Made by a program: the position numbers and the translations under genes. Source: Microbacterium sp. LWH7-1.2 (GTDB taxonomy: Bacteria; Actinomycetota; Actinomycetes; Actinomycetales; Microbacteriaceae). From it: 64,000 nucleotides of DNA. The notes under the pieces were generated by a model. It saw nothing but the letters and a program-made list of their open reading frames with translations. It was not told where the DNA came from and ran no database searches. The stretch spans positions 124,001 to 188,000 of the forward strand of contig NZ_CP151637.1 in NCBI RefSeq assembly GCF_038397755.1, given 5' to 3'. This document shows, piece after piece, positions 1-64,000 of this stretch (the stretch's first letter is position 1; every line of letters begins with the position of its first letter).

Positions 1-2
1 GG

Positions 3-683
3 TTCGCCGGCACCAACCCGGCGGCCGAGAAGACCGCGGAGAAGCGCGCGGTGCAGTACTCCGACGCTGCCGGCGACGTGCGCGGGGTCGCGGTGTACGC
101 GGTCCGCGAGAACCACGACGACTTCACCAAGGCGACCGTCTCGGTCCACTACCTGCTGGCCGAGACCGACGACGCGTACGCCGCGCTGTGGCGGTTCCTG
201 CTCGAGCTCGACCTCGTGGCCGAGGTGCACGCGGGCGAGCTGTCGGTCGACGAGCCGCTGCTGTGGATGATCGCCGACCAGCGCGCGGCCAAGGTCAGCG
301 TGCGCGACCACCAGTACGTGCGGATCATCGACGTCGTCGCCGCGCTCGAGACCCGCCGTTACGGCAGCCCGGGCACGCTGGTGCTCGACGTCTCCGACCC
401 GCTCGGCATCGCCGCCGGCCGCTACCTGCTCCAGGCCGACGGGCGCGGCGCCGCGCGCGTGCGGAGTATCGGCGAGGGCGAATCGGTCGACGCGGCGACG
501 GTGATGCTCGGCGTCGCCGAATTGTCGGCCACGTACCTCGGCGGCGTGTCGCTCGCGACGCTTGCCGCAGCAGGACGCGTGACGGTGACGGATGCCTCGG
601 CCGAGGCATCCGTCGACGCGCTCGCCATGGCGACCCGCGTTCTCGGCTGGCACACGGCGCCGCGCCTGAGCATCTGGTATTGA
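3..683 (+). CDS. Eis-family GNAT N-acetyltransferase, C-terminal part
   Basis: The 5' end lies outside the window; the frame is open from base 3, so the GTG at 51 is internal. About 227 residues are visible. They match the second half of Eis-type acetyltransferases: the end of the second GNAT domain (VRENHDDFTKATVSVHYLLA) followed by an SCP2-like lobe, ending LSIWY. In Eis enzymes the C-terminal carboxylate takes part in catalysis and the family acylates amino groups such as lysines or aminoglycosides; this protein's substrate is unknown. A perfect 22-nt palindrome containing GGATGC and GCATCC lies inside the gene at 590-611, encoding an Asp-Ala-Ser-Ala-Glu-Ala-Ser stretch. The family call rests on overall resemblance and the first half cannot be checked. 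Confidence 0.7.
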   Translation, partial: FAGTNPAAEKTAEKRAVQYSDAAGDVRGVAVYAVRENHDDFTKATVSVHYLLAETDDAYAALWRFLLELDLVAEVHAGELSVDEPLLWMIADQRAAKVSVRDHQYVRIIDVVAALETRRYGSPGTLVLDVSDPLGIAAGRYLLQADGRGAARVRSIGEGESVDAATVMLGVAELSATYLGGVSLATLAAAGRVTVTDASAEASVDALAMATRVLGWHTAPRLSIWY

Positions 684-735
684 GCGCGTCGGCGCTCGAG
701 GGGCGGAACCGGGCGAAACACGGCGATCGAGTGCT

Positions 736-754
736 TTAGGCTAGCCTTACCTGT
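736..754. promoter_or_regulatory. DtxR/IdeR-type iron box upstream of ABC operon
   Basis: TTAGGCTAGCCTTACCTGT matches 14 of 19 positions of the actinobacterial iron box TTAGGTTAGGCTAACCTAA. It lies 20 bp before the lipoprotein start, where bound repressor would block transcription, so the downstream uptake operon is expected to be induced under iron limitation. Confidence 0.75.
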
Positions 755-774
755 CTGTTCTCGAGGGGTTTCCC

Positions 775-1824
775 ATGCCTTCACGCCTCCCGTCTTCCGC
801 GCGCCTGCGCCACTTCCTCGTCGTGCCGGTGATGCTCGCGGGCCTCGCCCTGGCCGGCTGTGCCGGCGGAGCCGGGGGCGATGACGCTGCCGATCCGGAC
901 GCCCTCGTCGTGTACAACGCGCAGCACGAGCAGCTCACCGAGGAGTGGGCCGACGCGTTCACCGCCGAGACCGGCATCGATGTCGTGCTCCGCAACGGCG
1001 ACGACAGCGAGCTGGCCAATCAGCTCGTCCAGGAGGGGAAGGCCTCCAAGGCCGACGTGTTCCTCACCGAGAACTCGCCGGCGATGTCGCTGGTCGAAGA
1101 AGCGGACCTCTTCGCTGCGGTGGACCCGTCCACCCTGGCGCTCGTTCCCGAGCAGTTCCGTCCGGCCTCCGGCCTCTGGACGGGGATCGCGGCCCGCTCG
1201 ACCGTGCTGGTGTACAACCCGGAGCTGATCTCGGAGAGCGAGCTCCCGGCATCGCTTCTCGACCTCGCCGACGCGCAGTGGAAGGGCAAGTGGGGTGCCG
1301 CGCCGGCGAAGGCCGACTTCCAGGCGATCGTGTCGGCCGTGCTCGCGACCCAGGGTGAGGACGGCGCGCGCGACTGGCTGCACGGCATGGCCGAGAACGC
1401 TGTCGAGTACCGCAACAACATCGTCACCATGAAGGCGGTCAACGCCGGCGAGGTGCCGATGGGCATCATCTACCACTACTACTGGTTCCGCGATCAGGAC
1501 GCCGCAGCCGAAGACAGCGCCGGCACGAAGCTGCACTACTTCGGCAACCAGGATCCGGGTGCCTTCGTCAGCATCTCGGGCGGCGGTGTGCTGAAGAACG
1601 CGCCCCACGCCGATGAGGCGCAGCAGTTCCTCGCGTTCATCGCGGGGGAGCACGGGCAGAAGATCCTCGGCGAGGGGTACAGCTTCGAGTATCCCGTCGC
1701 CTCCGACGTCGCGGCCAAGCCCGAACTGCCCCCGCTCGCCGAGCTCGACGCACCCGTGATCGACCCGTCCACGCTCAACGGGCCCGCGGTCATCGAGCTC
1801 ATGACGGAAGCCGGACTCCTCTGA
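775..1824 (+). CDS. Iron ABC transporter substrate-binding lipoprotein (FbpA-like)
   Basis: A 349-residue secreted lipoprotein. A hydrophobic signal peptide (residues 12-28) ends in the lipobox LAGC with Cys29 as the predicted lipidated residue, followed by a Gly/Ala/Asp linker. The mature part begins DALVVYNAQHEQLTEEWADAF, typical of ferric-iron binding proteins of the FbpA/IdiA group, and residues 233-237 are YHYYW, the paired tyrosines that coordinate Fe(III) in this family. It should capture ferric iron outside the membrane and hand it to the permease encoded next. It is the first gene of a three-gene operon with an iron box immediately upstream. Ferric iron as substrate is inferred from the tyrosines and the iron box; iron bound to a synthetic or natural chelator is possible. 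Confidence 0.85.
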   Translation: MPSRLPSSARLRHFLVVPVMLAGLALAGCAGGAGGDDAADPDALVVYNAQHEQLTEEWADAFTAETGIDVVLRNGDDSELANQLVQEGKASKADVFLTENSPAMSLVEEADLFAAVDPSTLALVPEQFRPASGLWTGIAARSTVLVYNPELISESELPASLLDLADAQWKGKWGAAPAKADFQAIVSAVLATQGEDGARDWLHGMAENAVEYRNNIVTMKAVNAGEVPMGIIYHYYWFRDQDAAAEDSAGTKLHYFGNQDPGAFVSISGGGVLKNAPHADEAQQFLAFIAGEHGQKILGEGYSFEYPVASDVAAKPELPPLAELDAPVIDPSTLNGPAVIELMTEAGLL

Positions 1825-3377
1825 CCCAGCCCCAGACGCGAACACCCGCGCGCGACACGACCGAGAGGCGTCCGCCCGCCGGGCTCGTCGTCGTCGTCGC
1901 GCTGCTGGCTCTCGGCGCACTGATCCCGATCGGCTACGTCGTCCAGGCGGCGTTCGCGATGGGCTGGGAACAGCTGTCGGCCCTCGTCTTCCGGCCGAAG
2001 GTGGCCGAGTTGCTCGTCAACACAGTGCTGCTGGTGGCGATCGGCGTGCCCGCGACCGTCGTCCTCGGAGTCGGCGGCGCCTGGCTGGTCGAGCGCACGA
2101 CGCTCCCGGGCCGCGGGGTCTTCAAGGTCGCCCTCGCCGCCCCGCTGGCGATCCCCGCGTTCGTCGCCAGCTATGGCTGGGCCAGTGCGATCCCGGCCAT
2201 GAGCGGCCTGTGGGCAGCGGTGCTGGTCGCGACGCTGGCGTACTTCCCGCTGGTGTACCTGCCCGCCCTCGCGGCGATCAGGGGTCTGGATCCTGCGCTC
2301 GAGGAATCGGCGCGCTCCCTCGGCATGGGGTCATGGGCGGTGTTCTTCCGCGTCGTCGCGCCGCAGCTGCGGCTGGCGGTGCTCGGCGGGGCCCTCGTGG
2401 TCGCTCTTCACCTGTTGGCCGAGTACGGCGCGTTCGCCTTCCTGCGCTTCGACACGTTCACCACGGCCATCGTCGTCGCTTACGAGAGCATGTTCGCCGG
2501 CCCCAACGCGGCCGCGCTCGGGCTGGTGCTCGCGCTCCTGTGCCTGATCCTCCTCGGCGCCGAGTCGGCCGCCCGCGGCCGCGCCCGCTACGCCCGTGTG
2601 GGCGGCGGTACTCCGCACCCGGCGGAGACCCTGGGGCTCGGCCGGCTGACCGTGCCGGCGCTCGCCGCGATGGTCGCGGTGCTGGCGGGTGCTCTCGTGG
2701 TGCCGCTGGCGAGCGTGGTCCGGTGGCTCATGAGAGCGGATGCCGCGGCCTTCGGCGACGTCGGTATCGCGGCGCTCCAGACCCTCGGCCTCGCACTGGC
2801 GGGTGCGGTTTGCACGATCGCCGTCGCACTGCCGTTCGCGTGGCTGGCGGTGCGCTACCCGGGACGGCTGTCATGGCTGCTCGAGGGCGCCGCCTATCTG
2901 GCCAGCAGCCTCCCGGCGATCATCGTGGCGCTCTCGTTCGTGGCGGTGACCCTCGCATTCGCGCCGTCGCTCTACCAGACGGCGTTCACCGTGGTCGCGG
3001 CCTACGTCGTGATCTTCCTGCCGCGGGCGCTCGTGCCGCTGCGCGCCGGACTCTCGCAGGTGCCGGAATCCCTCGAGGAGGCCGCGCGCGCTCTCGCGGT
3101 GCCTCCTGCCGCCGCCCGGCTGCGGGTCACCGTGCCGCTGCTGCTCCCGGCGATCGGCGCGGGTGCCGCCCTCGTGGCGCTCGGCGCGGCCAACGAGCTC
3201 ACCGCGACGCTGCTGCTCGCCCCGACCGGCACGAGCACGGTGGCCACGAGCTTCTGGTCGGCGGCGTCCGCCCTCGACTACCCGACGGCCGCACCTTACG
3301 CGGTGCTTCTCGTGCTCCTGTCGGTGCCTGCGGTCGCCCTCATGTTCACCCATGCGACAGGGAGGACCCTCAGATGA
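1821..3377 (+). CDS. Iron ABC transporter permease (two fused BPD domains, FbpB-like)
   Basis: A polytopic membrane protein with two repeated transport domains, each with an EAA-type loop that contacts the ATPase: EESARSLGMGSWAVFFRVV in the first half and EEAARALAVPPAAARLRVTV in the second. The first ATG at 1959 would remove the first membrane helix (GLVVVVALLALGALIPIGYV), and the frame is open further up. The only near-cognate start there is a CTG at 1821 that overlaps the lipoprotein stop as CTGA, with GGAAG at 1806-1810 as a possible ribosome site; from it the protein is 518 residues. The end overlaps the ATPase start as ATGA. Role: translocation of iron across the inner membrane. The family is secure; the exact start is an inference. 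Confidence 0.85.
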   Translation: MTQPQTRTPARDTTERRPPAGLVVVVALLALGALIPIGYVVQAAFAMGWEQLSALVFRPKVAELLVNTVLLVAIGVPATVVLGVGGAWLVERTTLPGRGVFKVALAAPLAIPAFVASYGWASAIPAMSGLWAAVLVATLAYFPLVYLPALAAIRGLDPALEESARSLGMGSWAVFFRVVAPQLRLAVLGGALVVALHLLAEYGAFAFLRFDTFTTAIVVAYESMFAGPNAAALGLVLALLCLILLGAESAARGRARYARVGGGTPHPAETLGLGRLTVPALAAMVAVLAGALVVPLASVVRWLMRADAAAFGDVGIAALQTLGLALAGAVCTIAVALPFAWLAVRYPGRLSWLLEGAAYLASSLPAIIVALSFVAVTLAFAPSLYQTAFTVVAAYVVIFLPRALVPLRAGLSQVPESLEEAARALAVPPAAARLRVTVPLLLPAIGAGAALVALGAANELTATLLLAPTGTSTVATSFWSAASALDYPTAAPYAVLLVLLSVPAVALMFTHATGRTLR

Positions 3378-4495
3378 CGCTTCGGCTGGAGGGAGTGTCG
3401 AAGGCGTACGGCGGCACGGAGGTGCTGCGCGACGTGTCGCTGGATGTTCCCCGAGGCACGCGCCTGGCACTCGTCGGCGCCTCGGGAAGCGGCAAGACCA
3501 CGCTGCTGCGCCTGGTCGCGGGATTCGTCGACCCCGACGCCGGCGTGATCAGCCTGGACGGCCGCGAGCTGTCAGGGCATGGCAGAACGGTGCCCACCCA
3601 CCGGCGCGGCATCGGCTATGTCGCGCAGGACGGCGCACTGTTCCCGCACCTGTCGGTGGCCCGCAACATCGCCTTCGGGCTCCCGCGCGGACCCGGTCGG
3701 GCCGAGCGCGTGCGCGAACTGCTCGAGCTGGCGTCGCTGCACCCGGACCTCGCCGCGCGCATGCCGCACGAGCTGTCCGGCGGTCAGCAGCAGCGGGTGG
3801 CCCTGGCGCGCGCGCTCGCCCAGAATCCCGCGGTGATCCTGCTCGACGAGCCGTTCAGCGCGCTCGACACGGGTCTGCGGTCGGCGACACGCGATGCCGT
3901 GGTCGACGTCCTGGAGCGCAGCGGCGTCACCGCCGTGCTGGTGACCCACGATCAGCCCGAGGCGCTGTCGTTCGGGCACCAGGTCGGTGTGCTCGTCGGC
4001 GGTCGCCTGGTGCAGTCCGGCGATCCGATGGCGGTGTACGACGCGCCCGTCGACGCGAGCGTGGCGCTCTTCCTGGGCGATGCGCTCGTGGTTCCCGCGC
4101 GCTCCGATCCGGACGGTGTCGAGTGCGGGTTCGGCCGGCTGACCGTGCGGCACGACCTGTCGGGCGGAGCCGCGCGCGTGCGGGCGATGGTGCGCCCGGA
4201 ACAGCTGCGCGTGGCCGCGGCGGCGCATGGGGCGGCCGCCACGCTGGCCCCGGTGGCCAACGGCACCGTCGTCGCGGTGCGTCCCGCCGGGTCGACCGCC
4301 GACCTGCGTCTTCGCGTCGGCACGGGGGAGTTCGAGGCGGAGCTCATGTACCGCGTGCCGCAGCACCGGGCGGCCGCGTTCGCGCCCGGCACGGCCGTGC
4401 GTGTGATCGTCGAGGGCGGTGTCGTGCTCTATGCCGCGGCGGGTGAGACCGCGACGACGGGAAGCGTCGTCACGCGCGGCGCAGCCGCAGGCTGA
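3374..4495 (+). CDS. Iron ABC transporter ATP-binding protein (FbpC-like)
   Basis: A 373-residue ATPase coupled to the permease by an ATGA overlap. Visible motifs are Walker A GASGSGKTT (about residues 35-43), signature LSGGQQQR, Walker B VILLDEP, D-loop SALD and the switch histidine in LVTHD. After about residue 235 there is a TOBE-like regulatory domain (VRPEQLRVAAA and NGTVVAVRPAG), as in iron, sulfate and polyamine importers. It would energise uptake of the substrate delivered by the upstream lipoprotein. Its last 26 bp overlap the end of the convergent acyltransferase fusion gene on the other strand. Confidence 0.88.
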   Translation: MTLRLEGVSKAYGGTEVLRDVSLDVPRGTRLALVGASGSGKTTLLRLVAGFVDPDAGVISLDGRELSGHGRTVPTHRRGIGYVAQDGALFPHLSVARNIAFGLPRGPGRAERVRELLELASLHPDLAARMPHELSGGQQQRVALARALAQNPAVILLDEPFSALDTGLRSATRDAVVDVLERSGVTAVLVTHDQPEALSFGHQVGVLVGGRLVQSGDPMAVYDAPVDASVALFLGDALVVPARSDPDGVECGFGRLTVRHDLSGGAARVRAMVRPEQLRVAAAAHGAAATLAPVANGTVVAVRPAGSTADLRLRVGTGEFEAELMYRVPQHRAAAFAPGTAVRVIVEGGVVLYAAAGETATTGSVVTRGAAAG

Positions 4496-7121
4496 GCGGC
4501 GCCGTCGCGCGGCGCAGCCGCGCCCACCCGGCCGCAGCACCGGCGCCGGCGCTGAGATAGAGCCGGTAGGCGATCACGCCGACGACGAACGACAGCAGCG
4601 TGCCGAGCCACGGTGCGCTCTCTTCGAACGGCGGATACACCTGCCAGTGCGTGAGGTAGACGAACAGGGATGCGCCGGCCACCGTCACCACGAGGGGCAC
4701 CGCGATGCGGGGGAGCGGGATGGCCCTGATCCATACCAGGGCGAGGATCCCTTCTGCCACGATCGCCTCGCGCCACGGATCGCCGAAGAATCCGAAGGTC
4801 GCCGCGACCGTGACCGCGGACACGAGGATCCGACGGGCGGTCGTGTCCGCGCGCGCCACGAGCCACCCGAGAGCGACGAGCCACAACACGACAGGGGCGG
4901 AGTACCGCTCCACGTACTCGGCGGTGGGCCCGGCGATCGCGAAGCGGGCAGCGAGCGCGACCGCGAGCGTCACCAGAGCGAACCCGAACGGCGCCCGGCG
5001 CTCGAGCCGTTCGACGCGGCGCACGGCGAAGAGCGCCGCCGCGCCCGCGAACGACCAGAGCATCGCCTCGAGGAACCAGAACTGCCACTGCTCGTTCCAC
5101 CGACCGTCGCTGGGGACGAAGTTGTTCACGAGCGCGACGGTCGTCGGCGAGTACTGGCCCGTGACGAGCGCCACCGCGCCGATCCACAGCACCGCCGGCA
5201 CCGCGAGCTGGGCGGCGCTGCGCCCGAGGCGACGCAGGCGCGCGGTGCCCGCAACGGGCGCCAGCTGGAATCTCGCGAGGTTGTAGCCGGCGACGGCGAG
5301 GAGGAGGTGCGCACCGCCCTTCAGGGCAAGGAGATCGGCGTGGGTCGCGACGATGAGGAAGATCGCCACCGCCCGCAGCACGACCGGCGTCTCGAGGCGC
5401 GTCCACGAGAGCCGGCGACGACTGGTCCCCGTGACCGATGCCGCCGCAGCACCTGCTGGCGCGGCATCCGGTTCCGCGTTCACGACCGACGGCTGCGGGG
5501 GCGAAGCGGATTCGGCGAGCTCGCGCGGAGTGCGCGTCGGCCAGTCCCGGGGGAGCGTGCCGACCATCTCCTCGAGTCGCAGGGACACCTCGACGTAACT
5601 CAGGGAATCGCCGCCGAGCCCCGCGAACGTGTCGTCGATGCCCGCGTCGGGCTCACCGAGAAGCATCGCGTACAGGTCGCGCACGGTCTCTGCCGTGACG
5701 GCGGCCGGAGCCGTCGGTCGTGGGGCAGCCGTGCTGTGGTCGTGGGCGGCAGCGAAGCGCACCAGCGCGGCATAGTCGCGCTTGCCGCTGGAGGTCCGCG
5801 GGAACTCGGACACCGCGTACGCGCCGATCACCCGTGCCGGCACGCCTGTGAGGGCCGCGGCGCGCTCGCGCGCACGGGCGGCCGCGCGCTCGGAGGTCGC
5901 GAACAGCAGCAGCCGCTCGTCGGCGCTCGCCGCGCGCACCTCGATCCCCTCCTCGGCGAGGAGGTTCTCGACGCGATCGAGGTCGAGGCGCAGGCCGAAC
6001 ACCTTCACGAAGCGGTTCATGCGGCCGACGATCTCGTACAGCCCATCGGTGCGCAGCCGCGCGACGTCGCCGGTGCGCAGCTCGGTCACGGTGCGCCCCA
6101 GGGCGAAGTCCTCGGGTCCGTGCGCGTACCCCATCATGACGTTCGGGCCCTCGTACACGAGCTCGCCGGACTCGGCGCCGTCGACGGTGTCGATGCGGAA
6201 GGCGCCGCCGGGGATGGGACGTCCGATGGCGCCGGCGTGCGTCAGCGCCAGGTCGGGCGGGAGGTATGCCATGCGCGCCGTGGCCTCGGTCTGCCCGTAC
6301 ATCACGAAGAGCTCGAAGCCGCGCTCCCGCCCGAGGTGCGCGAACCGTCGCACGGCGTCGGGGGTCATCCGGCCGCCCGCCTGCGTGAGGTAGCGCAGCG
6401 ACGGCAGGTCGGCACCGTCGAAGCCCCTCGCCTCCAGCAGCTCGAACGTGTACGGGACGCCGGCGAACGAAGTGACGGCGTGGGCGCGGGCCCGCGTCCA
6501 GAACTCCTCGTCGGCGACGGAGCGCTCGGTGAGCAGCAGGCTCGCCCCGGTCAGCAGGTGGCTGTTGATCACCGACAGTCCGTAGCAGTACTGCGGCGGC
6601 AGTGTGGTCGCGGCTCGATCGCTCGGCGTCAGCCGGAGGTACTCGGCGATCGCCGCCGCGTTGCTGCGGACGTTCTCGACCGACAGACGCACGAGCTTCG
6701 GCGAGCCGGTGGAGCCCGATGTGCTCGAGAGGACGGCGAGGTCGGGGTGGAACTCGTGCCGGCTCCCGGGGCGGCGCTCGTCCAGCGTCCAGCCCGAGGG
6801 CCCGCCGTGCGCGACGACGTCCGGATCGAATCGTGCGATCAGCGACGTGCGGTGGGCGCGTGAGGCGTCGTCCTCTTCGCCCGACACGAGGAGCACCGGG
6901 TGCCCGCCCTCGAGGGCTGCCAGGTAGGTGACGATCGGCTCGACGGTGTTGCCGGCCGCGACCATCACCAGCCGGCGGACGGCGCCGAGCTCGTCGCGGC
7001 GTCGTGTCACCCGCTCGGCAAGTTCCGCGTAGTCGATCCGCGTGCCGTCGGCGATCAGCGCCGCGTGGTCGGGGTCCCCTCCGAGGAGGGAGAGGCCGAG
7101 GGCGGGCGCAGTGGCGGTCAT
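4470..7121 (-). CDS. Adenylation / carrier / membrane acyltransferase fusion protein
   Basis: An 883-residue three-part protein. Residues 20-450 are an AMP-forming adenylation domain: phosphate-binding loop SSTSGSTGSPK (132-142), aromatic motif YGQTEAT near 275-281, RTGDVARL near 349-356, and terminal SSGKRDY with catalytic Lys447. Residues 480-540 form a carrier domain with GGDSLSYVE, where Ser506 is the expected phosphopantetheine site. Residues 570-880 have about ten membrane helices of the acyltransferase-3 family, with VATHADL supplying the usual histidine (His594). This order suggests activation of a carboxylic acid, loading on the built-in carrier, and transfer to an acceptor at the membrane. 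The ATG at 7121 has an upstream iron box. The substrate is not known; a siderophore or cell-surface modification linked to iron is an inference. Confidence 0.82.
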   Translation of the reverse strand: MTATAPALGLSLLGGDPDHAALIADGTRIDYAELAERVTRRRDELGAVRRLVMVAAGNTVEPIVTYLAALEGGHPVLLVSGEEDDASRAHRTSLIARFDPDVVAHGGPSGWTLDERRPGSRHEFHPDLAVLSSTSGSTGSPKLVRLSVENVRSNAAAIAEYLRLTPSDRAATTLPPQYCYGLSVINSHLLTGASLLLTERSVADEEFWTRARAHAVTSFAGVPYTFELLEARGFDGADLPSLRYLTQAGGRMTPDAVRRFAHLGRERGFELFVMYGQTEATARMAYLPPDLALTHAGAIGRPIPGGAFRIDTVDGAESGELVYEGPNVMMGYAHGPEDFALGRTVTELRTGDVARLRTDGLYEIVGRMNRFVKVFGLRLDLDRVENLLAEEGIEVRAASADERLLLFATSERAAARARERAAALTGVPARVIGAYAVSEFPRTSSGKRDYAALVRFAAAHDHSTAAPRPTAPAAVTAETVRDLYAMLLGEPDAGIDDTFAGLGGDSLSYVEVSLRLEEMVGTLPRDWPTRTPRELAESASPPQPSVVNAEPDAAPAGAAAASVTGTSRRRLSWTRLETPVVLRAVAIFLIVATHADLLALKGGAHLLLAVAGYNLARFQLAPVAGTARLRRLGRSAAQLAVPAVLWIGAVALVTGQYSPTTVALVNNFVPSDGRWNEQWQFWFLEAMLWSFAGAAALFAVRRVERLERRAPFGFALVTLAVALAARFAIAGPTAEYVERYSAPVVLWLVALGWLVARADTTARRILVSAVTVAATFGFFGDPWREAIVAEGILALVWIRAIPLPRIAVPLVVTVAGASLFVYLTHWQVYPPFEESAPWLGTLLSFVVGVIAYRLYLSAGAGAAAGWARLRRATAPLSLRLRRA

Positions 7122-7181
7122 AGCGGGGTGGCTTTCTCCTGACGCGCCGGTGCGGGGAGAGTCGCCGGCGCAGGTGCAAGG

Positions 7182-7200
7182 TATGGCTAGCCTAACCTGT
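7182..7200. promoter_or_regulatory. DtxR/IdeR-type iron box upstream of acyltransferase fusion
   Basis: Read on the minus strand, ACAGGTTAGGCTAGCCATA matches 14 of 19 positions of the iron-box consensus. It begins about 60 bp upstream of the fusion gene start and, before the element inserted, also lay about 70 bp upstream of the ABC-F gene on the other strand. Confidence 0.75.
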
Positions 7201-7254
7201 GCTGTTCCTCGCGCCCGCAGTGTGACGCCGGTTGCCACCCTCGGTCGCCTAGCC

Positions 7255-7271
7255 TTGAGGGGACATGGCAC
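7255..7271 (+). repeat. attL core (17-bp direct repeat)
   Basis: TTGAGGGGACATGGCAC is identical to 14028-14044. This copy keeps the original chromosomal upstream DNA but is followed by element DNA, so its ATG at 7265 no longer leads into the ABC-F reading frame. Confidence 0.88.
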
Positions 7272-7403
7272 TTCAGCCACTTCCGCGAAATCACGCGGGA
7301 GGCGGGGACCGTGCCAAGTCCATGCCAGGCGACGACTGAGATTCGGCCACCCGAAATCTTGGTTTCGGCCTTCCACATGCGTATGAGTACGCAGGAGGAA
7401 GCC

Positions 7404-8471
7404 ATGCCAACACGCAGACTGCCCAGCGGGAAGATTCAGGCCCGTCGCTGGGACAAGGACAGAGCCACGTACGTCAGCCTGGGTACGTTCGATGATGACG
7501 ACGCCGCCGAGAAGGCCATCACGAAGGCCGACCTCATCGAAGAGATGGGATTGGTGCCGGAGTCCAGCGGCACGAAGAAGACGCCGAGGTCCAAGGGCCG
7601 CGAGCCCTTCGCCAAGTACGCAGAGCGCAAGCTCAACCTGAAGAAGCACAAGCTGAAGCGGACGACGTTCCACACGTACTCGTTCAACCTCCAGGCCCAC
7701 TTGATTCCCACGTTCGGGAAGACCGCCCTGGCCGACATCACGCCGGAGATGGTGGAGACGTGGTGGACGACGATGGAACAGAATCCGCACGGACGCCGGA
7801 AGGCCTACGCGCTTCTGAATCAGACGATGCGCCGCGCGGTCAGGGAACGCATCATCAGCGACAACCCGTGTCAGGTAGAAGGGGCGACCAAAGACCCATC
7901 GAAGAAGCGGCCCACGTTCACGATGGGTGACTTCCGGATGTTGCACGATTTGGCCGGGGACGACCAGATGCGCGCAATGCTGTGGGTTCTTGTCGGCACG
8001 GGTGCGAGAGCAGGCGAAGCCCTCGCGCTCCGATGGGAGGACATCGACCTTGACGCAGGGAAGTTGGATATCCACCGCCACCTGACCAACTACGGAGAGT
8101 TCGACGGGACCAAGTCCCACGACGATGGCAGACGGGTTCTGGTCATGCCCTCACAAGCCGCTGACGCTCTCCTGAAGCTGTTTCAAGCCCGCCACCCGGC
8201 ACCCGCCGACAGAGTCTTTCTGACGGCCTACGGCAAGCCGATGTCGTACAACTGTTTCTCGTACAACTTCGTCAAGGTCAAGCGCGCTTGCGGTCTCGAT
8301 GACATCCATGCTCATGACCTTCGCCACGTGCACCTGACCGCCTTCGGCAAGAGCGCCACCCTGGCAGAAGTCATGAGCCGGGCCGGGCACACGGACTATC
8401 GTTCCTCGCTTCGTTATCAGCACGTGGACGAGGAACGACAGAAGGAGCTTGTCTCCAAGATGAGCTTCTAG
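7404..8471 (+). CDS. int: Tyrosine-type site-specific integrase
   Basis: The 355-residue phage-type integrase of the element. The ATG at 7404 is chosen because AGGAGG lies at 7393-7398; the frame is open upstream, but the first 31 codons would lack homology. An N-terminal arm-type DNA-binding region is followed by a SAM-like core-binding domain (about residues 65-150) and a catalytic domain with Arg202 (GTGARAGEALALRW), the His304-x-x-Arg307 box in HAHDLRHVHLT, His329 in RAGHT and the nucleophile Tyr338 in LRYQHV. All main catalytic residues are intact, so the enzyme may be active. It starts 133 bp inside attL, the usual position for an integrase next to its attachment site, and should recombine the 17-bp core. 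Confidence 0.92.
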   Translation: MPTRRLPSGKIQARRWDKDRATYVSLGTFDDDDAAEKAITKADLIEEMGLVPESSGTKKTPRSKGREPFAKYAERKLNLKKHKLKRTTFHTYSFNLQAHLIPTFGKTALADITPEMVETWWTTMEQNPHGRRKAYALLNQTMRRAVRERIISDNPCQVEGATKDPSKKRPTFTMGDFRMLHDLAGDDQMRAMLWVLVGTGARAGEALALRWEDIDLDAGKLDIHRHLTNYGEFDGTKSHDDGRRVLVMPSQAADALLKLFQARHPAPADRVFLTAYGKPMSYNCFSYNFVKVKRACGLDDIHAHDLRHVHLTAFGKSATLAEVMSRAGHTDYRSSLRYQHVDEERQKELVSKMSF

Positions 8472-8524
8472 TTGGCGCACGTAGGCAAGAACAGGCGCGC
8501 GCGGTTTGGTCGATATGTAAGGGG

Positions 8525-9076
8525 GTGACTCTCTCAGACGCCCTCGCCGCTCTCCGTGCTCTTGACCTTCCCGTGCCACGCATCAAGTACTTGGCCGCGC
8601 GGGTGGTTGCCGACCCCGCCGAGGCTCACATCATCGTGAGGTCAGCCCGGGCAGAGGCTGAACGGGTCCGTGCCGAGCGTGACGCTGCGGCAGGCATCGA
8701 CATGGCTCAGCGTGCCGCCTATGCCGTCAGGCAGTCACAGACGGCCGCTGAGAAGCCCTCAGAGGCGTCTAGGACGTGGCAACCGCGCGAGGACGAAGAG
8801 CCCGAGCCAAGGCCGGTCAGAATCACCTACACCGCACCCCGGAAGCCTGAAATCGTCCGGGAACCGAACCGACCCGAGCAGAGCGAGGGCTTCGAACGCA
8901 CCCGCGCCCAGCGTAAGAAGCCGAAGAGTGAAAAGCGGACGCCACGGGGGAGTGCTACGAAGCACGGCACGACAAGTGCGTACTCAGATGGGTGTCGATG
9001 CCAGCCGTGCCGCGATGCAGTTGCCGTATACAAGCGCGAGTACAGGATGAGAAAGGCTCAAGCCACCAATTCTTGA
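8525..9076 (+). CDS. Phage-type protein with C-terminal Cys/His motif, unknown function
   Basis: A 183-residue protein starting at GTG 8525 just after the purine run AAGGGGG. The N-terminus is helical and highly charged (an Ala/Glu/Arg-rich coiled-coil-like segment, about residues 38-75), the middle is basic and proline-rich, and the C-terminus contains HGTTSAYSDGCRCQPCRDAV followed by a basic helix. The HGT-x-GCRCxPC pattern recurs in small actinophage proteins and resembles a minimal zinc-binding or nucleic-acid-binding module; its function is not established. It follows the integrase by 53 bp and may be cotranscribed. No enzyme motif is visible. Confidence 0.6.
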   Translation: MTLSDALAALRALDLPVPRIKYLAARVVADPAEAHIIVRSARAEAERVRAERDAAAGIDMAQRAAYAVRQSQTAAEKPSEASRTWQPREDEEPEPRPVRITYTAPRKPEIVREPNRPEQSEGFERTRAQRKKPKSEKRTPRGSATKHGTTSAYSDGCRCQPCRDAVAVYKREYRMRKAQATNS

Positions 9077-9129
9077 AAATGGCGACGGGGCCATATTGCG
9101 GCGAAGCCGCGACAGATGGCAACCATTCA

Positions 9130-9810
9130 CTAGATGTTCAGGCCGGCCATCAACTGCCGCAAATCTTCTTCATCCCACCAGGAATCTGCTTCCCCTTCTT
9201 TGCCGACCGCGCCGACGCCAGCCGAAGGCTGAGGCGTCGAAGGCGCGGCTGGGAATTCTGAATCTCTTGTTGTAATGCTATAAGCCTTATTGTTGTCAAC
9301 TGGTTCAATCAACGTGTCAACTGGTTCAATCAAGGTGTCAACTGGTTCAATCAAGTTGTCAACTGGTTCAATCAAGGTGTCAACTGAGACAGCTTGTGCA
9401 CGTGTCCTAATATTCTTGGTCGACACCTTTGCGCCACGGTCCTTCACCTTCAGCACCTGCTTCACGGTCGATGACTTCCTCAAGCGGTAGTTCTCGGATG
9501 GAGAACCTTGGTGGCGTTGGTGGTCTACAAGCTCAAGCACCCCGGCTTCCTTCAGGAAGGCAACAACCTTCCTGACGGTGTTGTGGCTACATCCGCTTTC
9601 GTCCACCAGGCCAGCCTGGGTGATACGGATGTCCTCACCAGTCTTGAAGGTTCCGTGCCTGGACAGCGAATATGCAACAGAGTTGAAGCTAGCTCGGTTG
9701 ATGCCACGACTCTTCAGTGGGGCGTGTGGCACGTGCTGGATGAATTCTTGAAACTCCGCGTGGGTAAGACGGTAGTGGTCAACTACTTCTTGGGTTGGCT
9801 TGTTTGCCAT
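9130..9810 (-). CDS. Winged-helix DNA-binding protein with heptapeptide repeats
   Basis: A 226-residue protein read from ATG 9810, with GGAG seven bases upstream. Residues 58-96 look like a winged helix (RITQAGLVDESGCSHNTVRK then a hydrophobic helix and wing), similar to plasmid and phage initiators or regulators. Residues 143-172 are four copies of VDTLIEP/VDNLIEP, encoded by a 21-bp tandem repeat, and the C-terminus is acidic (SWWDEEDLRQLMAGLNI), a plausible protein-interaction tail. This is the only clear gene on the minus strand of the element, and it is AT-richer than its neighbours. It could be a replication initiator or the element's repressor; the sequence does not decide. Confidence 0.65.
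   Translation of the reverse strand: MANKPTQEVVDHYRLTHAEFQEFIQHVPHAPLKSRGINRASFNSVAYSLSRHGTFKTGEDIRITQAGLVDESGCSHNTVRKVVAFLKEAGVLELVDHQRHQGSPSENYRLRKSSTVKQVLKVKDRGAKVSTKNIRTRAQAVSVDTLIEPVDNLIEPVDTLIEPVDTLIEPVDNNKAYSITTRDSEFPAAPSTPQPSAGVGAVGKEGEADSWWDEEDLRQLMAGLNI
9295..9386. repeat. 21-bp tandem repeat (four full units plus a partial)
   Basis: Units start at 9295, 9316, 9337 and 9358, each beginning GTCAACTGGTTCAATCAA with variation only in the last three bases, then a partial unit from 9379. The repeats code for the heptapeptides of the minus-strand winged-helix protein. Two-helical-turn spacing is also typical of iterons. Confidence 0.9.
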
Positions 9811-9911
9811 GTCATATCTCCATCGTTTCTGCCTTCTCTCGTTCGGAATCGAGAAAGCTGAGGCCAGCCGGTGCGGAAACGATGGAAAGACGCGACCGGC
9901 TGGCCTCACCT

Positions 9912-10049
9912 ATGGTGGTGCGGGATTCCGATTCCGCTGAGACATATGTACGCCTCAATATGACTATCGTCCAAAAATGGAGAGCGCTCGGAAATCCGTT
10001 CCGCTATGTGCCGAATGTCTCGGCTCGTTTGGCCGATAGTAAGAAGTGA
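9912..10049 (+). CDS. Possible small excisionase-like protein (short or decayed)
   Basis: A 45-codon open frame from ATG 9912. The stretch VRLNMTIVQKWRALGNPFRY resembles the recognition helix and wing of MerR/excisionase-type small helix-turn-helix proteins (pattern L-x-T-V-x-x-W-x-x-G-x-P), but the usual N-terminal helix and the C-terminal wing are shortened. It sits between the divergent winged-helix gene and the small operon, a usual location for a directionality factor. It may be a truncated remnant. There is no clear ribosome site. Confidence 0.35.
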   Translation: MVVRDSDSAETYVRLNMTIVQKWRALGNPFRYVPNVSARLADSKK

Positions 10050-10116
10050 CAGAGGGAGAACCGCGCGGGGCAAATCCTTACGGCCTCGAAAGGGGACTTC
10101 CGGCTCCCTCTGTCAC
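10046..10116. repeat. 13-bp perfect inverted repeat with 45-nt loop
   Basis: GTGACAGAGGGAG at 10046-10058 pairs with CTCCCTCTGTCAC at 10104-10116, and a further CCG/CGG can pair inside after a two-base bulge. It lies directly upstream of the small operon starting at 10143. It could be a structured leader RNA, an operator pair or a processing site. Confidence 0.7.
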
Positions 10117-10142
10117 CTAGACCTAAGAACCGCAGGAATCCA

Positions 10143-10658
10143 ATGGCCAGAACCTCCACCATCAAGTCTCACGCGAGACGCGAGGACATTGAACGTGACA
10201 TCGCGCTAGGTGTACCTATTCGCGACATCGCACAGCGGTACAGCCTCTCTGCAAGCGCGGTCGCACGCCACAAGTTGAACCGGCACACGGCACTCGTCGC
10301 GGCCATTTCTGAAGATGGACCCGCCCCCGATGACGTGATGGGCCGACTCCGCGACCTGGCCGACAGCACCCGTCAGGCTCGATTGCTTGCCGACGCCACA
10401 GCATCGCCCGCCGTCCGTGCTCGGGTGGCCTCCAGTGAGCTAGCCGTGCTCGACAGGCTTGTGGACCGTCTCGGATTGACAGACCTGTCGGCCGTCGAGA
10501 TGGCGCAGGCAGTCGGGGAGCTTGTGCGCGCCGTCGATGCCTACGTGCAAGCGCACCCCGACCATGGCCCCGACCTGTTCGACCACATGGGCGAATCCGA
10601 CACCCTCATCGAGCTACGCGACGCAATGCGTAGCCGGATTGGAAAGAAGACATCATGA
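10143..10658 (+). CDS. Helix-turn-helix protein, first gene of small operon
   Basis: A 171-residue protein. Residues 12-45 (REDIERDIALGVPIRDIAQR then YSLSASAVARHK) form a clear homeodomain-like helix-turn-helix of the type found in phage terminase small subunits and transposase N-termini. The rest is predicted mostly helical with no known motif (LADSTRQARLLADAT and LDRLVDRLGLTDLSAVEMAQ). Its stop overlaps the next start as ATGA, giving translational coupling. A terminase-small-subunit or regulator role is possible; no large terminase is present nearby. Confidence 0.65.
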   Translation: MARTSTIKSHARREDIERDIALGVPIRDIAQRYSLSASAVARHKLNRHTALVAAISEDGPAPDDVMGRLRDLADSTRQARLLADATASPAVRARVASSELAVLDRLVDRLGLTDLSAVEMAQAVGELVRAVDAYVQAHPDHGPDLFDHMGESDTLIELRDAMRSRIGKKTS

Positions 10659-11092
10659 CCCCAAGCGGCATCTACCACGCCACAGTCTCCGGATTGACGC
10701 TTCCCGGCGTACCTGCCGCACCGGGTGCTGTGCTGTCCGCGACTGGGCGCGTGCTTCTTCAGGGCGAAGAATTCGAAGTCACGCCTGAGTTGTACGCCGA
10801 GACGCTTGACCGGGCCGGTAACAGTTGGCTCGACCTTGACGAGTCGGCGCAGTTGGCTCGGTGGGGAGAAGTTCGGTTCGCTCCCGGCCCAAAGCCTGAT
10901 GCGCTTACGTTCGGTGGCGACGATTCGTCCTACCGAATCCGCGCGTGGCAGCGTGACTTGGCATACGCACAAGCAGTGAGCGACCCGAATGAACGCCGTG
11001 CGGCTCTGGCCAAGGTTCGGGCGGAGTTCCCCGAGTTCGGCGCGAGCCATTCCCACACTCTCAGCACGACCAGAGACAGAACGGGGTACTGA
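10655..11092 (+). CDS. Hypothetical protein, second gene of small operon
   Basis: A 145-residue protein whose ATG overlaps the previous stop (ATGA). It opens with a beta-rich, Gly/Pro-rich segment (GLTLPGVPAAPGAVLSATG) and continues with a helical C-terminal half (RAWQRDLAYAQAVSDPNERR). No signal peptide, membrane segment or catalytic motif was recognised. The tight coupling to the helix-turn-helix gene and to two downstream mini-genes implies a shared function, which is unknown. Confidence 0.6.
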   Translation: MTPSGIYHATVSGLTLPGVPAAPGAVLSATGRVLLQGEEFEVTPELYAETLDRAGNSWLDLDESAQLARWGEVRFAPGPKPDALTFGGDDSSYRIRAWQRDLAYAQAVSDPNERRAALAKVRAEFPEFGASHSHTLSTTRDRTGY

Positions 11093-11094
11093 GA

Positions 11095-11241
11095 ATGTCA
11101 GCCGCAGACGACGCCCTCGCCGCTTTGGTTGGAGTCCTCGGGGACATCGAAACCGGAGCACTTCCTGCCTCCGACAATGACCGGGAGGTAGTCGTTAACG
11201 CCCTCGACGTGCTCGCAACACTGGGGGATGAAGAACGATGA
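11095..11241 (+). CDS. 48-residue acidic mini-protein, third gene of small operon
   Basis: The ATG at 11095 lies 2 bp after the previous stop and the TGA overlaps the next ATG (ATGA at 11238-11241). The product is small, acidic and probably one helical pair, with a Leu/Ala-rich core (ALAALVGVLGDIETG and VVVNALDVLATLGDEER). No family was recognised. The overlap geometry on both sides is the main evidence that it is translated. Confidence 0.55.
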   Translation: MSAADDALAALVGVLGDIETGALPASDNDREVVVNALDVLATLGDEER

Positions 11242-11456
11242 CCACCGACAACGCCAGAGAGCGCGCACTCATCGCTGAGATGCGAGCTATCGAGCGCCAG
11301 AAGGCCGCGACCGCATACAAGCCGCCCGTCTTCACTCCCGAGCAAGAGCGCGCCATCGTTGAAGGGAACGTCGAAATTGACCGCATCGCACGCGGGGACG
11401 CCGATGTCCCCGCCGATGTCGCCGCCGAGATTGCCAGAATCGTGGCTCTCGACTAA
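11238..11456 (+). CDS. 72-residue hypothetical protein, last gene of small operon
   Basis: Coupled by ATGA to the preceding mini-gene. The protein is predicted to be helical with a basic N-terminal half (RERALIAEMRAIERQKAATA) and an acidic C-terminal half (DRIARGDADVPADVAAEIAR). No domain was recognised. The operon ends in three consecutive hairpins. Confidence 0.55.
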   Translation: MTTDNARERALIAEMRAIERQKAATAYKPPVFTPEQERAIVEGNVEIDRIARGDADVPADVAAEIARIVALD

Positions 11457-11463
11457 CCAAGCT

Positions 11464-11529
11464 CTCGCCAGTTGCATGGGGCTCCTGGCGAGTGAGTGCC
11501 GCCCCCTCGTTGGTGTGCCGGGGGGCGGC
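11464..11529. repeat. Two consecutive hairpins after the small operon
   Basis: CTCGCCAG (11464-11471) pairs with CTGGCGAG (11485-11492), and GCCGCCCCC (11498-11506) pairs with GGGGGCGGC (11521-11529). They precede a third, stronger hairpin. The spacing is regular, so this looks like a structured transcript end or an unrecognised structured RNA. Confidence 0.6.
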
Positions 11530-11536
11530 GACCTCT

Positions 11537-11579
11537 ACAGCCCCCGCCAGTTCTCTTCCATATGACTGGCGGGGGCTGT
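11537..11579 (+). terminator. Strong hairpin terminator of the small operon
   Basis: Perfect 15-bp arms (ACAGCCCCCGCCAGT at 11537-11551 and its complement at 11565-11579) around a 13-nt loop, followed by the pyrimidine stretch CTCTTCTC. There is no long U-tract, as usual in this GC range. Confidence 0.75.
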
Positions 11580-11593
11580 CTCTTCTCAGAACG

Positions 11594-11764
11594 ATGGCCA
11601 GGAATCAGAATCGAGCTATGGACCGCGACAGCATCGAGAAGGCGGCAGACGTTCTAGACGACACGCTCTCTGAGATTGAGAACGGCGAGCTTGAGGCAAC
11701 AGCCGAGCAACGCGCCTACCTGAGGGGAGCACGGGACACTCTGCGACAGCTTGCAGAAGACTAG
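11594..11764 (+). CDS. 56-residue hypothetical protein
   Basis: A small helical protein (DRDSIEKAADVLDDTLSEIE, then a Glu/Arg-rich second helix ending ARDTLRQLAED). ATG 11594 is used; ATG 11618 is an alternative and neither has a strong ribosome site. It lies between the operon terminator and the serine recombinase. Sequence composition is coding-like but no family was recognised. Confidence 0.45.
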   Translation: MARNQNRAMDRDSIEKAADVLDDTLSEIENGELEATAEQRAYLRGARDTLRQLAED

Positions 11765-11788
11765 CGCGGTACATAAGAGGAACCCTTT

Positions 11789-12472
11789 ATGTATGCTTGC
11801 ACTATGGGCAAGCACGCGCCCCGCCCTCTGGCCCTCGCATACGTGCGTGTTTCGTCCGCTGTGCAGGTAGAAGAGGGCGCGTCGCTCGACGCTCAGGAAT
11901 CCACCCTCCGCGAGGAAGCCGCACGCCGTGGCTGGGCTATCGAGATTGTTCGCGAAGAGGGGAAGAGCGCCAAGAGCATTCATGGACGCCCCGCCTTGAC
12001 TGACGCTCTGCGCCGACTGGACAGGGGAGAGGCGCAGTACCTTCTCTCAGTCCGTCTGGACCGTGTGTCGCGCTCTGTGGCCGATTTCGCGGCTCTCATC
12101 GACCGTGCGCGCCGCCAGCACTGGGGCATCGTGCTTCTCTCTCCGAACCTTGACCTCTCGGACCCCTCGGGGGAGTTCGTGGCCAACGTGCTGGCATCTG
12201 CCGCCCAGTACGAGCGGCGCCTGATTTCGGTACGCACTCGCGAGGGAATGGCGCAGCGTAAGAGTGAGGGTGCAGTGTTCGGGCGTGAGGTTGCCGCCGA
12301 CTTCCTGCCGACCTACCGCCGTGTGCTTGCCCTGAGCGCGCAGGGGATGAGCCTCAACGCCATCGCCCGCACTCTCAACGATGAGGGTGTGCCGACTGCC
12401 AAGGGTGGCAAGTGGTACGCGTCTACCGTCCGGGCCATCGTCATGAGCGAGACAGCCAAGTCGCTCATCTAA
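11789..12472 (+). CDS. Serine recombinase (resolvase/invertase family)
   Basis: A 227-residue protein. ATG 11789 is preferred over ATG 11804 because AGAGGA lies seven bases before it. The catalytic N-terminal domain begins ALAYVRVSSAVQ with Ser22 as expected nucleophile, followed by the conserved RLDRVSRS arginines near residue 90 and the long E-helix region near 130-150 (VANVLASAAQYERRLISVRT). A short C-terminal helix-turn-helix follows (GMSLNAIARTLNDEGVPTAK). It acts by DNA cleavage through the serine and subunit rotation. It is the element's second recombinase; it could resolve, invert or provide an alternative integration route. No matching res or inverted target sites were confirmed. Confidence 0.88.
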   Translation: MYACTMGKHAPRPLALAYVRVSSAVQVEEGASLDAQESTLREEAARRGWAIEIVREEGKSAKSIHGRPALTDALRRLDRGEAQYLLSVRLDRVSRSVADFAALIDRARRQHWGIVLLSPNLDLSDPSGEFVANVLASAAQYERRLISVRTREGMAQRKSEGAVFGREVAADFLPTYRRVLALSAQGMSLNAIARTLNDEGVPTAKGGKWYASTVRAIVMSETAKSLI

Positions 12473-12596
12473 CGCATGTTGGCTAGGCCAGCGACGTTCT
12501 CACGAAGCAACTTGAAGTAGTAGGCGTCGTGGGGCGCGATGTCGGGGCCGCGTTGATGCGGTCGGCGCGCTTCTCCTTGACGAGGAAGACTTGGCA
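12469..12596 (-). pseudogene. Possible frameshifted C-terminal gene remnant
   Basis: On the minus strand, one frame reads CQVFLVKEKRADRINAA (from about 12596) and, after a one-base shift, another continues DIAPHDAYYFKLLRENVAG to a TAG at 12469. Both halves look protein-like and the combined tail has no start in either frame. It overlaps the recombinase stop. I do not recognise the parent family. Confidence 0.3.
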
Positions 12597-12757
12597 GGGA
12601 GGGCCAGCGGGTATATGGTTCACCCCCGCAACCCCGAGCATTTAGCTGACTAATGGAGTACCGTAGGAAGAAGAAACCGCCCCCAGTTGGTAGCTGAGAG
12701 CGGTTCTCCTGGCCCTGGAGCAGTGCGTGCACTGCGACAGAGGTCGCCTCCACGATT

Positions 12758-12788
12758 GGCCCCCTGTCCCTGAGAAGATGTGGGGGCC
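12758..12788 (+). terminator. GC hairpin followed by TTT
   Basis: GGCCCCC (12758-12764) pairs with GGGGGCC (12782-12788) and is followed by TTTCG. It may terminate transcription coming from the recombinase side. Confidence 0.5.
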
Positions 12789-12864
12789 TTTCGCTTGGGT
12801 ACGAGTCTACCGGCGAAGGACTACATTGCCGGGGATAGGGGCAAAGATGCCCCATCCGTCGAAG

Positions 12865-12895
12865 GTGAGTAACAGGACTCAGTCCCGTTACTCAC
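12865..12895. repeat. Long interrupted hairpin
   Basis: GTGAGTAAC (12865-12873) pairs with GTTACTCAC (12887-12895), and inside it GGAC pairs with GTCC around a TCA loop, leaving a single A/C mismatch. The low-GC arms and near-perfect symmetry suggest a protein-binding site or RNA stem rather than chance. Confidence 0.6.
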
Positions 12896-12985
12896 TCTCT
12901 GGTCCGAGGTACCCCAATGGGTACACCTGGGGTACAGCGGACATGCTCAGGCGTGGTCCAGTCTCGGCTGTGCGGGGATAGACCT

Positions 12986-13001
12986 TTGGTACGCGTACCA
13001 A
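12986..13001. promoter_or_regulatory. 16-bp perfect palindrome, putative operator
   Basis: TTGGTACGCGTACCAA is perfectly symmetric and shares GGTAC with the cluster at 12907-12936, which also contains GGTACCCC, GGGTACACC and GGGGTAC. It lies about 145 bp before the cargo gene. The binding protein is unknown; one of the element's helix-turn-helix proteins is an obvious candidate. Confidence 0.5.
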
Positions 13002-13145
13002 CGCTCGCCTACTCCTTGCCTACATCTTTTCGCGTGTAACGATTTGGTAACGGGGCATGCTGTGCACATTCGGTGGAAATGGAAAGGCTCGGTCAGGGCG
13101 GGAGTGAGGCTCAAGGCTGACCACTACAACGGCTAGATTTCCCTC

Positions 13146-13922
13146 GTGCCTGAGAGTATCCAGCCCGAAGAGTCCGATGAAGACTTCGCCGCTCGTGCGG
13201 AAGCACTGCGAGCGAGCATTCAGAATCACCCTGGGCGCATCGCCCACAACCGCTGGGACTCGGTGCGACTGGTACATGCGGCGCTCAAGTGGAACGAGCA
13301 CTTCCTGTTGAGGCACATCGACTTCACCGGCCCAGAAGGAGAGGCGAGGGCGTTTAGCTACATGGGCATGGAGCGAGAGCAACGGGAAGCCATGCAGACG
13401 TTCTGGATGTTCTTGTTCTTGTTCCTGGCCAACTACACCGCCATGAACACCACCCTCGTGGACAACGTGCGGGGCCTGATGGCGAACTATCGAAGCACGC
13501 CCTTCGCGCAGGAGGAGGAGAAGCGTCGCCAGTCGCTGGGTTACGCCCCGGTGACCCAGTTCCTGAAAGACCTTCGCAACTACATCACCCATGTCACGAC
13601 GCCCCCGCTGTCGTTCGAGATGTCGTTCCAGAACAACGAGACGAAGTTCGTGGCCAAGGTGAAGTCGGAACCGTTGCTTGCGTCCGGAAGGTTCACCGCG
13701 ACCGCAAAGCAGTACATCGGGGACCAACAAGACATCGTGATTGCTGACGCGGTCACGGAGTACGCCGAACTTCGGGAGGCGTATTACACATGGATGTTCG
13801 AGCAGTTCGACGCTCTGCACGGAGATGACATCAGGGCGCATGACGAGCTTGTCAACCAGCAGAACGCGATGTACGGCCTACCGGCGCAGAGTCCTGCACC
13901 AGACGATTCCAGCCCGGTCTGA
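13146..13922 (+). CDS. HEPN-like cargo protein of the element
   Basis: A 258-residue protein from GTG 13146. The hexamer TAGATT at 13134-13139 lies six bases before it, fitting a leaderless transcript. The fold is predicted nearly all-helical with a hydrophobic central helix (MQTFWMFLFLFLANYTAM). Residues 141-150 are KDLRNYITHV, which fits the Arg-x4-His (RN-x3-H) signature of HEPN-domain ribonucleases and toxins (Arg144, His149). HEPN proteins commonly act in toxin-antitoxin, abortive infection and interference systems. The gene stands alone next to attR, the usual place for cargo. No antitoxin or nucleotidyltransferase partner is seen, so a single-gene defence or a non-catalytic HEPN are both possible. 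Confidence 0.5.
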   Translation: MPESIQPEESDEDFAARAEALRASIQNHPGRIAHNRWDSVRLVHAALKWNEHFLLRHIDFTGPEGEARAFSYMGMEREQREAMQTFWMFLFLFLANYTAMNTTLVDNVRGLMANYRSTPFAQEEEKRRQSLGYAPVTQFLKDLRNYITHVTTPPLSFEMSFQNNETKFVAKVKSEPLLASGRFTATAKQYIGDQQDIVIADAVTEYAELREAYYTWMFEQFDALHGDDIRAHDELVNQQNAMYGLPAQSPAPDDSSPV

Positions 13923-14027
13923 CGAGGGCCTGACATCCCCGTCGTGCCAACTCCGTGCCAACTGGGTACGCTGGACTTGCCTGTGGGAGCCTCTCAATTT
14001 CGAGAAAATAGGACAGTCGAAGGCAGT

Positions 14028-14044
14028 TTGAGGGGACATGGCAC
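14028..14044 (+). repeat. attR core (17-bp direct repeat)
   Basis: Identical to 7255-7271. It contains the ribosome site GAGGGG and the ATG plus next codon of the ABC-F gene, so insertion regenerated the gene start but replaced everything upstream of it. Confidence 0.88.
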
Positions 14045-15852
14045 ATCTTCTGGGGGCCGAGGCCCTGCACCTGGAATTCCCGACCAAGGTCGTCTTCGAC
14101 CGGGTGTCACTCGGCATCGACGAGGGCGACCGCATCGGAGTCGTCGGCCGCAACGGCGACGGCAAGTCGAGCCTGCTGGCGATGCTCGCCGGACGGCTCG
14201 AGCCCGACGGCGGCCGCGTCACGGTGCGCGGCGGCGTCCGCGTCGGCGTGCTCGACCAGTCCGACACCCTCGACGACGCCCTCACGATCCGGGAAGCCGT
14301 CGTCGGTGATCGTCCGGATCACGAATGGGCGGGCGACGCGCGCACGCGCGACGTGATCGCGGGCCTCCTCGGCGACCTCGCGTGGGACGGTCCGGTCGCG
14401 GGGCTGTCGGGCGGTCAGCGTCGGCGCGTGTCGCTCGCGGCCCTGCTCGTGGGCGACGACGACGTCATCTTCCTCGACGAGCCCACGAACCACCTCGACG
14501 TCGAGGCGATCGCGTGGCTCGCCGAGCACATCAAGCGCCGGTGGCCGGCGAACCAGGGCGGCCTCCTGGTCGTGACCCACGACCGCTGGTTCCTCGACGA
14601 GGTGTGCAACACCACGTGGGAGGTGCACGACCGCATCGTCGAGCCGTTCGAGGGCGGCTATGCGGCGTATATCCTGCAGCGCGTCGAGCGCGACCGCCAG
14701 GCGGCCGTCATCGAGCAGCGCCGCCAGAACCTCGCCCGCAAGGAGCTCGCATGGCTGCGCCGCGGCGCGCCCGCTCGCACGTCCAAGCCGAAGTTCCGCA
14801 TCGACGCCGCCAACGTGCTCATCGCGGACGAGCCGGAGATCCGCAACGCGACCGAGCTGCGCTCGCTCGCTGTCTCGCGCCTGGGCAAGGACGTTGTCGA
14901 CCTCCTCGACGCGGCAGTCTCGTACGACGGCCGCGAGGTGCTGCACCCGGTGGAGTGGCGCATCGCCCCGGGCGAGCGCACCGGCATCCTCGGCGTCAAC
15001 GGCGCCGGCAAGTCGACGCTGCTCGGCCTTGTCGCGGGTGACGTCGAGCCCACCGCCGGCCGCGTGAAGCGCGGCAAGACCGTGAAGGTCGCGACCCTCA
15101 CGCAGCGCCTCGACGAGCTCGAAGAGCACCTCGACGACCCCGTGCGTGTCGTCATCTCGCGGCTGCGCACCACCTACACGTTCGGGAGCGGCTCGAAGGC
15201 GCAGGAGCTCACGCCCGGCCAGCTGCTCGAGAGCATGGGCTTCCAGAGCGCGCAGCTCTCGACCCCCGTCAAGGACCTCTCGGGCGGCCAGAAGCGCCGC
15301 CTGCAGTTGCTGCTCATCCTCCTCGAGCAGCCCAACGTGCTCATCCTCGACGAGCCGACGAACGACCTCGACACCGACATGCTCGCCGCCGTCGAGGACC
15401 TCCTCGACTCGTGGCCGGGCACCCTCCTCGTCGTGTCGCACGACCGGTACTTCATCGAGCGCGTCACCGACCAGCAGTACGCGATCCTCGGCGGACACCT
15501 CCGCCATCTCCCCGGCGGCGTCGACGAGTATCTGCGCCTGCGCGAGCGCGAGCGCTCCGCGGGGCCGGGGACCTCGAAGGGCACGGATGCTGCGGCCGCG
15601 GCATCCGTCCCGTCCACCGCGCCGTCGCTGTCGGGGCAGGAGCTGCGCGCCGCGCAGAAGGAGGTCGCGTCGCTGGAGCGCCGCCTCGAGAAGCTCGAGA
15701 CCCAGATCGGCGCCGCGCGCACGGCCCTGGCCGACCACGACCAGTCGGACTACGTCGGCCTGGGCGCGGAGATGACACGCATCGGCGTGCTCGAGAAGGA
15801 GCGCGACGGCGTCGAGGAGCGCTGGTTCGAGCTCACCGAGCAGATCGGCTGA
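14038..15852 (+). CDS. ABC-F family ATPase (Uup-like)
   Basis: A 604-residue soluble protein with two ATPase domains and no membrane helices: Walker A GRNGDGKSS and GVNGAGKST, signatures LSGGQRRR and LSGGQKRR, Walker B VIFLDEPTNHLD and LILDEPTNDLD. A charged linker joins the two and a C-terminal coiled coil (about residues 535-604) is typical of Uup. ABC-F proteins act on the ribosome or on branched DNA and ribosome assembly (Uup) rather than in transport. The start codon lies within attR, so its promoter is now element-derived; the sequence GAGAAAATAGGACA just upstream could supply one. A resistance role is not suggested by the sequence. Confidence 0.9.
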   Translation: MAHLLGAEALHLEFPTKVVFDRVSLGIDEGDRIGVVGRNGDGKSSLLAMLAGRLEPDGGRVTVRGGVRVGVLDQSDTLDDALTIREAVVGDRPDHEWAGDARTRDVIAGLLGDLAWDGPVAGLSGGQRRRVSLAALLVGDDDVIFLDEPTNHLDVEAIAWLAEHIKRRWPANQGGLLVVTHDRWFLDEVCNTTWEVHDRIVEPFEGGYAAYILQRVERDRQAAVIEQRRQNLARKELAWLRRGAPARTSKPKFRIDAANVLIADEPEIRNATELRSLAVSRLGKDVVDLLDAAVSYDGREVLHPVEWRIAPGERTGILGVNGAGKSTLLGLVAGDVEPTAGRVKRGKTVKVATLTQRLDELEEHLDDPVRVVISRLRTTYTFGSGSKAQELTPGQLLESMGFQSAQLSTPVKDLSGGQKRRLQLLLILLEQPNVLILDEPTNDLDTDMLAAVEDLLDSWPGTLLVVSHDRYFIERVTDQQYAILGGHLRHLPGGVDEYLRLRERERSAGPGTSKGTDAAAAASVPSTAPSLSGQELRAAQKEVASLERRLEKLETQIGAARTALADHDQSDYVGLGAEMTRIGVLEKERDGVEERWFELTEQIG

Positions 15853-15867
15853 CCCGGCGGGTCAGCC
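15847..15867. terminator. Bidirectional hairpin spanning two stop codons
   Basis: A 21-nt palindrome (arms GGCTGACCCG and CGGGTCAGCC) contains both the TGA of the ABC-F gene and the stop of the convergent MarR gene, and probably terminates both transcripts. Confidence 0.6.
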
Positions 15868-16365
15868 GACGGCGTCGAAGCCGAGACTGAGCTTGCGCAA
15901 CAGGGCGGCGAGGCGATCGCGGTCACCGCGCGACAGTCCCTCGAGCAGGAGCGCCTCGGCGTCGACGAGACGCGTGATCGCGGCATCCACCCGGATCTTC
16001 CCCTCGTCGGTGAGCGTGACCAGGATGCTGCGGCCGTCGTCGGGATCGGACTCCCGGCGCACCAGGCGGCGCCCCACGAGCCGGTCGATGCGGTTCGTCA
16101 TCGTGCCGCTCGAGACGAGGGTCTGCTGCAGCAGTTGCTTCGGACTCAGCTGGAACGGCTCGCCCGCGCGCCGCAGCGCGGAGAGCACATCCCACTCCCA
16201 GGGCTCGAGCTCGCTGCGCCTGAACGCGTCGCGGCGCGCGCGATCGAGGTGCCGCGACAGCCGGTCGACGCGCGACAGCACGCCGAGAGGCGAGAAGTCG
16301 AGGTCGGGGCGCTGCGTGGTCCACGCCTCGACGATGCGGTCGACCTCGTCGCTCTGCCCCGTCAT
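15862..16365 (-). CDS. MarR-family transcriptional regulator
   Basis: A 167-residue regulator starting at ATG 16365. GATAAT six bases before it is a strong -10, implying a leaderless mRNA. The winged helix is visible as WDVLSALRRAG, the recognition helix as QTLVSSGTMTNRIDRLVGRR, and the wing as VRRESDPDDGRSILVTLT; the C-terminal dimerisation helices end LLRKLSLGFDAVG. Such proteins bind palindromic operators as dimers and release DNA on binding phenolic or other ligands. The gene converges with uup-like and its target is not evident; no divergently transcribed transporter adjoins it. Confidence 0.9.
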   Translation of the reverse strand: MTGQSDEVDRIVEAWTTQRPDLDFSPLGVLSRVDRLSRHLDRARRDAFRRSELEPWEWDVLSALRRAGEPFQLSPKQLLQQTLVSSGTMTNRIDRLVGRRLVRRESDPDDGRSILVTLTDEGKIRVDAAITRLVDAEALLLEGLSRGDRDRLAALLRKLSLGFDAVG

Positions 16366-16411
16366 GCCCCCATTATCCCGACACGGATGCCGCGCCCTGC
16401 GTCGCGTCGAC

Positions 16412-16481
16412 ATCGTGTGCTCTCGCCGAGGCGACACGTTGCGCGCGTGCGCTGCATGTCGTCTCGGCGAGAGCACACGAT
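16412..16481. repeat. 19-bp perfect inverted repeat (GCGAGAGCAC palindrome family)
   Basis: ATCGTGTGCTCTCGCCGAG at 16412-16430 and its exact complement at 16463-16481 can form a long hairpin that extends inward with one mismatch. It lies in the gap before tRNA-Gln. The core GTGCTCTCGC/GCGAGAGCAC recurs at 25577-25643 and 52651-52720, so this is a member of a dispersed palindrome family. Confidence 0.75.
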
Positions 16482-16591
16482 CCGTGCATGTCAGAGTCCG
16501 GCGGGGCGGCGGCGCCGCCGGAGGCGGACGGGCGCGCACGGGGCATCTGGCAGACTTGACGGGCGGCCCCCGGCACCCGGGAGCGCCGCGG

Positions 16592-16663
16592 TCCGCCGTG
16601 GTGTAATGGCAGCACGACAGCCTTTGGAGCTGTGAGGTCTAGGTTCGAGTCCTGGCGGCGGAG
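16592..16663 (+). tRNA. tRNA-Gln (anticodon TTG)
   Basis: The acceptor stem TCCGCCG (16592-16598) pairs with CGGCGGA (16656-16662). The anticodon stem ACAGC/GCTGT encloses the loop CTTTGGA, giving anticodon TTG. The T-arm contains GGTTCGAGTCC. CCA is not encoded. The 3' end (16663) is one base from the glmU start codon. Confidence 0.93.
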
Positions 16664-16664
16664 C

Positions 16665-18137
16665 ATGACCGACACGACCCGCGACAACGCACTGGCCGTC
16701 ATCGTCCTGGCCGCAGGGCAAGGCACCCGTATGAAGTCCTCGGTTCCCAAGGTGCTGCACCGCATCGGCGGGCGCCCGCTCGTCGGGCACGTGCTGCACA
16801 CGGCCGCCGACCTCGGCCCCGTCGAGACCCTGGTGGTCGTTCGCCATGAGCGCGACCTCGTCGCGAAGGCGATCGCCGACCTCGACCCCAACGCGCACGT
16901 CGTCGACCAGGACGAGATCCCCGGCACCGGACGCGCCGTCGAGGTCGCCCTCGAGCAGCTCGGCGGCTTCGCGGGCGACGTGCTGGTGCTCTCGGGCGAC
17001 TGCCCACTGGTGGATGCCGGCACGCTCGCGGCCTTCGTCGCCTCGCATCGCGCCGCCGACGCAGCGGTCACGCTCATGACCGCGGTGCTGGAAGACCCGA
17101 CCGGGTACGGCCGCGTCATCCGCGACGCCGATGGCGATGTCGCGCGCATCGTGGAGCAGAAGGACGCGGACGACGCCGAGCGCGCGGTCCGCGAGATCAA
17201 CGCGGGGATGTACGTGTTCCGCGCCGAGGCGCTGCGCACGTACCTGCCGGCCATCGGCACCGACAACGCGCAGGCCGAGAAGTACCTCACCGATGTGGCG
17301 GCGCTCGTCCGCGGCGCAGGCGGCCGCGTGGCGGCATCCGTCGTCGACGACGTCACCCTCACGTACGGCGTCAACGACCGTGCCCAGCTCTCGGAGGTCG
17401 GCCGGCTGCTGAACGCGCGCACGGTGCGGCGCTGGCAGCTCGAGGGTGTCACGGTCCTCGATCCGGCGACGACGTGGATCGACGTCGACGCGAAGCTGGC
17501 GCCCGACGTCACGGTGCTGCCGAACACGCACATCCTGCGCACCACGACGATCGCGTCGGGTGCGATCGTCGGGCCGGACACGAGCCTCGTCGACTGCGAG
17601 GTGGGGGAGGACGCCACCGTCACCCGCACGGACGCGACCCTCGCCGTCATCGGCGCCAATGCCACCGTGGGCCCGTTCGCATACCTGCGTCCGGGCACGT
17701 ACCTCGGCGACAAGGGCAAGATCGGCACGTTCGTCGAGACGAAGAACTCGACGATCGGCGAGGCCAGCAAGGTGCCGCACCTGTCGTACATCGGCGACAC
17801 CACCATCGGCAAGCACGTCAACCTCGGCGCCGGCGCGATCACCGCGAACTACGACGACCTGAACAAGCACCGCACGGAGATCGGCGACGAGGTGCATTCG
17901 GGCTCCCACAACGTCTTCGTGGCGCCCGTTAGGATCGGAGACGGCGCGAAGACCGGGGCCGGGGCGGTCATCCGCAAGGATGTGCCCGCCGGTGCCCTCG
18001 CTCTCAGCGTCGCCCCTCAGCGCAACGTCGAGGGTTGGGTCGAGAAGAACAGACCGGGTACCGGGGCGGCGGATGTCGCAGCCAAGGCCCGCAGCGCACA
18101 GAAGGCGGACGATGGCGCGCAAGAAGAAGACCGTTGA
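16665..18137 (+). CDS. glmU: Bifunctional GlmU: GlcN-1-P acetyltransferase / GlcNAc-1-P uridylyltransferase
   Basis: 490 residues. The N-terminal nucleotidyltransferase domain opens with VIVLAAGQGTRMKS and contains DCPLVD; the C-terminal left-handed beta-helix acetyltransferase follows from about residue 260, with isoleucine-rich hexapeptide repeats and the conserved YLRPGTYLGDKGKIGTFVE and NYDDLNKHRTEIGDEVHSGS segments. It makes UDP-GlcNAc for peptidoglycan in the cytoplasm. ATG 16665 lies one base after tRNA-Gln and has no properly spaced ribosome site, so tRNA 3' processing would leave an almost leaderless mRNA. The 3' end overlaps prs by 26 bp, forming the glmU-prs unit common in actinobacteria. 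Confidence 0.96.
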   Translation: MTDTTRDNALAVIVLAAGQGTRMKSSVPKVLHRIGGRPLVGHVLHTAADLGPVETLVVVRHERDLVAKAIADLDPNAHVVDQDEIPGTGRAVEVALEQLGGFAGDVLVLSGDCPLVDAGTLAAFVASHRAADAAVTLMTAVLEDPTGYGRVIRDADGDVARIVEQKDADDAERAVREINAGMYVFRAEALRTYLPAIGTDNAQAEKYLTDVAALVRGAGGRVAASVVDDVTLTYGVNDRAQLSEVGRLLNARTVRRWQLEGVTVLDPATTWIDVDAKLAPDVTVLPNTHILRTTTIASGAIVGPDTSLVDCEVGEDATVTRTDATLAVIGANATVGPFAYLRPGTYLGDKGKIGTFVETKNSTIGEASKVPHLSYIGDTTIGKHVNLGAGAITANYDDLNKHRTEIGDEVHSGSHNVFVAPVRIGDGAKTGAGAVIRKDVPAGALALSVAPQRNVEGWVEKNRPGTGAADVAAKARSAQKADDGAQEEDR

Positions 18138-19146
18138 GCTCGACCGGGCGAACGACATCGCCCCGGGACTCGTCGCGAAGACGAAGAAGCGCCTCGTGGT
18201 CGCACGAGGAAGCTCTCACCCCGAGCTCGCGGCCGAGGTCGCTGCGCAGCTGAGCACGGAGCTGGTGCCGACCGAGTACCGCACGTTCGCGTCGGGCGAG
18301 ATCCTGACCCGTTTCGAGGTCTCGATCCGCGGTTGCGACCTGTTCCTCATCCAGAGCTTCGGGCCGCCGGTCAACGAGTGGATGATGGAGACCCTCATCA
18401 TGCTCGACGCCGCGAAGCGTGCGTCGGCCAAGCGGATCACGGTAGTCGCGCCGTACTTCCCGTACTCCCGGCAGGACAAGAAGGGCCGCGGCCGTGAGCC
18501 GATCAGCGCCCGCCTCGTCGCGGACCTCTTCAAGACGGCGGGCGCGGACCGCGTCATGAGCGTCGACCTGCACGCGGCGCAGATCCAGGGATTCTTCGAC
18601 GGCCCCGTGGACCACCTGTTCGCCAAGCCGGTGCTGCTCGAGTACTTCGAGAACACCCTCAGCGACGTGGACCGTGAACGCCTGACCGTGGTGTCGCCCG
18701 ACACCGGACGCGTACGCGTCGCCGACCAGTGGTCCGACAGCCTGGGCGCTCCTCTCGCGATCATCCACAAGCGCCGCGACCCGAACGTCGCGAACCAGGT
18801 CACCGTCAACGAGATCGTCGGCGCCGTCGACGGGCGCGTCTGCCTCCTCGTCGACGACATGATCGACACGGGCGGCACGATCGTGAAGGCCGCCGAGGCG
18901 CTCAAGGCGAACGGGGCGGTCAAGGTCATCGTCGCGGCGACCCACGCGATCTTCAGCGATCCCGCGGCGCAGCGCCTGCAGAGCCCGGCGGTCGACGAGG
19001 TCGTCGTGACCGACACGGTGCCGATCCCCGCCGAGAAGCGCTTCTCGACGCTTACGATTCTGCCTATCGCACCGCTGCTCGCACGTGCGATCCACGAAGT
19101 GTTCGAGGACGGCTCCGTCACCAGCATGTTCGACGGAGCCGCCTGA
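18112..19146 (+). CDS. prs: Ribose-phosphate pyrophosphokinase
   Basis: 344 residues, making PRPP from ribose-5-phosphate and ATP for nucleotide, histidine and tryptophan synthesis. Conserved elements are the catalytic loop region YFPYSRQDKKGRGREPISAR, VDLHAAQIQGFFDGPVDHL and the PRPP-binding loop LVDDMIDTGGT. It carries about 20 extra N-terminal residues, beginning with a basic MARKKKTVE, compared with the usual start of this enzyme; the start lies inside glmU, so a later start is possible. Overlap with glmU suggests cotranscription. Confidence 0.95.
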   Translation: MARKKKTVELDRANDIAPGLVAKTKKRLVVARGSSHPELAAEVAAQLSTELVPTEYRTFASGEILTRFEVSIRGCDLFLIQSFGPPVNEWMMETLIMLDAAKRASAKRITVVAPYFPYSRQDKKGRGREPISARLVADLFKTAGADRVMSVDLHAAQIQGFFDGPVDHLFAKPVLLEYFENTLSDVDRERLTVVSPDTGRVRVADQWSDSLGAPLAIIHKRRDPNVANQVTVNEIVGAVDGRVCLLVDDMIDTGGTIVKAAEALKANGAVKVIVAATHAIFSDPAAQRLQSPAVDEVVVTDTVPIPAEKRFSTLTILPIAPLLARAIHEVFEDGSVTSMFDGAA

Positions 19147-19200
19147 CGCCGGCAGCGGGTCGAGACGCGGGCCCGGCGGCGACGGAAGGACGAAGCAAGG

Positions 19201-21960
19201 ATGTCTCAGCCGCTGACGGAAGCCCGCCTCACCGTCGCACGTCCGTGGGCGACCGCCGCCGACGACGTGCTGACGCACCTCGAGGCGGACGCCGGAGGCC
19301 TCAGCGCCTCTGACGCCGCGGAACGGCTCGAGATCGCCGGGCCCAACCGGCTGCCCGAACCGGCGCGCAAGCCGGGCTGGCTGCGTTTCCTCGCGCACTT
19401 CAACGACACCCTGATCTACATCCTGCTGGGCGCCGCCGTCATCAAGGCGCTCATGGGCGACTGGCTCGATTTCTGGGTCATCATGGTCGTCGCGATCATC
19501 AACGCCGTCATCGGCTACATCCAGGAGGGGCGCGCCGAGAAGGCGCTCGCGGGGATCCGCGGGATGCTGTCGGCCGACGCCAGCGCGCGGCGCGACGGCG
19601 GCTGGGCCACGGTCGCAGCCGAAGATCTCGTGCCCGGCGACGTGGTGAGGCTGATGCCCGGCGACAAGGTGCCGGCGGACCTGCGGCTGCTGCAGGCTCA
19701 CCAGCTGCGCATCGACGAAGCCGCGCTCACCGGCGAGTCGGTGCCCTCGTCCAAGACCACCGACGCGGTCTCCGCCGAGGCGGGCGTCGGCGACCGGAGC
19801 TCGATGGCCTTCTCGGGCACGATCGTGAGCGCCGGTCAGGGCCGCGGTGTGGTCACCGCGACCGGGCCGACGACCGAGCTCGGCCGCATCCAGAGCCTCG
19901 CCGACGAAGCCGATGCGCTGGCCACCCCTCTCACCCGTCAGCTCGACGGGTTCGGCCGGGTGCTCACCGTCGTGATCCTCGGCATGGCGGCGGTCATGCT
20001 CATGATCGGCCGGTTCCTGCACGGGATGCCGTTCGACGAGCTGATCTCTGCCGCGATCGGCTTCGCCGTCGCGGCGATCCCCGAGGGCCTTCCCGCGCTC
20101 GTGACCATCACCCTCGCGATCGGCGTGCAGCAGATGGCCCGCCACAACGCCATCACACGCAAGCTCCCCGCGGTCGAGGCGCTGGGCTCGGTCACCACGG
20201 TCTGCTCCGACAAGACGGGAACGCTCACCCGCAACGAGATGACGGTGCGCCACATCGTCACACCGCTCGCGGAGTACGACGTCACCGGCATCGGCTATGC
20301 ACCCGAGGGCGAGATCGTGCCGGCAGGCGCCGAGGGAACGGATGCTGCGAGCCGGGGCGATCTGGCCGCCATCCTCGCCATCGCGACCCTGTGCAACGAC
20401 GCGCACATCGTGCGGGCCGGCGACGGCATGTGGAGCCTCGTCGGCGAGCCCACCGAGGGTGCGCTCAAGACGGTCGCGATCAAGGGCGGCGTCGGGAGTG
20501 CGGGCGGACGCCGGGTCGCGGTCATCCCGTTCGACTCCGCCAACAAGCTCATGGCGACCCTCAACGAAGGCGCCCGCTCCGGCGGCGAGGCCGGCGAGGT
20601 ATCACGGGCGATCCTGGTCAAGGGCGCGCCGGACCGCCTGCTCGAGCGGTCGCTGACGCAGCGCGGCGCCGACGGATCGGAGCCGCTCGACCTCGCGCGA
20701 TGGGACGATGCCGTCGCCGCGCTGAGCGGCCAGGGCCTGCGTGTTCTGGCGGCAGCGCGCAAGCCGGTGCGGCCGACGACGGAGGAGTTCGGGCTCGACG
20801 ACCTGGTCGACCTCGAGTTCATCGGCCTGTGGGGGATCGCCGATCCGCCCCGGCCCGAGGCCGTCGAGGCGATCGCCGACTGCCACGCCGCCGGCATCCG
20901 CGTGAAGATGATCACCGGCGACCACGCCGGCACCGCCCTTGCGATCGCCCACGAGATGGGCCTCGCGGGTGCCGACGCCGAGGTGCTCACCGGCGCAGAG
21001 CTCGAGGCGCTCACCCAGGAGCAGCTGCGCGAGGTGGTGCAGGGCGTCGACGTCTACGCGCGCACCAGCCCCGAGCACAAGATCCGCATCGTGCGTGCCC
21101 TGCAGTCGCACGGCGAGGTCGTCGCGATGACCGGGGACGGCGTCAACGACGCCCCCGCCCTCACCCGCGCCGACGTCGGCATCGCGATGGGCATCAAAGG
21201 CACCGAGGCGACGAAGGAAGCAGCGGAGTTCGTGCTCGCCGACGACAACTTCGCCACGATCCGCAGCGCCATCGCCGAAGGGCGCCGCATCTACGACAAC
21301 CTGCGCAAGTCGATCGTCTTCCTGCTGCCCACGAACGGCGCGCAGTCGCTCGTGATCCTGGTCGCGGTCGTGTTCGGCCTCGCGCTGCCGCTCACGAGCG
21401 TGCAGGTGCTGTGGGTGAACATGGTCACCGCGGTCACGCTCTCGCTCGCCCTCGCGTACGAGCCCGCCGAGCGCGGCATCATGCGTCGTCCGCCGCGGGC
21501 GACCGGTGGGCCGATCATCAACCGCGGCGAGCTCGGCTTCATCCTCGTCGTGTCGCTGCTGATCGGCGGCGCGGCGATGGGGGTCTTCTACGGCGTCGTG
21601 GCGACCGGAGTCGACATCGAGGTGGCGCGCACCGAGGCGGTGCTCATGCTCGCGTTCGGGCAGCTCGCGTTCCTCTTCAACTGCCGGTTCCTGACCCGCT
21701 CGAGCCTGACGATCGACGTGCTGCGGGGCAACCGCGTGGTGTGGTGGTCGGCGATCGCGCTCGTCGTGCTGCAGCTGATCTACACCTACGTCCCGTTCAT
21801 GAACGTGCTGTTCGAGTCGCGACCGCTCCCCGCGGCATCGTGGATCCTCCCGATCGTCGTGTCGATCGGCATCTTCCTCGCCGTGGAGGTGCTGAAGGCG
21901 GTGCTGCGCGCGCGACGCTCCTCAGCACATCCCGCCGCTTCCCTCAAAGGCGGCTCATAG
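19201..21960 (+). CDS. P2-type cation-transporting ATPase (Ca2+-type)
   Basis: A 919-residue membrane pump. Domain order: N-terminal cation ATPase domain, actuator loop with LTGESVPSSK, membrane helix 4 with AAIPEGLPALVTI, phosphorylation site CSDKTGTLT (Asp337), nucleotide domain with KGAPDRLLE, hinge MTGDGVNDAPAL, and C-terminal helices M7-M10. The PEGLP motif and overall length resemble SERCA-like and PMR1-like bacterial pumps that export Ca2+ or Mn2+, though Na+/K+-like specificity cannot be excluded. It starts 54 bp after prs and has its own start with GGAAGGACGAAGCAAGG upstream. Confidence 0.9.
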   Translation: MSQPLTEARLTVARPWATAADDVLTHLEADAGGLSASDAAERLEIAGPNRLPEPARKPGWLRFLAHFNDTLIYILLGAAVIKALMGDWLDFWVIMVVAIINAVIGYIQEGRAEKALAGIRGMLSADASARRDGGWATVAAEDLVPGDVVRLMPGDKVPADLRLLQAHQLRIDEAALTGESVPSSKTTDAVSAEAGVGDRSSMAFSGTIVSAGQGRGVVTATGPTTELGRIQSLADEADALATPLTRQLDGFGRVLTVVILGMAAVMLMIGRFLHGMPFDELISAAIGFAVAAIPEGLPALVTITLAIGVQQMARHNAITRKLPAVEALGSVTTVCSDKTGTLTRNEMTVRHIVTPLAEYDVTGIGYAPEGEIVPAGAEGTDAASRGDLAAILAIATLCNDAHIVRAGDGMWSLVGEPTEGALKTVAIKGGVGSAGGRRVAVIPFDSANKLMATLNEGARSGGEAGEVSRAILVKGAPDRLLERSLTQRGADGSEPLDLARWDDAVAALSGQGLRVLAAARKPVRPTTEEFGLDDLVDLEFIGLWGIADPPRPEAVEAIADCHAAGIRVKMITGDHAGTALAIAHEMGLAGADAEVLTGAELEALTQEQLREVVQGVDVYARTSPEHKIRIVRALQSHGEVVAMTGDGVNDAPALTRADVGIAMGIKGTEATKEAAEFVLADDNFATIRSAIAEGRRIYDNLRKSIVFLLPTNGAQSLVILVAVVFGLALPLTSVQVLWVNMVTAVTLSLALAYEPAERGIMRRPPRATGGPIINRGELGFILVVSLLIGGAAMGVFYGVVATGVDIEVARTEAVLMLAFGQLAFLFNCRFLTRSSLTIDVLRGNRVVWWSAIALVVLQLIYTYVPFMNVLFESRPLPAASWILPIVVSIGIFLAVEVLKAVLRARRSSAHPAASLKGGS

Positions 21961-22036
21961 GAGGGCTTGAGAGGATCCGATCCGACGCAGACATCGCGTC
22001 GACGTCGCGAGCCCGACACGAGCCAGGAGGACCGTC

Positions 22037-22519
22037 ATGATCCGCACCGCACTCGCTTCCCGCCCCGTCCGCGCCGGAGCGGCCCTGACCGCCGTCGCCG
22101 GCATCGCCTTCCTCTCGGGCTGCGCCGCGAGCGTATCCGAGGCCGAGGAGCCCACGACGACCGACACCGGGTCGTCGTCGACCGACAGCGGCTCGACCGA
22201 CGCGGGCTCGACCGGCTCCGGCTCGTACGCCGACGGCACCTACACGGCGGACGGCTCGTACGCGACGCCCGAGTCGGTCGAGACGATCAGCGTCACGGTG
22301 ACGCTCGAGAACGACGTCATCACCGACGTCACGGTGACCGGCGACCCGCAGAAGCGGGAGTCCGAGCAGTACCAGGGCCAGTTCATCGGCGGCATCGCCG
22401 ACGTGGTGGTCGGGGAGGACATCGACGACATCCAGGTCAGCCGCGTCGCCGGATCGTCCCTCACCAGCGGCGGCTTCAACAAGGCCATCCAGACGATCAA
22501 GTCCGACGCGGCGAGCTAG
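22037..22519 (+). CDS. Secreted FMN-binding-domain lipoprotein
   Basis: 160 residues: signal peptide, lipobox LSGC (Cys29), a Ser/Thr/Gly/Asp-rich linker (about 30-70), then a small FMN_bind domain. The usual attachment motif SGAT-x-TS-x-G appears as AGSSLTSGG (138-146), so the covalent acceptor threonine is replaced by Ser141. The flavin would be attached through phosphate by ApbE, encoded 2 bp downstream. Family members carry electrons on the outer face of the membrane. The neighbouring ApbE and NqrB-like/reductase genes support that role. Whether serine still accepts FMN is not known from sequence. Confidence 0.85.
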   Translation: MIRTALASRPVRAGAALTAVAGIAFLSGCAASVSEAEEPTTTDTGSSSTDSGSTDAGSTGSGSYADGTYTADGSYATPESVETISVTVTLENDVITDVTVTGDPQKRESEQYQGQFIGGIADVVVGEDIDDIQVSRVAGSSLTSGGFNKAIQTIKSDAAS

Positions 22520-22521
22520 CC

Positions 22522-23421
22522 GTGGGCACCGTGCCGGCGTCCTGGCGGTTCGACGCCATCGGCACGACGTGGGAGATCGTCACCGAACGCCCGCTTTCCG
22601 CAGCGGTGCGCGAGGAGGTGACCGCGCTGGTCGACGCGTTCGACCACACCTGGTCGCGGTTCCGGCCGGACTCCGACGTGAGCGCACTGGCCCGCGCGGG
22701 CGGGTCGATTCCGGCGCCCTCGGACGCCCCTCCGATGCTCGACGCCCTCGCCGCGGTGTCGGATGCGACCGACGGCGCGGTCAACCCCTTCGTCGGAGCC
22801 TCCCTCGACGCCCTCGGCTACGGCGCGGACTACTCGTTCCACGACGCCGGACCGGTCGCCGCTCCCGTCGACTGGCGAGAGCGGCTCGTCTGGCGAGGCG
22901 GCCGCCTCGCGCTCACCGAACCCGCCACGATCGACGTCGGCGCGCTCGGCAAGGGCCGCCTGGTCGACCTCGTGCTCGAGATCCTGTCGCGCCGAGAGTC
23001 CGGGGACCTCATCGTCGACGCCGGCGGCGACCTCGCCGTACGGGGTCGTCCGCAGCGGATCGGGCTGGAGCATCCGTTCGATCCGCGCCGCGCGATCGGG
23101 GTCTGGGAGGTGACGGATGCCGCGCTCTGCGCGTCGGCGATCAACCGGCGCGCGTGGCCGTCGGCGACGGGCACCACACTGCATCACGTGCTGGACGCAC
23201 GCACCGGGGAGCCGGTGCGCACGATCGCGGCGACGTGGGCTGTGGCGTCCGACGCGATGACGGCCGACGCGATCGCGACGGCGCTGTTCTTCGACGGCGG
23301 GCCGAGCCTCGCCCACGAGTGGGCTGTGGAGTGGGTGCGCATGACCACCGACGGCCGCGTCGAGTGGTCGCCCCGCTGCCGCGCCGACCTCTTCGTTCGA
23401 ACGGATAGCGTAGGACGGTGA
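22522..23421 (+). CDS. apbE: FAD:protein FMN transferase
   Basis: 299 residues, starting GTG 22522, 2 bp after the FMN-binding lipoprotein stop. It has the ApbE pattern: FDAIGTTWEIV at the N-terminus, a central AVNPFVGASLDALGYGADYS, GALGKGRLVDLVLE, IVDAGGDLAVRG and the C-terminal metal-site region VASDAMTADAIATALFFDG. The enzyme attaches FMN from FAD to Thr/Ser of target proteins; the obvious target is the preceding lipoprotein. No signal peptide is evident, which is unusual for ApbE and suggests either cytoplasmic action or an unrecognised export route. It is coupled by GTGA to the MOSC gene. Confidence 0.92.
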   Translation: MGTVPASWRFDAIGTTWEIVTERPLSAAVREEVTALVDAFDHTWSRFRPDSDVSALARAGGSIPAPSDAPPMLDALAAVSDATDGAVNPFVGASLDALGYGADYSFHDAGPVAAPVDWRERLVWRGGRLALTEPATIDVGALGKGRLVDLVLEILSRRESGDLIVDAGGDLAVRGRPQRIGLEHPFDPRRAIGVWEVTDAALCASAINRRAWPSATGTTLHHVLDARTGEPVRTIAATWAVASDAMTADAIATALFFDGGPSLAHEWAVEWVRMTTDGRVEWSPRCRADLFVRTDSVGR

Positions 23422-23972
23422 CCGAGCCCCTCCCCGGACACGTCGTCGCTGTGTCCCGCGACGACGTGCATCGCTTCAGCAAGCCGGCGCGCGAGAGCAT
23501 CACCCTGATCGCCGGGATCGGCGTCGAGGGCGACGCCCACGCCGGCGCCACCGTGCAGCACCTTTCGCGCATCAAGCGAGACCCGACCACGCCGAACCTC
23601 CGGCAGGTGCACCTCATCCACTCCGAGCTGTTCGACGACATGGCCGAGCGCGGGCACGAGGTGACGCCCGGTGCTCTCGGCGAGAACATCACGACCGCCG
23701 GCATCGACCTGCTCGGTCTCCCGCGGGGCACACGGCTGGAACTCGGTGAGGACGCGGTCATCGAGATCACCGGACTGCGGAACCCGTGCGCACAGATCAA
23801 CGGACTCTCGGAAGGGCTCATGAAAGAACTGGTCCACGTCGACGACACGGGCGCGACGGTGCGCCTGGCGGGGGTCATGTCGGTCGTGCTCGCGGGCGGC
23901 GTCGTGCGCCCGGGCGACAGCATCCGTGTCCGCCCGCCTGCCGGGCGTCACGAGCCCCTCCAGCCGGTGTGA
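23418..23972 (+). CDS. MOSC-domain protein
   Basis: 184 residues. The start overlaps apbE (GTGA). The MOSC fold signature is visible: GIGVEGDAHAG, NLRQVHLIHSEL, GALGENITTAGIDLL, GTRLELGEDAVIEITGLRNPC with Cys in the conserved position, and QINGL. MOSC proteins bind molybdenum cofactor or sulfur carriers and act in sulfur transfer or N-hydroxy reduction. Here it sits inside a flavin electron-transfer cluster, so a molybdenum-dependent reductase partnered with the neighbouring flavoprotein is plausible but unproven. Confidence 0.88.
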   Translation: MTEPLPGHVVAVSRDDVHRFSKPARESITLIAGIGVEGDAHAGATVQHLSRIKRDPTTPNLRQVHLIHSELFDDMAERGHEVTPGALGENITTAGIDLLGLPRGTRLELGEDAVIEITGLRNPCAQINGLSEGLMKELVHVDDTGATVRLAGVMSVVLAGGVVRPGDSIRVRPPAGRHEPLQPV

Positions 23973-23976
23973 CCTC

Positions 23977-25539
23977 ATGACCACCCTCACTGCTCTCTGG
24001 AACCGCGCCTTCGCGGTGCTCGGCCGTATGTCGATGTACCGCCTCGTCTACCTCGCTCTCGCGGCGCTCGCCGTCGTGGCGCTGCTGCTGTCGTTCTTCG
24101 ACCTCGTCGGGCCCGGCCCCCTGCAGCTGATCGCGACGCTCGTCGTGCTCTCGGCCGTGTGCGTGGCGGTGGATGCCGCCGCCCAACGGGTGCTGAACCT
24201 TCCGTGGCGCCTCGAATCGTCGCTGATCACCGCGCACATCCTGCTGTTCGTGCTGCGCCCTACGTACGAGCTGGTGGGACTCCTCGGCATCGCGATCGCG
24301 GCGGCCGTCGCCTCCTTGTCGAAGTACGTGCTCGCGTGGCGCGGACGCCACATCTTCAACCCCGCGGCGGTCGGTGCGACCGTCCTCACTCTGCTGAGCC
24401 TCGCCTGGCCCGACCTCGGGGCGTCGGCGTGGTGGGTGGGCACGCCCGCGCTCGCCGCGCCGGTGATCCTGCTGGGCCTCGCGGTGCTCGTGCGCACCGA
24501 GAAGGTGAGGGTGATCGCGGTCTTCCTGGTCGTCGCCGTGGCGGTCGCCGTCATCCGCACCTCGGTGCAGTACCAGGAGGCAGGCCTCGAGATCGAGGCG
24601 CTCGACATCCTGTGGCCGGTGCTGTGGTCGTCGCCGTTCCTCTTCCTCGGCGCGTTCATGCTCTCCGAGCCGCTGACCCTCCCGCCCCGCCGCTGGCAGC
24701 AGTTCGTGGTCGCCGGCGTCGTGGGCGTGCTCGCGGGATGGCCGATCGCGATCGGCGACATCACCCTCGGTCAGGAGCGCGCGCTCCTCGTCGGCAACCT
24801 CGTCGCCTTCGCCTTCGCGCTCCGCACCGCCGTGAGGCTCACGCTCGTCGCTCGGTCCGAGCCGACCCCGACCGTGCAGGAGCTCACGTTCCGCGTCCAC
24901 GACCGGCTCACGTTCCTGCCCGGCCAGTACCTGGAGCTCGAGGTGCCGCACCGCCATCCCGACGCGCGCGGCACGCGCCGCGAGTTCAGCATCGCGTCGG
25001 CGCCGGCCGAGCTGCCGTTGGTGAAGGTGGCCTTCAAGGAGGGCAAGACCCCCCAGGCGCTGAGCTCGTACAAGAAGGCGCTCGCGCTGGTCGAACCCGG
25101 CGACGAGCTCGCGATCACCGGCGTGTGGGGAGACTTCCTGCTCCCCAAGCGCGACGCCGCGCCGATCCTGATGGTCGCCGCCGGCATCGGCGTGACGCCG
25201 TTCGTGTCGCAGCTCGGCCAGGCGAGGGCGAACGGCCTCGACCGTGACGTGGTCCTGGTCTACGTCGCGTCGGACTCCTCGGAGCTCGCGTACCGCGACG
25301 AGATCGAGGCATCCGGAGCCCGCGTCGTGGTGTTCACGCGCGACCGGCCCGCCGGCCTCCCCGCCCACTGGACGTGGGCGCAGGGCGTGCGCCTCGACGC
25401 CGAAGGCCTTGTGCGGGTGGTCCCCGATATCGCCGCCCGCCACGCGTACATCTCCGGCCCGGCCGGTCTGATCGCCGAGCTCGCCCCCGCGCTCGAGAAG
25501 GCCCGCTCGATCACCACCGACGCCTTCAGCGGCTACTGA
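23977..25539 (+). CDS. NqrB/RnfD-like membrane domain fused to flavin reductase
   Basis: 520 residues. Residues 1-300 contain about nine membrane helices of the NqrB/RnfD type; residues 310-520 form a ferredoxin-NADP reductase-like module with FAD site REFSIASAP and nucleotide-binding AAGIGVTPFVSQL, ending with DAFSGY. In the NqrB family a covalent FMN sits on a threonine in an SGAT-like motif; here GRHIFNPAAVGATVLT contains GAT. The protein could move electrons from cytoplasmic NAD(P)H through the membrane to the flavinylated lipoprotein. It starts 4 bp after the MOSC stop, so all four genes look like one operon. Confidence 0.85.
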   Translation: MTTLTALWNRAFAVLGRMSMYRLVYLALAALAVVALLLSFFDLVGPGPLQLIATLVVLSAVCVAVDAAAQRVLNLPWRLESSLITAHILLFVLRPTYELVGLLGIAIAAAVASLSKYVLAWRGRHIFNPAAVGATVLTLLSLAWPDLGASAWWVGTPALAAPVILLGLAVLVRTEKVRVIAVFLVVAVAVAVIRTSVQYQEAGLEIEALDILWPVLWSSPFLFLGAFMLSEPLTLPPRRWQQFVVAGVVGVLAGWPIAIGDITLGQERALLVGNLVAFAFALRTAVRLTLVARSEPTPTVQELTFRVHDRLTFLPGQYLELEVPHRHPDARGTRREFSIASAPAELPLVKVAFKEGKTPQALSSYKKALALVEPGDELAITGVWGDFLLPKRDAAPILMVAAGIGVTPFVSQLGQARANGLDRDVVLVYVASDSSELAYRDEIEASGARVVVFTRDRPAGLPAHWTWAQGVRLDAEGLVRVVPDIAARHAYISGPAGLIAELAPALEKARSITTDAFSGY

Positions 25540-25576
25540 CCCGCCGCGCGCTCATCCTTCGTCCGCCCGACGGCGA

Positions 25577-25643
25577 CGAGAGCACGGCGGGTGGACGAGA
25601 GGGTGGTCGGTTCGCTGCCCCTCGTCCACCGGGTGTGCTCTCG
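25577..25643. repeat. Nested palindrome (GCGAGAGCAC family)
   Basis: The outer arms CGAGAGCAC (25577-25585) and GTGCTCTCG (25635-25643) enclose inner arms GGTGGACGAG (25590-25599) and CTCGTCCACC (25621-25630). It lies between convergent genes and may serve as terminator. A related copy lies in mazG. Confidence 0.75.
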
Positions 25644-25663
25644 CGAAGGTCGCAGGAGCCGGG

Positions 25664-27244
25664 TCAGGGGGCGACGGGGTCGAGCGGCCGAGCGGGGAGG
25701 CGGACCTCGAAGGTCGTGTCGCCGGGCCCGCTTTTGACACGGATGCTGCCGCCATGCGCGTCGACGATGGCCCGGGCGATCGAGAGGCCGAGGCCGGTGC
25801 CGCCGGTCTGACGGGCACGCGAGCGGTCGGCGCGGGAGAAGCGCTCGAAGAGCTCGTCCTTGATGGACGGGTCGATTCCCGGGCCGTCGTCGTGCACGCG
25901 GAGGATCGCGTCGTCGCCGTGGCGTGAGACGCTCACGGTGACGGTGGTGCCGGCCGGCGTGTGCGTTCGCGCGTTGGCGAGCAGGTTCGCGGCGACCTGG
26001 TGGAGGCGTCCGGTGTCGCCGGCGATGAGCACCGGCTCGTCGCCCACTTCGAGCACCCACTCGTGGTCGGGGCCCGTCGGCGTGACGTCGCCGACCGCGT
26101 CGATCACGAGGCGGGTGAGGTCGACGGTGCCGTAGACGAGCTCCTGGCCCTCGTCGAGCCGCGCGAGCAGCAGCAGGTCCTCGACGAGCGAGGTCATGCG
26201 CAGCGACTGCGCCTGGATGCGCTCCAGCGACGCCTCGGTCGTCTCGAGAGCCGTTGCCTGACCGCGGCCGAGCGCCGTGAGCGACAACTCGGAGTAGCCG
26301 CGGATCGACGCCAGCGGAGTGCGCAGCTCGTGGCTGGCGTCGGCGACGAAGCTGCGCATGCGCTCCTCGTTGCGCTGGCGGGCGGTGAGCGATTCGTCGA
26401 CGTGGTCGAGCAGCGTGTTGAGCGCCGCGCCCACCCTGCCGACCTCGGTGCGCGGATCGGCCTCGCGCGCGGGGACGCGCTCGGAGATCGTGACCTCGCC
26501 CTGGTCGAGCTGCTGCGACGACACCCGCGCGGCGGTGTCGGCGACGGCGCGCAGCGGCGCGAGGCCGCGGCGGATCGTCCATGCGGTCGCGACGGCGAGA
26601 AGGAGCAGCCCGCCCGCCGTGAGGAGGCCGATCGTGATCAGCATCCGGGAGAGGGTCTCGGTGATCCCGGCGCGGGACAGGCCGACGATGATGGTCGTCC
26701 CGCCGAACGACACGCCCTCGATGCGGTAGGTCCCGAGGTCGTCGATCGTCACCACGAACTGTCCGCGCTGCCCCTGGAGGCTGTTGCTGATCTCGGCGAT
26801 CTGTTCTTCGCTCAGTGCGACGACGTCGCCGTTCGCGTCGACGACGGCTGCGGTCGGTGCGCTGGGCAGCGACTCCACCGCGAGGAAGTACCCCGGCTGA
26901 CGCGGCTGCTGCTCCAGGATCTCCTCCGCGGTCAGGCCGCCGGCGACAAGGCCCCGCATGTAGTCGACGCTCTGGCGTTCGGCGTTCACCTCGGTGTCGA
27001 GCTGCTGCTCCAGCACTTGTCCGAGGATGGCGCTGGTCGCGACCGCGACGAGCACCAGGATGAACGACGTGATGCCGACCACCGTGACGATCAGCCGGCG
27101 CTGGAGCGTCCACGGTGCGCGCCGGGGGAGCGCGCCGGGGGAGTCCTCGACGGATGTACGGGATGCCTCGGTCTGCGCGGGTGCGCCGGTCGCGGCATCC
27201 GTCGTCCCCGCCGCGGAGACGACCGGGGCCTTCTGGTCCGTCAC
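25664..27244 (-). CDS. Two-component sensor histidine kinase
   Basis: 526 residues with GTG start at 27244 overlapping the response regulator stop (GTGA). A first membrane helix lies near residues 55-75 and a second near 190-215, bracketing an extracellular sensor region of about 120 residues; a HAMP linker follows. The HisKA box is FVADASHELRTPLASIRGYSEL-like with phospho-acceptor His in SHELRTP, then N box VAANLLANARTHT, G1 VHDDGPGID and G2 GGTGLGLSI. It signals to the adjacent regulator. It is divergent from an ABC exporter, an arrangement seen in systems sensing cell-envelope-active compounds. Confidence 0.93.
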   Translation of the reverse strand: MTDQKAPVVSAAGTTDAATGAPAQTEASRTSVEDSPGALPRRAPWTLQRRLIVTVVGITSFILVLVAVATSAILGQVLEQQLDTEVNAERQSVDYMRGLVAGGLTAEEILEQQPRQPGYFLAVESLPSAPTAAVVDANGDVVALSEEQIAEISNSLQGQRGQFVVTIDDLGTYRIEGVSFGGTTIIVGLSRAGITETLSRMLITIGLLTAGGLLLLAVATAWTIRRGLAPLRAVADTAARVSSQQLDQGEVTISERVPAREADPRTEVGRVGAALNTLLDHVDESLTARQRNEERMRSFVADASHELRTPLASIRGYSELSLTALGRGQATALETTEASLERIQAQSLRMTSLVEDLLLLARLDEGQELVYGTVDLTRLVIDAVGDVTPTGPDHEWVLEVGDEPVLIAGDTGRLHQVAANLLANARTHTPAGTTVTVSVSRHGDDAILRVHDDGPGIDPSIKDELFERFSRADRSRARQTGGTGLGLSIARAIVDAHGGSIRVKSGPGDTTFEVRLPARPLDPVAP

Positions 27245-27969
27245 TGCGGCGCCTTGATCATGTAGCCGACGCCGCGCACGGTGTGGATGAGGGGATCGTG
27301 GCCCGCGTCGATCTTCTTGCGGAGGTACGAGATGTAGAGCTCGACGACGCTGGAGCGGCCGCCGAAGTCGTAGTTCCAGACGCGGTCGAGGATCTGCGCC
27401 TTCGACACGACGCGGCGCTGGTTGCGCATGAGGTAGCGGAGCAGCTCGAACTCGGTCGCGGTGAGCTCGATCTCGGTGCCCGCGCGCTCGACCTCGTGAC
27501 TGTCCTCGTTGAGGGTGAGATCGCCGACGCGGAGGATCGGCTCGGCGCCCGCGGCGTGCGCGGTGCCGGCGCGGCGCATGAGTCCGCGCAGACGCGCCAC
27601 GACCTCTTCGAGGCTGAAGGGCTTCGTGACGTAGTCGTCGCCGCCGGCGGTGAGCCCCGCGACCCGGTCGGTGACGGCGTCCTTCGCGGTCAGGAACAGG
27701 ACAGGCACGTCGTCGCCGGCCTGACGCAGCCGCTGCAGCACGGCCATGCCGTCGAGGTCGGGCATCATCACGTCGAGCACCATGGCGTCGGGCTCGAACT
27801 CGCGCGCCGACTGCAGCGCCTCGAACCCGGAGCCTGCGGTGCGGACCTCCCAGCCCTCCATGCGCAGCGCCATCGACAGCAGGTCGGTGAGCATCTGCTC
27901 GTCGTCGACCACCAGGACACGGAGGTTCGAGCCGTCGGGACGCAGAAGGGCCGGTGCGGGGGTGCTCAT
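27241..27969 (-). CDS. OmpR/PhoB-type response regulator
   Basis: 242 residues. The receiver domain contains DDE (acidic pocket), the phospho-acceptor in LDVMMPDLDG, LTAK and YVTKPF; the winged-helix DNA-binding domain is at the C-terminus (ELLRYLMRNQRRVVSKAQIL and VELYISYLRKKID). ATG 27969 has CACAAT six bases upstream, a leaderless arrangement. Direct repeats with CATAG spaced 11 bp lie just upstream and again before the divergent exporter, consistent with autoregulation and control of the exporter. Confidence 0.94.
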   Translation of the reverse strand: MSTPAPALLRPDGSNLRVLVVDDEQMLTDLLSMALRMEGWEVRTAGSGFEALQSAREFEPDAMVLDVMMPDLDGMAVLQRLRQAGDDVPVLFLTAKDAVTDRVAGLTAGGDDYVTKPFSLEEVVARLRGLMRRAGTAHAAGAEPILRVGDLTLNEDSHEVERAGTEIELTATEFELLRYLMRNQRRVVSKAQILDRVWNYDFGGRSSVVELYISYLRKKIDAGHDPLIHTVRGVGYMIKAPQ

Positions 27970-27987
27970 GCGTCCATTGTGGAGGCC

Positions 27988-28018
27988 TTCCTATGCGATT
28001 CCTATGGAGCCCGCTATG
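27988..28018. promoter_or_regulatory. Direct-repeat binding site, response-regulator promoter
   Basis: TTCCTATG at 27988-27995 and 27999-28006, then CCGCTATG at 28011-28018. Read on the minus strand these are CATAGGAA repeats at 11-bp spacing, as bound by OmpR-type dimers. Confidence 0.5.
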
Positions 28019-28112
28019 CGCCGGCTGTGAAATCCGCGCTCCCCGAGACGACGGCTGTGAGACGAGAACCCGGCGCCACCCGGCTCTCGCGTCGCGACTG
28101 CGGTGTCGCCTT

Positions 28113-28134
28113 CATAAGTCGCACATAGCTCCCG
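28113..28134. promoter_or_regulatory. Matching direct repeat before exporter operon
   Basis: CATAAGTCGCA then CATAGCTCCCG, each CATA spaced 11 bp as at the divergent promoter but pointing toward the exporter. It supports co-regulation by the adjacent response regulator. Confidence 0.4.
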
Positions 28135-28208
28135 CTGGCGGGGCGCATCACACCGATCCGTAGCGTCGCGACGACGGCCGGCATTCCGCCCGCCCCAAGA
28201 GGAGACCC

Positions 28209-29678
28209 ATGTACCTGACCTATCTGCGGCGGGAGCTGGCCGGCCGCAAGAAGCAGACGATCATCGTGGCCGCCGGCCTCGCGATCGCGATCGCGCTCGT
28301 GATGATCGTGAACTCGCTCGCCGCGGGGGTGAGTGCCGCGCAGGCCGAAGCGCTCGAGTCCGTGTACGGCGTCGGCACCGACCTCACGGTCACCGGAGCC
28401 CAGGCGGAGCCCGGCGAGGGCGGCGGCGCGCGCTTCGACTTCGGCGAGGACGCCGGCTCGACGACCGACGACGGCACGACCGAGCTGAGTCAGTCCCGGC
28501 TCATGACCGACTTCCTGCGCGGCACGCTCGACGCCGCGACCGTCGACACGGTCGCGGAGGTGGAGGGCGTCGCCGCGGCGTCCGGGGCACTGAGCCTCAC
28601 GAACTCCACCTTCTCGGGAGAGCTGCCGCAGCGCCCGGCCGACGGTGCCGAGGGCGACGTGACGCAGGCGCAGCCGCCGCAGCAGGGGGAGGGCGGCAGC
28701 TTTGGCGGCGGCTCGTTCGACGTCGACTCGTTCACGGTTCTGGGCATCGACCCCTCGGCGGACGCCGTCGGCCCGCTGTCAGCCGTCGAGGTGTCCGACG
28801 GGCGCGGCCTCGAGGCGGCCGACGATGGCGCCTACGTCGCCGTGCTCGACGCGACCTACGCGTCGACGGCCGAACTCGCGGTGGGCGACACCATCGACGT
28901 CGGCGGCCAGGACTTCGAGGTCGTCGGCATCGTCGCCTCGACGTCGGACGAAGCGGACACCGCGTCGAACGTGTACATCCCCCTCGGCGTGGCGCAGGAG
29001 CTGTCCGGCGCGGGCGATGTCGTGTCCACCGTGTACGTGCAGGCCGAGTCGTCCGACGCCATCGCCTCGGTGCAGGCCGCGCTCCAGGAGGAGCTGCCCG
29101 ACGCCACCGTGAGCTCGCAGGCGGATCTCGCCTCGACCGTGTCGGGGTCGCTCTCGAGCGCCTCGTCCCTGATCACCAACCTCGGCACGTGGCTCTCGAT
29201 CATCGTCCTCGCGGTGGCGCTCGTCCTTGCGGTGCTGTTCACGATCTCCGGCGTCTCACGCCGCACCCGCGAGTTCGGCACGCTCAAGGCCATCGGCTGG
29301 TCGAACGGCCGCGTGGTCGGCCAGGTCGCGGGGGAGTCGGTCGTGCAGGGCGCGATCGGCGGCGTCGTGGGACTCGTCATCGGTTTCGCCGGCATTCTCG
29401 CGATCAACCTCATCTCGCCGACGATCTCGACCGCGCCGACGGCGCAGACGTTCGGCCCCGGTGGCGAGGGCGGCGGCCCGATGGGCGGCGGACCCGGTGC
29501 GTTCGGCAACGCCATGCAGTCCGCGGGCGCTGACATCGTGCTCTCGGCACCGATCACCCTGTGGGTCGTCGTCGCCGCGGTCGGCATCGCGGTCCTGGGC
29601 GGTCTCGTCGCGGGCGCGTTCGGCGGCTGGCGCGCGGCCCGGCTGAGCCCCGCCGAAGCGCTCCGATCGGTCGGTTGA
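28209..29678 (+). CDS. ABC exporter permease (MacB/FtsX family)
   Basis: 489 residues. The first membrane helix is at about residues 18-40 (TIIVAAGLAIAIALVMIVNSL). A large extracellular MacB-core-like domain (40-310) contains low-complexity Gly/Gln/Glu stretches, then three helices near 325-345, 380-400 and 455-480 (FtsX domain, with RTREFGTLKAIGWSN and ALRSVG end). These permeases transduce ATP hydrolysis to extracytoplasmic substrates such as peptides or lipoproteins. It pairs with the ATPase 8 bp downstream. Confidence 0.92.
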   Translation: MYLTYLRRELAGRKKQTIIVAAGLAIAIALVMIVNSLAAGVSAAQAEALESVYGVGTDLTVTGAQAEPGEGGGARFDFGEDAGSTTDDGTTELSQSRLMTDFLRGTLDAATVDTVAEVEGVAAASGALSLTNSTFSGELPQRPADGAEGDVTQAQPPQQGEGGSFGGGSFDVDSFTVLGIDPSADAVGPLSAVEVSDGRGLEAADDGAYVAVLDATYASTAELAVGDTIDVGGQDFEVVGIVASTSDEADTASNVYIPLGVAQELSGAGDVVSTVYVQAESSDAIASVQAALQEELPDATVSSQADLASTVSGSLSSASSLITNLGTWLSIIVLAVALVLAVLFTISGVSRRTREFGTLKAIGWSNGRVVGQVAGESVVQGAIGGVVGLVIGFAGILAINLISPTISTAPTAQTFGPGGEGGGPMGGGPGAFGNAMQSAGADIVLSAPITLWVVVAAVGIAVLGGLVAGAFGGWRAARLSPAEALRSVG

Positions 29679-29686
29679 GGCATCCC

Positions 29687-30469
29687 ATGGCCGACGACAT
29701 CCCCACCGCACCCGAACTCACCTCACCGACGGGAGAGCACGTCATGACCATCATCGACACCGAGCCGCAATCAGTTCCGGATGCTGCGCCCCAGGTGCGG
29801 TACCGCCTCGAAGGCGTGACCCGCACCTACTCGCAGAAGGGCCGCATCGTGAAGGCGCTCGCCGGCGTCGACCTCACCATCGAGGCGGGCGACTTCGTCA
29901 CGATCCAGGGCCCGACCGGCGGGGGCAAGTCGACGCTCCTGCAGCTGCTGGGCGCGCTCGACCGGCCCACCGCCGGCTCGGTGCACCTCGACGAGATCGA
30001 CATCGCGACCGCGACCAACCGCGAGCTCGGCCGCATCCGCGCGCACGAGGTCGGCTTCGTGTTCCAGGGCTTCAACCTCATCCCGACGCTCACCGCGCAG
30101 GAGAACGTCGACATGGCGCTCGAGCCGCTCGGGCTGTCGAAGGACGAGCGCCGCACCCGGGTCGCCGAGGCCCTCGCTCACGTCGGCCTCGCCGATCGCG
30201 CCGACCACCGCCCGGGCGAGCTGTCGGGCGGTCAGCAGCAGCGCGTCGCGATCGCCCGGGCGATCGTCAAGCGTCCGCGCGTGCTGCTCGCCGACGAGCC
30301 CACGGGCAACCTCGACGAGAGCATGCGCGACGAGATCCTCGCCGTGCTCGAGTCGCTCAACGGCGAAGGGCTCACGCTCATCGTCGTCACGCACGACTCG
30401 GCAGTCGCGCGACGCGCCCGGCGCCGTCTGCGCCTCGACGGGGGGACGGTGCGCGACATCACGCGCTGA
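29687..30469 (+). CDS. ABC exporter ATP-binding protein (MacB/LolD type)
   Basis: 260 residues. Walker A GPTGGGKST, Q-loop VFQGFNLIPTLTAQENV, signature LSGGQQQR, Walker B VLLADEPTGNLD and the H-loop VVTHD are all present. The VFQGFNLIPTLTAQEN and DEPTGNLDE segments are typical of ATPases partnered with FtsX/MacB permeases. ATG 29687 has GAGG six bases before it; ATG 29744, with GGGAG eight bases before it, is an equally good alternative that would remove 19 residues with no conserved content. Confidence 0.93.
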   Translation: MADDIPTAPELTSPTGEHVMTIIDTEPQSVPDAAPQVRYRLEGVTRTYSQKGRIVKALAGVDLTIEAGDFVTIQGPTGGGKSTLLQLLGALDRPTAGSVHLDEIDIATATNRELGRIRAHEVGFVFQGFNLIPTLTAQENVDMALEPLGLSKDERRTRVAEALAHVGLADRADHRPGELSGGQQQRVAIARAIVKRPRVLLADEPTGNLDESMRDEILAVLESLNGEGLTLIVVTHDSAVARRARRRLRLDGGTVRDITR

Positions 30470-30483
30470 ACCGGCTCGTCCGA

Positions 30484-31473
30484 TCAGCCCGCCGAGCGGG
30501 CATGGGCCGCGATGCGATCGAAGACCGCATCGCGGCCCTCGTCGATCTCCTGGGCCTCGGGGTGGGCGTCGTAATACGCGAGGATGCGGCGCGCGCCCTC
30601 GTCGAACGTCACCGTGGTGCGGAACTCCGGCACGAGCTGCGTCACCTTCGACACGTCGAACACCATGGAGTGAGCCTTGTCGCCGATGAGGCCGGGGCCG
30701 AGTTCGGGATCGAACGCGGCGATGGTGTCGGATGCGACGTGCACCAGGTCGGGGGAGGCCACCCCCGCGGCATCCGCCAGCCAGCCGTAGATCTGGTTCC
30801 ACGTCGGCGCGTGCGTGCCCGTGATCGTGAAGGCCTCACCGATTGCGGCGGGGTTGTCGAGGAGCCCCGTGAACGCGACGGCGAAGTCGTCGGCGTGCGT
30901 GATCGTCCACAGGCTCGTGCCGTCGCCGTGGACGATCACCGGGCGGCCCGCGCGCATGCGGGCGATGTCGTTCCAGTGGCCCAGGGTGGGCAGCAGCCGT
31001 TCGTCGTAGGTGTGCGACGGCCGGATGATCGTGACCGGCAGGCCGCGCTCGCGGTGCGCGCCGACCAGCACGTCCTCGCAGGCGATCTTGTCGCGCGAGT
31101 ACCGCCAGAACGGGTTGCGCAGCGGCGTGGACTCGGTCACCGGCAGCCGGCGCGGCGGCTTCTCGTACGCGGACGCCGAGCTGATGAACACGTACTGCCC
31201 GGTGCGGCCCTCGAACAGGTCGAGGTCGGTGGCGATGTGCTCGGGCGTGAACGCCAGGAACTCGGCGACCACGTCGAACCGACGGTCGCCGATCGCGGCC
31301 CGGACGGCCGCGGGATCGCGGATGTCGGCCTCGACGAGCTCGACCTCCGGCGGGAGCGGGCGCCGCGCACTGCCGCGGTTCAGGACCGCGACGTCGTGCC
31401 CCATCGCGAGCGAGCGGCGCACGCACGCCGCGCTGATGGTTCCGGTGCCGCCGATGTAGAGGATGCTCGTCAC
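30484..31473 (-). CDS. NAD-dependent epimerase/dehydratase (SDR family)
   Basis: 329 residues from GTG 31473. TAGGCT seven bases upstream suggests a leaderless transcript and supports this start over upstream frame extension. The Rossmann motif is ILYIGGTGTISAACVRRSL, a variant of GxxGxxG, followed by VAVLNRG. The catalytic tyrosine region is SSASAYEKPPRRLPVTE, and RPSHTYDERL follows. It resembles extended SDRs acting on nucleotide sugars; the usual YxxxK is replaced by Tyr-Glu-Lys-Pro spacing, so the actual chemistry is uncertain. It stands alone between the exporter and a flavoprotein gene. Confidence 0.85.
   Translation of the reverse strand: MTSILYIGGTGTISAACVRRSLAMGHDVAVLNRGSARRPLPPEVELVEADIRDPAAVRAAIGDRRFDVVAEFLAFTPEHIATDLDLFEGRTGQYVFISSASAYEKPPRRLPVTESTPLRNPFWRYSRDKIACEDVLVGAHRERGLPVTIIRPSHTYDERLLPTLGHWNDIARMRAGRPVIVHGDGTSLWTITHADDFAVAFTGLLDNPAAIGEAFTITGTHAPTWNQIYGWLADAAGVASPDLVHVASDTIAAFDPELGPGLIGDKAHSMVFDVSKVTQLVPEFRTTVTFDEGARRILAYYDAHPEAQEIDEGRDAVFDRIAAHARSAG
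30504..30538 (+). terminator. Hairpin inside the end of the convergent gene
   Basis: Perfect 13-bp arms (GGGCCGCGATGCG, 30504-30516, and its complement at 30526-30538) with a 9-nt loop. It lies 35 bp beyond the exporter ATPase stop but within the coding sequence of the convergent epimerase, where it encodes the C-terminal residues GRDAVFDRIAAH. Confidence 0.6.
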
Positions 31474-31577
31474 CCTCGCGAGCCTACGCCCGTCCGGCGA
31501 CCCTCCACGGCGGGCGGCGGCCTCGCTGACGGCGAACACCCTGGTCGATGTCGGCGATGCCCCCTAGCGTGGCCGTC

Positions 31578-32921
31578 ATGAGCAACGACGACCTCAGCGC
31601 CGGCTCCGTCGGCACCGTCATCCGTCCGGGCGATTCCGAATGGGAATCCGCCCGCCGCTTCCACTCCGGCATCGGCTCGCCCGCCGCCGTCATCCGCGCC
31701 GCCACCGTCGACGACGTGCGCGGCGCCCTCCGCTACGCCTCGGCCGAGAAGCTCGACGTCATGATCCGCTGCGGCGGTCACAGCGCCTGGGGCGGCGTGC
31801 CCGGCGGCCTCACCCTCGACATCTCCGCCCTCGACGACATCGAGGTGGTGGGCACGCGGGTGCGCGTGGGCGGGGGAGCGCAGTGGGGCGCGGTGGCCCA
31901 CGCGCTCGCCGAGCGCGGGCTGGGCATCAGCTCGGGCGACACCGCGTCGGTCGGCGTCGGGGGCCTCACCCTCGGCGGCGGCATCGGGTGGATGGTGCGC
32001 GCGTGGGGCCTTGCCTCCGACCAGCTCGTGGGCGCGCAGCTCGTCACCGCGCGCGGCGACGTGGTCGAGGCGACGGACGCCTCGCACCCCGAGCTGCTGT
32101 GGGCGCTCCGCGGCGGCGGGGGCAACTTCGGCGTCGTCACCCGGTTCGACTTCGAAGCGCACCCGCTCGACGGCGTCGTGCACGCGGTGTACGGGATCGA
32201 CGGCGACGCCCGCCCGATCATCCGCGCGCTGCGCGACCTGATGGCCGACGCTCCTCGCGAGCTCACGATCACCTACATGGACGTGCCTGCGATGGACCCG
32301 AACGCGCCGGCGGGGGCTTCGATCACGGCGGTGTGGATCGGTACCGATGAAGAGGCCGCGCGACGCGCGCTGGCGCCGATCGCGGACGCGCCCGGGGTCA
32401 CCGAACGCGAGTTCGGCGTGCACGACTACCCCGACGTGCTCCTCGAAGCCCCCGAGTTCGATCCCGAGCAGCCGATGCCCGGCTTCGTCGGCGGCAACAC
32501 GCTGCTGCCGGTGCTCGACGACGACGCGATCGAGCGGATGGTGTCGTTCCGCGAGCGGCATCCCGCCTCTGTCGCCTTCCTGCGGTCGCTGGGCGGCGCG
32601 TACGGCGACGTCGCCCAGGAGGACTCGGCGTTCCCGGCGCGCGACGCCACGTGGTTCGCCATGGCCGGCGCGTTCGACGTGCCGGGCATGCTCGGCGACG
32701 AGACCCGGGCGCAGGTGGTAGCCGAATGGGACGCGATCGAGGCGAAGGGGTCGGGCGTCTACGGCAATTTCACCGTGTCGACCGATGCGTCGTTCGCCGA
32801 CCGGATGTACCCGCCCGCGACCATGGCCCGTCTCGCGACCGTCAAGCGCGAGTGGGACCCGGGGAACGTGTTCTGCCGCAACCACAACGTGAAGCCGGGT
32901 CCGAACGGTCAGGCAGGCTGA
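31578..32921 (+). CDS. FAD-linked oxidoreductase (BBE family)
   Basis: 447 residues from ATG 31578; TAGCGT seven bases upstream supports the start as leaderless. The PCMH-type FAD-binding domain has RCGGHSAWGGVPGG, in which the histidine of GGHS is the usual covalent flavin site, and GGLTLGGGIGWMVRAWGL; the C-terminal berberine-bridge segment ends WDPGNVFCRNHNVKPG. The second flavin-linking cysteine of bicovalent members is not evident in the expected GxC position. Members oxidise sugars, alcohols or alkaloids; no substrate is implied by context. Confidence 0.88.
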   Translation: MSNDDLSAGSVGTVIRPGDSEWESARRFHSGIGSPAAVIRAATVDDVRGALRYASAEKLDVMIRCGGHSAWGGVPGGLTLDISALDDIEVVGTRVRVGGGAQWGAVAHALAERGLGISSGDTASVGVGGLTLGGGIGWMVRAWGLASDQLVGAQLVTARGDVVEATDASHPELLWALRGGGGNFGVVTRFDFEAHPLDGVVHAVYGIDGDARPIIRALRDLMADAPRELTITYMDVPAMDPNAPAGASITAVWIGTDEEAARRALAPIADAPGVTEREFGVHDYPDVLLEAPEFDPEQPMPGFVGGNTLLPVLDDDAIERMVSFRERHPASVAFLRSLGGAYGDVAQEDSAFPARDATWFAMAGAFDVPGMLGDETRAQVVAEWDAIEAKGSGVYGNFTVSTDASFADRMYPPATMARLATVKREWDPGNVFCRNHNVKPGPNGQAG

Positions 32922-32953
32922 GACTGCGTCCGCGACCGACGCGGGCTGAGACG

Positions 32954-32989
32954 CCGAGGGCGGATCCCCACGTGGGGATCCGCCCTCGG
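32954..32989. terminator. 36-nt perfect palindrome between convergent genes
   Basis: The sequence from CCGAGGGCGGATCCCC to its mirror is fully self-complementary with no loop bases, located between the BBE-type gene and gnd, which converge. A bidirectional terminator is the simplest reading. Confidence 0.8.
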
Positions 32990-33006
32990 TACGTGCACGC
33001 GATGCC

Positions 33007-34608
33007 TCAGTGAGTGTCTTCGGCCTCGATCTCGGTGCGGTCGCCCGACCACAGCGTGTGGAAGGTGCCTTCCTTGTCGATGCGCTTGTAGGTGTGGGCG
33101 CCGAAGAAGTCGCGCTGGCCCTGGATGAGCGCGGCGGGCAGGCGCTCGGCGCGCAGGCCGTCGTAGTACGACAGCGACGACGAGAACGCGGGGGCCGGGA
33201 TGCCGGCGCCCGCGGCGGCCGACACGATCCGGCGCCACGCGCCCTGCGCGCGGCCGAGGGCCTCGACGAAGTACGGCGCGGTGAGCAGCACGGGCAGCTC
33301 GGGCTCGGCGGAGTACGCGTCGGCGATGCGGTTGAGGAACTGGGCGCGGATGATGCAGCCGGCGCGCCAGATCTTCGACACGGCGCCGAGATCGATGGTC
33401 CAGTCGTACTCGGCCGCGCCGGCGCGGATCTCGTCGAACCCCTGCGAGTACGCGACGATCTTCGACGCGTACAGCGCGAGGCGCACGTCCTCGATGAACG
33501 CGTCGGCGTCGTCGACCTTCAGGCCCTCCTCGGGGCCGGGCAGGTCGCGCGAGACCTCGCGCTGCTCGGGGTGCGACGACAGCGAGCGGGCGAACGTCGC
33601 CTCGGCGATGCCCGAGACCGGCACACCGAGCGACAGCGCGGTCTGCACGGTCCACGCGCCGGTGCCCTTGGCGCCTGCCTGGTCGAGGATGACGTCCACG
33701 AGCGGCCGGCCGGTGGCGGCGTCGACCTGGCGGAGCACCTCCGCGGTGATCTCGATGAGGTACGACTCGAGCTCGCCGCGATTCCACTCGGCGAACACCT
33801 CGGCGATCTCGGCCGGGGTCTTGCCCGTGCCGCGGCGGATCAGGTCGTAGGCCTCGGCGATGAGCTGCATATCGGCGTACTCGATGCCGTTGTGCACCAT
33901 CTTCACGAAGTGGCCGGCGCCGTCGTGGCCGACGTGGGTGACGCACGGCTCGCCCTCGGCGACCGCGGCGATGGACTTCAGGATCGGGCCGAGGGTCACC
34001 CACGACTCGTCCGAGCCGCCGGGCATGATCGATGGACCGTTGAGCGCGCCCTCCTCGCCGCCGGAGATGCCGGCGCCGACGAAGTTGATGCCGGTCTCAC
34101 GCACGGCCTTCTCGCGGCGGATCGTGTCGGTGAACAGCGCGTTGCCACCGTCGACGATGATGTCGCCCGGCTCGAACACCTCGACCAGCGAGTCGATGAC
34201 CGCGTCGGTGGGGCGGCCGGCCTTGACCATGATGATCGCGGCGCGCGGCTTCTGCAGCGACGCGGCGAACTCCTCGTAGGAGAACGCGGGGACGAACTCC
34301 GCCTCGGGGTGCGTCTCGGTCAGCTCGTCGGTCTTGGAGCGGCTGCGGTTGTACACCGCGACCGTGTTTCCCTCGCGGCTGGCCAGGTTACGGGCGAGGT
34401 TGGACCCCATCACCGCGAGACCCACGACGCCGATGTTCGCCGTCGCGGCGGCAGCAGACGCCGGACCGCCGGGCTGGGGAGTGGGACGCTCGACGTCCTC
34501 GGGTGCCGGCGCGGCTTCGTGCGCCTGCGTCGCCTCGTCAGGCGCCTGGTCCTGATCCGTCGAGATGTTGGTCTGGCTCGGGTTGCCGGAAGGGTCGTTG
34601 GAAGACAC
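33007..34608 (-). CDS. gnd: 6-phosphogluconate dehydrogenase (NADP-dependent, decarboxylating)
   Basis: 533 residues; about 55 more than the usual 470-480. The extra N-terminal segment (MSSNDPSGNPSQTNISTDQD onward) is acidic and rich in Ala/Pro/Gln; the enzyme proper begins at NIGVVGLAVMGSNLARNLAS with the NADP fold. Conserved substrate motifs include GAGISGGEEGALNGPS, KMVHNGIEYADMQ and the C-terminal RDFFGAHTYKR. GTG 34608 has AGGAGCG upstream, so the extension is probably translated. It feeds the pentose phosphate pathway and lies with the gluconate genes. Confidence 0.94.
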   Translation of the reverse strand: MSSNDPSGNPSQTNISTDQDQAPDEATQAHEAAPAPEDVERPTPQPGGPASAAAATANIGVVGLAVMGSNLARNLASREGNTVAVYNRSRSKTDELTETHPEAEFVPAFSYEEFAASLQKPRAAIIMVKAGRPTDAVIDSLVEVFEPGDIIVDGGNALFTDTIRREKAVRETGINFVGAGISGGEEGALNGPSIMPGGSDESWVTLGPILKSIAAVAEGEPCVTHVGHDGAGHFVKMVHNGIEYADMQLIAEAYDLIRRGTGKTPAEIAEVFAEWNRGELESYLIEITAEVLRQVDAATGRPLVDVILDQAGAKGTGAWTVQTALSLGVPVSGIAEATFARSLSSHPEQREVSRDLPGPEEGLKVDDADAFIEDVRLALYASKIVAYSQGFDEIRAGAAEYDWTIDLGAVSKIWRAGCIIRAQFLNRIADAYSAEPELPVLLTAPYFVEALGRAQGAWRRIVSAAAGAGIPAPAFSSSLSYYDGLRAERLPAALIQGQRDFFGAHTYKRIDKEGTFHTLWSGDRTEIEAEDTH

Positions 34609-34680
34609 ACGCGCTCCTGGGGTTAAGTCGTCTTTTCAGCCTAAAGTCTGGCGCGTCCGTGTTACACGGCATGGCCGAGT

Positions 34681-34710
34681 GCTCACGCGGCCGGGGGGCC
34701 GGTTGTGAGC
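34681..34710 (-). terminator. Hairpin between gntK and gnd
   Basis: GCTCAC and CGGCC pair with GGCCG and GTGAGC around a G-rich loop. It lies after the gntK stop on the minus strand and could separate gntK from gnd transcription. Confidence 0.5.
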
Positions 34711-34782
34711 AGGTCCGGGTGTCGCGGCTCGCGGCTGACGTGACGAGCCTAGCCCTGGAGCGTCGTCGCCTCCGCCGGCGCG

Positions 34783-35295
34783 TCACGAGCCTTCGAGGCG
34801 GAGCGCCGATGCGACGAGCGCCGCCTGGTCCTCGGGCGCCAGCGCGACGTCGACGTCGATCGCCTGCTCGTCCGGCCCGGGCGGCTCCAGCGTCGCGAAC
34901 TGGGAGTCGAGTAGCGCCGGGGGCATGAAGTGCCCCTGTCGCCGCATCATGCGGTCGCGCACGACCGCGGCGTCTCCCGTGAAGTTCACGAAGGTGACGT
35001 TGTCACGGCGGAGGATGTCGCGGTAGCTGCGCTTGAGCGCCGAGCAGGTGACGATGCCGGGTTCGCCCGCCGCGCGTCGCTCGTCGATCCACGCGGCCAC
35101 GGTCTCGAGCCACGGGATCCGGTCCTCGTCCGTCAGCGCGTGGCCGCGTCGCATCTTGTCGACGTTGGCGGCCGGATGGAGGTCGTCGCCCTCCTGGAAC
35201 GGCCATCCGAGCCTGCCGGAGAGCATGGCCCCCACGGTGGACTTGCCGGTGCCCGACGGACCCATCAGCACCAGGATCGGCGGAGTGGACAGCAT
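34783..35295 (-). CDS. gntK: Gluconokinase
   Basis: 170 residues of the small P-loop gluconokinase type: Walker A LMGPSGTGKSTVG, QEGDDLHPAANVDKM substrate region, LTDEDRIPWL, CSALKRSYRD and GHFMPPALLDSQFATLE. It phosphorylates gluconate to 6-phosphogluconate. The AAAGGGGG ribosome site directly precedes ATG 35295; an upstream ATG at 35319 overlaps the gntP stop as ATGA but lacks its own ribosome site, so 35295 is preferred. Confidence 0.94.
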   Translation of the reverse strand: MLSTPPILVLMGPSGTGKSTVGAMLSGRLGWPFQEGDDLHPAANVDKMRRGHALTDEDRIPWLETVAAWIDERRAAGEPGIVTCSALKRSYRDILRRDNVTFVNFTGDAAVVRDRMMRRQGHFMPPALLDSQFATLEPPGPDEQAIDVDVALAPEDQAALVASALRLEGS

Positions 35296-35315
35296 CCGTG
35301 TCCCCCTTTCCTCAC

Positions 35316-36716
35316 TCATACGAATACACCGATGATGAGCACGCCGATCAAGCCGACGACTGAGATGAGGCACTCGAGAACCGTCCAGCTCTTGAGGGTC
35401 TGCGGGATGCTGAGACCGAAGTACTCCTTGATGAGCCAGAAGCCCGCGTCGTTGACGTGCGAGAGGAACACCGATCCCGAGCCGATGGCGAGCACGAGGA
35501 GTGCCGACATGGCCGGGTCGAGGCCTTCGGTGAGCGGCTGCAGGATGCCGGCCGCGGTGATGGTGGCGACCGTTGCGGACCCGGTGGCGACACGGATGAC
35601 CGCGGCCACGAGCCACGCGAGGAAGAGGATCGACAGCCCCGACTCGGCGATGAGGCCCGCGATCACGTCGCCGATGCCGGTGTCGACGAGCACCTGCTTG
35701 AATCCGCCGCCGGCGCCGACGATGAGCAGGATGCCGGCGATCGGGCCGAGTGAGGAGCCCACCGACTTCGCGATCTCGGCGCGGCCGAAGCCTGCCCCGC
35801 CGCCGAGCACGAAGAAGCCGACGATCACCGCGATGAGGAGGGCGATCGCGGGCGTGCCGAGGAAGTCGATGACGGCCTTGCCGGGGGAGGTCGAGCCCGG
35901 GGCGACGATGTCGGCGATCGCGCGGGCGAGCATGAGCACGACCGGCAGGAGGATGCTCGCGAGCGTCGCGGCGAACGACGGGCGCCGGGTCTGCTGCTCT
36001 CCCTCGTCCTCGGCGGTGACGAACAGATCGGGCACGGGAACGCGCACCCACCGCGCGGCGAGGCCCGAGAACAGGGGGCCTGCGACGATCACCGCGGGGA
36101 TCGCCACCAGCACGCCGAGTGCGAGGGTGAGGCCGAGATTGGCACCGAGGATGTCGATCGCCGCAAGCGGGCCGGGATGCGGCGGCACCAGCCCGTGCAT
36201 GGCGGACAGGCCGGCCAGCGTCGGTATCGCGATCTTCATCAGCGGCAGGCCGGAGCGGCGTGCGACCAGGATGATGACCGGCACGAGCAGGACGAGGCCG
36301 ACCTCGAAGAACATCGGCAGGCCGATGATCGCGCCGATGAAGCCCATGATCCAGGGAAGGCTCCGCGCACTGGCGCGGGCGACGAGCGTGTCGACGATGC
36401 GGTCGGCGCCGCCGGAGTCGGCCAGCAGCTTGCCGTAGATGGCGCCGAGGGCGATGAGGATGCCGACGCCGCCCATCGTCGCGCCGAAGCCGGTCGTGAA
36501 GCTCACGATCGTCTTGCCGGGCTCGAACCCGGCGATGATCCCCGTGGCGATGGCGCCCATCATCAGGGCGAGGAAGGGGTGCACCTTCAGCCACGTGATC
36601 AGCACCACGATGATCGCGATGCCGATGACCGCGGCGGTGAGCAGCTGCCACGGCGGGCCGATGGGTGTCACTTCGACGGCGGCGGCCGGCAGGGAGAGAA
36701 GTCCGGAGAGATCCAT
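35316..36716 (-). CDS. gntP: GntP-family gluconate:H+ symporter
   Basis: 466 residues with about 12 membrane helices. Typical segments are FLALMMGAIATGIIAGFEPGK, MHGLVPPHPGPLA and HVNDAGFWLIKEYFGLS. It imports gluconate (or a related sugar acid), which the adjacent kinase phosphorylates. The gene is the first of the minus-strand unit that runs through gntK and is divergent from the GntR regulator. The symbol reflects the family; the precise substrate is inferred from gntK and gnd. Confidence 0.92.
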   Translation of the reverse strand: MDLSGLLSLPAAAVEVTPIGPPWQLLTAAVIGIAIIVVLITWLKVHPFLALMMGAIATGIIAGFEPGKTIVSFTTGFGATMGGVGILIALGAIYGKLLADSGGADRIVDTLVARASARSLPWIMGFIGAIIGLPMFFEVGLVLLVPVIILVARRSGLPLMKIAIPTLAGLSAMHGLVPPHPGPLAAIDILGANLGLTLALGVLVAIPAVIVAGPLFSGLAARWVRVPVPDLFVTAEDEGEQQTRRPSFAATLASILLPVVLMLARAIADIVAPGSTSPGKAVIDFLGTPAIALLIAVIVGFFVLGGGAGFGRAEIAKSVGSSLGPIAGILLIVGAGGGFKQVLVDTGIGDVIAGLIAESGLSILFLAWLVAAVIRVATGSATVATITAAGILQPLTEGLDPAMSALLVLAIGSGSVFLSHVNDAGFWLIKEYFGLSIPQTLKSWTVLECLISVVGLIGVLIIGVFV

Positions 36717-36795
36717 GAGCGTCCTTGATCGAAACGTGGTCGGTCTTTGACCCGAAGATGCTGTTTAGTCTGACGTGAACCGTGGAAAGTGTCAA

Positions 36796-36808
36796 TATGT
36801 ACGACATA
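36796..36808. promoter_or_regulatory. Putative GntR/FCD operator
   Basis: TATGTACGACATA has 5-bp inverted arms around a 3-nt centre, the size expected for FadR-type regulators. It lies between the divergent gntP and regulator genes. Confidence 0.45.
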
Positions 36809-36866
36809 AAAGCTAGCTAGTGCTCGAATGTCGGATGATACGACCGCCGTGGGGCACAATCGGACC

Positions 36867-37604
36867 ATGGCCGACACTCCTCACGGCAGCCCCGTTCACG
36901 ACGCTCTCGTCGAGCGGCTCGGCGCCGCGATCGTGCACGGCGAACATCCCGCCGGCTCGCGGCTGCTGACCACCGAGCTGGCCGAGTCCTCGGGTGCCTC
37001 CCGCTCCGCGGCGCGAGAGGCCGTCAGAGTGCTCGAATCCCTCGGGCTCGTGCAGGTGCGCCGCAAGGCGGGCATCGAGGTGCTCCCGGTGGAGCAGTGG
37101 AACGTCTACGCCCCCGAGATCATCGCCTGGCGGCTCGACGGGCCTGGGCGCGCGCGGCAGCTTCACGAGCTGAGCGAGCTGCGCGGCGCGGTCGAGCCGC
37201 TCGCGGCACGCCTCGCGGCTGCCAACGCGACCGACGTCCAGCGTCAGGAGCTCGTGGCTGCAGCCCTGGGGATGGCGCGTCACGACCAGCACGCGTCAGA
37301 GGCCGAATACCTCGACGCCGACGTGCGGTTCCACCGCACGCTGCTCAGCGCGTCGGGAAATCCGATGCTCGGGATGCTGGGGGGTGTCGTGCAGGCGGTG
37401 CTCGAGGGCCGCACGCGCCACGCGCTGATGCCGCACAAGGCCAACCCCGATGCGGTGCGCTGGCATCGCGACGTCGCGTTCGCGGTCGCGAGCGGGGAGG
37501 CGGATGCTGCGTTCGAGGCGATGTCGCGGATCGTCAGCGAATCCGACGCCGCGATGGACGAAGCGGTGGGAGAAGACCTCGCCGAGGTGCCCGGGGAGCG
37601 ATAG
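36867..37604 (+). CDS. GntR-family regulator, FCD (FadR) subfamily
   Basis: 245 residues from ATG 36867; CACAAT six bases upstream fits a leaderless start, whereas the in-frame ATG at 36828 lacks signals. The N-terminal winged helix is PVHDALVERLGAAIVHGEHP to SAAREAVRVLESLGLVQVRR; the C-terminal FCD domain has the metal-binding pattern LDADVRFHRTLL and RWHRDVAFAVASG. It most likely represses gntP-gntK until gluconate or 6-phosphogluconate is bound. Confidence 0.92.
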   Translation: MADTPHGSPVHDALVERLGAAIVHGEHPAGSRLLTTELAESSGASRSAAREAVRVLESLGLVQVRRKAGIEVLPVEQWNVYAPEIIAWRLDGPGRARQLHELSELRGAVEPLAARLAAANATDVQRQELVAAALGMARHDQHASEAEYLDADVRFHRTLLSASGNPMLGMLGGVVQAVLEGRTRHALMPHKANPDAVRWHRDVAFAVASGEADAAFEAMSRIVSESDAAMDEAVGEDLAEVPGER

Positions 37605-37627
37605 CGCTCAGGACCCGGGCGGCGAGC

Positions 37628-37750
37628 TCAGTCCTTGCGGTAGCCCTGACGGCCGAGGCTCCAGAACGCGAGGACCGTGCCCAGGGCGCCGACAGCGGCC
37701 ATGGCGCCGATGAGCCAGAGAAGAGCGTGGCTTGCGAAGCCGTAGTCCAT
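37628..37750 (-). CDS. 40-residue single-pass membrane protein
   Basis: ATG 37750 has GGAGGA five bases upstream. One membrane helix (LLWLIGAMAAVGALGTVLAF) is followed by a short basic tail SLGRQGYRKD. No family was recognised; it could be a small regulatory membrane peptide. Its promoter region is shared with the divergent rplY leader. Confidence 0.65.
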   Translation of the reverse strand: MDYGFASHALLWLIGAMAAVGALGTVLAFWSLGRQGYRKD

Positions 37751-37808
37751 GGGGGTCCTCCGTGTGAGCGGGAAGCAGGTGCGTTCCTCATCGTAGCGGG
37801 GGCGCTGG

Positions 37809-37885
37809 TAGACTCTTGTCCGAACTTCGGCGAGGGATGCCTCGCGCCCGTCGATCACGGCGGGCTGCGGCATCCGTGATCGACG
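37809..37885 (+). promoter_or_regulatory. rplY promoter and leader hairpin
   Basis: TAGACT (37809-37814) is a good -10, implying a leader of about 210 nt before rplY. CGTCGATCACGG (37849-37860) pairs with CCGTGATCGACG (37874-37885). The remaining 281-bp gap shows no gene. Confidence 0.5.
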
Positions 37886-38031
37886 CGGTGATGCCGGCCC
37901 CACGGGCTTTCCTCACGCGTGCGCGTTCGAGTCGAAGTCATCCCCAATACCCGGGCCCGCCACCGCGCAGGCCGATTCGGAACGGCCCCGCGCCGCCCCA
38001 GAAAAGGGCACAACGCCCGCAAGGAGAACCC

Positions 38032-38667
38032 ATGTCGACCGAGCCCGACACCAAGGTCCAGGCCGAGCTTCGCGAGAGCTTCGGCAAGGGCTTCGCCCGC
38101 CGCCTCCGCGCCGCCGGCAAGATCCCCGCCGTCATCTACGGCCACGGCACCGACCCGGTGCACGTCGCCCTCCCGGGCCACCAGGTCTCGCTGCTCATCC
38201 GCCGTGCCAACGCGGTGCTCGAGCTCGACCTCGACGGCACGTCGCAGCTGACGCTCGTCAAGGACGTCCAGAAGGACCCGGTGCACCAGATCATCGAGCA
38301 CATCGACCTGCTCGTCGTGAAGAAGGGCGAGAAGATCCAGGTCGACGTCCCCGTCGTCGTCCTGGGCGAGCCCGTTGCCGGCACCATCGTCAACCTCGAC
38401 GCGCAGACCGTGTCGCTCGAAGTCGAGGCGACCCACATCCCCGAGCACATCGAGGTCGACGTCGAGGGGCTCGAAGAGGGCACCCACATCACCGCCGGTG
38501 ACCTGAAGCTCCCGACGGGCGCGGTGCTGGCCGCCGAGCCCGAGCTGCTCGTCGTCGCCATCGCCGTCCCCGCTGCGGCGATCGCCGCCGAGGAGGAGAT
38601 CGCCGAAGCCGACGCCGAGGTCGCGGCCGAGCAGTCGGAGGCTTCGGAGGAGGCCTCCGCCGAGTAA
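38032..38667 (+). CDS. rplY: 50S ribosomal protein L25 / general stress protein Ctc
   Basis: 211 residues with AAGGAG five bases before ATG 38032. The N-terminal 5S rRNA-binding domain carries RESFGKGFARRLRAAGKIPA and VIYGHG; the C-terminal beta-barrel TL5-type domain follows. The C-terminus is a long acidic Ala/Glu tail (from about residue 185). It binds 5S rRNA in the large subunit. pth lies 120 bp downstream, as in many actinobacteria. Confidence 0.95.
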   Translation: MSTEPDTKVQAELRESFGKGFARRLRAAGKIPAVIYGHGTDPVHVALPGHQVSLLIRRANAVLELDLDGTSQLTLVKDVQKDPVHQIIEHIDLLVVKKGEKIQVDVPVVVLGEPVAGTIVNLDAQTVSLEVEATHIPEHIEVDVEGLEEGTHITAGDLKLPTGAVLAAEPELLVVAIAVPAAAIAAEEEIAEADAEVAAEQSEASEEASAE

Positions 38668-38787
38668 TCGGTCGCCGAGCGAGCGGATCGCTTTCCGGTG
38701 AGGGGGTGCGGATGCCGCGCCCCCTCACCGCGTTTTCGCGATGGGCTTCGCCGCCGACGCGGCGCGGGCTGGGGCAGGATGGATGAC

Positions 38788-39372
38788 ATGGCAGACACGT
38801 GGCTGATCGTGGGGCTCGGCAATCCCGGCCCGCGCTACGAGCTCACGCGGCACAACGTCGGGCAGCTCGTCGTCGATGAGCTCGCCGGCCGCCGCGGCGA
38901 GTCGTTCAAGGCGCACAAGGCGAACGCCCGCGTCGTCGAGACGTGGCTGCGCCCCGGCGGGCCGAAGCTCATCCTCGCCAAGCCCAACACCTTCATGAAC
39001 GTCTCGGGAGGGGCGGTCACCGGGCTCGCCAAGTTCTACGGCATCGACCCCGACCACGTCGTGGTCGTGCACGATGAGCTCGACATCCCGTTCGACACGA
39101 TCAAGCTCAAGATCGGCGGCGGCCACAGCGGCCACAACGGCGTGCGCGACGTCGCGAAGGCCCTCGGCACGCCCGAGTTCCCGCGCGTGCGCGTCGGCAT
39201 CGGGCGCCCTCCCGGATGCCAGGACGCCGCCGACTGGGTGCTCGACCCGTTCGGCGCCACCGAGCGCAAGAACCTCCCGATCCTCGTCGGCGACGCCGCC
39301 GACGCGGTCGAGCAGCTCGTCGCCGAGGGCCTGCTCGCCACCCAGCAGAAGCACCACGCGCCCCGCGTCTGA
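38788..39372 (+). CDS. pth: Peptidyl-tRNA hydrolase
   Basis: 194 residues. Conserved: WLIVGLGNPGPRYELTRHNV with the catalytic His, KPNTFMNVSGGAV, VVHDELDIPFDTIKLKIGGG and HSGHNGVRDV. It recycles peptidyl-tRNAs in the cytoplasm. Two ATGs (38779 and 38788) are possible; 38788 gives the expected N-terminus MADTWLIVGL. Confidence 0.95.
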   Translation: MADTWLIVGLGNPGPRYELTRHNVGQLVVDELAGRRGESFKAHKANARVVETWLRPGGPKLILAKPNTFMNVSGGAVTGLAKFYGIDPDHVVVVHDELDIPFDTIKLKIGGGHSGHNGVRDVAKALGTPEFPRVRVGIGRPPGCQDAADWVLDPFGATERKNLPILVGDAADAVEQLVAEGLLATQQKHHAPRV

Positions 39373-39403
39373 GCTCCCTGCCCGCTCGGTCACTCAGGCC
39401 CTC

Positions 39404-39439
39404 CCGCATCCCCATCTGAGGTCGAGAGCCGAGATGCGG
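39404..39439 (+). terminator. Hairpin after pth
   Basis: CCGCATC (39404-39410) pairs with GATGCGG (39433-39439). It lies in the gap between pth and the convergent membrane-protein gene. Confidence 0.4.
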
Positions 39440-39530
39440 AACGATGTCGCGGTTTTGCTCCGCACCCCGGCTCACGTCCTGGAATGAGGAGCGAGAGGGG
39501 CGGATGCTGCCGCGCCGGCGCCGCGTCGGG

Positions 39531-40163
39531 TCAGCCGCCGATGCCGGTCCCGGCGGCGAGGCCCGCGGTGAGAAAGCCCTGCACGACGGCGCCGAAGGCG
39601 ATGGGGCCGAGGGCGGCGATGACGACGGCCGCGATGCCGGCGCCGCGTCCGCGTCCCTTGACGATCGCGATGATGCCCTGCACGAGAGCCCACACGCCGA
39701 TCGCGGTGCCGACCCAGAACGAGACCTCGCCCATCAGCACCCAGTCGCGCACGGGCGTCAGGACAGACCAGTCGAACTCGCCGGTGAAGGGCTGGGACGA
39801 GATCTGGCGGCCGGCGCCGAGCCCGATGTTGAAGCTCGCGATCGCGGCCGACAGGCTCGCGCCGAAGGTGGCGACGAGTGCGAGCGCGAGCGCGACGATC
39901 CCGAGTGCGCTGCTGCGCTTCGCGGGAGCGGGCGCACCGAACGCCGCTGTCGGGGCCGCCCCGTAGCCTGCGGGCGCCGCGTATCCCGCCGGCGGTGCGT
40001 ACGCGCCGGCCGGGGGAGCGGCCCAGCCCTGTGACGCATCAGGGAGACCGGGCGCCGCGCCCGCGCCCACCGGCGTCCCGAACGGCGCCGCCCCGGGCGG
40101 TGCCCACGCCGCGGGCTGAGCGGGCGGGTTCTGGGGAGCGTGGGACGCGTCGGGCTGGCTCAC
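39531..40163 (-). CDS. Pro/Ala-rich membrane protein, unknown function
   Basis: 210 residues. Residues 1-80 are a disordered Ala/Pro/Gly segment with tyrosine-containing repeats (GAYAPPAGYAAPAGYGAAPT). Three or four membrane helices follow (GIVALALALVATFGASLSAA, a second near 140-160, and IAAVVIAALGPIAFGAVVQG). The layout resembles DUF4190-type actinobacterial membrane proteins. The function is unknown. It is convergent with pth and divergent from mfd. Confidence 0.7.
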   Translation of the reverse strand: MSQPDASHAPQNPPAQPAAWAPPGAAPFGTPVGAGAAPGLPDASQGWAAPPAGAYAPPAGYAAPAGYGAAPTAAFGAPAPAKRSSALGIVALALALVATFGASLSAAIASFNIGLGAGRQISSQPFTGEFDWSVLTPVRDWVLMGEVSFWVGTAIGVWALVQGIIAIVKGRGRGAGIAAVVIAALGPIAFGAVVQGFLTAGLAAGTGIGG

Positions 40164-40222
40164 AGCCTCATCCTAGGAGCCGGGGCCGGAACCCGGCGGA
40201 CCTCGGTGTCTGCCCTGCGTCG

Positions 40223-40237
40223 TAGACTCGTGCGGTG
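40223..40237 (+). promoter_or_regulatory. mfd leaderless promoter
   Basis: The -10 hexamer TAGACT (40223-40228) lies six bases before GTG 40235, so transcription should start at the GTG. It is a clear example of the window-wide leaderless pattern. Confidence 0.65.
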
Positions 40238-43200
40238 ACAGTTCCCGGGATCGTGCGCGCCCTCGAACAGGCTGAGCCTTTCCGGGACGCGCTGGCCGCG
40301 GCATCCGTCGATGCCGACTTCTCCCTCGTCGAAGGGCTCGACGCTCCGCTCCTGGCGGCTCTGCTCGAGCGGCGCCGCGCCGCCGGCAAGCCGCCGCTCG
40401 TGCTCCTCGTCGCACCGACGGGTCGCCGGGCGGAGTCGCTGGGGCCCGCCCTGGGCGCGCTGCTGCCGGGCGCCGAGGTGCTGCACTTCCCGGCGTGGGA
40501 GACGCTCCCGCACGAACGGCTGAGCCCGAGCGCCGAGACGGTCGGCGCGCGACTCGACATCCTCACGCGCATTGCGCGCTGGGATGCCGCGACCCCCCTC
40601 GTCATCACGGCGTCGGTGCGCGGCGCGATCCAGCCCCTGGCGGCGGGTCTCACCGAGGTCGACCCGATCGAGCTCGTCGTGGGCGGACGCGGCCATGACC
40701 TCGGCGACGTCTCGACGCGCCTCGTCGAGCTCGCTTACCACCGCGTCGACATGGTCTCGCGGCGTGGCGAGTTCGCCGTGCGCGGCGGCATCCTCGACGT
40801 CTTCCCGCCCACCGCGCCGCACCCGTACCGCGTCGAGTTCTTCGGCGACGAGGTCGACGAGATGAGGGCCTTCTCGGTCGCCGACCAGCGGTCCCTGCCG
40901 GGAGAGGTGCGCGAGGTCACCCTTCTCCCGAGCCGCGAGCTGCTGCTGACGGATGCCGTGCGCGGCCGTGCCCGCCAGCTCAAAGACGAGTTCCCCGGTC
41001 TCGCGGGCATGCTCGAGAAGATGTCCGAGGGCATCCCGGTCGAGGGCATGGAGTCGCTGCTGCCCGCCGTGGTCGACCGCCTCGTGACGCTCGTCGACTA
41101 CCTGCCCGAGGATGCCGCGGTCGCGCTGGTCGACCCCGAGCGCGCCGTGACGCGTGCGATCACCCTCGGCGAGACCAACCGCGAGTTCCTCGAAGCCGCG
41201 TGGAGCGCAGCGACCGCCGGGGCAAGCACGCCGATCGATCTGGGTGCGGGCGACTTCCTGACACTGCCCGAGCTGCGCGAGGCTGCCCGCGACCGCAGCG
41301 GCGTCTGGTGGACGCTCAGCGCCTTCGATTCGGGACACGCGGATGCTGCGGCCGAGGGTCTCATCCACGACGACATCGACGTCGCGCTCGAGGCCGCGGC
41401 CGCGATCCGCGTGCCGGGTTCTGCGGTGCCGTCGTTCCAGGGCAATGTCGAGGGTGCGACCGACCATGTGGGGGCGCTGCTCGCAGACGGCTGGCGCGTC
41501 GTGGTCGCAGCATCCGGAACCGGACTCGTGGAGCGCGCCCGCGACGTGCTCGCCGAGCGCGGCATCGCGGCGCGCAAGGTCGAGGAGGTGCTGCACGCAC
41601 CCGAGCCGGGCGTCGCGCACGTGGTCGTGAGCGTGCTCGAACGCGGCTTCGAAGCCCCTGACGCCAAGCTGGCCGTGCTCACCGAGTCCGAGTTCTACGG
41701 CCGCACGATCGGCGGCGACACCCGTGTCGTCAAGAAGCTCGCGTCGCGGCGCAAGGCCGTCGTCGACCCGCTCAAGCTCACCGCGGGCGACTACGTCGTG
41801 CATGCGACGCACGGCATCGGCAAGTTCGTCGAGCTCACGCAGCGCGAGGTGTCCAGCGGTGGCCGCAACGCGGTCAAGAGCATGCGCGAGTACCTCGTGC
41901 TCGAGTACGCGCCCTCCAAGCGCGGGTACCCCGGCGACAAGCTCTTCGTCCCGACCGACCAGCTCGACCTCCTGTCGCGGTACGTCGGCGGCGAGGCGCC
42001 TGGCCTGTCGAAGATGGGCGGCAGCGACTGGGCGCAGGCCAAGAGCAAGGCCCGCCGCGCGGTGCGCGACATCGCGGTCGAGCTCGTGAAGCTCTACTCC
42101 GCGCGCATGGCCGCGAAGGGTCACGCATTCGGCCCCGACACACCGTGGCAGCGCGAGCTGGAGGAGGCGTTCCCGTTCGCCGAGACCCCCGACCAGCTGC
42201 AGACGATCGACGAGATCAAGGCCGACATGGAGAAGCCGATCCCGATGGACAGGCTGCTGTCGGGTGACGTCGGCTTCGGCAAGACCGAGGTCGCGGTGCG
42301 CGCCGCGTTCAAGGCGATCCAGGACGGCAAGCAGGTCGCGATGCTCGTGCCGACGACCCTGCTCGTCAAGCAGCATTTCGAGACCTTCACCGAGCGCTTC
42401 GCCGGCTTCCCGGTGAAGGTGCGGGCGCTGTCGCGCTTCCAGACCGACAAGCAGGCGCGCGACACGATCGCCGGTCTCGCCGACGGCACCGTCGACATGG
42501 TCATCGGCACGCACCGCATCCTCACCGAGAAGGTGCTGTTCAAGGACCTCGGCCTCATGATCATCGACGAGGAGCAGCGCTTCGGCGTCGAGCACAAGGA
42601 CCAGCTGAAGAAGCTGAAGACCAACGTCGACATCCTGGCGATGAGCGCGACGCCCATCCCGCGCACGCTCGAGATGGCGGTCACCGGCATCCGCGAGATG
42701 TCGACGCTGCAGACGCCGCCGGAGGACCGGCATCCGATCCTGTCGTACGTCGGTCCGCGCAACGACAAGCAGATCGCCGCGGCGATCCGCCGGGAGCTGC
42801 TGCGGGAGGGCCAGGTCTTCTTCGTGCATAACCGGGTCTCGTCGATTCAGCGGGTCGCAGCCCAGCTCGCCGAGCTGGTGCCCGAGGCCCGCATAGCGGT
42901 CGCTCACGGACAGATGGGCGAGCACGCCCTCGAAGAGGTTGTGGACGCGTTCTGGGAGCGTCGCAGCGACGTGCTCGTGTGCACGACGATCGTCGAGACG
43001 GGCCTGGACATCTCCAACGCCAACACGATCATCATCGACCGGGCCGACAAGTACGGGCTCAGCCAGCTGCACCAGCTGCGCGGCCGCGTCGGGCGCGCGC
43101 GTGAGCGCGCCTACGCCTACTTCCTCTACGACGAGCAGAAGCCGCTGAGCGAGACGGCCGCGGACCGCCTCGAGACGATCGCCGTCAACAACGACCTCGG

Positions 43201-43864
43201 CTCGGGCATGCAAGTCGCGCTGAAGGACCTCGAGATCCGCGGCGCCGGCAACCTCCTGGGCGCCGAGCAGGCCGGCCACATCGCCGGGGTCGGCTTCGAC
43301 CTGTACCTCCGCATGATCGGCGAGGCGGTCGCCACGTTCCGCGGCGAGGAGACCGAGGGGCCGACGGAGCTCCGCCTCGAGCTGCCGGTACAGGCCCGCA
43401 TCCCCGAGTCGTACATCGACAGCGAGCGGCTGCGTCTGGAGGCGTACCAGAAGCTCTCGGCCGCGGCATCCGTCACCGCAGCCCCCGCGGCGATCGATCT
43501 CGTCATCGATGAGCTCACCGACCGCTACGGCGAGCCGCCTTCGGAGGTCGAGGGCCTGCTCGCGGTCGCCCGCCTGCGTCGCCGGGCCGGTCAGGCGGGC
43601 CTCGCCGACGTCGTCGCGATGGGACCGAACCTGCGCATCGCCCCGGCCAACCTGCCCGACTCGATGCGCGTGCGCCTGCAGCGCCTGCACCCCAAGGCGA
43701 AGCTCGTCGCCGGGGGAGAGGCGATGGTCGTGCCCCTGCCCTCCGCGGGCGGCGAGCCGCTCGGCGACGACGAGCTCATCGCGTGGGTGGCCCAGCTCAT
43801 CGAGCAGCTCTGGCCCGAGAGGAAGGCCGAGGCACCGGCCGCGGCGGAGGGCGCGACAGCCTGA
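40235..43864 (+). CDS. mfd: Transcription-repair coupling factor
   Basis: 1209 residues, usual length. Order: UvrB-like N-terminal domains with HFPAWETLPHERLSPSAETV, a RNA-polymerase-interaction CarD-like domain (DYVVHATHGIGKFVELTQRE), then RecG-like helicase motifs: Walker A LSGDVGFGKTEVA, DEEQRFGV, MSATPIPRTL, TTIVETGLDISNANTIII and QLRGRVGRARERAYAY, and a TRCF C-terminal domain. It removes stalled RNA polymerase and recruits nucleotide excision repair. It starts at the leaderless GTG 40235. Confidence 0.97.
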   Translation: MTVPGIVRALEQAEPFRDALAAASVDADFSLVEGLDAPLLAALLERRRAAGKPPLVLLVAPTGRRAESLGPALGALLPGAEVLHFPAWETLPHERLSPSAETVGARLDILTRIARWDAATPLVITASVRGAIQPLAAGLTEVDPIELVVGGRGHDLGDVSTRLVELAYHRVDMVSRRGEFAVRGGILDVFPPTAPHPYRVEFFGDEVDEMRAFSVADQRSLPGEVREVTLLPSRELLLTDAVRGRARQLKDEFPGLAGMLEKMSEGIPVEGMESLLPAVVDRLVTLVDYLPEDAAVALVDPERAVTRAITLGETNREFLEAAWSAATAGASTPIDLGAGDFLTLPELREAARDRSGVWWTLSAFDSGHADAAAEGLIHDDIDVALEAAAAIRVPGSAVPSFQGNVEGATDHVGALLADGWRVVVAASGTGLVERARDVLAERGIAARKVEEVLHAPEPGVAHVVVSVLERGFEAPDAKLAVLTESEFYGRTIGGDTRVVKKLASRRKAVVDPLKLTAGDYVVHATHGIGKFVELTQREVSSGGRNAVKSMREYLVLEYAPSKRGYPGDKLFVPTDQLDLLSRYVGGEAPGLSKMGGSDWAQAKSKARRAVRDIAVELVKLYSARMAAKGHAFGPDTPWQRELEEAFPFAETPDQLQTIDEIKADMEKPIPMDRLLSGDVGFGKTEVAVRAAFKAIQDGKQVAMLVPTTLLVKQHFETFTERFAGFPVKVRALSRFQTDKQARDTIAGLADGTVDMVIGTHRILTEKVLFKDLGLMIIDEEQRFGVEHKDQLKKLKTNVDILAMSATPIPRTLEMAVTGIREMSTLQTPPEDRHPILSYVGPRNDKQIAAAIRRELLREGQVFFVHNRVSSIQRVAAQLAELVPEARIAVAHGQMGEHALEEVVDAFWERRSDVLVCTTIVETGLDISNANTIIIDRADKYGLSQLHQLRGRVGRARERAYAYFLYDEQKPLSETAADRLETIAVNNDLGSGMQVALKDLEIRGAGNLLGAEQAGHIAGVGFDLYLRMIGEAVATFRGEETEGPTELRLELPVQARIPESYIDSERLRLEAYQKLSAAASVTAAPAAIDLVIDELTDRYGEPPSEVEGLLAVARLRRRAGQAGLADVVAMGPNLRIAPANLPDSMRVRLQRLHPKAKLVAGGEAMVVPLPSAGGEPLGDDELIAWVAQLIEQLWPERKAEAPAAAEGATA

Positions 43865-43929
43865 TCCTCGCCCCCTCACTCCCGCGACGGGTGTTTGACG
43901 AGGCGCCGGCTCCCCGAGAGCATGAGGGG

Positions 43930-44709
43930 ATGATCGATCAGCAGCAGCTGTGGGACGACGAGGTCGCCCAGGCTTACGACACGCCGGGCGAGGGCATGTT
44001 CGCCGACGATGTGCTTCGCCCCACGGTGACGACCCTGACCAGACTGTCCGACGGCGGCGCCGCCGTGGAGTTCGCGATCGGGACCGGCCGCGTCGCGATC
44101 CCGCTCCACGAGGCGGGCGTGCCCGTGGCGGGCATCGAGCTGTCGCACGCGATGATCGCGCGTCTGCGGGAGAAGGCCGGCGCGGACGAGATCCCCGTCG
44201 TGCAGGGTGACATGACGACCGCGTCCGCCGGTACCGGGTTCGCGCTCGCGTACCTGGTCTTCAACACGATCTCGAACCTGCTGTCGCAGGACGAGCAGGT
44301 CGAGTGCTTCCGCAACGCCGCGCGTCATCTCGCCCCCGGAGGATGCTTCGTCATCGAGCTGTGGGTGCCGCAGCTGCGCGCACTCGCCCCCGGCCACGCG
44401 GGCACGGTCGAGCTCAGCCGGCCCGGCTACCTGCTGGTCGACACGGTCGACACCCTCACGCAGCGGCTGACGTCCCACCATGTGCGATTCGGGCCCGACA
44501 TCGCCGACGGCCGCGCGGCGCGTATCGGCCGCTCGCCGCACCGCTACATCTGGCCCAGCGAGCTCGACCTGATGGCCCGTCTCGCGGGATTCACGCTCGA
44601 GAGCCGCTGGGCGGGGTGGCAGCAGGAGGAGTTCACCGGTGAGTCGACCAGTCACGTGTCGGTCTACCGCCTGCCGCGCGGAGGCTCGACCGCGCGCGCG
44701 GCGTCGTGA
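43930..44709 (+). CDS. Class I SAM-dependent methyltransferase
   Basis: 259 residues from ATG 43930 with GAGGGG directly before it. SAM-binding motif I is AVEFAIGTGRVAIPL, motif II near IPVVQGDMTTA, and YLVFNTISNLLSQDEQ with HLAPGGCFVIELW follow. The usual E/D-x-G-x-G is IGTGR here. The substrate is not evident. It lies between mfd and a beta-helix protein gene. Confidence 0.85.
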   Translation: MIDQQQLWDDEVAQAYDTPGEGMFADDVLRPTVTTLTRLSDGGAAVEFAIGTGRVAIPLHEAGVPVAGIELSHAMIARLREKAGADEIPVVQGDMTTASAGTGFALAYLVFNTISNLLSQDEQVECFRNAARHLAPGGCFVIELWVPQLRALAPGHAGTVELSRPGYLLVDTVDTLTQRLTSHHVRFGPDIADGRAARIGRSPHRYIWPSELDLMARLAGFTLESRWAGWQQEEFTGESTSHVSVYRLPRGGSTARAAS

Positions 44710-44787
44710 CCCGCTCCTTGGAGCCGCGCCGCACTACGCTGTGAACCGAACCGCGCCGGCACCGACGACGGGCCGGATCGAGGAGGC

Positions 44788-45390
44788 ATGATGCGATTCG
44801 AGCACCTCGGGGCACAGCCCCGGATCCACCCCGACGCGGTCGTGGCGGCGACGGCGGTGATCAGCGGCGACGTCGAGATCGGCGCGGACTGCCAAGTCCT
44901 GCACGGCGCCGTGATCACCGCCGAGGGCGGCGCCATCACCCTCGGGGCGAACGTGATCGTCATGGAGAACGCGCTCATCCGCGCCACCGCGACGAACCCC
45001 GTGCACATCGCCGACCACGTGCTCGTCGGGCCGATGGCGAGCGTCTCGGGCGCGGTGATCGAGGAGGAGGTGTTCCTCGCCACCGGCACACGCGTCTTCA
45101 ACGGCGCGCGCATCGGCGCGCGCAGCGAGGTGCGCATCAACGCGGTCGTGCACCTGCGCACGACGCTCCCCGCCGAGTCCACCGTGCCCATCGGCTGGGT
45201 CGCGGTGGGTGATCCGGTGCAGATCCTCCCGCCTGACCGCCACGAGGAGATCTGGGCCGCGCAGCGCGAACTCGACTTCCCGGGTTACGTGTTCGGCCTC
45301 GACCGGGAGACGCCCGACCTCATGGTGCAGCTCACCGAACGGTACGGCCGCAGCCTTGCGCGGCACGCCGGTGACCGTCCGCTGGGCTGA
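44788..45390 (+). CDS. Left-handed beta-helix protein (gamma-carbonic-anhydrase-like)
   Basis: 200 residues starting ATG 44788 after GAGGAGGC. The middle has hexapeptide repeats (VVAATAVISGDVEIGADCQV and ARIGARSEVRINAVV). The family resembles gamma-carbonic anhydrase/PaaY proteins, but the expected three zinc histidines are not clearly all present (HGAVI and HIADHV are candidates), so transferase-like or non-catalytic roles are possible. Confidence 0.8.
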   Translation: MMRFEHLGAQPRIHPDAVVAATAVISGDVEIGADCQVLHGAVITAEGGAITLGANVIVMENALIRATATNPVHIADHVLVGPMASVSGAVIEEEVFLATGTRVFNGARIGARSEVRINAVVHLRTTLPAESTVPIGWVAVGDPVQILPPDRHEEIWAAQRELDFPGYVFGLDRETPDLMVQLTERYGRSLARHAGDRPLG

Positions 45391-45441
45391 ACCGGGCGCC
45401 GGATACTGGCCATCGCAGTATCTCGGGCCTAGAGTCTCCGC

Positions 45442-47139
45442 ATGGGCCGTCTGGGGACCCGTTCGAGACTCGACCAGGCCGTGGGTGCCTTCTCGAGCAA
45501 TTGGCGCAACGCCAATCTGCGGCGCGCCCAGCTGAGCTTCCTCGGTGCGTGGACGGCGGAATGGGCGTTCACGGTCGCCCTCGGCATCGTGGCGTACCAC
45601 GACGGCGGGGCGCTCGCCCTGGGGCTGGTCGGTCTGCTGCGGATGCTGCCGTCCGCGGTCCTCGCGCCGGTGCTGTCGCCGTTCGCCGACCGGGGCCGCC
45701 GCGAGCGCGTGCTCGTGGTGGTGTCGCTGCTGAGGGGCGTGGCGACCGCCCTCGCCGCCGTGGTCGTGGCTGTCTCGGGTCCGATCGCCGTGATCTACGC
45801 CCTCGCGGTGCTGTCCACGATCGCCGCGACACTGTTCCGCCCGGCGCACTCCGCGCTGCTGCCCACGCTGTGCCGTACCGGGCATGAACTGGCGAGCGCG
45901 AACGTCGTGCGCGGGCTGCTCGATTCGGTCGCGACGCTCGTGGGTCCGCTCCTGGCGGCCATCGTCCTCGCGTTCGCCGACGTGTCGGTCGTGTTCGCGG
46001 TGGCCGCGGCCGCCTCGCTCTGGGCGGCGCTGCTGCTGTTCCGCGTGCGCTACCACGCGCCGCCGCGGCCGCCGGCACCGCGCCCGGACCTCCTGAAGGA
46101 GGCGGCCGAAGGGCTGCGCGCCGTCGGTCGCAGCCGGGATCTGCAGCTCATCCTCGGGCTGGCGGCTGCCCAGTCGCTCACGCGCGGTGCGCTGACGGTC
46201 TTCTCGGTCGTCGTCGCGATCGAGCTGCTGCACACGGGGGAATCCGGCGCCGGCGTGCTGATGGCCGCCGTGGGCGTGGGGGCGGTCGTCGGTTCGCTGG
46301 CCGCCTCCCTGCTGGTGGGCACCGGGCGCCTGGGCGCGTGGTTCGGGGTCGGCGTCGGTCTGTGGGGTCTGCCCATCGCCCTCGTCGGCTTCTTCCCGCA
46401 GCAGGCGGCCGCCCTCTTCCTGCTCTCCTTCGTCGGCGTCGGCAACGCACTGATCGATCTCGCCGGATTCACCCTGATCGGACGACTCGCCCCCGACGCG
46501 GTGATGGCCCGCGGGTTCGGGGTGCTGGAGAGCCTGGTCGCGGTCTCCATCGGCATCGGCTCCATCCTGGCGTCGGGGGTCATCGCGTGGGTCGGCGTCG
46601 AGCGTGCGCTGATCGTGATCGGCCTGGTGTGTCCTGTGCTGGCGCTGGCGTCGTGGTGGCGGCTGCGACGCCTGGACCGATCGGTCGACGCGCTCGACGT
46701 CGAGGTGTCCCTCTTGCAGCAGGTGCCGATGTTCCAGCCGCTGCCGCTGCCCTCGATCGAGCAGCTCGCCCGGGGGCTCGAGCCGGTGGAAGTGGCGGCG
46801 GGGGCACCCGTCTTCACCCAGGGCGACGTGGGCGATCGCTACTACGTGATCGAGAGCGGCACGGCAGACGTCATCGGAGACGGCAGGGTCGTCGCGACCC
46901 TCGGCGAGGGGGAGGGGTTCGGCGAGATCGCTTTGCTGCGCAGGACGCGCCGAACCGCGACCGTGTCGGCACATACCGCTCTCCGCCTCAAAGCGCTCGC
47001 ATCCGAGAGATTCACGGCGGTCGTGCTCGGCTACGCGCCCAGCGCGCAGGCGGCCGCGACGAGCGTCGATCAGCGGCTCGACCGGTTCGCGCCGGATGAG
47101 CCGCTGGGCGACTCCCGCCGTCGTGAGGAGGGCGGATGA
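45442..47139 (+). CDS. MFS transporter fused to C-terminal cyclic-nucleotide-binding domain
   Basis: 565 residues. TAGAGT six bases before ATG 45442 indicates a leaderless mRNA. Residues 20-410 are a 12-helix major facilitator (ADRGRRERVLVVVSLLRGVA is the A-loop motif). Residues about 430-550 are a cNMP-binding domain: VFTQGDVGDRYYVIESGTAD and FGEIALLRRTRRTATV, which keeps the Glu and Arg that contact the nucleotide in CAP-like proteins. Ligand binding might gate transport. It lies 20 bp before a cyclase-like gene. The fusion is uncommon; domain assignment is confident, the role is inference. Confidence 0.85.
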   Translation: MGRLGTRSRLDQAVGAFSSNWRNANLRRAQLSFLGAWTAEWAFTVALGIVAYHDGGALALGLVGLLRMLPSAVLAPVLSPFADRGRRERVLVVVSLLRGVATALAAVVVAVSGPIAVIYALAVLSTIAATLFRPAHSALLPTLCRTGHELASANVVRGLLDSVATLVGPLLAAIVLAFADVSVVFAVAAAASLWAALLLFRVRYHAPPRPPAPRPDLLKEAAEGLRAVGRSRDLQLILGLAAAQSLTRGALTVFSVVVAIELLHTGESGAGVLMAAVGVGAVVGSLAASLLVGTGRLGAWFGVGVGLWGLPIALVGFFPQQAAALFLLSFVGVGNALIDLAGFTLIGRLAPDAVMARGFGVLESLVAVSIGIGSILASGVIAWVGVERALIVIGLVCPVLALASWWRLRRLDRSVDALDVEVSLLQQVPMFQPLPLPSIEQLARGLEPVEVAAGAPVFTQGDVGDRYYVIESGTADVIGDGRVVATLGEGEGFGEIALLRRTRRTATVSAHTALRLKALASERFTAVVLGYAPSAQAAATSVDQRLDRFAPDEPLGDSRRREEGG

Positions 47140-47167
47140 CCCGGACCGATCGAGGGGGATGTGCGGC

Positions 47168-47875
47168 ATGACGACATCGAGAACGGCCCTGCTGATCGCC
47201 GACATCGGCGGCTACACCGAGTACATGGGATCGCACCGCCTGACGCTCGCACACGCCGAGGTGAACACCGCCAGGATGCTCGAGAGCATCGTGCACGCCG
47301 CCCGCGGCTTCGACCTCGTCGAGATCGAGGGCGATGGCGCCTTCCTCTCACGCAGGACGGGGTCACGCGATCCCGACACGACGCTGGCCGACATCCTGCA
47401 GGTCGCCGTCGCGATGCACCGCGCGTTCCATCTCGAGCGCGAGTACATCGTCCAGAACCTCTGCCCGTGCGGAGGATGCCGCCAGGCCCGCGACCTGAAG
47501 CTGAAGTTCGTGGCGCACGTGGGCGATGTCGCGACGCAGAGCATCAGCGGCAGATCCAAGCTCGTGGGGATCGACGTGATCCTGGTGCACCGGCTGCTCA
47601 AGAACTCCGTCGAGGTCCCCGAGTACGTCCTGCTCACCGAGGACCTGTACCGGCCCGACACGCCGTCCCTTCCCGACACCGTCGGCGAGATCACCCCGGA
47701 CCTCGAGGGGATCGGCAGCGTCCGGGCGTACTTCGTCGACGTGGCCGACCTCGACCGCGTCGGTATCGAGGCGCCCAAGCCCTCTCTGCGCACCCGCCTC
47801 GGGAGCACGTTCTCGGCGGTCGGCCGGGGGCTGCCGTACATGGTCGGCGTGAAGAAGCCTCGCCGCGCCCGGTAG
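47168..47875 (+). CDS. DUF2652 protein resembling class III nucleotide cyclases
   Basis: 235 residues from ATG 47168. ALLIADIGGYTEYM (Asp12) and VEIEGDGAFL (Asp56) sit at the spacing of the two metal-binding aspartates of class III cyclases. A later segment LKFVAHVGDVATQSI and GIDVILVHRLLKN resembles the cyclase GDAVNLAARL region with its conserved arginine. A CPCGGC cysteine cluster (about residues 101-106) is inserted between them. The neighbouring cNMP-binding transporter supports a nucleotide-signalling role, though activity is unproven and the transition-state asparagine is not evident. Confidence 0.75.
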   Translation: MTTSRTALLIADIGGYTEYMGSHRLTLAHAEVNTARMLESIVHAARGFDLVEIEGDGAFLSRRTGSRDPDTTLADILQVAVAMHRAFHLEREYIVQNLCPCGGCRQARDLKLKFVAHVGDVATQSISGRSKLVGIDVILVHRLLKNSVEVPEYVLLTEDLYRPDTPSLPDTVGEITPDLEGIGSVRAYFVDVADLDRVGIEAPKPSLRTRLGSTFSAVGRGLPYMVGVKKPRRAR

Positions 47876-47894
47876 CGAGGACGACGAGGACGAC

Positions 47895-47917
47895 GGATGC
47901 TGCGGGCCGCAGCATCC
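47895..47917. repeat. GGATGC/GCATCC palindrome
   Basis: GGATGCTGCGG and CCGCAGCATCC are inverted around a single G. It lies after the DUF2652 gene and could serve as terminator. It is a symmetric member of the window-wide GGATGC motif class. Confidence 0.7.
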
Positions 47918-47931
47918 GTGAATCTCCGACG

Positions 47932-48102
47932 TCAGTCCCAGACGAGGCCGCAGTCGCGGCAGCCGAACTCGAGGTGGTCGACCCAGCCGTCGTCGAGGTG
48001 GCCTCGACGCTCCCACTCGATCCGGAACCACCGCGGTTCGGCCGCCCGCACATCGAGCGACCCGCACCAGGGGCAGACTTCGGCGACGACGTTCCGTGCC
48101 AT
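47932..48102 (-). CDS. 56-residue zinc-ribbon protein
   Basis: The ATG at 48102 has TACCGT seven bases upstream, matching the leaderless pattern. It has CPWCGS near residues 10-15 and CRDCGLVWD at the C-terminus, a four-cysteine zinc ribbon; the middle is Trp/Arg-rich (PRWFRIEWERRGHLDDGWVD). Such mini-proteins bind nucleic acids or proteins. It lies 60 bp downstream of ppc on the same strand. Confidence 0.75.
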   Translation of the reverse strand: MARNVVAEVCPWCGSLDVRAAEPRWFRIEWERRGHLDDGWVDHLEFGCRDCGLVWD

Positions 48103-48162
48103 GGCCGCCACGGTACGCCGGGGTCGCGGCGATCCAGGGTGCGACGCGCGGCGCCGTCCGGG

Positions 48163-50835
48163 TCAGCCCGTGTTCTGCAGACCCGCGGCCACGCCCGACA
48201 CCGACAGCAGGAGCAGGCGCTGCAGTTCGGGGTCGACCGGCGCGCCCTCCGGGGCCTCGCGCAGCGCCCGGAGCGCGCGCAGCTGGAGCAGCGAGAGCGC
48301 GTCGACGTAGGGGCTGCGCATCTTGACGGCACGCTGCAGGACCGGCTTGTTGCCGAGCAGCTCGGTGCCCCCGGTGATGCGGATCACCCAGTCGCGCGTG
48401 AGGCGCATCTCGTCGCGCACGAGGCCCGCGAGGTCGTCGCGGTCGCCGAGCTCGAGGTAGTGCAGCGCGATGCGGTCGTCGGTCTTGGCGAGGCTCATGG
48501 CGACGTTGTCGATGAGCGTGCGGAAGAGCGGCCAGTCCTGGTAGGCCTGCTGCAGCAGCGGCTCGTCGCCGACGGCGTCGAGCGCTGTGCCCAGACCGAA
48601 CCAGCCGGCAAGGTTGATGCGCGCCTGCGTCCACGCGAACACCCACGGGATGGCGCGGAGGTCTTCGAGGGACTCGACCGACAGCCCGCGGCGCGCCGGG
48701 CGGGAGCCGAGGGCGAGCAGGCCGATCTCCTCCATCGGCGTCACGCGCGCGAACCAGGGCGCGAAGCCAGGAGCCTTGACGAGCGAGAAGAAGCGCTCGC
48801 GGGACGCCGCGTCCATCGTCGCCGCGATGCCCGCGTACCTCTCCGCCGCGGCACGGTTGCGCTCCTCGTTCGAGGGCGACGAGGCCAGCAGGATCGCCGC
48901 GGCGACCTGGTCGATGTGCCGCATCGCGATGGCGGGGTCGCCGTAGCGGGCGAAGATGACCTCGCCCTGCTCGGTCAGCTTGAACCGGCCGTCGACCGAG
49001 TGCGGAGGCTGCGCCATGATCGCGGAGTTCGCCGGCCCGCCGCCGCGGCCGAGGGCGCCGCCGCGGCCGTGGAACAGGGTGAGCTCGATGCCGTTCTCGT
49101 CGGCCCAGGCCGCGATCTTCGCCTGTGCCTCGTACAGCGCGAGGTTGGCGGCGACGGGGCCGACGTCCTTCGACGAGTCCGAGTAGCCGAGCATGACCTC
49201 GAGGCGCCGGCCGGTGGCCTCCAGGCGTGCGGCGAACGCGGGGTGCTCGACGATCTCGGCGAGGATGCGGGGCGCGGCCTGCAGGTCGGCGAACGTCTCG
49301 AACAGAGGGATCACGTCGAGCACCGGCGGCGTGCCGTCGGGCCCGACGGCGAACGCTGCGAGCTTGTGCACGTTCGCGAGGTCCTCGGCGGACTGCGTGA
49401 ACGACACGATGTACCGGCCGGCGGCGCGGGGGCCGTAGCGCTCCTGCAGGAACCCGACGGTGCGCACGACGTCGAGCACCTCTTCGGCGAGCTCGCTGCG
49501 CGGCGCGCCCGACTCGAGCTCGGCGAGCACCTTGGCGTGCACGGCCGAGTGCTGGCGCACCTCCAGCTCGGTGAGGTGGAACCCGTACGTCTCGACCTGC
49601 CACAGCAGCTGCTGCAGGTGCCCATAGGCCTGACGCGGCGCCCCCGCCTGGACGAGCGAGTCCTGCACGACGCGGAGGTCGGCGAGCAGGTGCTCGGGGT
49701 CGCGGTAGGCGAGGTCGGCGTTGCGGGCGCGGGTCGCCTCGATCTTGCGGGCGATCAGCAGCAGGATGCGCCGGTGAGGCTCGTCGGGGGAGCGCTTGGC
49801 GATGTCCCTCGCGGCGTCCTCATCGGCGGCCTTGAGGCGACGCCACAGGGCGAGCAGCGCGTCGCTCGGCGGCGTGGTCGAGGCGTCCAGCGTCATGGTG
49901 CGGCCGATGCGGCTGGTGGTGCGCTCCAGGCCGATGAGCACATGCTCGCTCGCGATCGCGGAGGCCTTGCGGGTGACGGATGCCGTCACGAACGGGTTTC
50001 CGTCACGGTCGCCGCCGACCCACGAGCCGACGCGCACGAACGGGCGCACGACAGGAGCGCGGCCGCCGGCGGCCGGACCCTGCAGGGCGTCGTCGACGCG
50101 GCGGTACACGTGGGGGACGGCGGTGTAGAGCGTGTCGTCGAACACGGCCATCACCGCGCGCACCTCGTCGGTGGGCGCGGGCTTCTCGGGCCGCAGCGGC
50201 GCGGTGCGCCAGAGGGTGTCGATCTCCTCGAGCATGCGGCGCTCGGCGCGGCGCTCGTCGGCGCCGCCGCGGAGCGAGGCGTCGTGCTCCGCCAGCAGCG
50301 TGGCCAGCCGACGGATGCTGGTCGACACCGCGCGGCGTCGGGCCTCGGTCGGGTGGGCGGTGAACACGGGGTGGAACCGCATGCTCTGCAGGCGCTCGAG
50401 CGCCGTGTCGTCGCCGACCTCGGCGGCCAGGCGCACGAAGGCGGCGGCGACAGAGTCGGTCGCCTGCTCGCGGTCGGGGCGCCCGTCGCGCTCGCGGAGC
50501 ACGCGCACGCGCTGGTGCTCCTCGGCCAGGTTCACGAGGTGGAAGTACGCGGTGAACGCCCGGGCGACCTCGTCGGCGCGGGCGATGGTGAACGAGTCGG
50601 CGATCGCGGTGGCGCGCGCGAAGGCCTCCGGCGTCTCATCGGTGTACGCCTGGATCGTGGCGGTGCGCAGCCGCTCGACATCCTCGTAGAGTCCGGGCGA
50701 TCCGCTCTCCCTGAGCACCTGACCGAGGAGCGTTCCCAGCATGCGGACGTCGCCGCGCATCTGCTCGGGGATCGCCTGCTCCGCCTCGTACCGCCCGACG
50801 AGGTCGATCGCTTCGGTGTGGGTGAGTTCACGCAT
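48163..50835 (-). CDS. ppc: Phosphoenolpyruvate carboxylase
   Basis: 890 residues, somewhat short of the 900-950 typical but complete. Landmarks: [12 protein letters not shown] with the essential His, [37 protein letters not shown] and the C-terminal LQNTG carboxylate, all in the active site. It forms oxaloacetate from PEP and bicarbonate in the cytoplasm. TAGCCT six bases before the ATG suggests a leaderless mRNA. Confidence 0.96.
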
Positions 50836-50998
50836 CTCTCCAGGCTAACGGCGCGGCGTTTCCCCGAAGTGACGGTGGACGCTGTGTGACGATCGACCCC
50901 CGGGAGTGTCGGGGCGCCGCTCGCTACACTGACCGTGGAGCGCCGGGAAGTCTGGTCGGCACGTCCTCGTCGACCCGCGATTCGCTCCCGGAGGCCAG

Positions 50999-52155
<1,157 letters not shown>

Positions 52156-52159
<4 letters not shown>

Positions 52160-52896
52160 CCGAGCCCCGCTCGCCGGGCGCGCCCGACCCGCTGCGTGAA
52201 GCGGCCGACGTCATGCGCGCGGTGCGCGACCGCTGCGTCTGGACGCAGCAGATCGACCACCGCGCCCTCGTCCCGTACCTCGTGGAGGAGAGCGCCGAGC
52301 TCATCGATGCCGTCGAGGACGGCTCGCGCGACGAGCTGCGCGAAGAGCTCGGCGACCTGCTGTGGCAGGTGCTCTTCCATTCCGAGATCGCCTCTCGCGA
52401 CGAGGACGCCCCCTTCGACATCGACGACGTCGCCCGTGGGCTCACCGACAAGATGGTGCGGCGGCATCCCCACGTCTTCGGCGACGCCGTGGCGACGACT
52501 CCGGAGGAGGTGCTCGTCCACTGGAACGCCGCGAAGGCCGCCGAGAAGCACCAGCGCCGCTCCGTCCTCGACGGCGTGAGCGAACGGATGCCGAGCCTCG
52601 CGCTCGCTCAGAAGCTCCTGTCGAAGTCGTCCCAGGTATGGCCTGAACCCGCGAGAGCACAGCCGGTGGACGAGAGTGGGGGTGGTTCCCTACCTCTCGG
52701 CGACCAGCTGCACTCTCGCGGAACCGCGACCGGGGAGCCGGCGACGGAGGCCGAGCTCGGCGACGCGATCCTCGGGCTCGTCGCGACCGCCCGGGCCCAC
52801 GGGTGGGATGCGGAGCGCGCGCTGCGCGAGCGCCTGCGCGGGCTCGAGCGCGAGATCCGCGCGGCCGAGGGCACCCCGGAGGACCTGGAAGGATAG
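52156..52896 (+). CDS. mazG: MazG-type nucleoside triphosphate pyrophosphohydrolase
   Basis: 246 residues with GTG 52156 overlapping the nhaA stop; ATG 52114 with TATCGT seven bases upstream is an alternative. The first MazG domain shows LVEESAELIDAVEDGSRDEL and EELGDLLWQVLFHSEIA with the metal-binding Glu/Asp. The second domain (ELGDAILGLVATARAHGWDA) is present but an extra segment of about 25 residues (about 165-190, PEPARAQPVDESGGGSLPLG onward) sits between them, encoded by a dispersed palindrome. It hydrolyses aberrant dNTPs or ppGpp-like substrates. Confidence 0.9.
52651..52720. repeat. GCGAGAGCAC-family palindrome inside mazG
   Basis: GCGAGAGCAC, then GGTGGACGAGAG, with imperfect partners ending CTCTCGCG. 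It matches the order of motifs at 25577-25643 and keeps the mazG frame open. Confidence 0.7.
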
Positions 52897-52900
52897 GTGC

Positions 52901-54193
52901 GTGGCATCCGTCAACCCGCCGCGCGGCATGCGCGACTTCCTCCCCGCTGAAAAGGCCCGTCGCGAATCCGTGCTCGCCGTGATCCGCGAGCGCTACCGCG
53001 CCCACGGGTTCGACGAGATCGAGACGCCGGTCATGGAGGAGTACTCGCGGCTGCACGCGGGCATCGGCGGCGACAACGAGAAGCTCGCCTACAACGTGCT
53101 CAAACGCGGCCTCGACGCCGACGCGATCCGGGGTGCCGCCGACGACCCGGCCGGTCTCACCGATCTCGGCCTGCGCTACGACCTGACCGTGCCGCTCGCG
53201 CGGTTCTATGCCACCAACCGCGGACAGCTGCCCTCGGTGTTCCGCTCGATCCAGATCGCCCCTGTCTGGCGCGCCGAGCGCCCGCAGAAGGGCCGGTACC
53301 GCCAGTTCGTGCAGTGCGACATCGACATCATCGGCGACGCGTCCGCGCGCGCCGAGGCCGAGCTCGCGGTCGCCACGCTCGACACGCTCGACGCGCTCGG
53401 GCTCGAGGGCGGCAGCATCCGCATCAACGACCGGCGCGTCCTCGACTGGATGCTCGACAGCTTCGGCTTCACCGCCGACGAGCGCCCGGGCGTCCTGATC
53501 ACGATCGACAAGCTCGACAAGCTCGGCCCCGACGGGGTCGTCGCCGAGCTGCGCGAGCGGGGCGCGACGACGGCGGCCGTGGACGCGTTCGAGGCCTTCC
53601 TGCGCCGTCCCACGACGCTCGAGTACAACCCGTACGGCGAGCGGCAGATCCGCAAGGCGCTGCCCGAGGGGGCGCCGGACGAGATCATCGCACACCTGGC
53701 GGGCGTCGGCTCGGCCGTGGCGGCGGCCCGCGCGACGGGGATCGAAGGCGACATCCCGCTGGTGTTCGACCCGTTCCTGGTGCGTGGCATGGGCTACTAC
53801 ACCGGCACGATCTTCGAGCTCGCCCACCCCTCCGTCGACTACTCGCTGGGCGGCGGCGGCCGCTACGACGGCATGATCGGCCGCTTCCTCGGCCAGGACG
53901 TGCCCGCCGTCGGGTTCTCGATCGGCTTCGAGCGCATCGTCGACCTGGTAGCGGAGCGGACGGATGCTGCGGCCCCGGCCGTCGTCCTCGTCCACGACCG
54001 CGACGTGTCAGAGGGTGAGCTCCTCGCTCTGAAGGCCGCGCTGGTGCGTCAGGGTTCGCGCGTGCGTCTGGAGCAGCGGACCAAGAACCTCAAAGCGCTT
54101 CTCGAGCGCGCGGCATCCGACGGCTACACGGCCTTCGCGACGGTCGCCGCCGGTGCGACCGCCGACGCCCTCGAGGTCAAGCCCCTCGGCTGA
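52901..54193 (+). CDS. hisS: Histidyl-tRNA synthetase
   Basis: 430 residues starting at GTG 52901. Class II motifs are visible: NPPRGMRDFLP at the N-terminus, motif 2 FRSIQIAPVWRAERPQKGRYRQF, the histidine motifs GLEGGSIRINDRRVLDWML and GMGYYTGTIFELA, motif 3 VGFSIGFERIV, and an anticodon-binding C-terminal domain. It charges tRNA-His. Its last 17 bp overlap the end of the convergent permease gene. Confidence 0.95.
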   Translation: MASVNPPRGMRDFLPAEKARRESVLAVIRERYRAHGFDEIETPVMEEYSRLHAGIGGDNEKLAYNVLKRGLDADAIRGAADDPAGLTDLGLRYDLTVPLARFYATNRGQLPSVFRSIQIAPVWRAERPQKGRYRQFVQCDIDIIGDASARAEAELAVATLDTLDALGLEGGSIRINDRRVLDWMLDSFGFTADERPGVLITIDKLDKLGPDGVVAELRERGATTAAVDAFEAFLRRPTTLEYNPYGERQIRKALPEGAPDEIIAHLAGVGSAVAAARATGIEGDIPLVFDPFLVRGMGYYTGTIFELAHPSVDYSLGGGGRYDGMIGRFLGQDVPAVGFSIGFERIVDLVAERTDAAAPAVVLVHDRDVSEGELLALKAALVRQGSRVRLEQRTKNLKALLERAASDGYTAFATVAAGATADALEVKPLG

Positions 54194-55433
54194 GCCGGCG
54201 CAGCCGGAGCGCCCGATACGCGACTCCGACGGCGACCACCGCCACGCCGGCCATGACGGACTGCCACGGCAGTGTCACCGCGAGGACGAGGCATCCGATG
54301 CCGCCGATCACCTGGAGCGCGATCGGATACCGGCGCGCGTCGCCGCGCTGGCGGAATGCCGCGACATTGGCGACGAAGTAGTACAGCAGCACGCCGAACG
54401 ACGAGAAGCCGATCGCGCCGCGGAGGTCGACGAGCGCCACGAGCAGAACGACGACCACGGCTGCGGCGAGCTCCGCGCGGTGCGGCACGTGCCAGCGCGG
54501 GTGCACGGCGTCGAAGAAGCGGGGCAGGTCGCCCTCTCGCGACATCGCGAAGGTGGTGCGGCTCACCCCGGCGATCAGCGCGAGCAGCGCGCCGAGCGAG
54601 GCCGCAGCGGCGCCGATGCGCACCACGATCTCGATCCACGCCCAGCCGGACTGCGCGGCCGCATCGGCGACGGGCTCGGTCGATGACGCGACGGCGTCGG
54701 GGCCGAGGGCGCTCAACACCGCGACCGCGACGAGGGCGTAGACCGCCAGCGCGATGGCGAACGCGATCACGATCGCGTGGGGGATCACGCGGCCTGGGTC
54801 GCGCACCTCCTCGCCCATCGTCGCGATGCGCGCGTACCCGGCGAATGCGAAGAACAGCAGCCCGGCGGACTGCAGGATCCCGTAGCCGCCGCCCGCCCAG
54901 AGCGCCTCGGCCGTGAACCAGTCCGGCGCCTGACCGGCCGAGAAGGCGGCCGTGATGGCCGCGGCGAGCGCGCCGAGCGAGATCACCACGATCACCCGCG
55001 CGGCACCGGCGGTCCGGGTGACTCCGAACCAGTTGACAGCGGTCAGCGTCACGACGGCCGCGATCGCGACCGGACGTTCCCAGCCCGCGGGGGCCGCATA
55101 TGCGGCGAACGTGAGTGCCATCGCCGCGCAGCTCGCGATCTTGCCGATGATGAATCCCCAGCCCGCGACGAACCCCCACCACGGGCCGAGCTCCGCGCGT
55201 CCGTATGCGTACGTTCCGCCCGACGTCGGGTGCGCGGCGGCCAGCTGCGCCGACGAGGTCGCGTTGCCGAACGCCACGACGGCGGCGATCGCGAGGCCGA
55301 TGAGAAGACCGGTGCCCGCGGCATCCGCCGCCGGCGCCCACACGGCGAAGACGCCCGCGCCGACCATCGACCCGAGTCCGATGAACACGGCGTCGCCGAG
55401 TCCGAGACGACGCTGGAGCGCGGGGGAGGTCAC
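54177..55433 (-). CDS. APC-family amino-acid permease
   Basis: 418 residues, about 12 helices. The conserved N-terminal GLGSMVGAGVFAVWAPAADA loop and TSGGTYAYGRAELGPWWGFV identify the amino acid-polyamine-organocation family; FFAFAGYARIATMGEEVRDP follows. The substrate is unknown. It is convergent with hisS (17-bp overlap) and divergent from a DUF1905 gene. Confidence 0.9.
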   Translation of the reverse strand: MTSPALQRRLGLGDAVFIGLGSMVGAGVFAVWAPAADAAGTGLLIGLAIAAVVAFGNATSSAQLAAAHPTSGGTYAYGRAELGPWWGFVAGWGFIIGKIASCAAMALTFAAYAAPAGWERPVAIAAVVTLTAVNWFGVTRTAGAARVIVVISLGALAAAITAAFSAGQAPDWFTAEALWAGGGYGILQSAGLLFFAFAGYARIATMGEEVRDPGRVIPHAIVIAFAIALAVYALVAVAVLSALGPDAVASSTEPVADAAAQSGWAWIEIVVRIGAAAASLGALLALIAGVSRTTFAMSREGDLPRFFDAVHPRWHVPHRAELAAAVVVVLLVALVDLRGAIGFSSFGVLLYYFVANVAAFRQRGDARRYPIALQVIGGIGCLVLAVTLPWQSVMAGVAVVAVGVAYRALRLRRLSRGA

Positions 55434-55510
55434 GGGCGAACTCTAACCTGCGGGGGAGGACGGGCGGTTCGGGCTTCCCGCGCGGCGCCCGCGCCCGCGA
55501 AGATGGGCGC

Positions 55511-55951
55511 ATGACGCTGCAGATCCACACCGTGCTCGCGCCGATGGGCCCGGCCACCGCGCTCGAACTCACCGACGAGCAGGTCGCCCAGCTCGGCGGA
55601 GGCAAGCGTGCCGCCGTCGTCGTCGGGATCGGAGGGCGCAGCGCGCGAGTGCGCCTCGGCGTGATGGGCGGCCGCAACCTCATCGGTCTGTCGAAGGCGG
55701 TGCGTGCTGAGCTCGGCGTCGAGATCGGCGACGAGGTCGACGCGACGATCGACCTCGACACCGCGGAACGCGACGTGGAGGTGCCCGCCGACCTGGCCGC
55801 AGCGCTGGATGCCGCAGGCGCGCGCGCCGCGTTCGACGCGCTGACCTTCACGCGCCGCAAGGAGCTCGCGCGCGGGGTCACGGAGGCCAAGCGCCCCGAT
55901 ACCCGCGAGCGCCGCGTCGCCGCCGCGGTGGACGAGGTCTCCGTCCCGTGA
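55511..55951 (+). CDS. DUF1905/YdeI-like protein
   Basis: 146 residues. The N-terminal DUF1905 beta-barrel-like part includes GGKRAAVVVGIGGRSARVRL and IGLSKAVRAELGVEIGDEVD; the C-terminal helical YdeI part includes FTRRKELARGVTEAKRPDTR. The family is linked to bacteriocin protection by name only. The function is unknown. Confidence 0.85.
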   Translation: MTLQIHTVLAPMGPATALELTDEQVAQLGGGKRAAVVVGIGGRSARVRLGVMGGRNLIGLSKAVRAELGVEIGDEVDATIDLDTAERDVEVPADLAAALDAAGARAAFDALTFTRRKELARGVTEAKRPDTRERRVAAAVDEVSVP

Positions 55952-55993
55952 TCTCACGAGCCCCGCACCGGCGCCCTCTCGGTGGTGGCGTGC

Positions 55994-56050
55994 CACCCTT
56001 TGGCGAGTCGCCAGGAAACGCGATTCCCGCGGGCGATCGTGGCGACTCGC
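55994..56050 (+). repeat. 57-bp direct repeat, copy 1
   Basis: Starts CACCCTTTGGCGAGTCGCCA and ends TGGCGACTCGC. GCGAGTCGCCA pairs with TGGCGACTCGC in the same copy, giving an 11-bp stem. Identical to 56113-56169. Confidence 0.9.
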
Positions 56051-56112
56051 TGCGATCCACCCGCATGAACGACCGGCTCTGGTGAGTCCCTGGGTCGACG
56101 CGTCTGCGGGGG

Positions 56113-56169
56113 CACCCTTTGGCGAGTCGCCAGGAAACGCGATTCCCGCGGGCGATCGTGGCGACTCGC
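56113..56169 (+). repeat. 57-bp direct repeat, copy 2
   Basis: Exact copy of 55994-56050 in the same orientation, 119 bp downstream. Both copies keep the internal inverted arms, suggesting a mobile or structural repeat unit. Confidence 0.9.
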
Positions 56170-56262
56170 CAATAAGCGCCCGGGGGGCCACGCGGGTCCC
56201 CCGCACCCGGCTGGTCACCCCGACGACCGGGCGCGTTCATCCCGATGGGGTGGCATGGACGC

Positions 56263-57090
56263 ATGACGTCGGCGCGGGAGGTGTTCACGCGGTCTGCGGT
56301 CGTCGCCACGGCGGGGATCGCGCTGGGCGCGGGAATGGTCCTCGTGGGCGGACGCGCCGTGCTGAAACGTCAGGCCGCGGTGGCCCGGCGGCGCATCGGC
56401 AAGCCGCTCGGCGAGGAGGCGCTCGACGCCGACCGGGTGTGGGCCCGACGCTTCGACGGACCGCCGATCGAGTTCGTCGTGCTCGGCGACTCGATCGCGG
56501 CCGGGCTCGGGGCGCAGCGCCGCAAGGACACGCTCGGCGGCCGCCTGGCGAAGGGACTCGCGCGCGCCGAGCGCCGGCCGGTGCGCCTGCGGACGGCCGC
56601 GATCGTGGGCTCGGAGTCGTCGGTGCTCGCGGCGCAGGTCGACGCACTGCCCGCCGACTACCGCCCCGACGTCGCCGTGATCGTCGTCGGCGGCAACGAC
56701 ATCACCCACCGCGTGCCGGTGTCGACGTCGATCGCACACCTCGAGGAGGCGATCGTGCGCCTGCGTGCGCGCGGCGCCGTGGTCGTCGTGGGCACCTGCC
56801 CCGATCTCGGCGCGCTGCGCCCGGTTCCGCAGCCGCTGCGCGCCCTCGGCTCACGCCTGTCGCGGCAGCTCGCCGACGCGCAGGCTGCCGCCGCCGCCCG
56901 CACCGGTGCTCGCTCCGTGTCGCTCGGCCGGGCGGTCGGGCCGTTCTTCGTCACCGAGCCCGACGAGATGTTCAGCCTCGACCGGTTCCACCCCAGCGCG
57001 CTGGGATACCGCCGCACCGCCGAGGCACTGCTGCCCCCGCTCCTCGCCGAGCTCGCCGCCGCCAGGGAGGACGCGGTCAGCCCGCGCTGA
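56263..57090 (+). CDS. SGNH/GDSL-family hydrolase with membrane anchor
   Basis: 275 residues from ATG 56263 (ATG 56245 also in frame). A N-terminal hydrophobic helix (VVATAGIALGAGMVLVGGRA) could anchor or export it. Block I is VVLGDSIAAGLGAQ with the catalytic Ser, block III VVGGNDIT, and block V DRFHPSALGY with the Asp and His. Members are esterases or lipases acting on cell-wall or lipid acyl groups. The end overlaps the convergent VOC gene by 14 bp. Confidence 0.87.
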   Translation: MTSAREVFTRSAVVATAGIALGAGMVLVGGRAVLKRQAAVARRRIGKPLGEEALDADRVWARRFDGPPIEFVVLGDSIAAGLGAQRRKDTLGGRLAKGLARAERRPVRLRTAAIVGSESSVLAAQVDALPADYRPDVAVIVVGGNDITHRVPVSTSIAHLEEAIVRLRARGAVVVVGTCPDLGALRPVPQPLRALGSRLSRQLADAQAAAAARTGARSVSLGRAVGPFFVTEPDEMFSLDRFHPSALGYRRTAEALLPPLLAELAAAREDAVSPR

Positions 57091-57583
57091 CCGAGGCGGC
57101 CCATTCCGCCACGCGCGCGGCGCTCTCCTCGTCCGACAGGTCCTCGACCCGCGTCATGATCGACCACCGCACCCCGAACGGATCGCGCACGCTCGCGTAG
57201 CGGTCGCCCGACACGAAGGTCGAGGGCTCCTCCCGCACAGTCGCTCCCGCGGCCACCGCCCGGGCAGTCACCGCGTCGGCGTCGGGCACGTAGAGGCCGA
57301 TCGAATAGCAGTCGTCGTCGCCCTCCGGCGCGGGGACGAGCCCGTACGCGGGGGAGGGCTCGCCGATCTGGAGGATGCCGAGGCCGAAGTCGAGCCCCGC
57401 GTGCACGACGAGCCCGTCGAACTCGGTGACATCGGTCACGCGCGCGCCGAACACGTCGCGGTAGAAGTCGAGCGCCTCCTTCGCCCCGCGGATCGCGAGG
57501 AACGGGGTGAGGCTGGTCGCGCTGTGCGGGCGGCCCAAGGTGGTGTGCGCACCGGTCACGCCGGTCGGGTTCTGTGTGCTCAT
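57077..57583 (-). CDS. VOC-superfamily (glyoxalase-like) protein
   Basis: 168 residues from ATG 57583. It has the paired beta-alpha-beta-beta-beta modules: TPFLAIRGAKEALDFYRDVF and YSIGLYVPDADAVTARAVAA, ending RDPFGVRWSIMTRVEDLS. Such proteins are metal-dependent lyases, dioxygenases or resistance sequestration proteins; this sequence, like PhnB-type members, has no obvious function. It is divergent from the AraC regulator. Confidence 0.87.
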   Translation of the reverse strand: MSTQNPTGVTGAHTTLGRPHSATSLTPFLAIRGAKEALDFYRDVFGARVTDVTEFDGLVVHAGLDFGLGILQIGEPSPAYGLVPAPEGDDDCYSIGLYVPDADAVTARAVAAGATVREEPSTFVSGDRYASVRDPFGVRWSIMTRVEDLSDEESAARVAEWAASVSAG

Positions 57584-57676
57584 GCCCCCATGCTCACGCG
57601 GGACGGATGCCGCGGTCTTGGAGATTCGCGACAGCTCGGGTCCCGGGGTGTCGGAGCGGCGCACTACCGTGACGAC

Positions 57677-58438
57677 GTGACCGATCCGACGCGCGGCGTG
57701 CTGTACCCGCGGCGCCTGCCCCGCTTCACGCGGATCGCACCCGCGGGCGCAGCATCCGCTCTGGTGGAGTGGTTCTGGATCCCGCAGTGGGACCTTCCGG
57801 GCGGCGTCGTCTCGCGCCAGCCCGTCCTCGGCTACCCAGCCGCGAACCTCGCGGTCGAGCCGGACGGCGTCACGCTGTGGGGCGCGACGACGCGGGCGTC
57901 GGAGCGCGAGCTGCGAGGTAGCGGCTGGGCCGTGGGTGCACTGCTCAAGCCGGCCGCGTACACCCGCCTGCACGACGCGCCGAGCGACATCGTCGACACG
58001 CACATCGCCCTCGACGAGCCCGGACTGCAGCAGTCGGTCTCGGCGGCGATGCCCGACCTGGAGCTGGCGGTCGCCACTGTCTCGGGGTGGCTCGTGGAGC
58101 GCGTCGGCCCGCCCACGTCGGACGCGCGACTCGCGAACGCGATGTCGGATCTGCTGATGAGCGACCCGGCGATCCTCCGGCTCGATGACGCAGCCGAGCG
58201 GCTGCGGGTATCGGTGCGGACGCTGCAACGTCTCGCGCACCGCACGGTCGGTATCCCTCCGGCCGCCATCATCCGACGCCGTCGCCTGCAGGAGGCCGCG
58301 CAGCGCGTGCGGGAGGATCCGGAGGCCCCGCTCGCCGACATCGCGGTGGAGCTCGGCTATGCGGATCAGGCGCACCTCGCGAACGACTTCCGCGCGGTGC
58401 TCGGGCTCACTGCGACCCACTACCGCGCCGACCTGTGA
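57677..58438 (+). CDS. AraC-family transcriptional regulator
   Basis: 253 residues from GTG 57677; TACCGT six bases before it fits leaderless transcription. The N-terminal part is a cupin-like sensing region. The C-terminal pair of helix-turn-helices shows LRLDDAAERLRVSVRTLQRL and PLADIAVELGYADQAHLAND. It may control the adjacent VOC gene or the downstream genes. Confidence 0.88.
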   Translation: MTDPTRGVLYPRRLPRFTRIAPAGAASALVEWFWIPQWDLPGGVVSRQPVLGYPAANLAVEPDGVTLWGATTRASERELRGSGWAVGALLKPAAYTRLHDAPSDIVDTHIALDEPGLQQSVSAAMPDLELAVATVSGWLVERVGPPTSDARLANAMSDLLMSDPAILRLDDAAERLRVSVRTLQRLAHRTVGIPPAAIIRRRRLQEAAQRVREDPEAPLADIAVELGYADQAHLANDFRAVLGLTATHYRADL

Positions 58439-58476
58439 CCGGGCGGCTACGCGCTGTTCGCCGCAGCCGCGGTCAC
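58435..58476. terminator. Hairpin between convergent AraC and DUF4442-like genes
   Basis: GTGACCG (58435-58441) pairs with CGGTCAC (58470-58476), spanning the AraC stop codon and the end of the opposite gene. Confidence 0.45.
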
Positions 58477-58926
58477 CCGCTTCTTCTCACGCACATACAC
58501 CTCGCGGCGCACGCGGGCGACGACCTCGCCCGACGCATCCGTGATGTCGGTCTCGAACCACTCGAGCACCTTCGCGCCGCCGCGCGCCCGTTCGCGCAGC
58601 TCCGCCGCCTGCTCGCGCGACACCGCGAAGTGCGCCGTGAGCACGCCGCGCCCCGGTTTCAGGAACTCGATCTCGCCGCGGGTGTCCCAGACGACGTAGT
58701 CACGGCCGAGCTGGTGCATCACGAGCATGAAGAAGTACGGGTCCGTCATCGCCGACATCGAGCCGCCGAACGCCGTCTTCACGTAGTTGCGGGTGAAGAC
58801 GTTGACGTGCAGCTCGACGGTGGCGCTGGTCCAGTCGTCGGCGAACCTGCGCACGCGGATCCCGCTGAAGAGGTTCGGCATCCACAGGCTCATGCCGACG
58901 GCGAGGCGTCGAGGGGTCACGCGCAT
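58447..58926 (-). CDS. DUF4442-like hotdog-fold protein
   Basis: 159 residues from ATG 58926, with GAGGCGC directly upstream (58938 is an alternative). LFSGIRVRRFADDWTSATVE and FGGSMSAMTDPYFFMLVMHQ suggest a thioesterase-like hotdog fold of the DUF4442 type. No acyl substrate can be named. It is convergent with the AraC gene. Confidence 0.75.
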   Translation of the reverse strand: MRVTPRRLAVGMSLWMPNLFSGIRVRRFADDWTSATVELHVNVFTRNYVKTAFGGSMSAMTDPYFFMLVMHQLGRDYVVWDTRGEIEFLKPGRGVLTAHFAVSREQAAELRERARGGAKVLEWFETDITDASGEVVARVRREVYVREKKRVTAAAANSA

Positions 58927-58968
58927 GCGCCTCAGCATGGCCGATGCCCGGGATGCCGGCGTATTCGG

Positions 58969-59076
58969 TTGGCGGATTTCGACAACAACGAGCGCTTCGT
59001 GGTGACCGTCGACGACGCACGCACCGGCGCAGCGCTCCTCGAGGCGCTCGTCGAGCGGGCCTCCGCGAGGGCTTGA
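58969..59076 (+). CDS. Doubtful 35-residue open frame
   Basis: A TTG start would give ADFDNNERFVVTVDDARTGA followed by a Leu/Glu/Ala-rich helix. The composition is protein-like but the start and ribosome site are weak; it may be the tail of a lost gene. Confidence 0.25.
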   Translation: MADFDNNERFVVTVDDARTGAALLEALVERASARA

Positions 59077-59107
59077 CGCCCGGCGGGCGGCCGGATTTGC
59101 TGAGGGC

Positions 59108-59776
59108 ATGGCGGATCCCACCCCCGAGACCTGGCGTCGCGTCGACGCGTACCTCACCCAGCTGCTGGTCGGACACGATCCAGGCCTCGACCAGGCGGTC
59201 GCCGATCAGAACGACGCGGGGCTCCCCGCCATCGAGGTGGCGCCGGTCAACGGCAAGCTGCTGCACCTGATCGCCCGCATGTCGGGGGCGAGGCGGGTCC
59301 TCGAGATCGGCACCCTCGGCGCGTACTCGACGATCTGGCTGGCGCGCGGCATCCCCGCCGGCGGTCAGGTGGTGACGATCGAGGCCGAGCCGCTCAATGC
59401 CGAGATCGCCCGAGCCAACCTCGATCGCGCGGGCGTCGGCGACAAGGTCGAGATCCGGCTCGGTCGTGCCGCCGACGTGCTGCCGACGCTCGAAGGCGAC
59501 GCCCCGTTCGATCTGGTCTTCATCGACGCCGACAAAGAGTCGAACACGATCTACCTCGACTGGGCTGCGCGGCTCGGCCGGCCCGGCACGGTGGTCATGG
59601 TCGACAACACGGTCCGTGGCGGAGAGGTCGCGAACCCCGCGACCGAGAATCCCCAGATCATCGGTGTGCAGCGCGGCCTCGAGATGCTCGGACGCGACCC
59701 GCGCTTCGACGCGACGGCGATCCAGACGCTCGACGCGAAGGGTTACGACGGGATCGCGATCGCGCTCGTCGTATGA
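59108..59776 (+). CDS. O-methyltransferase (class I SAM, caffeoyl-CoA/COMT-like)
   Basis: 222 residues. ATG 59108 has GAGGG immediately upstream. VLEIGTLGAYSTIWLARGIP is SAM motif I, FDLVFIDADKESNTIYLDWA carries the metal-binding Asp, and MVDNTVRGGEVANPATENPQ follows, all typical of Mg2+-dependent catechol-type O-methyltransferases. The substrate is unknown. Confidence 0.92.
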   Translation: MADPTPETWRRVDAYLTQLLVGHDPGLDQAVADQNDAGLPAIEVAPVNGKLLHLIARMSGARRVLEIGTLGAYSTIWLARGIPAGGQVVTIEAEPLNAEIARANLDRAGVGDKVEIRLGRAADVLPTLEGDAPFDLVFIDADKESNTIYLDWAARLGRPGTVVMVDNTVRGGEVANPATENPQIIGVQRGLEMLGRDPRFDATAIQTLDAKGYDGIAIALVV

Positions 59777-61153
<1,377 letters not shown>

Positions 61154-61180
61154 TGCGCTGACAGCGTTCTGAAACGAGGG

Positions 61181-61212
61181 GAGGGAGCCGTGGTCAAGAC
61201 GACGGCTCCCTC
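61181..61212 (+). terminator. Hairpin across the divIC start codon
   Basis: GAGGGAGCCGT (61181-61191) pairs with ACGGCTCCCTC (61202-61212), followed by TTCTC. The left arm includes the ribosome site and first two bases of GTG 61190, so this could be an eno terminator or a switch hiding the start. Confidence 0.6.
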
Positions 61213-61756
61213 TTCTCGTACCCCGGGCAACGCCCGCACTTCTGCGGCCGCACCGCGTCGCCGGCCCGTGAGCGCACGGCGCCCGGTCGACGTGCGGGCG
61301 TGGCTGGGCGGCATCCGTCTCTCCGGCTTCATGGTCATCATGATGGGTCTGGTCGTGCTCGCGGCCTTCGTGCTCGTGCCGACGATCGGCACCTATGTCG
61401 ACCAGCGCCAGCAGGTCGCCGCGCTCGAGGCGGCGGTTCAGCTCAGCCGCGACGAGGTCGCCGAGCTCGAGTCGCAGCGCGACCGCTGGCAGGACCCCGC
61501 CTACATCACGACGCAGGCGCGCGAGCGGCTGTATTACGTGAAGCCCGGCGAGGTTGTGTACCTCGTCGACGACGATCTTCCGCCCGAGCTCGCGCCGCAG
61601 GAGCAGGACCCGGTGAGCGACGAGCTCCAGGCCGCCGACGCCGATTGGATGTCGAAGCTCGTCCGCTCGGTCACCGAGGCCGGGCTCGCGCAGACCGTGG
61701 CGCCCGTGACCGTGGGTGTGCCCGACCCGGAACCCCCGACCAGCCCGACGCCGTGA
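61190..61756 (+). CDS. DivIC/FtsB-like septum formation protein
   Basis: 188 residues. A basic/proline-rich cytoplasmic N-terminus (about 1-45) precedes one membrane helix (FMVIMMGLVVLAAFVLVPTI), then a coiled coil (QRQQVAALEAAVQLSRDEVA) and the conserved DPAYITTQARERLYYVKPGE. This is the DivIC/FtsB layout, a component of the division complex with FtsL/FtsQ. The C-terminal extension is acidic and proline-rich. The GTG start lies within a hairpin. Confidence 0.85.
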   Translation: MVKTTAPSSRTPGNARTSAAAPRRRPVSARRPVDVRAWLGGIRLSGFMVIMMGLVVLAAFVLVPTIGTYVDQRQQVAALEAAVQLSRDEVAELESQRDRWQDPAYITTQARERLYYVKPGEVVYLVDDDLPPELAPQEQDPVSDELQAADADWMSKLVRSVTEAGLAQTVAPVTVGVPDPEPPTSPTP

Positions 61757-61857
61757 GCGCCCCGGTCGCCGGGAGGACGCCGCGCGTGCGCCGGTCGCGC
61801 GGTCCAGGACCATCCCAGGTGGCGCGGGTAATCTGGCCCCGATCAAGGAGCACCTCT

Positions 61858-62376
61858 GTGACGACCCCGCCGTACCCCCCTGTCAGCGACGCCGACCTGG
61901 CCGTGCTCCGCGAGCAGCTCGGTCGTCCCGCGCGCGGCGTCGTCGGCATCGCCGCACGGTGCGTCTGCGGCAATCCCACGGTCGTCGCGACATCGCCGAG
62001 GCTCCCCGACGGCACGCCCTTCCCGACGTTCTACTACCTCACCCACCCTGCCGCGACCGCCGCGATGTCGGTGCTCGAAGCCGACCACGTGATGCGGGAG
62101 CTCTCTGACGAGCTCGCCGCCGACGACGAGGTCGCCGCCGCCTACCAGCGCGCGCACGAGGCCTACCTCCGCGACCGCGCGGAGTTCGGCGAGGTCGACG
62201 AGATCGCGGGCATCTCCGCGGGCGGCATGCCGACGCGCGTGAAGTGCCTGCACGCTCTCGCGGGTCACGCGCTCGCCGCGGGTCCGGGCGTCAACCCGAT
62301 CGGGGATCGAGCCCTGGCCATGTCGACGTGGTCGCCCGAGCGCTGCGTGTGCGCGCAGCCGGGATCGGGCGGATGA
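61858..62376 (+). CDS. DUF501 protein
   Basis: 172 residues from GTG 61858 with AAGGAG eight bases before. GIAARCVCGNPTVVATSPRL, FPTFYYLTHP and the C-terminal MPTRVKCLHALAGHALAAGP, then CVCAQ define DUF501, an actinobacterial family conserved beside eno and FtsB-like genes. It likely binds metal through cysteines and histidines. Function is unknown. Its stop overlaps the subtilase start (ATGA). Confidence 0.92.
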   Translation: MTTPPYPPVSDADLAVLREQLGRPARGVVGIAARCVCGNPTVVATSPRLPDGTPFPTFYYLTHPAATAAMSVLEADHVMRELSDELAADDEVAAAYQRAHEAYLRDRAEFGEVDEIAGISAGGMPTRVKCLHALAGHALAAGPGVNPIGDRALAMSTWSPERCVCAQPGSGG

Positions 62377-63650
62377 TCCGGCGCCTCCTGGCCGGGCTCG
62401 CCGTGGCCGCCGTCGCGATGACCCTCGTCGCAGCCGCCCCTGCGGCCGCTCAGGCAGCGCCCGCCGACGAAGACCCGGTGCGTGCCGCCGAGTACTGGCT
62501 GACCGACTACGGCGTCGAGAAGGCGTGGCAGACCACGCGCGGCGCCGGGGTGAAGATCGCCGTCATCGACACCGGGATCGGCCGCGGACCCGTCGCCCTC
62601 GATGGTGCGGTGGCGGGCGGCACGGATGTCTCGGGCGCCGGCTCGTCCGACGGACGCACGCCCGTCGGCGCCGTGGACAAGGACCACGGCAGCTGGGTCG
62701 CCTCTCTCGCCGCGGGACGGGGCACGGGTCCGGACACCGGCATGATCGGCGTGGCGCCCGAGGCGCAGCTGCTGTCGGTGTCGGTCGCGTTCGGTTCATC
62801 GGCCCAGCGTCCGTTCTCGGACCAGATCGCCGACGCGATCCGCTGGTCGGTGGACAACGGCGCCGACGTGATCAACATGTCGCTGACGACGAACGTGCCG
62901 GACTGGCCCGAGAGCTGGGACGACGCCTTCCTCTACGCCTTCGAGCACGACGTCGTGATCGTCGTGGCGGCGGGCAACCGGGGGAGTGGCACGACGCGCG
63001 TCGGCGCTCCCGCCACCATCCCGGGGGTGCTGACGGTGGGCGGCGTCGACCGGTCCGGAAGGGCCAGCGTGGATGCGTCGACGCAGGGCATCACCATCGG
63101 CGTCTCGGCACCGAGCGAGGAGCTGATCGGCGTCTCGGCCGATTCCACGCTGGTCTCGTGGGACGGCACGAGCGGCGCCGCCCCCATCGTCGCCGGCATC
63201 GCGGCCCTCGTGCGGGCGGCGCACCCCGAGCTCGACGCGAACAACGTCATCAACCGCATCATCAAGACCGCTCACCCTGCGGCGGGCGCGACAGAGGTGC
63301 CGGACGTGCTCTACGGCTACGGGCTGGTGGATGCCGCCGCCGCCGTCTCGGCGAGCATCCCGAACGTCACCGCGAATCCGATGGGCAGCCTCGAGGACTG
63401 GGTGCGCCTGTACCGCCGAGCGCCGGTCTCTCCGATGCCGGAGGAGTCGGCCGCGCCCGTGGAGGTGCCGCCGCTGCCGGACGCCGACCCGATGACCCGC
63501 GCCGCATCTCCGCTCCTTCCCGATCGGGATACCGTCATCTACGGCACCCTCCCGCTCCTGCTGGTCACGGCGACGGCTATACTGGTGGCGCTCGGCGTCA
63601 CCGCTGCTGTCCGACGCATCCGATTGGCGTCCCGCGCGCCGAGCCGCTGA
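62373..63650 (+). CDS. Membrane-anchored S8 serine peptidase (mycosin-like)
   Basis: 425 residues. The signal peptide (MIRRLLAGLAVAAVAMTLVA) is followed by a subtilisin catalytic domain: Asp in VIDTGIGR, His in DHGSWVASLA, oxyanion Asn in AAGNRGSGTT and Ser in WDGTSGAAPIV. A proline-rich linker and a C-terminal helix (LPLLLVTATAILVALGVTAA) anchor it to the membrane. The layout resembles mycosins, although no type VII secretion genes are seen in the window. It is coupled to DUF501. Confidence 0.9.
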   Translation: MIRRLLAGLAVAAVAMTLVAAAPAAAQAAPADEDPVRAAEYWLTDYGVEKAWQTTRGAGVKIAVIDTGIGRGPVALDGAVAGGTDVSGAGSSDGRTPVGAVDKDHGSWVASLAAGRGTGPDTGMIGVAPEAQLLSVSVAFGSSAQRPFSDQIADAIRWSVDNGADVINMSLTTNVPDWPESWDDAFLYAFEHDVVIVVAAGNRGSGTTRVGAPATIPGVLTVGGVDRSGRASVDASTQGITIGVSAPSEELIGVSADSTLVSWDGTSGAAPIVAGIAALVRAAHPELDANNVINRIIKTAHPAAGATEVPDVLYGYGLVDAAAAVSASIPNVTANPMGSLEDWVRLYRRAPVSPMPEESAAPVEVPPLPDADPMTRAASPLLPDRDTVIYGTLPLLLVTATAILVALGVTAAVRRIRLASRAPSR

Positions 63651-63672
63651 CACAGGAGGAGTACTCCAAACC

Positions 63673-64000
63673 GTGACCAACACCGTGCCCAAGATCCTCA
63701 TCGTCGGTGGCGGATACGCAGGCTTCTACACGGCCTGGAAGCTCGAGAAGCATCTCCGCAAGGGTGAGGCGGACGTGACGATCGTCGACCCGCTGCCCTA
63801 TATGACCTACCAGCCATTCCTCCCCGAGGTCGCCGCCGGCTCGATCGAGGCCCGCCACTCGGTGGTCGCGCTGCGTCGCCACCTCAAGAAGACGAACGTC
63901 GTGGCCGCCAAGGTCACCGGCATCAACCACGCGAACAAGGTCGCCACGATCACGCCGATCGCGGGCGAGCCCTACGAGCTCGCCTACGACCAGATCGTCG
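63673..64000 (+). CDS. NADH dehydrogenase (type II), 5' part
   Basis: Only the first 109 residues are in the window, from GTG 63673, which follows AGGAGGAG by about 12 bases. The FAD-binding fold is KILIVGGGYAGFYTAWKLEK, followed by VDPLPYMTYQPFLPEVAAGS as in Ndh enzymes. It oxidises NADH and passes electrons to quinone without proton pumping. The 3' end is beyond the window. Confidence 0.9.
   Translation, partial: MTNTVPKILIVGGGYAGFYTAWKLEKHLRKGEADVTIVDPLPYMTYQPFLPEVAAGSIEARHSVVALRRHLKKTNVVAAKVTGINHANKVATITPIAGEPYELAYDQIV

Follow-up and report, generated by a model that had tools for sequence, protein, structure and literature searches.

A conserved gene pair of a DUF2652 cyclase-like protein and an MFS transporter with a cyclic-nucleotide-binding tail as a candidate second-messenger module

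Closest described systems

Gene pairs in which a nucleotide cyclase is accompanied by an effector with a cyclic-nucleotide-binding (CNB) domain are already known as a kind, and what is new in the pair described here is that the effector is a transporter. In Pycsar, the relevant sections of PMC11224242 describe a cyclase, PycC, that likewise comes with a CNB receptor protein (PycTM or PycTIR), but its product is a pyrimidine one and the receptors are pore-forming or TIR proteins rather than transporters. According to the same sections, the zinc site of a clade D PycC is made up of three Cys and one His and is required for activity; this site (C221, C223, C260, H263) lies about 160 residues past the metal-binding Asp, whereas the Cys residues of DUF2652 lie about 87 past it. 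DUF2652 (PF10851) itself was predicted to comprise class III cyclases, with 53 proteins, by Ramakrishnan et al. 2016 (PMC4886424), where the passages on this family describe its fold, both metal Asp, the E-K as well as the K-E pairs and the missing transition-state Asn, a residue that is not universal (Rv1900c, with His, is cited there). Table 2 of that paper lists CNB-domain neighbours of Rv2561 (Rv2564 and Rv2565) in M. tuberculosis strains and contains no MFS or PIG-L partner, and the main text makes no mention of MFS, Microbacterium or zinc. An earlier sequence-only reading of the DNA analysed here had stated that no example was described; this holds for the pairing of an MFS-CNB or PIG-L-CNB protein with a cyclase, of which no report was found in the open-licence literature, among the matches listed, but not for the cyclase prediction or the mycobacterial CNB neighbours, both published in 2016 (PMC4886424).

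On the transporter side, the sperm Na+/H+ exchanger SLC9C1 likewise combines secondary transport with a C-terminal CNB domain, and its activation voltage is shifted by cyclic nucleotides; unlike the protein described here, it is an animal exchanger with a voltage-sensing domain and does not belong to the MFS (relevant sections of PMC10620091). SthK, HCN and MloK1 are likewise membrane proteins with a C-terminal CNB domain, which the present tail matches in sequence and fold, but they are channels and not MFS carriers. The mycobacterial proteins Rv3728 and Rv3239c are MFS transporters, as is the one described here, and they carry a CNB domain and a fused patatin-like domain. Where PMC6300501 names these two proteins, it does so solely as MFS pumps.

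The transporter, its tail and the DUF2652 protein

The pair was found in a 64,000-nucleotide stretch of Microbacterium sp. LWH7-1.2 (contig NZ_CP151637.1, positions 124,001 to 188,000), the whole of which is referred to as the window (Table 1). The transporter stop and the DUF2652 start are separated by 28 bases. The best DUF2652 start is the ATG at 47168, which is preceded by gaggggga and at which the alignment of the closest relatives begins (235 aa, 91% of the longer query); an alternative in-frame ATG at 47096 falls within the transporter gene. Upstream of the pair lie a gene that we take to be mfd, from our own reading of its translation, and methyltransferase and hexapeptide protein genes, and downstream, on the other strand, lies a gene that we read in the same way as ppc.

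Table 1. Positions of the gene pair and its predicted functional residues within the window
Feature	Position	Strand	Basis
MFS transporter with C-terminal CNB domain, 565 aa	45442..47139	+	Pfam MFS_1 and cNMP_binding; AF2; Foldseek
cNMP_binding domain, residues 449-528	46786..47025	+	Pfam E 9.4e-15
Phosphate-binding cassette, residues 493-508, including Glu495 and Arg504	46918..46965	+	alignment
gaggggga, ribosome-binding-like, ahead of DUF2652 start	47152..47159	+	sequence reading
DUF2652 class III cyclase-like protein, 235 aa	47168..47875	+	Pfam
Asp12 codon, first metal-binding Asp of DUF2652	47201..47203	+	alignment
Glu52 codon, equivalent to base-specifying Lys position of adenylyl cyclases	47321..47323	+	alignment
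Asp56 codon, second metal-binding Asp of DUF2652	47333..47335	+	alignment
CxCxxC cluster of DUF2652, residues 99-104	47462..47479	+	alignment
Lys131 codon, equivalent to base-specifying Asp/Cys position	47558..47560	+	alignment
Ile138 to Arg142 of DUF2652: Ile at transition-state Asn, Arg retained	47579..47593	+	alignment

The transporter matched MFS_1 with an E value of 1.3e-24, its helical MFS body spans residues 9 to 410 approximately, and the cut-off of TIGR00900 (MFS, H+ antiporter subfamily) was not reached (134.8 bits vs 319.6). The AF2 model of the whole protein (pLDDT 88.8, pTM 0.83) consists of a helical MFS body and a beta-rich CNB domain, with helix 405-426 heading to the tail and linking the membrane part to the CNB domain. 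Foldseek placed the tail with the CNB domains of HCN channels (3u11, rmsd 2.1 over 130 columns) and the body with VMAT, VAChT and SotB, and the solved chains matching the CNB domain include PKG, PKA, HCN and SthK. The tail has both marks of PF00027 membership, the domain match and the cassette Glu and Arg. The cassette sequence is FGEIALLRRTRRTATV, and Glu495 and Arg504, which the sequence-only reading had recognized as retained, proved invariant in 35 of 35 rows of the MFS-CNB alignment, window included, at identities down to 31%. Among 62 MFS-CNB frames linked to DUF2652 (see below), the motif is FGE with R-T-A in 59 and R-S-A in one, and was not found in the other two (L022 and L070). The cassette Glu and Arg are the signature of 3',5'-cyclic mononucleotide binding in CNB domains, and cyclic dinucleotides are therefore unlikely ligands of the tail. 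The Thr that follows the cassette Arg in 59 of the 60 motifs found was considered as a mark of cGMP; because this residue is not known to discriminate between cAMP and cGMP, it was dropped as evidence.

The second protein matched DUF2652 with an E value of 7.5e-35 (119.9 bits vs a gathering score of 22.1), and it has the cyclase homology domain fold of the class III enzymes. Conservation was read from an alignment of 127 rows, in which the window's own protein appears twice (win and L107). The two metal Asp, Asp12 (D in 125 rows, gap in two) and Asp56 (D in 126, gap in one), are 44 residues apart, as are the metal Asp of class III cyclases to a close approximation, and C99-x-C101-xx-C104 is invariant in 126 of the 127 rows, the only row short of it being the L086 fragment; the claims of the sequence-only reading that both metal Asp stand at cyclase spacing and that the protein contains a cysteine cluster are thereby borne out. 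The transition-state Arg, Arg142, is R in 126 rows and a gap in one. The canonical transition-state Asn is absent from DUF2652, being replaced by Ile138 (I in 125 rows, V in one, gap in one), a change that may make catalysis slow or unusual. The base-specifying positions also depart from the canonical pairs Lys-Asp (ATP) and Glu-Cys (GTP): the window's protein has Glu52-Lys131, residue 52 is E in 82 rows, K in 44 and a gap in one, and residue 131 is K, R or N wherever 52 is E and is E wherever 52 is K, in a register that relies at residue 131 on an ungapped run to Gly134 together with the family passages of PMC4886424. The Glu-Lys pair differs from the known guanylyl pair Glu-Cys, and it would favour GTP; cGMP is named as the product only tentatively, with chances a little short of even. 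Very divergent relatives (L137, at G488:C50, and L167 and L168, from G516 and G508) retain CxCxxC and the charge pairing of residues 52 and 131.

Sequence profiles link DUF2652 only moderately to the class III cyclases. No PF00211 match to the protein was obtained at E up to 1, and hhalign against class III cyclases returned an E value of 1.7e-4 and a probability of 49.7, with a gap adjoining residue 131. In searches of the PDB, the DUF2652 sequence alone gave no match, and the profile gave six rows up to E 10, from a DNA glycosylase as the best (E 0.44) to the cyclase 3mr7 as the last (E 1.4). The replacement of the Asn by Ile would fit a catalytically silent cyclase fold that binds nucleotide or metal and controls the transporter through direct contact, with no messenger. 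We regard this as unlikely: Asp56, Arg142 and Lys145 show zero variation in the 126 covering rows, and the transporter retains the Glu and Arg of its cassette.

Linkage, separation and other cyclases

Both genes were searched for in one draw of 299 genomes from 85 genera, assigned to the Microbacteriaceae by inference. DUF2652 occurs in six of the 299 and an MFS-CNB orthologue (E up to 1e-100) in six, and these are the identical six, from three of the 85 genera, with adjacent coordinates in every case. Loci were then compared among the best 80 of 218 confirmed DUF2652 stretches, fetched with flanks of up to 5 kb, where MFS-CNB proteins were called with an HMM on stop-to-stop frames. This resulted in 62 of these 80 loci with an MFS-CNB nearby, in four arrangements: on the same strand upstream (44) or downstream (9), and on the opposite strand upstream (6) or downstream (3). 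The intergenic gap is -4 to 92 bases in 38 of 40 upstream same-strand loci, a figure that leaves out L028, L029, L044 and L086, whose match does not start at base 5001; the outliers are L022 (192 bases, broken frame) and L060 (1354 bases, with a PIG-L-CNB gene between). A protein in which a CNB domain comes after a PIG-L deacetylase domain is encoded in 18 of the best 80 loci, 14 of which also have an MFS-CNB, and some CNB gene is present in at least 66 of the 80, a lower bound since the filter omitted the CNB protein of L090. Genomes contain zero to four PF00027 matches (12 genomes of the window's and a neighbouring family), from which a CNB gene would fall by chance in a 10.7 kb stretch at about one locus in 100 by a rough estimate; genomes of other families may carry more. 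That the two genes are mere chance neighbours is refuted by the identical six of 299 genomes and by the 62 of 80 loci in four arrangements, and is hardly conceivable; the pair is a conserved two-gene module.

The other cyclases of the six pair-bearing genomes bear on whether the tail might instead read cAMP from elsewhere, with DUF2652 linked to it for some other reason, for example because it senses the same stress in a nucleotide-dependent way. A PF00211 protein is present in two of the six, the window's genome (G000) and G469, and G000 also has one CYTH match. However, the single PF00211 protein of G000 has RQ for GD at the second metal Asp and its homologue in G469 has the first metal Asp also changed, to Glu, and the other four genomes (G259, G322, G373 and G420) have no match to PF00211, PF01295 or PF01928, the three families searched, and might still encode a cyclase of class II, V or VI. 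In G373, the MFS-CNB is the sole PF00027 match. The loss of the second metal Asp suggests that pseudo-cyclases do occur in G000, which is a point in favour of a silent DUF2652; against it stand the four genomes with a CNB protein and no other cyclase among these three Pfam families. An intact CNB cassette where DUF2652 is the only cyclase-fold candidate found is the strongest indirect argument for an active DUF2652.

Eighteen of the best 80 loci lack an MFS-CNB within the flanks of up to 5 kb. Two of them (L049 and L069) end at a contig edge; four (L050, L057, L068 and L069) encode a PIG-L-CNB, and the remaining 13, several on short contigs, come from Thermoleophilia or Solirubrobacterales, Rokubacteria, Myxococcota and one Mycobacterium. 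In the phylum of a myxococcal locus, DUF2652 was found in 57 of 193 genomes, and none of 15 myxococcal stretches examined (12 with 3.5 to 11 kb of flank and three named ones) contains an MFS-CNB; one myxococcal locus, L090, encodes another CNB protein about 3.4 kb from DUF2652. Nor was an MFS-CNB found in the mycobacterial L089 or in L126 and L127. A class sample of 197 genomes contained DUF2652 in six; one genus accounts for four of these, which are of the K-E type, and two of the four, fetched with 18-19 kb, showed no MFS-CNB. Conversely, G008, G084 and G119 of this sample (98, 91 and 82% complete) have MFS-CNB homologues with 54-60% identity and no DUF2652 match, and a five-sequence cyclase profile detected no cyclase beside them, the G119 contig being only 3.3 kb long. 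These unpaired homologues favour cAMP from elsewhere, a reading that the defective PF00211 proteins and the four genomes named above nevertheless leave improbable. The separation outside the E-K group and the unpaired MFS-CNBs indicate that the pairing characterizes the E-K actinobacterial clade. The co-occurrence analysis proposed with the sequence-only reading, which took frequent separation as counting against it, shows the genes adjacent in the same six of 299 genomes and frequently apart outside that clade.

The MFS-CNB partners of DUF2652 do not form a single lineage. On a 74-row MFS-CNB tree, built by a quick method and with some long branches, the linked and unlinked states require at least four changes. 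The linked partners of L072, L073 and L081 (Geodermatophilaceae) share 40% identity with the window protein, and the unlinked homologues L113 and L114 exceed them at 56 and 53%. Among 12 stretches fetched around MFS-CNB matches in genomes without DUF2652, several of them short, two have a PF00211 cyclase beside an MFS-CNB (31-32% identity), so an MFS-CNB with an adjoining cyclase may be a recurrent theme, with DUF2652 as one such cyclase. At L121:3-4555, a distant MFS-CNB accompanies a response-regulator cyclase, and at L122:2482-8208 another accompanies a cyclase-AAA-TPR protein.

Cassette behaviour and the proposed mechanism

The DUF2652/MFS-CNB pair acts as a cassette. In G148, of the same genus, the site is empty: the order of the hexapeptide gene and the genes that we take, from their translations, to be mfd, ppc and nhaA is intact, the pair is missing, and the hexapeptide and ppc matches are 103 bases apart. 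Of the five same-genus genomes that lack the pair, this was the only one with such a clean empty site; in two others, different DNA (1.6 to 1.8 kb) lies between the hexapeptide gene and ppc, one shows no ppc within the 14 kb fetched, and one lacks the hexapeptide match. A gamma carbonic anhydrase-like hexapeptide gene adjoins the cassette in the window (44788-45390) and likewise in L014, L017 and L018. Since the pair sits after this gene in L014 and before it in L017 and L018, from different Microbacterium, the hexapeptide gene was excluded from the unit, and with it the idea of bicarbonate sensing. A phage origin was rejected, as phage records gave no match; plasmid matches numbered two, at 32% identity over 60%.

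The patchy occurrence (six of 299 genomes) and the two-gene logic of a cyclase with a CNB membrane protein are shared with Pycsar, and the CNB tail matches PADLOC PycTIR, two Pycsar effector models and, via its CNB part, one PycC model. A Pycsar-type anti-phage system with the MFS-CNB as membrane-disrupting effector is nonetheless very improbable, given that the effector is a complete MFS transporter, that the window copy is flanked by what we read as housekeeping genes, and that phage records have no match. The DUF2652 protein does not match the PycC model and has no PADLOC family match at E up to 1, and membership of Pycsar was set aside.

The PIG-L-CNB proteins (for example L040:5718-6938, L060:3751-4923, L071:5718-6899 and L078:3715-5025) extend about 90 residues beyond the CNB domain. 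Five were compared with NCBIfam, and the best model was BshB2 in four and MshB in one, all below cut-off, followed by Mca and BshB1 (bacillithiol/mycothiol deacetylases). MshB is also the nearest solved structure of the one PIG-L-CNB searched. A PIG-L domain joined to a CNB domain is without a report found in the open-licence literature.

The reading that we consider likely is that the DUF2652 cyclase gates the adjacent MFS-CNB transporter, the two forming a dedicated second-messenger module. The computed parts of the case are the model fold, residue conservation, linkage and cassette behaviour. DUF2652 would act as a homodimeric class III cyclase that uses two metal Asp, and would make a 3',5'-cyclic purine nucleotide; this would bind the CNB tail and, via helix 405-426, act as an on/off switch of transport, which is probably export. 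Metal binding or redox sensing is the probable role of the invariant Cys cluster, which would thereby set cyclase activity, and the PIG-L-CNB enzyme, a neighbour in several families, may be a second target of the same messenger. The proposal of the sequence-only reading that cyclase and gated transporter are self-contained is well supported by the genome context (both genes in the same six of 299 genomes, four arrangements, an empty site, and genomes with DUF2652 as the only candidate cyclase among the three Pfam families searched) and is weakened by the Ile in place of the canonical Asn. A fuller version, which we offer as a speculation with small odds of being right, is that DUF2652 works as a guanylyl cyclase that senses metal or redox state through CxCxxC and whose private cGMP would open the MFS exporter and, where present, activate the PIG-L-CNB as a relative of mycothiol/bacillithiol deacetylases; the module would then clear thiol conjugates in actinobacteria, and, inside the DUF2652 family, the reciprocal swap of Glu-Lys for Lys-Glu would switch cGMP to cAMP. 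If the gating reading is true, it would provide a case in bacteria of a secondary transporter whose gating cyclic nucleotide is made by a cyclase dedicated to it, a concrete target for DUF2652, a new relative of cyclase-effector gene pairs that need not serve defence, and a clean case of cNMP signalling, possibly by cGMP, in genomes with no other cyclase found.

Beyond the MFS-CNB, the CNB proteins that were scanned in G000, G259 and G322 proved to be pyridine nucleotide-disulphide oxidoreductases, joined in G000 by an MscS-type channel that lies next to the PF00211 protein. That degenerate cyclase (L124:6133-10102, G000 C1 about 2206132-2210101) has HAMP and weak Cache matches, has lost the second metal Asp, and adjoins the channel, which contains a CNB domain. 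Related degenerate cyclases are found in G148, G168 and G469, and in each case a CNB match lies at a distance of about 1.1 kb. CNB domains fused to a pyridine nucleotide-disulphide oxidoreductase are located in the pair-bearing genomes at L125:6359-8356, L189:812-2437 and L191:743-2515.
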